Made by a program: the position numbers and the translations under genes | Notes under the pieces: model-generated | Database searches by the model: none | Seen by the model: only the letters and a program-made list of their open reading frames with translations | Told to the model about the DNA's origin: nothing | Virus record (IMG/VR): IMGVR_UViG_3300042385_000520 | Location: 1-24,168 of that record | Source: a virus | DNA: 24,168 bases | Direction: 5' to 3' (one strand) | Part shown: piece by piece, positions 1 through 24,168 of the stretch | Position numbering within the stretch: position 1 is the stretch's first letter | Layout: each line of letters begins with the position of its first letter

Positions 1-357
1 CCTTCCCCGTATTTTTTGGCTGTCATCCACTGAAAAGAACTCCACGATGCTTCCATTGTCGAAGGTGTATATGTGCTCTGACTTGTTGTGATTGTTCACA
101 TTGTATATCTCCATCGCCTTCATGATTTCAAAAAAGTCACGCATCACTGTTGCCCTGAGAGCTGGGAATGTTTTGCGCACCACACTCACCACCTTGTTGG
201 GGTGTTGGATGCAATAGACAATAATCATCTGACATAGGCTGTATGTCTTTGATGATCGTGAGCCACCCTCATTGATGATGAACCTGAGGCTCGGGTCAGC
301 CAATGCAGTGTAGTTCTTTTCGAAGATGACAGTGCTGTCTATCGTGATTGCAGCCAT
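1..357 (-). CDS. terL: Terminase large subunit (TerL), N-terminal part, cut by the window edge
   Basis: This is the motor ATPase/nuclease that would pump phage DNA into the prohead. The 119 codons seen are open to the window edge, so the C-terminal nuclease domain lies outside. The ATG at 357 opens MAAITIDSTV, and residues 31-38 read GGSRSSKT, the Walker A-like P-loop typical of PBSX/Terminase_3-type large terminases. RKTFPALRATV and FFSVDDSQKIRGR follow, both typical of the ATPase core. The terminase small subunit gene lies 80 bp upstream in the same direction, the usual pairing. Family assignment is from recalled motifs; I am confident of TerL, less so of the exact subfamily. Confidence 0.9.
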   Translation of the reverse strand, partial: MAAITIDSTVIFEKNYTALADPSLRFIINEGGSRSSKTYSLCQMIIVYCIQHPNKVVSVVRKTFPALRATVMRDFFEIMKAMEIYNVNNHNKSEHIYTFDNGSIVEFFSVDDSQKIRGR

Positions 358-375
358 AGGCAAAGTTTAGGCAAT

Positions 376-404
376 AAAAAAGCCGTACAAGAGTTTTCTC
401 TTAT
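376..404 (-). terminator. Weak hairpin with trailing T-run between terS and terL
   Basis: On the minus strand a 7-bp A/T-rich stem (ATAAGAG pairing with CTCTTGT, one G-T wobble, AAAA loop) is followed after a few bases by six T. It lies in the 80-bp gap between TerS and TerL. It may be a weak terminator, an attenuator or an RNA processing site. The stem is poor in GC, so chance is possible. Confidence 0.25.
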
Positions 405-437
405 ATGACAATTTGACCACTAATATACTAAATATAT

Positions 438-860
438 CTATTCAGTAGGTCTAATAATATTCACTTTCACCTCGGAGATACTTTGCCCTCCTGAAGTGAT
501 GTCAGTCTTCTCAGTCAATCCATTCAGACGTTGAGTGATGGATGGGTTGTATTGTCCAACCATGCCGCCCTTGATTTGATCATCTCGGATTTCATCGCTT
601 ATGCGTGTACAGATTGTCGTAAACATTGAATATCTCCCATCCGTATTCGCAAAGTAATCATGAACAACCAATCCCTTGTCATGTGCAAACACTCTGAATC
701 CACTCATTGTAAGCGGTACCTCCAGTGGAATCGGTTCAGCCTTGCCGGTCTTATTTGAAAGGGCATAGCTGTATCGAGGATTGTCTTTGACTTGTTTCCT
801 GTACTCAACGAAAAGCTGGTACAGGTCCTCAGGTGCTTCGAAATTGCGTGGTCTACCCAT
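438..860 (-). CDS. terS: Terminase small subunit (GP3_package-like)
   Basis: This is the probable DNA-recognition subunit of the packaging machine, partner of TerL encoded just downstream. The 140-residue protein opens MGRPRNFEAPEDLYQLFVEY, the characteristic N-terminus of the P22 gp3-like/GP3_package small terminases (MGRPRKF.TPEEL...). The VPLTMSGFRVFAH segment and the later ISDEIRDDQIKGGMVGQYNPS segment also fit that family. The start overlaps the preceding gene by 8 nt, suggesting translational coupling. Length is normal for the family. Direct or indirect recognition of a pac/cos site cannot be read from the sequence. Confidence 0.85.
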   Translation of the reverse strand: MGRPRNFEAPEDLYQLFVEYRKQVKDNPRYSYALSNKTGKAEPIPLEVPLTMSGFRVFAHDKGLVVHDYFANTDGRYSMFTTICTRISDEIRDDQIKGGMVGQYNPSITQRLNGLTEKTDITSGGQSISEVKVNIIRPTE

Positions 861-1140
861 TTGCTCTTTTGCGTTTTGCTGTTGCGTTTACTGGTCTTTT
901 TCTTTTAGTTGTTGGCTCTACTGCTGGAGCTTCGACCTGTTCATCTGCCTCAATGCCCTCATATCGGATTGGTTCAGGCACAGTTGCGGTCTCTGCTTCC
1001 TTTTCGAACAGGTATCCGAGTCCTATGCTCACATAGTATCGGTACTTGGTCACATCTATGTTGTCAACAATGATTGTTGTGTTTCCGAGCGTTGTCCTTT
1101 TAATGATGGTCTTGCCCTGGTGTTCTGCTTTTATTTTCAT
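853..1140 (-). CDS. Hypothetical phage protein with basic C-terminal tail
   Basis: Function not recognised. The first half of the 95 residues looks like a small beta-rich domain (EHQGKTIIKRTTLGNTTIIVDN then YRYYVSIGLGYLFE). The second half is a disordered acidic stretch (EADEQVEAPAVEP) ending in a basic tail (TKRKRPVNATAKRKRANG) that could bind nucleic acid. It sits between the sigma-like gene, whose end it overlaps by 41 nt, and TerS, overlapped by 8 nt. Position next to TerS might suggest a packaging accessory, but that is only inference. The ATG at 1140 is the only good start. Confidence 0.7.
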   Translation of the reverse strand: MKIKAEHQGKTIIKRTTLGNTTIIVDNIDVTKYRYYVSIGLGYLFEKEAETATVPEPIRYEGIEADEQVEAPAVEPTTKRKRPVNATAKRKRANG

Positions 1141-1654
1141 TTTGTATGGTTTTTAGCTTTGTTTTGATTTCAGCGATGAGGTAGTGCGCTGAGGTATTTG
1201 GAATCTTAAAGTACTTCGCCATAGATCGTGCTGTTGTGTAGCCATCATCGAAGTATGCCTTCGCAACAGTTATCTTGACATTGTCGGTGAGCGAGTCTCG
1301 ATAGATGTCAACGCATGACTTCCATCCATGGTACTCTTTCTCGATGTTTATCTTGTCGATGAGGTCAGTATCATCCACCATCAAGTCTGGAATGGCGATT
1401 TCACTTGATAGGAGCCTCTCTTGACGATTGGTGTCGAGGTTCTGCCACATCACTTGGCGCTTGATGGAGTTCATCATTAGACCCTTGACATCCGGGTCAG
1501 GTCCAGGATTATGAATTGACACCACATGAAGGTATGCGTTGTTGATTACGACATCCGGATTGAGCTTCGGATTATACTTGGAACAAAAAAACCGAGCATA
1601 TCGAAATAGCTCGGCATAATGCCTGGTGATATATCGGTCAAGAGATGCTTTCAT
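1100..1654 (-). CDS. Sigma factor-like protein
   Basis: This 184-residue protein looks like a divergent sigma-70/ECF-type factor. The N-terminus (YITRHYAELFRYARFFCSKY...DVVINNAYLHVV) resembles the helical region 2 that binds core polymerase and the -10 element. Residues about 125-165 (NVKITVAKAYFDDGYTTARSMAKYFKIPNTSAHYLIAEIKTKL) resemble the region 4 helix-turn-helix. If active, it would redirect host RNA polymerase to phage promoters, perhaps for late genes; the position at the end of the early block before TerS fits. The ATG at 1654 overlaps the previous gene by 17 nt. A structural HTH protein without sigma activity is an alternative. Confidence 0.6.
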   Translation of the reverse strand: MKASLDRYITRHYAELFRYARFFCSKYNPKLNPDVVINNAYLHVVSIHNPGPDPDVKGLMMNSIKRQVMWQNLDTNRQERLLSSEIAIPDLMVDDTDLIDKINIEKEYHGWKSCVDIYRDSLTDNVKITVAKAYFDDGYTTARSMAKYFKIPNTSAHYLIAEIKTKLKTIQNENKSRTPGQDHH

Positions 1655-1850
1655 ACCAATTGATGAAGTCCTTGTACCATATTTTGCGCCTCACCATGGA
1701 GCAGAAGCATTCTCGGTCTGACTTGCCCTCAACTCGCTCCTTGATTTTCTTGAGTGGGAGTAGTGCTTTCTTGCTGAAGCGGTGCGCATCATTCATCTCA
1801 ATCACTTGAGAGATGTATTCGAGTTCGGTTTGTGTTAGTCCTGGGTCCAT
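1638..1850 (-). CDS. Small hypothetical protein (70 aa)
   Basis: Function not recognised. The protein runs from MDPGLTQTELEYISQVIEMN to WYKDFINWYESIS and looks all-helical, with a basic middle (KKALLPLKKIKERVEGK) and Cys/Trp-rich end (ECFCSMVRRKIWYKDF). The frame is open further upstream, but the extra 46 residues would lie almost wholly over the membrane-protein gene at 1835-2077. I therefore chose the ATG at 1850, which leaves a 16-nt overlap like its neighbours. Placed just before the sigma-like gene and overlapping it by 17 nt, it may be a DNA-binding or regulatory accessory; that is a guess. Confidence 0.65.
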   Translation of the reverse strand: MDPGLTQTELEYISQVIEMNDAHRFSKKALLPLKKIKERVEGKSDRECFCSMVRRKIWYKDFINWYESIS

Positions 1851-2077
1851 TGAGTAATCAGATAAGCCACCATTGAGACGAGTGCGGCATACACTATGTT
1901 GCCTGTAAGTATCAAAGTGGTCCAAAATGAGGTACACTTCCAGCATCCAAATGCTGAATGAATGTACTGAGCGAGCTTTGACTCCCATCTCATGAAGATT
2001 GAATCAATCACCCAGTGCAGAGGTTCGAACTTAGCGATGAGCCATCCGATTGCGAGTCCTGTGATTAGTGCTTCCAT
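1835..2077 (-). CDS. Small membrane protein with CxxC-SFW motif
   Basis: An 80-residue protein with two hydrophobic segments: MEALITGLAIGWLIAKF near the N-terminus and TSFWTTLILTGNIVYAALVSMVAYLIT near the C-terminus. Between them is FGCWKCTSFW, a Cys-x-x-Cys followed by SFW, which resembles the CxxC...FW of small DUF1360-like membrane proteins. Likely an inner-membrane protein; the two cysteines may bind metal or a partner. It overlaps the 45-residue TM gene upstream by 13 nt, so two small membrane proteins are made together. Role unknown; superinfection exclusion is conceivable but unsupported. Confidence 0.65.
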   Translation of the reverse strand: MEALITGLAIGWLIAKFEPLHWVIDSIFMRWESKLAQYIHSAFGCWKCTSFWTTLILTGNIVYAALVSMVAYLITQWTQD

Positions 2078-2202
2078 AGGTCAAAGATAAACGAAATTAT
2101 CAGAATAATACTCACAACTGACATCACTATCATTGTGCCGTATGCTGATAGTTCGTTTCGACTTTTATCTTGGCGGGTTGGTTTCCATTCTTTTTGTTTC
2201 AT
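2065..2202 (-). CDS. Single-TM microprotein (45 aa)
   Basis: A short gene read directly from the sequence. ATG at 2202 gives MKQKEWKPTRQDKSRNELSA, then a hydrophobic segment MIVMSVVSIILIISFIF (about residues 24-40) and DLWKH before a TAA at 2067-2065. A basic N-terminus followed by one transmembrane helix suggests an N-in membrane peptide. It starts 1 nt after the stop of the gene at 2204-2527 and its end overlaps the next gene by 13 nt, filling an otherwise empty gap in a tightly packed operon. That is the main support. Function unknown. Confidence 0.6.
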   Translation of the reverse strand: MKQKEWKPTRQDKSRNELSAYGTMIVMSVVSIILIISFIFDLWKH

Positions 2203-2203
2203 C

Positions 2204-2527
2204 TTATTTAAAATTATATTCATAATTCTCACTTTCAACCATCAGCTTGTGCCATTCAAAGGCTCTCATTCCTGTGATATGCGAGTCAGTTGGGAAAAAG
2301 TACCTCCATCCTTTACTCATGCCATTAGGGATGTAATAAAAGAAAGCCACTGCGACCTTGCCGCCTGTCTTTTTAAATACCACGCTGGCTGTGTGGTCTC
2401 CTGTTGGAGTAACTCTCTCCACCTCAAATGTCTCATTGTTGTGGTTCATCTCTCGATTGGTATTGGAGTACCTTTTTGCTATTTCTTTGACACTGGCATC
2501 CAGTTCAATTGCGATTTGTTTGTTCAT
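2204..2527 (-). CDS. Hypothetical protein (107 aa)
   Basis: Function not recognised. After an N-terminal MNKQIAIELDASVKEIAKRY segment that could be a helix, the protein is mostly beta-rich: FEVERVTPTGDHTASVVFKKTGGKVAVAFFYYIPNG, then GWRYFFPTDSHITGMRAFEWHKLMVESENY. The well-conserved look of the second half (FFPTDSHITG) suggests a compact folded domain seen in other Bacteroidota mobile elements. Upstream is a 90-bp AT-rich gap with repeated octamers (2534-2582), so this gene may begin a transcription unit or be controlled by that site. Confidence 0.7.
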   Translation of the reverse strand: MNKQIAIELDASVKEIAKRYSNTNREMNHNNETFEVERVTPTGDHTASVVFKKTGGKVAVAFFYYIPNGMSKGWRYFFPTDSHITGMRAFEWHKLMVESENYEYNFK

Positions 2528-2533
2528 GTTGTT

Positions 2534-2582
2534 TAAGTTTATAAGTTTAAATTTTCAACTGTTTTGTAAGTTTATAGGTTTA
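2534..2582. repeat. Two pairs of tandem TAAGTTTA octamers in the upstream gap
   Basis: TAAGTTTA occurs at 2534-2541, 2542-2549 and 2567-2574, and the one-base variant TAGGTTTA at 2575-2582. Each pair is head-to-tail and the pairs start 33 bp apart, about three helical turns. They lie 7-55 bp upstream of the ATG at 2527, where an operator or AT-rich regulatory site would be placed. No clear TAnnTTTG promoter element was found beside them. A repeated protein-binding site is likely but not shown. Confidence 0.5.
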
Positions 2583-2617
2583 CATTTCGTTTTAAGATAT
2601 GTGTCAATTTTTACCCC

Positions 2618-2842
2618 TTATCCTTGTCCAGTTTTTTGTGCAATAAACTTGACATCTGCCTTCAGCTTTTCTATATACAGCGTGGCATCCATCAACTCCT
2701 CCTGGAGATGTGTCAACCAATCAAGGAGGCTGAGGTCATCACGATCCAAAGTGCGCCCATATTTCTCGATGCCTATCTCACTGCGCTCATAATACTTCGC
2801 CAGCACTCTGAGAAGTATTGGGTCTTGAATTTGTTTTTCCAT
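2618..2842 (-). CDS. Small MazG/DUF5664-like helical protein
   Basis: This 74-residue protein has the arrangement YYERSEIGIEKYGRTLDRDD-LSLLDWLTHLQEELMDATLYIEKL. The EKYG...LDR..LSLLDWL.HL.EEL.DA pattern resembles small phage proteins related to MazG/DUF5664-type all-alpha NTP pyrophosphohydrolases, which use an E..E..D acidic helix to bind Mg and hydrolyse nucleoside triphosphates. Only one acidic helix (EELMDA) is visible here, so catalysis is uncertain. It may instead be a nucleotide-binding or structural relative. Start and stop overlap neighbours by a few bases, with the ATGA junction at 2842-2844. Confidence 0.55.
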   Translation of the reverse strand: MEKQIQDPILLRVLAKYYERSEIGIEKYGRTLDRDDLSLLDWLTHLQEELMDATLYIEKLKADVKFIAQKTGQG

Positions 2843-3036
2843 CAGTTCAAACTTGCATATTGTTCATAAAATTCCTGAGCAGTCACTTCAGAGATATGCA
2901 CCTCATCAGAGAATGTAATCACGATACAGCTGTTGACACCTGGCATCATGTTGAATAAGTCGTGCACCCTTGCAACCAACTTGTCAAGGTTGTCATTTTT
3001 ACTGCCTATGTAGGCGATGAAGTACTTTGGATTCAT
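2842..3036 (-). CDS. Hypothetical protein (64 aa)
   Basis: Function not recognised. It shows alternating strand-helix pattern: YFIAYIGSKNDNLDKLVARVHDLFN and VNSCIVITFSDEVHISEVTAQEFYEQY, suggesting a small alpha/beta fold. The start is joined to the HTH-like gene upstream by an ATGA overlap at 3033-3036 and the stop is joined to the next gene the same way, so it is clearly part of the operon. No catalytic motif is apparent. Confidence 0.65.
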   Translation of the reverse strand: MNPKYFIAYIGSKNDNLDKLVARVHDLFNMMPGVNSCIVITFSDEVHISEVTAQEFYEQYASLN

Positions 3037-3242
3037 TGGATTAAGTATTTGAATGCTTTAATGTAGAACTCCTCGCTCACTGATTTGCCATTCATAAAGC
3101 GGTACAGCATCGAGTAATTGACCTTCATATCTTCAGCCATGTGAGTCATCTTGTATCTCTTGACGAGAAGGGACTCCAACTGCTTATGGATGAAGTCCCT
3201 GATTGTCTCCCCATCAGAAAGGTAAATCGTCATCGATTTCAT
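3033..3242 (-). CDS. Small HTH-type putative DNA-binding protein
   Basis: The 69-residue protein has an N-terminal helix (GETIRDFIHKQLESLLVKRY) and a helix-turn-helix-like stretch MTHMAEDMKVNYSMLYRFMNGK around residues 32-53. This resembles the recognition region of small Cro/XRE-type repressors (MAEDMKVNYSMLYRFMNG matches the MA..LGVs.s.lsr..nG pattern). It could regulate the early operon. The first Met at 3242 overlaps the preceding SSB-like gene by 29 nt; the Met at 3233 is an equally plausible start. Not certain: the fold is inferred from pattern only. Confidence 0.6.
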   Translation of the reverse strand: MKSMTIYLSDGETIRDFIHKQLESLLVKRYKMTHMAEDMKVNYSMLYRFMNGKSVSEEFYIKAFKYLIQ

Positions 3243-3537
3243 CAGTGATAGGTTTTGATGCTGGTGCTGTTGATGCGATTCGGATGTCCCATGCGTTCAA
3301 TGAGACATAGAACTTACCATTGTACTCACGACCTCGGAGGTCAAACTTCACCTCACACTCTTGACCTGGTGCTGCTCCATCCAGGAACTTCACTCGCTCA
3401 TTGACTGCTTGGAACTGTACCAACTGAGGATACTTGTCTCCGATTGATAGAACGAACTCTCTGAGGTTCATCTTCTCGCTTACTTGTTTGGCTTCACCGA
3501 TGAGGTGGATTGTGCCTTTTGCTTTTAACTCTTCCAT
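3214..3537 (-). CDS. DUF3127 single-stranded DNA-binding-like protein
   Basis: This protein probably coats single-stranded DNA during replication and recombination. The sequence MEELKAKGTIHLIGEAKQVSEKMNLREFVL...YPQLVQFQAVNERVKFLD...GQECEVKFDLRGREYNGKFYVSLNAWDI matches the OB-fold DUF3127 family found in Bacteroidota. It ends in an acidic tail DEIDDDLPF, which is the SSB-type C-terminal peptide that recruits replication and repair partners. Length (107 aa) is usual for the family. It lies a few genes downstream of the exonuclease and ERF annealing protein, in the recombination cluster. A distinct SSB gene was not seen, so this is the likely phage SSB. Confidence 0.8.
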   Translation of the reverse strand: MEELKAKGTIHLIGEAKQVSEKMNLREFVLSIGDKYPQLVQFQAVNERVKFLDGAAPGQECEVKFDLRGREYNGKFYVSLNAWDIRIASTAPASKPITDEIDDDLPF

Positions 3538-3539
3538 TT

Positions 3540-3740
3540 TTACTCGTTTTTGATTTTGATTTCTATTTGTAATTTATTACCTAAACTCATTAGAGATGCT
3601 GCATCTTCAATAAAATTTCTGATTATCAAATAATCTTGAGGCTCTAATTTTTTAAATGTTTGACTGGTGAAGTATTGCTCCCAATAAATAATATTGTTTT
3701 CCTCATTTAGAAATTCAGATTGAATCTTGTTATTTGCCAT
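3540..3740 (-). CDS. Hypothetical acidic protein (66 aa)
   Basis: Function not recognised. Mostly helical residues with NEENNIIYWEQYFTSQTFKKLEPQDYLIIRNFIEDAASLM, ending in a basic-acidic strand QIEIKIKNE. Codon use is visibly more AT-rich than most neighbours, suggesting recent exchange. It sits 1 nt after the exonuclease gene and 2 nt before the SSB-like gene, so it may belong to the recombination set. The ATG at 3740 is the natural start. Confidence 0.6.
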   Translation of the reverse strand: MANNKIQSEFLNEENNIIYWEQYFTSQTFKKLEPQDYLIIRNFIEDAASLMSLGNKLQIEIKIKNE

Positions 3741-3741
3741 A

Positions 3742-4359
3742 TCACTTATTATTCAATTGTTGATAATACTCATCATAATACTCAGATGCCAACTTCAATC
3801 GCTCAATCATCTGAATCTCTTTATCCTCATCTCTGACCCATGACAAGACAGTGATTCGTTTCTCCGGGTCAATGTGATCGACTCGATGCAGCTGAAGGTT
3901 CTCCCATTCATTCAGATACTCATCCCAAGTGGTGACCATGCAGTATATCAACTCAGCCACATCCTTATCATACAACATCATGTATGCTATGAGCTGCCAT
4001 TCGTACTCGGATTTGTATCCTTCATCAGGTGTAGCCGGAAAAGTTTCCAATGACCACGATGTTTTGATGTCGATGATTGCATTGTCCAGGACGATATCAG
4101 CAGTGCCGATGAGATAGTCATTCTCGACTGTTGTCTCATTCTTTTTATAGTCAGTGAAGCGAACTGCATTGAGTAGTGATATAGATTCAAGCTCTTGCTC
4201 CCTACCTTTAAAGATATACTTGTTGTTCAGTTCAGTAGTGTAGTTGTAGAATGACTCCTTTGCCACCTGTCTGATATAACTCTTGGCTGTCTCTCCCATC
4301 TCTGACTTCCCTCTTCCGTTGGTCATGAGCTTCCCGATTTGCGATGGATGCCATTTCAT
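3742..4359 (-). CDS. PD-(D/E)XK exonuclease, YqaJ/lambda Exo-like
   Basis: The product probably resects double-stranded DNA ends to give single strands for the ERF annealing protein encoded just upstream. The core reads LIGTADIVLDNAIIDIKT, with D88, D97 and K99 forming the D...D-x-K active site, and an earlier glutamate in GREQELES (about 52-59). YEWQLIAYMMLY (119-130) is the Q-containing helix seen in YqaJ-type recombination nucleases. At 205 residues it is of normal length. The 4-nt ATGA overlap with ERF gives a classic exonuclease-annealase pair. Confidence 0.85.
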   Translation of the reverse strand: MKWHPSQIGKLMTNGRGKSEMGETAKSYIRQVAKESFYNYTTELNNKYIFKGREQELESISLLNAVRFTDYKKNETTVENDYLIGTADIVLDNAIIDIKTSWSLETFPATPDEGYKSEYEWQLIAYMMLYDKDVAELIYCMVTTWDEYLNEWENLQLHRVDHIDPEKRITVLSWVRDEDKEIQMIERLKLASEYYDEYYQQLNNK

Positions 4360-4895
4360 AGGGCAAGAGCTTTGAGTTGTAATTCAGTGAGTGCGTAGTT
4401 GGCAACCAACTGCTCTGCTGTGTACTTGCCATTTGCGATGGATTCCACTGCCTTCTCAAATCGAGCATTGTCAATCTTCGGCTTGCCTGTTGCTGCTGAT
4501 GCTGCTGTGTTGCCATCATCATCAACTGCCTGAAGGCTGAGAAGTGATTGAATCGTACCTCGTCTGAAGTAGGTAACGGCAGCCAATGCTTTCTGAGGGT
4601 CCACGATTGGTGGCAAGCTCATGAATGACTCAATGTGTTCACCTGTCTCGATGTCGATGATGCGAGTGACCACATCATTGCCAACCACTGGCTGCAACAA
4701 TAGCAGTCCATGCTCGTGAAGGATTGGCTCCACCGTATCGAGCAGCGCATTGATATCAGCATAGCTCTTTTTGAAGTGTGGATTCGTTGCATTCTTGGAC
4801 ACCTTGCCAATCTGCTGCTTGGCAGCGTGTAACTTCTGCCAAATGTTGAGGGTTGGCATCTCTGCCTCCTCCGCTTTCTTTCTTGTTGTTGTCAT
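4356..4895 (-). CDS. erf: ERF-family single-strand annealing protein
   Basis: This recombinase anneals complementary single strands, working with the neighbouring exonuclease. ERF-superfamily features are clear: NATNPHFKKSYADINALLDTVEPILHEHGLLLLQPV near the N-terminus, the MSLPPIVDPQKALAAVTYFRRGTIQSLLSLQAVDDDGN segment (about residues 93-131), then a linker and a small helical C-terminal part (ARFEKAVESIANGKYTAEQLVANYALTE). 179 residues is typical. It begins after an AT-rich 31-bp gap below the VRR-NUC gene and overlaps the exonuclease by 4 nt. Confidence 0.9.
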   Translation of the reverse strand: MTTTRKKAEEAEMPTLNIWQKLHAAKQQIGKVSKNATNPHFKKSYADINALLDTVEPILHEHGLLLLQPVVGNDVVTRIIDIETGEHIESFMSLPPIVDPQKALAAVTYFRRGTIQSLLSLQAVDDDGNTAASAATGKPKIDNARFEKAVESIANGKYTAEQLVANYALTELQLKALAL

Positions 4896-4926
4896 AATTG
4901 TTAGAATTTATTGTAAAAATAAGCAT

Positions 4927-5385
4927 TTATTTGATTACTTGTGTAAACTCATCATAAAATTTCAGCATATCTGCAAAAGTTTTCACGATGATGTATGTGC
5001 CACCAGCCTCTTCAATGGCTTTCTGATAGTCCTTTTGTGCCTGAGATTGTCTATCCTTGCCATACTTGATTTCAATCTTCACACTTCTGCCCTTGATCGT
5101 GGCGGAGATATCTGCTGAACCCGGTGTTCCTGTTCCCTTGGTCCACTGCCCACCAATGGCAACACCATCAGTGCGGTACTTTTTGCGATACACACCCATT
5201 GTATTGATGCGCTCAGCTTGGCATCCATTGAACTGAAGGAATGCAATCACTGACTTGGTGAGCTCATTCGCTGAGTTGTCGTTCCAATGAGTTAGTGCCA
5301 ACATATTTGGCGGTGTGTTTGGATACTTCTCCATCTTATGCTTGAGCTGGAGGTCCTTGAGGAGTTGTCGTTCTTGTCGTGTCAT
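4927..5385 (-). CDS. VRR-NUC-like PD-(D/E)XK nuclease
   Basis: A 152-residue nuclease of the VRR-NUC/Holliday-resolvase-like type. GTPGSADISATIKGRSVKIEIKYGKDRQSQAQKDYQKAIEEAGGTYIIV shows D92, E105-x-K107 and the downstream QAQKDYQ helix typical of VRR-NUC domains; E41 (ANELTKSVIAFLQ) may be the first acidic ligand. Such small phage nucleases stand in for RusA or Endonuclease VII to resolve branched DNA before packaging. The ATG at 5385 shares its bases with the stop of the methyltransferase gene upstream. The exact substrate cannot be inferred. Confidence 0.8.
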   Translation of the reverse strand: MTRQERQLLKDLQLKHKMEKYPNTPPNMLALTHWNDNSANELTKSVIAFLQFNGCQAERINTMGVYRKKYRTDGVAIGGQWTKGTGTPGSADISATIKGRSVKIEIKYGKDRQSQAQKDYQKAIEEAGGTYIIVKTFADMLKFYDEFTQVIK

Positions 5386-6026
5386 TAAAATAGTGTTTGT
5401 TGGTTAGTATGGTTCTTTATTCTTTGTATCGCTTTTTCGTAGTATTCAGCGTCAAGTTCACAAGCAGTTAACTCAAAGCCGTAATCGTGGCAAGCTATTG
5501 CAATACTGCCAGAACCAAGATGAGTGTCAAGTATTTTGTCTCCTTGCTTTGCGTACTTTTTTAAACACCAACCATACAAATAAATAGGTTTTTGTGTTGG
5601 ATGTAAGCGTTCACATTCGTCTTTAGCATTAGCCCCCACCCAAGACTTATTTATTTTTCTTAAAGCTCCACCAAGACTTGTCCAAGCAAGTTCACCATCT
5701 GCAAAGTCATTTTCACCAGTTCCTTTATCCCAAAACAACCAAGATGAAGTTGGAGCTAAAAATTCAGTCATATAATTTCCACCCCATATAATTTGATTTT
5801 TTGAAACTCTTTTCAATTCATCAAAATATTGCATACTTGGAATTGAGTTATCCCAATCATTTTGACCTCTATAAATCTTTTTTTTTCCATTTCCAAGTGT
5901 CATTTTATTTGCACCAATCCCATAAGGAGGGTCGACTATTGCCAAGTCAAAATAGTTGTCAGGGTAACGAGCCATTAACTGCATATTATCCTCGTTTGTT
6001 ATTGTTATTTTGTCTGTTACTTTCAT
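5385..6026 (-). CDS. DNA adenine/cytosine-N4 methyltransferase, DPPY type
   Basis: The enzyme would methylate an exocyclic amino group of DNA with S-adenosylmethionine. Catalytic motif IV DPPYG is at residues 32-36, before the AdoMet-binding motif I, DTHLGSGS, at 167-174. This order is that of the beta class (MboII/Hin-type), which also carries the HPTQKP segment seen at 142-147. DPPY favours N6-adenine. No restriction enzyme is next to it, so it probably protects phage DNA or marks it for regulation. Base use is more AT-rich than the helicase gene beside it, hinting at separate acquisition. It overlaps the helicase stop by 4 nt. Confidence 0.88.
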   Translation of the reverse strand: MKVTDKITITNEDNMQLMARYPDNYFDLAIVDPPYGIGANKMTLGNGKKKIYRGQNDWDNSIPSMQYFDELKRVSKNQIIWGGNYMTEFLAPTSSWLFWDKGTGENDFADGELAWTSLGGALRKINKSWVGANAKDECERLHPTQKPIYLYGWCLKKYAKQGDKILDTHLGSGSIAIACHDYGFELTACELDAEYYEKAIQRIKNHTNQQTLF

Positions 6027-8422
6027 ATCTCTTTTGCTTTTTCGTTTAACTCATCCCACACATCACCATCAGTCGGTGGGGTTGACTGTTCTGCTTCCAA
6101 TTCGAAGTATCTGCCGTTGTGATTCCTTCCCTTGGTCATCTTGTATCCTTTGAAATCAGCATATGACTGCACCCATTTAAGGAATCTGCGTGGCTCCAGG
6201 TCCTTGAATCCTGTGAACTCTGATGTGAACTCTTGCAACTTAGCTGAATTGTAGTGGTAAACTGAGAGAGCAAGATTTCCTTCCTCAACCCAATCAAAGA
6301 AATCCTTGCAAGTTGCCTGGATGAAGCGCTTCGCATCTGCGTTGATGCTGATTGATTTGACCAAACCAAACTGAAGATAGTTCTGAAGGCATCCAATCAT
6401 GTAGTTGTCGAATCTGAGCCAATCATTCTCAGCCCATGAGTCGAATAACAATCGACCATACTCATCAAGTGGTGAGCGCTTCGAATGGAAGTACTGAAAG
6501 AACTCAAGCTCATGCCGTCTTCTGTCATGTGATGATCCAGCACCACTGATGACATAGTTGGTGGTTATGACAATCTTTGGAGAACGATCAAATGGAATGA
6601 AGATTTCATCCTTGTTTTTTCGGTTGACAGTGATTCCCTCAGTGATAAGGCTAAAGAGCTGCTCAAAGTCGAAGTTCCTTCTCACATCATCGAATGCAAG
6701 TATCTGAGTATCGAGGTTGACTCTCTGATATACGAAATCTGACTTGCTTGGGTTGAAGCTCTTGCCATCTATCTTGACAATTTTGCGCAGATTACCGATG
6801 GCGGTCAACATCAGTGACTTCCCTGAGCCTCCATTCGGGTTGTCATCAATCTCTTGGTCATTGAATATAATTGCTTTTTGGTCAGTTTTATCCTTGTATG
6901 TATGGATAAGGTACCCGAGAGTCGTTTCAAGCGCTGAGATGCGAGCAGAATCATCAGCAGCCACCTTGCTCACAAAGTTTTGGAAGTCATTTGTGTGGTC
7001 ATCCATCAGCTTAAAGTCACGTTGTATGATTTGATTCTCCCAAATGTAGCCATCAACATCGATGTACGACATCAACTCGACTGCATCCTTGGTCACTTTC
7101 GCCACTCCATTCTTGTATGGTATGAATGAGGCATCCTTTGTATCCTGGAGCATCAAGATATTGATTGAATCAATCATGTTCAGAAAGGACTCATTGAATA
7201 GGATGGTCAACTTTGAGCAGTGGTTCCACACATCCAGCTCTGCCTTATCGGCAAGGTAGTTCAAAACGAAATCTTTTATCTGCTCAGTGCTTGATATCCT
7301 GACCTTATTCTCAATGACCCGGACAAAGGTTGGCTTCTCAGCATTCTCAGGATAGTACTTGTTGAATCCGTTCTTGACCAAGAACTCAGAGTATTTCAGT
7401 GGCTCAATGGTGACTGTTCCCTTGTCATTTTTTGACCAAAATATATCATCTCCTGTCTTGATTTCTTTCTTGACATCCTCAACCACATCACCACGCACAT
7501 TCAATTGCTTTTTGATATCCTCCTCAGGGATGCCGCTCTTGAGCTTCTGCTTGATTTTTTGAAAGGTCTCCTTGTCCTCGAAGTACTTTATGTCAAAAGT
7601 GGCTTTCTTGTATGCGCTTCGAATGGTGGTGACCATCTCTTGCTCTGAGAATGATGAGCCTTGGCAATACTTGGTCCACACATACTGCTCGGTGGTGTCT
7701 TTGTGGATGCCATACTCACACATCACAGCAGCCAATTTGAATACAAACTCATTGCGACTACCCTCAGCGAACTGACAGCCATGGTCGAAGCGCTCAATCA
7801 AGCCAATGATTTTGTCCTCATCATTGAGTACACAGGTTGGTGTGCGCTCAGTGTAGTTGAATCCTTGATCGTGTTCAATGCCATTGAACTCTTGGCAGAA
7901 CTCATTGAAGTAAATCTTTGGGTCATAGGATTCGAAGCATACTCGACTCACATTGCTGTTCTTGTGGTCGAAGTATTCAGATTGGAAGTGTTTGCCGAAT
8001 GCAGTGAATCTGCGCTTGTGTTCAACCTTATCACATTTTGGGATTCGGATGACTGCTTTCAAGCCATTCCCTGATGGGGAAGTGAACACCATCATCACAT
8101 GAGCATCATCGATGAGGCGCTTTCTTTCGGCATCCATCACCTTTGCATTTGGATATTGGTCAAAGTCCAGGATGCACAATCCACTATGCTCAACCAAGCT
8201 GTTGTCATTTCGCTCAGTGAATATGCCGTTGAACATGATTGCGTTGAGTGATGACTTCAGGCGCTCATGCTCTGGGTCTGACTTCTCCAGTGAGCGGATT
8301 GCATTAATTTTGCGAATCAAGTCAGGTGTACCGTTCTTGATGCGGTTGTACACCTCATAGATTGAGAGGTTGTATGGTGTTTCTTTGCTGTTAAATAGGT
8401 TTTTGAATACTGATACTTTCAT
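6023..8422 (-). CDS. PrimPol-SF3 helicase replication protein (BT4734/VirE_N type)
   Basis: A fusion of primase and helicase for phage DNA replication. With the start at 8422 (MKVSVFKNLFNSKE) it has 799 residues. The N-terminal BT4734/VirE_N domain holds LDFDQ (about residues 85-89) and SPSGNGLKAV (115-124), the acidic and Gly-rich motifs of archaeo-eukaryotic primase-like folds. A helical PriCT-like region follows (GSRNEFVFKLAAVMCEYG). The C-terminal half is a D5/SF3-type ATPase: Walker A GGSGKS (531-536), Walker B ILAFDD (574-579) and KIVITTN (616-622). An upstream ATG-like start at 8506 would extend it by 28 residues across the repeat-rich gap; I judge that less likely. Confidence 0.85.
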   Translation of the reverse strand: MKVSVFKNLFNSKETPYNLSIYEVYNRIKNGTPDLIRKINAIRSLEKSDPEHERLKSSLNAIMFNGIFTERNDNSLVEHSGLCILDFDQYPNAKVMDAERKRLIDDAHVMMVFTSPSGNGLKAVIRIPKCDKVEHKRRFTAFGKHFQSEYFDHKNSNVSRVCFESYDPKIYFNEFCQEFNGIEHDQGFNYTERTPTCVLNDEDKIIGLIERFDHGCQFAEGSRNEFVFKLAAVMCEYGIHKDTTEQYVWTKYCQGSSFSEQEMVTTIRSAYKKATFDIKYFEDKETFQKIKQKLKSGIPEEDIKKQLNVRGDVVEDVKKEIKTGDDIFWSKNDKGTVTIEPLKYSEFLVKNGFNKYYPENAEKPTFVRVIENKVRISSTEQIKDFVLNYLADKAELDVWNHCSKLTILFNESFLNMIDSINILMLQDTKDASFIPYKNGVAKVTKDAVELMSYIDVDGYIWENQIIQRDFKLMDDHTNDFQNFVSKVAADDSARISALETTLGYLIHTYKDKTDQKAIIFNDQEIDDNPNGGSGKSLMLTAIGNLRKIVKIDGKSFNPSKSDFVYQRVNLDTQILAFDDVRRNFDFEQLFSLITEGITVNRKNKDEIFIPFDRSPKIVITTNYVISGAGSSHDRRRHELEFFQYFHSKRSPLDEYGRLLFDSWAENDWLRFDNYMIGCLQNYLQFGLVKSISINADAKRFIQATCKDFFDWVEEGNLALSVYHYNSAKLQEFTSEFTGFKDLEPRRFLKWVQSYADFKGYKMTKGRNHNGRYFELEAEQSTPPTDGDVWDELNEKAKEI

Positions 8423-8438
8423 GTCATAGTTGTTTTGC

Positions 8439-8637
8439 GTGACGCTAATGTACAAAAATTTGGTGTTTTGTGACGATTTGTGACGATGTTTAAATTCTAT
8501 CGTCACGCTTCTATCCTTTACCTGTATTGACTTTCAGTCAAAGCGTGACGATGTGACGATAAAAAAACTAAAAATTTTAAAATAAAAATAAGGGTCTTAA
8601 TAGGTTCGGTATAATAAGAGATGTGTCATATCGTCAC
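8439..8637. other. Candidate replication origin: GTGACGAT iterons, inverted repeat and AT-rich tract
   Basis: The 203-bp gap between the helicase gene and the DnaA-like gene carries the octamer GTGACGAT at 8470-8477, 8480-8487, 8545-8552 and 8553-8560, its complement at 8499-8506 and 8630-8637, and a variant GTGACGCT at 8439-8446. Units at 8499-8510 and 8541-8552 form a perfect 12-bp inverted repeat around a smaller TTGACT-TTC-AGTCAA hairpin (8527-8541). An almost pure A/T tract follows at 8559-8591, as expected of an unwinding element. Neighbouring genes encode a DnaA-like DNA-binding protein and the replicative helicase. A regulatory operator for the same protein is the main alternative. 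Confidence 0.65.
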
Positions 8638-9015
8638 AACTCTCTCCTCATACACCCCTCTCTTGATTCTGCTCTTGATGATTTTCAAGGTGGCATATGA
8701 GTTGCATTTGAGGATATCTGCAATCAAGTCTCTTGCTGATTCCTTGTCAACATGGTCCAATAAAAATCGATATTCAGCGATGCATTCAGTGTACAGCTTG
8801 TCATTTGTGCTGGTCAACCACTCATGTGTGCGTAGTGAGTGCAGCACTGTTGCGTGGTCGCGTTTGAACATTTGACCAATATCCTTGAGAGTCATGCCTG
8901 TTGATCGAAGCTCATGCATCAGGAATGCTCTGCGATATACCAACTCATGCGTGCGGTCCTTGGAAGATAGCCTATCTCGCTGAATTAGTTCTTGTATTTT
9001 GTCAAATTGGTTCAT
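8626..9015 (-). CDS. DnaA domain IV-only DNA-binding protein
   Basis: A 129-residue protein whose first 65 residues match only the DNA-binding domain IV of the initiator DnaA: IQELIQRDRLSSKDRTHELVYRRAFLMHELRSTGMTLKDIGQMFKRDHATVLHSLR. The KRDHATVLHSL stretch (about 49-59) is the DnaA signature loop-helix (consensus RDHTTVLHA) that contacts the DnaA box. The ATPase (domain III) and the helicase-loading N-terminus are absent; the rest is a helical tail (LLDHVDKESARDLIADIL). It ends inside the last iteron copy of the adjacent repeat region. The likely role is binding those repeats, as initiator or repressor. It overlaps the methyltransferase gene by 4 nt. Confidence 0.8.
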   Translation of the reverse strand: MNQFDKIQELIQRDRLSSKDRTHELVYRRAFLMHELRSTGMTLKDIGQMFKRDHATVLHSLRTHEWLTSTNDKLYTECIAEYRFLLDHVDKESARDLIADILKCNSYATLKIIKSRIKRGVYEERVVTI

Positions 9016-10001
9016 AATAAATTTTTTAGTATTTTGTAAAGTACATTGACAACAATTGAGTTGCCAGCTTGCTTGTATGCTTGAGAGTCAGACACCTTCC
9101 AAGTGAATGTATCTGGGAAGTCCATAAGTCTGAAGCATTCTCGTGGTGTGAATCTGCGGATTTCTCCTGATTTGAAAGTTCCTTGATTACAAGCGGTGTC
9201 TAAAGTTTGAGCCACTCCTTTTCCTACTCGGCCTCTTCTGGTTTCACTATTCGGAACACTAAAATTTATAGAATCACCTTCAGTAGCTTCCTCATATCCC
9301 TTGGATGTGGCTGATTTTACCTTGAGATTGTCAACAAAAATTTCATTTATTGTTTCATAATTCAAAAAATACTTACCATCCACAGCACCCTCCAGCACAT
9401 CCTTCAATCGCTTGGTCAAATGCTCTTCTCGTGGGAATTGGAATTTGTTATCTTGATCGTCTCTGATGCCAACCAAGAAAACTCGCTCACGATTTTGCGG
9501 AACACCATGATGCTTTGCGTTCAGGACTTGCCAATACAAATGGTAAGGAACGGAGCTTTCATATGGAAAAAGAACTGGCACTCCATTGACTGATTTGCCT
9601 CCCAGCATATTTACCCACTCCTGGAATGTTTTGCCACCATCATCAGAGAGCAATCCTTTGACATTCTCGAATATGAAAAATCTCGGCTTGTTTACTTGAA
9701 TAAACTCGTGTGAATTGAAAAACAAGATACCTCGCTTGTCATCCTTACCGAGTCGCTTGCCAGCTAATGAGAATGCTTGACAAGGCGGTGATGTCATATA
9801 AATATCCAATGACTCTGATGGAATTGCTCGGTCATATACGTTGGTTGGATAGTATTCAGGTTCACCATAGTTGTGGATGAACGTATTACGAACGAACTTG
9901 TCCATATCACAGGCAAATACCTCTTTGTATTCAACACCTAATCGAATCAGTGCTTGATTGAATGCGCCTACTCCGCTGAAGTCAGAGCCAACCCTTAACA
10001 T
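9012..10001 (-). CDS. C5-cytosine DNA methyltransferase
   Basis: The enzyme adds a methyl group to carbon 5 of cytosine. All main motifs of the Dcm family are in order: I FSGVGAF (8-14), IV SPPCQAFS (71-78, catalytic C74), VI ENVKG (112-116), VIII QNRERVFLVG (169-178), IX RRFTPRECFRLMDFP and X QAGNSIVV near the end. The region between VIII and IX, with SKGYEEATEGDSI and TLDTACNQG, is the target-recognition part, of a type often seen in phage orphan enzymes. At 329 residues it is full length. No restriction nuclease is nearby, so anti-restriction is the likely use. Confidence 0.95.
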   Translation of the reverse strand: MLRVGSDFSGVGAFNQALIRLGVEYKEVFACDMDKFVRNTFIHNYGEPEYYPTNVYDRAIPSESLDIYMTSPPCQAFSLAGKRLGKDDKRGILFFNSHEFIQVNKPRFFIFENVKGLLSDDGGKTFQEWVNMLGGKSVNGVPVLFPYESSVPYHLYWQVLNAKHHGVPQNRERVFLVGIRDDQDNKFQFPREEHLTKRLKDVLEGAVDGKYFLNYETINEIFVDNLKVKSATSKGYEEATEGDSINFSVPNSETRRGRVGKGVAQTLDTACNQGTFKSGEIRRFTPRECFRLMDFPDTFTWKVSDSQAYKQAGNSIVVNVLYKILKNLL

Positions 10002-10141
10002 GGTGACACTTTAAATTTACCATCATTGTATCTGCCTGTCCAAATCAGTTCACTCTTGTACCAATAGGCGAGTGACTTGCTGTGGAAGTTCCACTCCTGG
10101 ACAACCTTGTTGCCGAAGTGGTATGTGAGTTTGAATTTCAT
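9995..10141 (-). CDS. Small hypothetical protein (48 aa)
   Basis: A short gene read from the sequence: ATG at 10141, MKFKLTYHFGNKVVQEWNFH followed by SKSLAYWYKSELIWTGRYND and GKFKVSPC, stop at 9997-9995. The aromatic-rich, strand-like sequence looks like a small beta domain. It links the gene upstream by an ATGA overlap (10138-10141) and overlaps the methyltransferase start by 7 nt, so it fills what would otherwise be a 136-bp hole in the operon. Function unknown. Confidence 0.65.
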   Translation of the reverse strand: MKFKLTYHFGNKVVQEWNFHSKSLAYWYKSELIWTGRYNDGKFKVSPC

Positions 10142-10323
10142 AGCTTTTCAATTTCTTGTTTTACTTCAAAATAATAATTATCACAATAACTTGAATCATA
10201 GGCATACATTTCAGTAATAAGTAAATCAACTGCAATCAATGCACATCCTTTAGCTTGTCCATAGTCTATGAACCACTCGTGCATTTTATCAACTAACTCA
10301 TTTGCTTTTTCTTTTGGTGTCAT
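10138..10323 (-). CDS. Small helical hypothetical protein (61 aa)
   Basis: The sequence MTPKEKANELVDKMHEWF...AKGCALIAVDLLI...YYFEVKQEIEKL is a pattern I have seen repeatedly in small phage proteins of Flavobacteriia, where the N-terminal TPKEKA.ELVDK and C-terminal VKQEIEKL are the fixed parts. The function is not known. It is AT-rich and joined to both neighbours by 4-nt overlaps. The family habit of occurring in these phages supports the host assignment. Confidence 0.75.
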   Translation of the reverse strand: MTPKEKANELVDKMHEWFIDYGQAKGCALIAVDLLITEMYAYDSSYCDNYYFEVKQEIEKL

Positions 10324-10430
10324 ATCTCTTGCATTTTTATTTCACAAATTCTGTTGTAAAGATCGTGGTCGAACGTAGTCCAAAACCGATTGAATTGGTA
10401 GGTGTTAAACGAACCACCAATCTTCATCAT
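10320..10430 (-). CDS. Possible microprotein (36 aa)
   Basis: From ATG at 10430 (or 10427) the frame reads MMKIGGSFNTYQFNRFWTTF then DHDLYNRICEIKMQEI and stops at 10322-10320, giving an ATGA overlap with the next gene. The start lies inside the end of the 105-residue gene upstream (10405-10722). Coupled overlaps at both ends and the plausible composition favour a real gene, since the stretch 10324-10404 is otherwise empty. The same frame is open back to 10592, but there it is a shadow of the upstream gene. Confidence 0.45.
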   Translation of the reverse strand: MMKIGGSFNTYQFNRFWTTFDHDLYNRICEIKMQEI

Positions 10431-10722
10431 CTCTCGGGTCGTAGTTGTAACATTCATAGCAGAACTCGTGGAAGTTCTCGGTTGCGTTGTCAGTAAGTTC
10501 TTGCATTGCTTCATCGCACTGCTCAAGGGTGAGGTCCTGGTGCCATTCTGCTGATTCAATTGTCCATGTTTCATTGTTGTTGTTTTTATCATAGTTATAA
10601 ATTAGTTCTATTGTGCCGATATGCTCATCATCATAGCGATTAAACACATCAACGATGATGCTGTTGGCTGAAGCATTGGATGACTCCTCCGCAAACCAAT
10701 ATTTATTTTCCGTACTTTTCAT
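10405..10722 (-). CDS. Hypothetical acidic protein (105 aa)
   Basis: Function not recognised. With the start at 10722 it reads MKSTENKYWFAEESSNASAN, then a strand-rich part (SIIVDVFNRYDDEHIGTIELIYNYD) and a strongly acidic end (ATENFHEFCYECYNYDPRDDEDWWFV). The acidity and aromatic content recall small DNA-mimic or anti-defence phage proteins, but this is only a compositional remark. An upstream in-frame ATG at 10767 would overlap the membrane-protein gene by 65 nt, so I prefer 10722, which leaves a 20-nt overlap. Confidence 0.65.
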   Translation of the reverse strand: MKSTENKYWFAEESSNASANSIIVDVFNRYDDEHIGTIELIYNYDKNNNNETWTIESAEWHQDLTLEQCDEAMQELTDNATENFHEFCYECYNYDPRDDEDWWFV

Positions 10723-10942
10723 TGTATATTCGATTTGCGTATTTGTAATAAGATTTCGAAAGTTCATAGCTTGCCTCTTGATATGTTTGATAATCGATTG
10801 GATGGTGATCTTGCACAGGTGGTTTCACTGTTGACACCAACCAAAAGAGCAATACTGCACCAAACAATATCAATCCACCATAACCAAAAAAGGCTTTATC
10901 CTCGCCATCGAGATACTTCCATTCGTTAATGATTCTCTTCAT
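10703..10942 (-). CDS. Single-TM membrane protein (79 aa)
   Basis: A 79-residue protein with one clear membrane helix, YGGLILFGAVLLFWLVSTV (about residues 21-39), after a short charged N-terminus (MKRIINEWKYLDGEDKAFF). A polar, Tyr-rich tail follows (QTYQEASYELSKSYYKYANRIYNEKYGK). Likely anchored in the inner membrane with the tail on one side. Expressed early with other small proteins near the promoter, so a role in host takeover or exclusion is possible but not shown. Overlaps both neighbours by about 20 nt. Confidence 0.65.
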   Translation of the reverse strand: MKRIINEWKYLDGEDKAFFGYGGLILFGAVLLFWLVSTVKPPVQDHHPIDYQTYQEASYELSKSYYKYANRIYNEKYGK

Positions 10943-11102
10943 CTTGTATTTGTTCTAAAAGGTTATTAATTGCAGCCCATTGCGCAGCTGCGAAGCGTGT
11001 TCCTCGGTCATCAGCGCCAAAGCGCTCACGCATATCGAGTAGTTCTTGATACATCTCAGCCTCTTGGCTTCTGATTAGTTCGATGATTTGTTCTTTGTTC
11101 AT
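10926..11102 (-). CDS. Small helical hypothetical protein (58 aa)
   Basis: A short gene read from the sequence: ATG at 11102 gives MNKEQIIELIRSQEAEMYQE, LLDMRERFGADDRGTRFAAA and QWAAINNLLEQIQDEENH, stop at 10928-10926. Strongly helical and charged, probably coiled. It begins 3 nt after the stop of the first early gene and overlaps the next gene by 17 nt, filling a 163-bp gap. The good fit in the operon makes it likely real. Function unknown. Confidence 0.65.
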   Translation of the reverse strand: MNKEQIIELIRSQEAEMYQELLDMRERFGADDRGTRFAAAQWAAINNLLEQIQDEENH

Positions 11103-11105
11103 GGT

Positions 11106-11294
11106 TTATTTGTTTTGAAAGTATACTCTTGATAATTTGTAATCGCTCTTCAAATGCATATTTGACATCTGACCAATCAATTGAGAGAGGTGTGCTTGCT
11201 CTTGCTCTTTGGTGTTGATGCCTAAAACAATTTGTTTGCTAACGTTTAGTTGTCCGTTGTGCAAGTTTTCGATTTCGATGATAAGTGTTTTCAT
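11106..11294 (-). CDS. First gene of the early operon, hypothetical (62 aa)
   Basis: Function not recognised. MKTLIIEIENLHNGQLNVSK then IVLGINTKEQEQAHLSQLIG and a basic end MHLKSDYKLSRVYFQNK; a small alpha/beta domain is possible. It is the first gene after the candidate promoter at 11317-11348, with a leader of about 16-20 nt. First genes of phage early operons are often host-takeover factors, but nothing in this sequence proves it. Confidence 0.65.
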   Translation of the reverse strand: MKTLIIEIENLHNGQLNVSKQIVLGINTKEQEQAHLSQLIGQMSNMHLKSDYKLSRVYFQNK

Positions 11295-11316
11295 ATTTGT
11301 TTTCGATTTGATACGG

Positions 11317-11348
11317 TGAAATTACATATAAGTTTCATATCTGCAAAA
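11317..11348 (-). promoter_or_regulatory. Bacteroidetes-type promoter for the early operon
   Basis: On the minus strand TTTTG (complement of 11344-11348) is followed after 19 bp by TAATTTCA (complement of 11317-11324). The Bacteroidota sigma factor consensus is TTTG, about 19 bp, TAnnTTTG; the -33 element is exact and the -7 element matches except for the last two-base part (TTTC for TTTG). It sits 23 bp above the first early gene start (11294) and just beyond the terminator of the late block. Confidence 0.6.
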
Positions 11349-11388
11349 CTTTTTTCACATTTTTTTTCATCTATGCACAAAATAAGTC

Positions 11389-11412
11389 AAAAAAAGGGGT
11401 GTCTCCACCCCC
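11389..11412 (-). terminator. Intrinsic terminator at the end of the late operon
   Basis: On the minus strand the stem GGGGTG (from 11411-11406) pairs with CACCCC (11401-11396) around a GAGA loop, followed directly by seven T (11395-11389). This is a textbook rho-independent terminator. It follows the metallophosphoesterase gene (stop at 11436) and precedes the early promoter, separating the late and early blocks. Confidence 0.88.
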
Positions 11413-11435
11413 AAAACAATTATGAACTCTCGAAT

Positions 11436-12314
11436 TTACAAAGGAAATTTGATACTATCGATATTTTTGTAAATTTTTTTCTGACCTTGTTTCTTGATTC
11501 GAGCTGATTCGAACATCAAGATGCGACCTCCTGTCGGTTTAACAGGCGCACCACGTTCAACGTGCCAACCTTTGGAGCCATCTCCGTACTCTTCCTTATA
11601 TGTACCTGTGAGCATTAAGTGAATATCCTTATGCTCGTGGCGGTATCCTGTTTTGCTGTGATATGAGACGGTATCTCTGACATCATTTCGGGCAGCGTTC
11701 TCATGAATGTGACCCATCGTGAACACATCGAAGTCTTCATACATCTCAAGCGCCCTGGTTAGGTTCAATGCTCCCTTAGTAACTACACCACCACCACCTG
11801 AGCCATGGAAGTACTTTATCTTGAATGATGATTGTACATTGACGTCAAAGATTTGGCGCACTATTATCCAACCACCATATCCACCGGTGAACACTTGAGT
11901 GCCATTGCGATAGTTAAGGAGGTCAACAAATCGCTGAAGGATGTCGGTCTCTTGATATTTGATGATTGCCGTCTCATGGTTTCCGTATCCGATGACGGTT
12001 AACAGGTGAGCGTATGGTGACCACCATTCGACAGCTGTTTCAACGATGCTATCCAGGTACTTGGCATTATTGTGTTCAGGTCGGATGTCCGATTTGTTTC
12101 CTCTGCGATCGCCTTTTCCTTGCATGAGGCAGAAAAAATCGCCATTTACCATGATTGGAATGTTGTTCTCAACACAATAGTCGAGGTCTCTTTTGAGAAT
12201 ATCCCAATCACATTTTGGATTGTCCCAATGGAGGTCAGAAAGCATTGCAATCTTGACTTGTTTACCATCCATCTGAATCTCGTGGATGTTCTTTGCGTGT
12301 TTTTTTACTATCAT
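11436..12314 (-). CDS. Calcineurin-like metallophosphoesterase
   Basis: A 292-residue phosphoesterase with all metal-binding motifs: SDLHWD (D27, H29), NGDFF (D59), GYGNHE (N112, H113), KYFHG (H170) and GHIHEN (H202, H204). The family uses two divalent metals to cleave phosphomono- or diesters, with substrates ranging from cyclic nucleotides to nucleic acids. Two insertions (GDRRGNKSDIRPEHNNAKYL and a long C-terminal part from GYRHEHKDIH on) differ from simple phage serine/threonine phosphatases. It is the last gene of the late block, linked by ATGA to the spanin-like gene, so it may act late. Its substrate cannot be told. Confidence 0.85.
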   Translation of the reverse strand: MIVKKHAKNIHEIQMDGKQVKIAMLSDLHWDNPKCDWDILKRDLDYCVENNIPIMVNGDFFCLMQGKGDRRGNKSDIRPEHNNAKYLDSIVETAVEWWSPYAHLLTVIGYGNHETAIIKYQETDILQRFVDLLNYRNGTQVFTGGYGGWIIVRQIFDVNVQSSFKIKYFHGSGGGGVVTKGALNLTRALEMYEDFDVFTMGHIHENAARNDVRDTVSYHSKTGYRHEHKDIHLMLTGTYKEEYGDGSKGWHVERGAPVKPTGGRILMFESARIKKQGQKKIYKNIDSIKFPL

Positions 12315-12739
12315 TTATTGATGTTGGAGTACCTGAAGAGGTACATGGTTCCCATTCCTATGACAAAGCCAAGAATCAGCACCCAAAATATAGGCTTTTC
12401 TTTTTGTGATTTATACTTTGCCACCTCAACCTTCTGCACTTGGCGAATGGTGTCACGCTTGAGCTTGTATTCAATGCGAGTTTGCCACCTTGTTTTGGTA
12501 ACGGGCACGAAAGATGTGTTGTAGCGCACGATTGTATCCTTGGTGGTGTAATACCTCTCATACACAATTTGATTGTCTCTGATGACAGGAAATGAGTCGA
12601 TAGTTGTGATGCGGATGGTATCACCGACCTCCTCACACTTGTATCCTTTCTTGATTGCTTTGCGGATGTGGTAGTTCACACCACAAGATGTCGCAAATAT
12701 TGTCACAATTAGCGACAGAATAGTGACTTTAAAATTCAT
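12311..12739 (-). CDS. Candidate unimolecular spanin (lipoprotein with C-terminal TM)
   Basis: This 142-residue protein carries an N-terminal lipoprotein signal (MNFKVTILSLIVTIFATSCG, lipobox ATSC, lipid-bearing Cys19) and a C-terminal membrane helix (IFWVLILGFVIGMGTMYLF, about 117-135) with a basic end. Between them is a strand-rich periplasmic part (TIRITTIDSFPVIRDNQIVY and following). This outer-membrane lipid plus inner-membrane helix plan is that of u-spanins such as phage T1 gp11 (131 aa), which fuse the two membranes in the last step of lysis. It follows holin and endolysin genes with an 11-nt overlap. A non-lytic membrane-spanning lipoprotein remains possible. Confidence 0.65.
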   Translation of the reverse strand: MNFKVTILSLIVTIFATSCGVNYHIRKAIKKGYKCEEVGDTIRITTIDSFPVIRDNQIVYERYYTTKDTIVRYNTSFVPVTKTRWQTRIEYKLKRDTIRQVQKVEVAKYKSQKEKPIFWVLILGFVIGMGTMYLFRYSNINK

Positions 12740-13304
12740 TGATGAGACAGTATGAAGTGAATTTCTGCGGTTTACATAGACGAATGAATGTCTTATATTT
12801 GTTTACATCGTTTAACACCTGGCAACCAGCTGACCACCATCCGATATTGGTACCTGATGGCTTGTTGAGGTTGTATGTGTTGGGATGGAAGTTGATGCCG
12901 AAGTATCCAGTGTCGAGCTTTCCTTGCTCTTCTGACTTGTCATCCTTGTCGGTATCTCTATACACTTGCACTGGAGTACCGAGCTGGAGGAGTGCTTCCA
13001 CTTTGCCTTGATGTCTGCCATACTTCCACACATCATAGTACCACTGCTCTGATTTGAGTACAGCGGCACCAGCTTTGTTCACCTTTTCGAACTGCTTGAG
13101 TGTTGGTTGTCCTGGATTGGTTGTGCCAGATGACACTTCGATGAAAAGCTCACCTCTGAACAGATAAAATTTGTCATCAAATTTGTTTACTGAATCCTCA
13201 TTAGATCGTACACCAAGAATCCAATGACCCGATGGCACACCGATATAATTGTCAAGTGATTTGACTCTCTCAAGGAGTTCTTTGTCGGTGTACTTTCTGA
13301 CCAT
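12729..13304 (-). CDS. YkuD-like (L,D-transpeptidase fold) putative endolysin
   Basis: The C-terminal third reads YFGINFHPNTYN (H140) then GTNIGWWSAGCQVLND (C161). This His...S-x-GC pattern is the catalytic signature of YkuD-type L,D-transpeptidases, which use a cysteine on peptidoglycan stem peptides; in phages the fold is used as a cell-wall hydrolase. The first 100 residues contain an unusual beta-rich part (SGHWILGVRSNEDSVNKFDD...FYLFRGELFIEVSSGTTNPG). No signal peptide is seen, so release would need the holin encoded upstream with an ATGA overlap at 13304. The neighbours support the endolysin role; the bond cleaved is not known. Confidence 0.72.
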   Translation of the reverse strand: MVRKYTDKELLERVKSLDNYIGVPSGHWILGVRSNEDSVNKFDDKFYLFRGELFIEVSSGTTNPGQPTLKQFEKVNKAGAAVLKSEQWYYDVWKYGRHQGKVEALLQLGTPVQVYRDTDKDDKSEEQGKLDTGYFGINFHPNTYNLNKPSGTNIGWWSAGCQVLNDVNKYKTFIRLCKPQKFTSYCLINEF

Positions 13305-13729
13305 TACTTCCAGTTGTCAAGTTCTGCTTTGGACCTGGTTACAAATTTGCGCATTGCTGCGAGGATGTTTTTTCCTGTTACGCTTTCATAGCTTTCGTTG
13401 ATGCTCTTAACCTCAACCACTACGCAAAAGAACGCAACAAATTTAGTCATGATTAATTCAACAGCAATGAAGTTGGCGATGATGTCACCAGCAATGAACT
13501 TCTCAATGAGGAAGGTAAACACAATGCCACCCGAATACAAGGCAGCCTTGCCGAGTGTATCGCTCAATCTGCGTGATTTAAATGATGTCCATCCATTTTT
13601 TTTAACTGAGCGCCAAACTCCGAAAATGGTGTCAATGAATATGGCGAGGATGGCAACCAATACCAATGGCTGAACCGGGGCGAGTACTGTGAACAATGAT
13701 GCGAAGATTGCGAGTGTAGTGTGTTTCAT
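13304..13729 (-). CDS. Holin
   Basis: This protein likely forms the holes that release or activate the endolysin. From ATG 13729 it has 141 residues with hydrophobic segments at about 3-34 (HTTLAIFASLFTVLAPVQPL and VLVAILAIFIDTIFGVW) and 63-107, ending in a charged tail (NILAAMRKFVTRSKAELDNWK). The IFIDTIFGVWRSVKKNGWTSFKSRRLSDTLGK segment is characteristic of the phage_holin_4 (Cph1-type) family. A longer frame starting at 13804 lies on the connector gene and is not credible. ATGA overlaps at both ends tie it to the endolysin and to the connector. Confidence 0.82.
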   Translation of the reverse strand: MKHTTLAIFASLFTVLAPVQPLVLVAILAIFIDTIFGVWRSVKKNGWTSFKSRRLSDTLGKAALYSGGIVFTFLIEKFIAGDIIANFIAVELIMTKFVAFFCVVVEVKSINESYESVTGKNILAAMRKFVTRSKAELDNWK

Positions 13730-14295
13730 CAGATGACGAGAATTTGATTGTTGTATCCGTTGTTGCGTGGATATCCACAATTCCATGTACCATCCATGAA
13801 GCAATCACCGATGCACTGATTGCATTCGATTTGTGGTCGAAGGTCAGTGTCACGATTCTCATGGCTGATGAAGATAGGATATTCAGCTCGGTTCTTGACC
13901 AGGTATCTGATGAGGCGCATCTCAAAGAATGAAGCCTTTTGAGCATAGTGTTCCATGCCGAATGCGACCTCAGAGCGACTAACACTGGAGGAGTTGTCAC
14001 CAAATTGAGTTTGGAGTCCTTTGTTCTTGAGCTGATATGTCAACCCAAATACAGCATCCTCAGCCGAGCGCCATGCAATGACAGGTTGAATGAATGTGAC
14101 AAGTGTCTCTTCCTCAGGTGTAAGTGTTTGGTCATTATATGCCTCAAGCAAATGGTTGTAGAATACGGTACCAAGTATCGGCATCACTCTGAGCTGTGCT
14201 TGAGTTGCAACGTATGGGAACACATCAGTCACATCCACATTGGCTGTGATGGGTGTGTTGGTCTTGAGATAGTTTTCAGTGATAAAGTACAACAT
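13729..14295 (-). CDS. DUF6712-like head-tail connector protein
   Basis: The protein looks like the DUF6712 group, which takes the place of gp6-like head completion proteins in Bacteroidota phages: LYFITENYLKTNTPITANVDVTDVFPYVATQAQLRVMPILGTVFYNHL, then LTPEEETLVTFIQPVIAWRSAEDAVFGLTYQLKNKGLQTQFGDNSSSV. The C-terminus is unusual, with five cysteines in about 25 residues (IECNQCIGDCFMDGTWNCGYP), possibly a metal-binding or disulphide knob. It follows the portal gene with ATGA coupling, the expected place for a connector ring component. Confidence 0.72.
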   Translation of the reverse strand: MLYFITENYLKTNTPITANVDVTDVFPYVATQAQLRVMPILGTVFYNHLLEAYNDQTLTPEEETLVTFIQPVIAWRSAEDAVFGLTYQLKNKGLQTQFGDNSSSVSRSEVAFGMEHYAQKASFFEMRLIRYLVKNRAEYPIFISHENRDTDLRPQIECNQCIGDCFMDGTWNCGYPRNNGYNNQILVI

Positions 14296-15635
14296 CAGAA
14301 TTGTGGTGTTTGTGGTTGTGCTAAAGCAGCGGCTTGTGATTGAGTTACATCACCGCCTTCAATTGGTGAAAGTGATGCGAGTGCTCTGACCTCATTAACA
14401 GTCATTTGCTCGAGGACCTTGGTTGCCACCAATGGACTCATTGCATTGAGCGCATCAGATGTCTTGGAAGCATCGCCCTCGATTTCAACGATTGATTCAT
14501 TGATGATTTGAAAGTTGTTGATTCTAAACTCTGCCACGCTCAACTTGGCGATGTGAAGTATTTCGTTGAAGATATCTTGCACTTGCTCTCTGAGTGGCAT
14601 CACGACATTCTTTTCAAAGATGACGTATGCTTGTTTGATATCAGAACCTGAACCGAGTGAGCCTGTGGTGCGCACGCCCATTAAAATAGGGTCGATTGTA
14701 TGGGCAAAACAAATTTGCTCAGTGTTCAATCCACTTGCTTCCTGGAAGAGTTTGTCATTCGAGTTGGTTGGTAGGCTCTCAATCTTCGGCAACTGCTCTG
14801 CTGAGTTGGCAAAAAATGCGGCAGTCTTGCCAGCGTTCTGAGCGCCTTTAAGTTTGTCGATGGTCTGACGCAGAACATTTTTCTCCTCTTCGCTTTGTGG
14901 GCGTTTAGGGAACATGATTGCAAACGATGGGAAGATGCTGTTCTGAATGTTACTCTTTGCAAAGAAACTTAACTCGCCCGACAAAAATGCAAAGTTAAGT
15001 GCGGAGCTGTACTTCGGCAGCGGATACCAATCTTGCCCTAAGCACTCGACCTCGTAAACAAAAAGCTGCTCACGATCAGTGCATGATGGATGATGTCTCT
15101 TGATTTCTTGGATGTCGATTCGAGTCGACCAATCTTCACAAATGAAGTACTGATTCTTTTGTCGACCCTTTCTGACCTTCTCGGGTGAGACATTCTCAGC
15201 CCTGGTCATCTTCATCTTGTCATCGAAAAACAAACGGAAGTACACTCGGTTATGTACAATCAATTGCTCGGTTGTGATTCGAGCTGTCTTTTTGAGCTTG
15301 ATTTTTTTCTCGAATGTATATAACTCGAGGAGGTCTTTCGGTGTTGCATTGGTTGTCTTGAGTTCGAATCCACCACCAATGACTGCATTGGTTTTGTAGT
15401 CCACGATGGCACCATGAAGTGGTGAGCTGTACACCATTTGATTGAGCAACTGAGGATACATATCATCCTGACCAAATCTGATTTGGTTGGCGGTAGTGTA
15501 TCGACCATTGACATATGGGAGTGACAGGTTTGCACCACCAACTTTCAAGAATGGTGTGCTGAAAGCATCGTAATTTGATGAAATCATCTCAACTGCTTCC
15601 TCTTTTTTTGCTTTGAATATATCGTACCAAGCCAT
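14295..15635 (-). CDS. Portal protein
   Basis: The dodecameric ring at the capsid vertex, through which DNA enters and leaves. Features of PBSX-like portals: MAWYDIFKAKKEE start, then NQIRFGQDDMYPQLLNQMVYSSPLHGAIVDYKTNAVIGGGF, VHNRVYFRLFFDDKMKMTRAENVSPEKVRKG, and the tunnel-loop region LNTEQICFAHTIDPILMGVRTTGSLGSGSDIKQAYVIFEKNVVMPLREQ. The C-terminal tail (PLVATKVLEQMTVNEVRALASLSPIEGGD) is also typical. 446 residues is normal. It lies between a small virion gene and the connector, but about 14 kb from the terminase genes, unlike usual phage layouts. Confidence 0.9.
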   Translation of the reverse strand: MAWYDIFKAKKEEAVEMISSNYDAFSTPFLKVGGANLSLPYVNGRYTTANQIRFGQDDMYPQLLNQMVYSSPLHGAIVDYKTNAVIGGGFELKTTNATPKDLLELYTFEKKIKLKKTARITTEQLIVHNRVYFRLFFDDKMKMTRAENVSPEKVRKGRQKNQYFICEDWSTRIDIQEIKRHHPSCTDREQLFVYEVECLGQDWYPLPKYSSALNFAFLSGELSFFAKSNIQNSIFPSFAIMFPKRPQSEEEKNVLRQTIDKLKGAQNAGKTAAFFANSAEQLPKIESLPTNSNDKLFQEASGLNTEQICFAHTIDPILMGVRTTGSLGSGSDIKQAYVIFEKNVVMPLREQVQDIFNEILHIAKLSVAEFRINNFQIINESIVEIEGDASKTSDALNAMSPLVATKVLEQMTVNEVRALASLSPIEGGDVTQSQAAALAQPQTPQF

Positions 15636-15638
15636 GTG

Positions 15639-15980
15639 TTAATCGTAAATTGATGAAACTGATGCGCCACTGACAACCATTCTGCCCTCTTCAATGACCA
15701 CTCCTGTGGTGTCACTGATTTCAGTTGGTGGTATGGTTGATTCATACACGCTGTATGAGTATTGTCCCTTCATTAGTTCCACATCGATTGGTTCATCCAG
15801 GTAAAAGAGATTGAATCTCTCAGGATATGGTGACTCATCGGTGTTGGTGAAGAGAATTGGGTCGGATGTTGGGTTCATTTCGTTCTGAAAAACGAACAAA
15901 TAATATGGTGAAGGCAGCGTTGACACCTCTGACAGTGTCACGACAATACTATTCACCTCACCCTTATTGATGTATATCAT
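15639..15980 (-). CDS. Putative virion-associated beta-rich protein (113 aa)
   Basis: Function not recognised. MIYINKGEVNSIVVTLSEVS, then YYLFVFQNEMNPTSDPILFT, YPERFNLFYLDEP, GQYSYSVYESTIPPTEISDT and EEGRMVVSGASVSSIYD; nearly all strands, resembling a small immunoglobulin- or fibre-like domain. I chose the ATG at 15980 because the longer frame begins only with TTG at 15995, and because the motif at 15978-15994 ends on this ATG. Between terminator 16016-16040 and the portal gene it is expected to be a minor structural or decoration protein. Confidence 0.6.
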   Translation of the reverse strand: MIYINKGEVNSIVVTLSEVSTLPSPYYLFVFQNEMNPTSDPILFTNTDESPYPERFNLFYLDEPIDVELMKGQYSYSVYESTIPPTEISDTTGVVIEEGRMVVSGASVSSIYD

Positions 15981-15994
15981 TACTTTATGTTGCA
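15978..15994 (-). promoter_or_regulatory. TGCAACATAA leader motif before the start codon, copy 1
   Basis: Minus-strand sequence TGCAACATAAAGTAATG ends on the ATG of the gene at 15639-15980. The same motif with one base less occurs before two other virion genes (18554-18569 and 20258-20273). Copy 1 and copy 3 also share CTAAT just upstream. No Shine-Dalgarno sequence is present, so this may be the phage's translation-initiation or RNA-processing signal. Confidence 0.5.
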
Positions 15995-16015
15995 ATTAGG
16001 TCAAATTTTGTTCAC

Positions 16016-16040
16016 AAAAAAAGCCACCCCTAAGGATGGC
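16016..16040 (-). terminator. Intrinsic terminator after the tail tube gene
   Basis: On the minus strand GCCATCC pairs with GGGTGGC (one G-U wobble) around a TTAG loop and is followed directly by seven T (complement of 16022-16016). It lies 27 bp below the stop of the tail tube gene at 16068. Some read-through must occur unless a promoter lies in the 36 bp before the next gene. Confidence 0.85.
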
Positions 16041-16067
16041 TTCACAACTATGAACAGAAAAAAGTTG

Positions 16068-16586
16068 TTAGATTACTGCTGTAACAGCAGCTGGTTCGAT
16101 TTCATAAGCAAGAAATTCAACTTCCGAGGTCAAGGTGACGGAATATTTAGAACCATCCGCACGAGTCACTCCTGAACCTTCACCTGTTGCGGTGAGTTGG
16201 AGTTGTGGGAAGTACCAATATTTGCCGTTCATATCCTTAACAATTGCCACCAAGTATTGTTGACCGGCACCCAAGATTTTGATTGCTTGAGATTTGTCCT
16301 GGTCTCTTCGGTGGAACATAAGGTTGATGACAGCAGTCACATAAGATGAACCATTGATAAGGTCAATCGCTGCTTCCTCAGTATATGAACCCGTATTTCT
16401 ACGGATGTCAAATGCTGTGAAATCAGGAGCACCACCAACTAAGGTAATTGCATCGATTGTCCAGGTATTGGTATTGTCTAATGTGATACCACTGATGTTG
16501 TCTTGCTGATTAATCCAAATCTTTTCAATACCACCTGTATTGTTGTCGCATGATTTCACAATTGACTCGAGTGCACTACATGACAT
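16068..16586 (-). CDS. Putative major tail tube protein
   Basis: A 172-residue protein: KIWINQQDNISGITLDNTNT at about 24-43, WTIDAITLVGGAPDFTAFDI, RRNTGSYTEEAAIDLINGSS, LMFHRRDQDKSQAIKILGAG, YLVAIVKDMNGKYWYFPQLQ and GSKYSVTLTSEVEFLAYEIE. The alternation of strands and the closing SVTL.SEV.FLAYE segment fit tail tube proteins of Bacteroidota siphoviruses. Flanking terminators on both sides imply strong separate expression, as expected of a protein made in hundreds of copies. Next to the major capsid gene. Tube assignment rests on pattern and context, not a catalytic motif. Confidence 0.65.
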   Translation of the reverse strand: MSCSALESIVKSCDNNTGGIEKIWINQQDNISGITLDNTNTWTIDAITLVGGAPDFTAFDIRRNTGSYTEEAAIDLINGSSYVTAVINLMFHRRDQDKSQAIKILGAGQQYLVAIVKDMNGKYWYFPQLQLTATGEGSGVTRADGSKYSVTLTSEVEFLAYEIEPAAVTAVI

Positions 16587-16608
16587 AAATGAAAAATTTT
16601 AATCAGTT

Positions 16609-16638
16609 AAAAAAAAGAGGGGAGTATTTCATCCCCTC
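16609..16638 (-). terminator. Intrinsic terminator after the major capsid gene
   Basis: A perfect 7-bp stem (GAGGGGA with TCCCCTC) around an 8-nt loop, followed on the minus strand by eight T (complement of 16616-16609). It starts 10 bp below the stop of the capsid gene at 16648 and lies 23 bp before the tail tube start. Read-through is needed for the tail tube unless it has its own promoter. Confidence 0.88.
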
Positions 16639-16647
16639 AAAGGAATC

Positions 16648-17568
16648 CTATGAATAAAGAACGATTTGCGCACCATTAACGTGGTGGAAACCAACTTTCA
16701 TATTTGCACGAGTACGGATGTACGGCTCAGCAACAGTGTCAGAAAGGTTGACAGCTTTCAATGCTTTGTCATCACCTTCAGCATCGAATGCATATAAAAG
16801 TGAATCTTTCAAACAAAGTACAGCGTGGTCGTTTGGCATACCTTCACAAACAACAACTTTCACACCAAGGTAAGTCAAGGCAAGTGGAGTCGTTACATAT
16901 GTCATGGTGTTACCAGCAGCAGCAGCCAATTCGTATGCGTTAGCGATGTTTGTTGAAACATACAAACGAAGGTCAGCTTTCTTGCGGATGATTGCAGCTG
17001 GAGCAGCAGCAAAGATAAGTGCAAGCTGAGCAAGTACATTTGAAGATGTCACAGTTGTGTTGGCAACATCAACAACAGTAGAATCAGCAAGCAAGCCTTT
17101 GATGTAACCATCACAAAGAGCCAAAGTGGCATTCTCTGAAGTGGTGTCACCTTGCCAACGGATAAGCTCGATGTCTTGACCGATTTGCTGAGCCATTGTG
17201 TTCCAGTAGAAGTCCATGAATGATGCAACAGTGAAGTCACCATTTGAACCTTTTGTCATTTGTAAAGCAACGAATGATTGCTCAAGGTCGAACTGACAAA
17301 TTTGTGCCATAGCGCTCAATGCACATACGTCAATCTCAATTGCTGAGAGGTCATCTGTAGGGGCGTCAAATGGGCAGCTGGAGCTTTGCAAAATGTTGCC
17401 GAATAAAATTGTGGCAAGTTTTGTCTTTGACTTAATTCCCGGCAAAAGGCGGTAATTATCTGCGAGGTTCTCTTCTCCTAAATATGCTTTAGAGTAGAAT
17501 GCCTCAGGATTGGCTGCCAATAAAGCTGAAGCATCCACATCCAAATCGAATCTTAATTTTTTAGACAT
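16648..17568 (-). CDS. Major capsid protein
   Basis: The 306-residue protein would form the HK97-fold icosahedral shell. It opens MSKKLRFDLDVDASALLAANPEAFYSKAYLG and contains the long central domain (LEQSFVALQMTKGSNGDFTVASFMDFYWNTMAQQIGQDIELIRWQGD), a strand-rich part (YVTTPLALTYLGVKVVVCEGMPNDHAVLCLKDSLLYAFDAEGDD) and the closing RTRANMKVGFHHVNGAQIVLYS, a usual C-terminal strand of HK97-type capsids. It follows the protease-scaffold gene and precedes a strong terminator, which fits a highly expressed coat gene. Codons are more G/C-ending and repeats of GCW alanine codons are common, as in high-expression genes. Confidence 0.85.
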   Translation of the reverse strand: MSKKLRFDLDVDASALLAANPEAFYSKAYLGEENLADNYRLLPGIKSKTKLATILFGNILQSSSCPFDAPTDDLSAIEIDVCALSAMAQICQFDLEQSFVALQMTKGSNGDFTVASFMDFYWNTMAQQIGQDIELIRWQGDTTSENATLALCDGYIKGLLADSTVVDVANTTVTSSNVLAQLALIFAAAPAAIIRKKADLRLYVSTNIANAYELAAAAGNTMTYVTTPLALTYLGVKVVVCEGMPNDHAVLCLKDSLLYAFDAEGDDKALKAVNLSDTVAEPYIRTRANMKVGFHHVNGAQIVLYS

Positions 17569-17581
17569 TGTTATTTGGTTT

Positions 17582-18556
17582 TTATTGATTTACAAATTGT
17601 TTGAATTTCGCAAATTTTTCGCTCATTGAAAGCTGGGCCATTTGCGTCTCGACCACTTCCTCCTCTTTCTCTGCATACATCTCCTCGATTTGGTTGCGGA
17701 GTTCTGCGATCATAGAGATGATTGCTTTCTCTCTCTCTTCCAACATCGGCAAAACGATTGCAGCGATTGCTTCCGCATCGGTAGCTGGGTCGATAGCCAT
17801 CTCCTCCTCAGTGGTGGTTGACTCTTCAGTTGTCTCTTCAACTGTTGTATCTTCCATCGCCACCTCTTCGGTTGACATCTCTTCCTCAACCACTTCCTCG
17901 GTTGGTTCTTTTTCCATCTCTTTGATTTCAACAACCTCGCCATCTTTCATGACGTAGATTTTGTCCTCGATGAGATATTCTCCATCAGGTAACTTCATTG
18001 TATTTAGTTTAATTTGTTCCGAAAGTTTCAGACCGAGAAAGCCTTCAATGGAGAAACCGACTTGATCGTTGGCAACCAATTCGGCAAAGTAATCAGCATC
18101 GGTCACCTGAGCGGTCACCATGAGTGTGCCTTTCGGTACCTCAATGCCAAATGTACTGAATGCCTTATCTTGTTTTGGGTTGTCAACAATCCATGTCTCA
18201 AGGATGTAAGCTGGTACTTTTTTCTCGGTGTCGTGTTCCAAATTGAAGATGTCACGATTGCGCAAATCAGCCATGAACTTGGTGTGAATTTGCTCGATGA
18301 CTTCCTCAGTGAACTGGACATAATACTCACCATCGCCATCACTCTTGCGGTAGATGTCCATCGGTATCATTGCTGGAGCTGTGATGCGATGCTTTAAACC
18401 ATCAGAGAACATGAGGCGCTTCTCACTTCCAAAACTCATCCCCTTGACCTTTATGGCGGGTAGATTTGTGAAAGCTATCATCTCAATTCCGAGATTTTCT
18501 CCATCGGAGTACTCGTCATCGATTGTGATTTTGTAGATAGGTAAGTCCTTTGTCAT
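17582..18556 (-). CDS. XkdF-like prohead protease fused to an acidic scaffold
   Basis: The first 180 residues resemble the XkdF/Peptidase_S78_2 prohead protease: GIEMIAFTNLPAIKVKGMSF, NLEHDTEKKVPAYILETWIV (H108), then KAFSTFGIEVPKGTLMVTAQVTDADYFAELV and GFSIEGFLGL (S169), the probable His and Ser of the active site. The next part is a Glu/Thr-rich low-complexity stretch (about 216-265), and the last 55 residues form a coiled coil (LPMLEEREKAIISMIAELRNQIEEMYAEKEEEV). A protease joined to a scaffold in one chain is a known economy in phages; the scaffold would be self-cleaved after capsid assembly. It precedes the capsid gene. Confidence 0.82.
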   Translation of the reverse strand: MTKDLPIYKITIDDEYSDGENLGIEMIAFTNLPAIKVKGMSFGSEKRLMFSDGLKHRITAPAMIPMDIYRKSDGDGEYYVQFTEEVIEQIHTKFMADLRNRDIFNLEHDTEKKVPAYILETWIVDNPKQDKAFSTFGIEVPKGTLMVTAQVTDADYFAELVANDQVGFSIEGFLGLKLSEQIKLNTMKLPDGEYLIEDKIYVMKDGEVVEIKEMEKEPTEEVVEEEMSTEEVAMEDTTVEETTEESTTTEEEMAIDPATDAEAIAAIVLPMLEEREKAIISMIAELRNQIEEMYAEKEEEVVETQMAQLSMSEKFAKFKQFVNQ

Positions 18557-18569
18557 TGCTTATGTTGCA
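18554..18569 (-). promoter_or_regulatory. TGCAACATAA leader motif before the start codon, copy 2
   Basis: Minus-strand TGCAACATAAGCAATG ends on the ATG of the protease-scaffold gene. It differs from copy 3 by one base in this 16-nt core. It overlaps the plus-strand promoter element of the divergent chaperone genes, so the two directions share this small region. Confidence 0.5.
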
Positions 18570-18584
18570 GATTTTGTATATTTG
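18555..18584 (+). promoter_or_regulatory. Bacteroidetes-type promoter for the rightward gene pair
   Basis: TATATTTG at 18577-18584 is an exact match to the TAnnTTTG -7 element. A weak -33 candidate ATTG is at 18555-18558 (18-bp spacing), and TTTG is at 18549-18552 with a longer 24-bp gap. Transcription would start some 8 nt before the ATG at 18599, so the mRNA would be nearly leaderless. This is the only promoter-like element seen driving the plus-strand genes. Confidence 0.6.
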
Positions 18585-18598
18585 TTCAAAAAATAACT

Positions 18599-19147
18599 AT
18601 GATAAAAGTATTCGACAGGGAGATTCCCAACAAAATGAGTGAGCTGAGCATCGAGCAGTTTGAAAAAATCAGCCAAATTTTAAACAATCAAGAGTTCGAC
18701 AACGTAGAAAAGTACGTTGAGATGTTTAAATTCCTTGGCATCGAGGAGAAGATGTGGGATGACTACCCATTCAGCGAGTTCATTGAGTTGGTTCAGAAGT
18801 TCAACCTGGACTCATACACCCCGAGTGAGCCTATTGCATCCATTGAATTGGAAGGATTCACATACAATGCTGAGATGCGCTTGTCAGTGAAGGAGACAAA
18901 GCTGATTGAGAAGATTGTGAACAACAAGCCACACAACTACATCAGTGACATCCTCGCAATTATGTTCAAACGCAGTGACCTCAGTAACACTGAACACTTC
19001 GCAGATGCCCATTTGAAGCATAAGGCAAAGCTATTCCGCACTCAGAAAGCTGAATTGTGTGTACCATACATTGTGTTCGTAACCGAAAAGATTGCAGAAT
19101 ATGCACAAGCCAACGCTCCCAAAAGCGTGGAGTCAAGTCAGTCTTGA
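18599..19147 (+). CDS. Putative tail assembly chaperone, first frame (gpG-like)
   Basis: A 182-residue protein, mostly helical: MSELSIEQFEKISQILNNQE, VEMFKFLGIEEKMWDDYPFSEFIELVQKF, PIASIELEGFTYNAEMRLSVKETKLIEKI and NYISDILAIMFKR. Position between capsid genes and tape measure, and a 56-nt overlap with a +1-frame gene, match tail assembly chaperone pairs that make a short and a frameshifted long protein. Its domain plan (LSxEQF..., then IxGFxY...LSVxE...ILAIMFKR) recurs in the next gene, so the two look like paralogues. It is on the opposite strand to the tape measure gene, which is odd. Assignment is from context and pattern. Confidence 0.6.
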   Translation: MIKVFDREIPNKMSELSIEQFEKISQILNNQEFDNVEKYVEMFKFLGIEEKMWDDYPFSEFIELVQKFNLDSYTPSEPIASIELEGFTYNAEMRLSVKETKLIEKIVNNKPHNYISDILAIMFKRSDLSNTEHFADAHLKHKAKLFRTQKAELCVPYIVFVTEKIAEYAQANAPKSVESSQS

Positions 19148-19838
19148 GCAGTTCATTGAACTCAGAGCACTCCAACCTGAGGATGGATTGTTCAACCACA
19201 ACATCGATATCCTCTGCACGCTCACTGACTCATATCCTGAGGACTATGATGATGCTGAACTGTATGAGGTAGCCGAGTGGTTCAAAGATTTGCAATGGCT
19301 GTATTCAGAGCCGACCAAATTATATACGGATCGTATTGGCAAGTTCTACCTCAAGCCAATGAATGAGTTGGCCCTTGGTGAGTTCATTGACCTGGAGTAT
19401 TACTTCAGCCAGGACTATATCAAGAATCTCGCAAACATCTGTGCACTATTGTATCGCATTCCTGAAATCATTGAGGATGGTGTGGTGGCAAAGTGGGAGA
19501 CAACTGCATTCAAGCCAACAGCGAGAGCGCATTACTTCCTCGAGCAACCAATCACCAAGGTGTATGGCATCCTCACCGAGTACATCAAATTCAGAGACCA
19601 ATTTATCTCATCCCATTCCAACCTAATGACTGAAGATATCGATGAAGACCTCAGTGATATCGATGACCCGGAAGAGCGCAAAGAGGCAGAGAAGCAAAAG
19701 GCATCCAACAAATGGGGATGGGAGCAGTTGATTTGGTCGATGACCAATGGTGACCTCACCAAGTATGAACAGGTGATTCAGATGAAGCTGATACTTGTGT
19801 TCAACTTCCTTGCAATGCGTAAAGAGTTAGATATTTAG
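19092..19838 (+). CDS. Putative tail assembly chaperone, second frame (T-part)
   Basis: Up to 248 residues from its own ATG (19092), or joined to the first protein by a +1 shift near 19118-19124. Sequence: WSQVSLEQFIELRALQPEDG, LTDSYPEDYDDAELYEVAEWFKDLQWL, RIGKFYLKPMNELALGEFIDLEYYFSQDYIKNLANICALLYRI, then a long acidic linker (LMTEDIDEDLSDIDDPEERKEAEKQK) and a helical end. The first 130 residues follow the pattern of the upstream gene. A direct start would leave a poorly placed ATG without any ribosome-binding site, whereas the shifted product would be about 412 residues. Stop TAG overlaps the stop of the convergent gene. Confidence 0.62.
   Translation: MQNMHKPTLPKAWSQVSLEQFIELRALQPEDGLFNHNIDILCTLTDSYPEDYDDAELYEVAEWFKDLQWLYSEPTKLYTDRIGKFYLKPMNELALGEFIDLEYYFSQDYIKNLANICALLYRIPEIIEDGVVAKWETTAFKPTARAHYFLEQPITKVYGILTEYIKFRDQFISSHSNLMTEDIDEDLSDIDDPEERKEAEKQKASNKWGWEQLIWSMTNGDLTKYEQVIQMKLILVFNFLAMRKELDI
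19118..19124 (+). other. Possible +1 frameshift site CCC-AAA-A
   Basis: In the first frame the codons are CCC (codon 174), AAA, AGC; in the second frame CCA, AAA, GCG. A +1 slip of the proline tRNA from CCC to CCA, or of the lysine tRNA along AAAA, gives perfect or near-perfect re-pairing and enters the second frame 6-8 codons before the first-frame stop at 19145-19147. The site lies in the 56-nt overlap. It does not fit the usual X-XXY-YYZ heptamer for -1 shifts in this phase. Confidence 0.45.
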
Positions 19839-20260
19839 TAATCGAGTGAGTAGTTGAACTCACCAAATAGTGGTACAAAGTCGTATATCACCTTTGGCTT
19901 TTTGCGCAATAGGTTTCCGAGTTCCAAGATTGGGAACTTTTGAGCCAAATCAGCCACATACATTCCGTACATTTCAGCGATGAGTCCGTTCATCTCGAGT
20001 GCATCATTGAATTTCTTGACCAATCTGAAGGGTGCGATGGTGGCTGTGCCGTTGTTGAGGTACCCAAAATAGTAGGCAGCAAGAATCTCGATGCGGAGAT
20101 TGCCCTCAGTTGTTACCTTGGCATTGATTTTGACTGAATCATACAAGGTGTATGTGTCAATGAGTGCTTCATCCTTGATGACTTTCTTGAGTGTGTTGGC
20201 AACTCTTCTCCTGAGTGGGAATTTGAAGTTGTACTCGCCTGTGTTTTTATACCTTGCCAT
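19835..20260 (-). CDS. Putative HK97 gp10-like tail/neck protein (141 aa)
   Basis: Probably a small tail component. After a basic start (MARYKNTGEYNFKFPLRRRVANTLKKVIKDEALIDTYTLYDSVKI) come strands ending RIEILAAYYFGYLNNGT, the pattern of HK97-gp10-like proteins where helices are followed by a 'Y..yln.Gt' strand turn. The rest (FRLVKKFNDALEMNGLIAEMYGMYVADLAQKF) is helical. It sits after the tail terminator-like gene, a typical spot. The start at 20260 is marked by the leader motif TGCAACATAAGTAATG. The stop overlaps that of the opposite plus-strand gene by 3 nt. Confidence 0.5.
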   Translation of the reverse strand: MARYKNTGEYNFKFPLRRRVANTLKKVIKDEALIDTYTLYDSVKINAKVTTEGNLRIEILAAYYFGYLNNGTATIAPFRLVKKFNDALEMNGLIAEMYGMYVADLAQKFPILELGNLLRKKPKVIYDFVPLFGEFNYSLDY

Positions 20261-20273
20261 TACTTATGTTGCA
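20258..20273 (-). promoter_or_regulatory. TGCAACATAA leader motif before the start codon, copy 3
   Basis: Minus-strand TGCAACATAAGTAATG ends on the ATG at 20260, and CTAAT upstream is shared with copy 1. It fills the 14-bp gap between two tail genes, so it is too short to be a promoter by itself and more likely acts in translation or RNA processing. Confidence 0.5.
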
Positions 20274-20274
20274 A

Positions 20275-20724
20275 TTAGTCGCTGATTTGTTTAGGAATCT
20301 GACAATCGGTCCATGAATCAATGGTGAATGTGATGGTCATTAACCATCCAGCAGCATAGTCGAGAAGGTCATTGTTGAGCGGAATCAAGGAAGGGAATCC
20401 AACCACATCGAAATCACGATCATCATTGTTGAATGTGTAGTTGAGATACAAGTCCATGAGTATCTGATGGCAGTCACTGAGAATCACGTTGATGTTTGCC
20501 CTGTCTTTTTGGATGATGTCAAAGCAATAGATTTCAAGATTGAAGTCATTGGTGTTCTCGGTAGGGATTGCATCCACAGGCACGATGTACACGATTGGAT
20601 ACTTCTCATCCTTGGTCGCAAAGTTGAACAACTGCTCTTTGAAGTCAGAGCCTACTTTCTTAACCTGAAGGTGTGCATTGTAGAATGCAATGATTTCGTT
20701 GATGAGTGCTTGGTAACTTATCAC
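20275..20724 (-). CDS. Putative tail terminator/completion protein (149 aa)
   Basis: The protein has the plan of small alpha/beta tail completion proteins: helix (MISYQALINEIIAFYNAHLQVKKVG), then strands (YPIVYIVPVDAIPTENTNDFNLEIYCFDIIQ), a helix (RANINVILSDCHQILMDLYLNY) and closing strands (GWLMTITFTIDSWTDCQIP). This helix-strand order with a central 'f.v.vyc.D' strand and the closing 'W...i.f.i.s' strand recalls gpU/gp17-type terminators in siphoviruses. It lies next to the tape measure gene, with ATGA overlap. The assignment is from pattern and context only. Confidence 0.6.
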   Translation of the reverse strand: MISYQALINEIIAFYNAHLQVKKVGSDFKEQLFNFATKDEKYPIVYIVPVDAIPTENTNDFNLEIYCFDIIQKDRANINVILSDCHQILMDLYLNYTFNNDDRDFDVVGFPSLIPLNNDLLDYAAGWLMTITFTIDSWTDCQIPKQISD

Positions 20725-22634
20725 AGTACTGCGTTTTTGAGGATTTTGTTTACTTTGTTTTGTACACCTGTCATCTCTGTTTCACTGACCACAGCATTCA
20801 CAGTGATCGTTGAGTTGGTTTCAACACCTTGAGCTGAGCCTGTGTTGTTGGCTGCATTGCCTTGACCGAATAGGTTGCCAGGTACGAATGATGGAACTGA
20901 TGAAGCGTTTGGTGTAACACTACCGCCACCACCGCCACCGCCACCTGATGGAGTTGATACGGATGCACCACCACCATTCATGAACTTGCTTATTGATGAT
21001 GCCACGATTGTACCGATGGATGTAGCTGCTCTCACTTTGGCACCGGCAGATGCAGCACTCGCTAATGCAAGACCACCATCAGGCAATGCTTTCCACAATG
21101 GGTTGGCATAGTATCCTGAAATCTCCTTTTGTGTGTTGACGATGATTTCACCAATGGCGAGAGCCTTGTCAACGATGAAGAGTGCGTTTGCGAGTTTCTT
21201 ATTCTCACCAGCGAGTTCACTTAATCCAGCAATCAATCCTTTGGCAGCACCAAGTCGAGCCTGAGAAAGTTGCTCTTCAGCTGCCATGACAGCATCGTTG
21301 TATTTTTGTTGGTCTTCAAATGAGACCATGTTTGCCTCACCTTGAATTTGCAACTGCTGAGTCCTGGTTGATACAAGTGTTGAGATGGCGCTTTTGGCTG
21401 ATTTGGTTTGAATCATTTCAGTTTCTGCCGCCTCTGCTTTGCGTACATTGTTTATCTCAAGTGATTGCGCTTGCTCAAGTGCAGTGATATCTTTCTTGTA
21501 CTTTTTCGCCTCTTCAATCAGCGCAGCATATTTGGTCTTGATATCATCAATCTCTTTTTGCGATTGCGTTTTTGTTGAGTCAACCACCAACTTGTTTGCG
21601 CTCTTAATTTCTGAAAGGATGGCAGCTTCGCCTTCCTTGTATTTCTTGAGTCTCTCCTCACGCTTTTGCTTTGCTTCCTCAGCGGCTTTATCATCAGCGG
21701 CTTTCTGCTCTGCATCCTCAGCAATCTGAATCATCTTGCGCTCTTTCGAACCATCCTTGATGATTTTGTTCTCAGCTGCGATGCGCTCCTTGAGTTTTTT
21801 TCTGCGTTCAACCGAATCCTTGTCAGTCAATCCTTTCAATTCAGCATACTCTTTGCGAGCATCGCTCAATCGTTTGTTGGCTGCGTTGCTGATGGCTTTA
21901 GATTTGTCCATCTCGAGCTTGGTCGTATCTTTACCCGCTGCCTTCGCCTTGGCAATCTCCAAATCATATTGGTCAGAGATAGCTTCAGTTCGTTTCTCAG
22001 ATGACTTGAATGCCTTCTCGTTGGACTTCTCCATCGTTCTCGCATTCTCTTCAGCGGCATATGATGTCAGACCCAACCAATCGGTCAATTCCTTGAATCC
22101 ATCGATGAGTGCATTGATTGGAATCATCAAGAAATCAAGCGCCTTTTGAAGCACACCAATCTTATTCAACCAAACTCCTATTGCAACCACTATTGCGGTG
22201 ATGATTGCCGCGATTAAAAAGATTGGATTTGCAAGAATCTGCGCTCCGAGTTTAACGAATGCACCACCAACTGATGTGACAGTGCTTGTCAATCCTTTCA
22301 ATCCCTTGCTGATATCTCCAGCATTCAAACTGCCAAGTGTCTTGCTGAATGTTTGCGCTTTCTCAGCAGCTCCTTCGAAGTCAAGTGATGCGAGGTCTTG
22401 ACCAATCATTGAGAATGAGTTGCTCACTGCCTCAAATTTGGAGCCTGTGGTAAATACAGCAACCTGTTCGTTGGCATCCTTTATCCTATCAGCTACCTCA
22501 CCCGCTTTTGCAGCGAGTTGCGCCATTTGTTCCGGGTCAGATGCTTCAGCAATGGCTGCCTTGAGTGAGCGGAGTTCTGCTTTTAAGCTGGTGACCCCTG
22601 AGAGCTTGAGTGGTATTTCGACTTCATTAGCCAT
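20721..22634 (-). CDS. Tail tape measure protein
   Basis: The 637-residue protein sets tail length. It opens MANEVEIPLKLSGVTSLKAE with helical heptads, a hydrophobic segment at about 136-156 (PIFLIAAIITAIVVAIGVWL), a long charged coiled coil (about 190-400, with KAAEEAKQKREERLKKYKEGEAAI), and a second hydrophobic stretch (KLANALFIVDKALAIGEIIV). The end has a run of eight glycines (GGGGGGGGSVTP) and a Gly/Asn/Ser-rich tail. At roughly 1.5 Å per residue it would match a tail near 95 nm. It overlaps the tail protein gene by 8 nt and the terminator gene by 4 nt. Confidence 0.88.
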   Translation of the reverse strand: MANEVEIPLKLSGVTSLKAELRSLKAAIAEASDPEQMAQLAAKAGEVADRIKDANEQVAVFTTGSKFEAVSNSFSMIGQDLASLDFEGAAEKAQTFSKTLGSLNAGDISKGLKGLTSTVTSVGGAFVKLGAQILANPIFLIAAIITAIVVAIGVWLNKIGVLQKALDFLMIPINALIDGFKELTDWLGLTSYAAEENARTMEKSNEKAFKSSEKRTEAISDQYDLEIAKAKAAGKDTTKLEMDKSKAISNAANKRLSDARKEYAELKGLTDKDSVERRKKLKERIAAENKIIKDGSKERKMIQIAEDAEQKAADDKAAEEAKQKREERLKKYKEGEAAILSEIKSANKLVVDSTKTQSQKEIDDIKTKYAALIEEAKKYKKDITALEQAQSLEINNVRKAEAAETEMIQTKSAKSAISTLVSTRTQQLQIQGEANMVSFEDQQKYNDAVMAAEEQLSQARLGAAKGLIAGLSELAGENKKLANALFIVDKALAIGEIIVNTQKEISGYYANPLWKALPDGGLALASAASAGAKVRAATSIGTIVASSISKFMNGGGASVSTPSGGGGGGGGSVTPNASSVPSFVPGNLFGQGNAANNTGSAQGVETNSTITVNAVVSETEMTGVQNKVNKILKNAVL

Positions 22635-24168
22635 ATATTCTGACTTCTATTGATGAGTATCTTAAATTGCCATCTTGGTGTTGATGGTTCTGAGTGTTCG
22701 TTGTTCGCACATAGATCGTGCCGTCAGTTAGGACTTCGGCAGTTGCAAGGTGGTCATGATCTACGTTGCCAATTATGACGAAAGTGTTTAGAACATCGAG
22801 CGGATTCGGTGCAGTGCCGATGTACTCACCCTTTGCGATGCGAGTCCATGTGACACCACCAATCGTATCAGACAACACAATGGCTGTCGGTGCTGCTGTT
22901 CCTGTCTGAGATATGAGCGCAATATATCCACCTGATGCGATATTGATTCCATTAATCTTAGGAGTGATGATGCCATCCTCGTTGAGAATCTTATTGTCTC
23001 CGATGACCAACCCTTTCACACCTTGACCGATGATGTTGCCCTCACCTTTCACAATCACGTCATCACCTGAGAGATTGCCATTGGCAGTGGTTGACTTGGT
23101 TTGAAGGATGCTGTCCTCAGACACTGCCGTTGTGGTTGCTGATGTCGGTGTGCCTGGTGCAGTGATGAACGGAGCGAGTTCAATCTCAGAGTCGATGCTG
23201 ATGAGTTCCACCTTGGTTGCTGTGTTGGCATTGGCATCATAGTCGATGACTCGGTTGATGTTCCACCATGAGTTTTCGATGCGCACCTTTTGGTTGAGCT
23301 TCAATGTTTGAATGTCATCCTCGTTGAGATAGAACATCGCCACCAACATCTTGCCCACATTGATTTGGTTGACTGTCCTTCTCCAGTACAAGTTATACAG
23401 GTTATTGGCAGTCAGTGTCTGAGGCGAATAATAATAGTAATCGTTTGTGCCAAAGTTGATGTCAAAGGTCGGGAGCAATGCGTTGTCAAAGTGACCAATC
23501 ATTGGATAAGTCGTGTTGCCGAGCGCACCGGTTGTGCCGTATTCAATCAAATCCCATGCGCCACACGTTTTTTTACCACCATCATACAAGATGCGGATGT
23601 TGGTCTTGGGTGCTTCACCATTGAGCGCTGGCACATAGGCATCGAATGTGGTTTGAACAACAGGAGTCGGTGAGAATAATATCTCCTTTGTGTCAGTTCC
23701 TTTGATGTATTCATTGTCGAATGTATACTCGAGCTGCCCATATACCTCATTGGTCATTTGAGTGTACACCTGATTGGGTGAATCATTGTCTTGCTTATAG
23801 CTGAGTATGAGCTTTTTTGAAGTGATATCAGGCAAGAATATCAAGTCTTGCTCTTTATCCTTCATCAGCTTGGTTGTCCAATCGACTTCAACCCCTGAAT
23901 CATAGTACTCATCCCTGTGCTTGAGGATGAGTTTGTTTGGTTGGTCCGTATCGATGTCGACATACAAGTTGTACATCGTGAAGATGGACTTCACAAAATC
24001 GGATTGCTTAATCTTGAGCGGCACATATTGATTGATGTCCAGGATGCCACCAATCACTTGTACGTTGGATGTTGGAAGTATCTTTATGCGCAGCGAGTTC
24101 ACTTTGAATACGGCATCGATTAAATAGTTGGTACCACCATTGAACCATGAGGTGTATGATGTATGTGT
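22627..24168 (-). CDS. Tail hub/tip protein with fibre-like C-terminus, partial
   Basis: The frame is open through the window edge, so the N-terminus is missing; the GTG at 24102 inside it is not the real start. The first part (LRIKILPTSNVQVIGGILDINQYVPLKIKQSDFVKSIFTMYNLYVDID) resembles tail tip/hub proteins. The middle is strand-rich (YYYYSPQTLTANNLYNLYWRRTVNQINVGKMLVAMFYL). The end has GNIIGQGVKGLVIGDNKIL repeats and a GYIALISQTGTAAPTAIVLSDTIGGVTWTRIAKGEY domain that look like beta-helix and fibre modules, perhaps for host binding. Next to the tape measure gene, as expected. Confidence 0.65.
   Translation of the reverse strand, partial: THTSYTSWFNGGTNYLIDAVFKVNSLRIKILPTSNVQVIGGILDINQYVPLKIKQSDFVKSIFTMYNLYVDIDTDQPNKLILKHRDEYYDSGVEVDWTTKLMKDKEQDLIFLPDITSKKLILSYKQDNDSPNQVYTQMTNEVYGQLEYTFDNEYIKGTDTKEILFSPTPVVQTTFDAYVPALNGEAPKTNIRILYDGGKKTCGAWDLIEYGTTGALGNTTYPMIGHFDNALLPTFDINFGTNDYYYYSPQTLTANNLYNLYWRRTVNQINVGKMLVAMFYLNEDDIQTLKLNQKVRIENSWWNINRVIDYDANANTATKVELISIDSEIELAPFITAPGTPTSATTTAVSEDSILQTKSTTANGNLSGDDVIVKGEGNIIGQGVKGLVIGDNKILNEDGIITPKINGINIASGGYIALISQTGTAAPTAIVLSDTIGGVTWTRIAKGEYIGTAPNPLDVLNTFVIIGNVDHDHLATAEVLTDGTIYVRTTNTQNHQHQDGNLRYSSIEVRIYG

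Follow-up and report, generated by a model that had tools for sequence, protein, structure and literature searches.

A stand-alone DnaA domain IV protein beside a conserved box array as a candidate phage replication origin

DnaA domain IV is best known as a component of an initiator that is driven by ATP. In the virus record IMG/VR IMGVR_UViG_3300042385_000520, a 129-aa protein that matches only this domain of DnaA (hereafter the mini-DnaA) is encoded between a methyltransferase gene and an array of short boxes, and the array is followed by a primase-helicase gene. What would such a protein do at this locus, and what reads the boxes? The window that was analysed is the 24,168-base stretch at positions 1-24,168 of this record. 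The explanation that we prefer, with a probability of about 0.55, is that the array is the origin and control region of the primase-helicase module and would be read by the mini-DnaA.

Genes and boxes in the window

The minus-strand genes are ordered by transcription as a C5 methyltransferase, the mini-DnaA, a 203-bp gap, and a 799-aa primase-helicase (Table 1). The methyltransferase and mini-DnaA genes overlap by 4 bp (ATGA, 9012-9015), which suggests translational coupling. The helicase N-terminus is an AEP primase domain. In the profile search, BT4734-like_N was matched above its cut-off (3.5e-21) and PrimPol_Db was matched at 7.4e-22, yet under its curated cut-off. The initial annotation had placed a PrimPol-SF3 helicase gene after the repeats. 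The primase part of that name agrees with the profiles. For the SF3 part, a Walker A motif (NGGSGKS), a Walker B-like sequence (LAFDDV), and ITTNY with the TTN motif typical of SF3 were seen by eye, and the SF3 profiles gave no match.

The mini-DnaA is matched by the Pfam family Bac_DnaA_C with an E-value of 1.6e-11 and 44.5 bits against a gathering cut-off of 31.5, and the profile scores of several of its relatives fall under that cut-off. The NCBIfam DnaA equivalog model is matched only at its C-terminal end (positions 361-428 of 437), therefore domains I-III, with the N-terminal domain I and the AAA+ domain III, are absent from the 129-aa protein. An AlphaFold2 model built from 30 relatives has a pLDDT of 85.5. 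Its nearest PDB fold in Foldseek is 3pvp, the DnaA DNA-binding domain on box DNA (probability 1.00, TM 0.65 by target length). DnaA DNA-binding domains with box DNA give the sole high-probability PDB matches over the domain, with Foldseek E-values of 0.4-0.6 that are not significant alone. The model also matches many phage proteins in BFVD that are named 'DnaA C-terminal'. These comparisons support the 129-aa protein as a relative of DnaA domain IV.

The family alignment exhibits invariant residues in the helix-turn-helix (H54 and V57) and in the C-terminal helical segment (D100, C104, K118, G120, and Y122), thus the protein consists of domain IV plus an extension. The earlier claim that the protein fits domain IV only holds for the match to DnaA, and it overlooked the extra conserved helical segment at residues ~73-119. 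In E. coli DnaA, TnCACA is read by the recognition helix and TTA by Arg399 (PMC5742627). When the family is aligned with full-length DnaAs, this minor-groove Arg399 faces R29 (R or K in the family) and His434 faces H54. Two candidate traits of the mini-DnaA were rejected. A replacement of Arg399 by Tyr was discarded since the alignment with real DnaAs sets Arg399 against the conserved R29, and a shortened helix-turn-helix loop is common to many bacterial DnaAs.

The box GTGACGAT (reverse complement ATCGTCAC) occurs exactly six times in the whole window, all within 8470-8637, against a mean of 0.77 and a maximum of 3 in 100 dinucleotide shuffles. The count of six exact boxes in either orientation and one variant, as given in the initial annotation, is therefore confirmed. 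The gap, taken as the stretch between the 129-aa stop codon and the conserved helicase ATG, spans 8423-8625. It contains five of the exact boxes and the variant; the sixth box, formerly also assigned to the gap, falls within the 129-aa coding sequence at its 3' end. As first described, a perfect inverted repeat of 12 bp and a nearly pure A/T tract are present, and the classical DnaA box TTATNCACA is absent from the window. The inverted repeat consists of two boxes and their flanks.

Table 1. Positions of the genes, boxes, and other features of the locus in the window.
Feature	Positions	Strand	Remarks
PrimPol-SF3-type primase-helicase, 799 aa	6023-8422	-	BT4734-like_N and PrimPol_Db profiles; PHROG 28855 at 1e-158; SF3 motifs by eye only
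Box array	8423-8637	.	Consists of the 203-bp gap and the mini-DnaA 3' end; holds one variant and six exact ATCGTCAC/GTGACGAT
Variant box GTGACGCT	8439-8446	+	Read from the sequence
Box GTGACGAT	8470-8477	+	Exact copy
Box GTGACGAT	8480-8487	+	Exact copy; 10 bp from the preceding box
Box GTGACGAT	8499-8506	-	Exact copy; within the left arm of the inverted repeat (8499-8510)
Box GTGACGAT	8545-8552	+	Exact copy; within the right arm of the inverted repeat (8541-8552)
Box GTGACGAT	8553-8560	+	Exact copy; 8 bp from the preceding box
A/T tract, nearly pure	about 8559-8592	.	Candidate unwinding element; putative function
Box GTGACGAT	8630-8637	-	Sixth exact copy; within the final mini-DnaA codons
Mini-DnaA gene, 129 aa	8626-9015	-	DnaA domain IV at residues ~1-70; helical C-terminal extension at ~73-119
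C5 cytosine methyltransferase	9012-10001	-	Pfam DNA_methylase at 3.6e-66; neighbour that the model does not need

Conservation of the array and its linkage to the mini-DnaA

Protein searches of IMG/VR identified 13 mini-DnaA loci and 80 helicase loci, and the array is kept in dozens of IMG/VR phages. The commonest order among relatives is mini-DnaA, a gap of 202-221 bp, and helicase. Nearly all relatives have the PrimPol-SF3 gene after the array. The lack of repeats beside orthologues in related phages had been named as evidence that would speak against a phage replication system; the array is conserved there. Among 39 distinct arrays beside a mini-DnaA, box positions are almost fixed within groups. 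The window group (9 arrays) exhibits 98.3% identity to its reference in the box cores and 80.8% in the spacers, and the group referenced to L037 (28 arrays) exhibits 99.6% and 80.9%, respectively. Only 0-1 of 202-210 shifted box masks reached the observed core conservation. This alignment-based test was used in place of the sequence logo, where the 2.0 bits at GTCAC are circular because the boxes were chosen by GTCAC.

The majority box is A-T-C-G-T-C-A-C-(G/A). When it is set against TTATnCACA on the CAC core, CAC is kept and the TTAT side is changed, so only the CAC half is common. The box can also be written as a DnaA box with two inserted bases (TTATC-GT-CACA). That form agrees with the majority letters, most such positions carry little information, and it was set aside as a curiosity.

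Identical contig ends of 61-127 bases are present in five genomes (G001, G004, G007, G010, and G013) and suggest that this phage group has complete genomes of ~29-30 kb.

A single box pair of 16 bases was searched for by DNA alone, and 81 stretches were obtained. Multi-box stretches, defined by at least five GTCAC/GTGAC in 250 bases, were found at 64 of 77 new loci. A mini-DnaA, counted if it was at most 2.5 kb away, is near the array in 56 of these 64 stretches; 44 of the 56 are on contigs new by name, and the contigs of the other 12 had come up before in the protein searches. The eight stretches where the mini-DnaA is missing consist of three arrays at a contig end (L377, L391, and L429), four unrelated GC-rich stretches (L367, L378, L422, and L423), and one true array (L363). 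That the boxes are a chance repeat with no function is hardly credible. No evidence in its support was found, and it is refuted by the shuffle test, by the conservation of boxes over spacers, and by the co-occurrence with the mini-DnaA in a search that used DNA only.

The mini-DnaAs recovered by the DNA-only search are diverse. The same GTCAC core adjoins mini-DnaAs that are only ~27-54% identical to that of the window and carry helices such as HHALVIH, DHSTVVY, KHCTVLY, and AHCTVVH. The initial annotation had asked whether repeat and recognition helix co-vary. Such co-variation is not supported, since the box stays the same as the protein drifts. The linkage extends to the diverged phage L393, where nine boxes are flanked by a mini-DnaA and a BT4734-type primase.

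The array is not universal among phage mini-DnaAs, since clustered repeats were absent near the mini-DnaAs of all four phages tested, namely Harreka_1, mumin9-1, Skadi-5, and HTVC034P (Olleya, Flavobacterium, and Pelagibacter phages). At two other loci, L194 (3980-4971) and L195, a distant mini-DnaA is directly before genes for DUF6291 and a DnaB_C-like ATPase, not PrimPol, and short TGATAATGAT repeats are within the DUF6291 gene. The TTATCC repeats by the faecal record L444 were rejected as a related case because the DnaA-like protein of L444 has 383 aa and is thus not a mini-DnaA.

Several loci exhibit inserted genes or structured elements. In L397 and L433, a 282-aa gene with no family assigned is between the mini-DnaA and the array, about 74-919 bases upstream of the box pair, and the array still adjoins the helicase. 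At 14 loci, an inserted NUMOD4-HNH endonuclease gene (Pfam HNH_3 at 2.7e-15 for the copy in L044) separates the array from the start of the helicase; the boxes upstream persist and appear more degenerate. A structured RNA-like element is present between the array and the HNH gene in L033 (1231-1340) and at 11 other loci. It consists of a 5-bp hairpin and a terminator-like hairpin, the loops of which pair with each other over 8 bp, and a promoter-like motif TATTTTTG/TATATTTG is just upstream. Among its 11 distinct sequences, all 24 pairs hold in 100% of cells, 13 of them with changes on both sides, and a one-base slide lowers pairing to ~52%. This element is possibly a transcription attenuator. 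At nine loci with no HNH gene, a second element of similar design follows the array and precedes the helicase start. An upstream GATGCAG(T) can pair there with the loop sequence (A)CTGCATC of a terminator-like hairpin that ends in T7. The folding of the L365 type beats 200 of 200 shuffles and that of the L361 type is not outstanding. No Rfam match was obtained for the HNH-side elements of L017 and L044 or for the second elements of L361, L365, and L375.

Roles proposed for the array and its reader

Ten genomes or large contigs were searched for boxes elsewhere. Outside the densest 300 bp, each has zero or one exact ATCGTCAC, and one-mismatch sites are around the shuffle level or modestly higher. 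In G005, which carries the HNH insertion, the densest stretch differed from the array and the sole exact site outside it belongs to the array region. The array is therefore the sole box cluster in each genome. Cumulative GC skew, proposed earlier as a way to map the origin, did not mark the array with a consistent turn, and it was dropped from the origin evidence as uninformative.

These results bear on the explanation that the array is an operator. The mini-DnaA would then be a GafY-like transcription regulator of the helicase or early operon, perhaps also of itself, and replication would start elsewhere. We regard this explanation as unlikely, and a regulatory role is still a serious rival because GafY, the best characterised protein with DnaA domain IV only, activates transcription. 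GafY is a DnaA domain IV homologue that binds the sigma factor RpoD and activates transcription of a phage-like gene transfer agent, together with GafZ and IHF, at about 20 chromosomal regions (PMC9632790, PMC11150451). The boxes extend into the presumed helicase leader, and GC skew lends the origin no support. However, a GafY-like activator with about 20 regions would be expected to look different from an array at one locus per genome, and no excess of boxes at other promoters was found outside the array in the ten genomes. An array of 5-12 boxes in both orientations over 200-400 bp also exceeds the usual operator, and the replicative primase-helicase remains the neighbour although the surrounding gene set changes.

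The reader of the boxes may also be a protein other than the mini-DnaA. The P4 alpha protein, a primase-helicase, binds its own iteron origin. By analogy, the array would be an iteron origin bound by the primase-helicase or a host protein, and the mini-DnaA would be an accessory neighbour. The true array of L363 (G017) points this way. It consists of twelve copies of the same box (about 30369-30770 in G017) before a D5/VapE-type SF3 helicase (31174-32640), and no PF08299 or mini-DnaA match is present in the 64-kb contig. Either the reader is too diverged to be detected there, or the box is readable by something else. Locus L014 points the same way: its mini-DnaA is 33% identical to that of the window, yet its helicase is 97% identical and its array is of the same type. 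By sequence, the mini-DnaA gene of L014 seems to have been exchanged as a module. Against this explanation, the helicase of L363 has no detectable similarity to that of the window, so one helicase family does not explain both arrays; other relatives of the L363 helicase were not found in IMG/VR. The array is also absent from eighty helicase homologues of the ctfjg026 clade, which are ~40% identical to the helicase of the window, so the helicase does not always come with the array. Given also that a mini-DnaA is almost always beside the array, a reader of another kind is quite improbable.

The reading as an origin is favoured by the boxes in both orientations, the A/T tract, and the adjoining primase-helicase, and likewise by the diverged phage L393. 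The L363 array with no detectable mini-DnaA, the GC skew with no consistent turn at the array, the role of GafY as an activator, and the phage mini-DnaAs with no repeat cluster nearby count against it. In the origin model that we prefer, the stand-alone domain IV would bind ATCGTCAC(G/A) boxes, and its helix-turn-helix would contact the CAC side. Several mini-DnaA molecules would flank the A/T tract and occupy boxes of both orientations. Their occupancy would mark the origin and may bend the DNA. The helical C-terminal extension would recruit or position the co-encoded PrimPol-SF3 helicase, which would then melt and prime the DNA. Box binding would probably also tune helicase transcription because the boxes cover the presumed helicase leader, and self-regulation is likely.

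A more specific proposal is made tentatively. A stand-alone DnaA domain IV would have become an initiator of phage replication. It would mark the origin through a recoded box of nine bases, ATCGTCAC(G/A), and would have no AAA+ ATPase of its own. Unwinding would be handed to the PrimPol-SF3 helicase, and the pairing of protein and box would be kept across mini-DnaAs that are ~27-54% identical. If true, origin marking would be separated from origin opening by a small reader-only family that has a changed box and a primase-helicase encoded alongside, and a change in DnaA specificity would become directly testable.

Comparison with known systems

The module resembles DnaA and oriC in its homologous domain IV, in short boxes in both orientations by an A/T-rich stretch, and in the common CAC core. 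It differs in that the mini-DnaA has no domains I-III, hence neither the AAA+ ATPase nor the helicase-loading domain. It also differs in the changed TTAT side of its box, in the extra C-terminal helices, and in the PrimPol-helicase gene that follows.

The gene transfer agent activators GafY (Caulobacter) and GafA (by its N-terminal domain) are similar to the mini-DnaA as DnaA domain IV proteins of a phage-like element with no ATPase. Unlike GafY, the phage has one multi-box locus by a primase-helicase, and no GafZ-like partner was noticed.

Iteron origins with a dedicated reader, such as RepA of the PLE satellites of Vibrio cholerae and plasmid Rep, also have repeats by the reader gene at one locus and likely self-regulation. 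In agreement with this type, the repeats of the phage are short, conserved, and clustered next to the presumed reader gene. However, the presumed phage reader, with its predicted binding, is a relative of DnaA domain IV and not RepA_N or another Rep.

The pRN1 operon (orf56 repressor and orf904 PrimPol-helicase) likewise encodes a small DNA-binding protein just before a PrimPol-helicase, although the small protein of the phage module is from another family. The proposed origin of pRN1 is a stem-loop downstream of the helicase, and iterons were not found (PMC4234260).

Phage 'DnaA C-terminal' proteins of Olleya phage Harreka_1, the Flavobacterium mumin phages, Pelagibacter phages Skadi and HTVC034P, and Nonlabens phage P12024L share the Pfam family or predicted fold and are of similar size. 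The mini-DnaA of the window differs from those of the four phages tested in having clustered repeats nearby. Many phage 'DnaA C-terminal' annotations have no tested function, and one group of them now gains a concrete candidate DNA target. No description of a phage DnaA domain IV protein together with an iteron array of a recoded box and a PrimPol-helicase was found in the open-access literature that was searched. Phage DnaA domain IV proteins and iteron origins are already known separately; what appears to be new is that they occur together, with a recoded box and next to a PrimPol-helicase.
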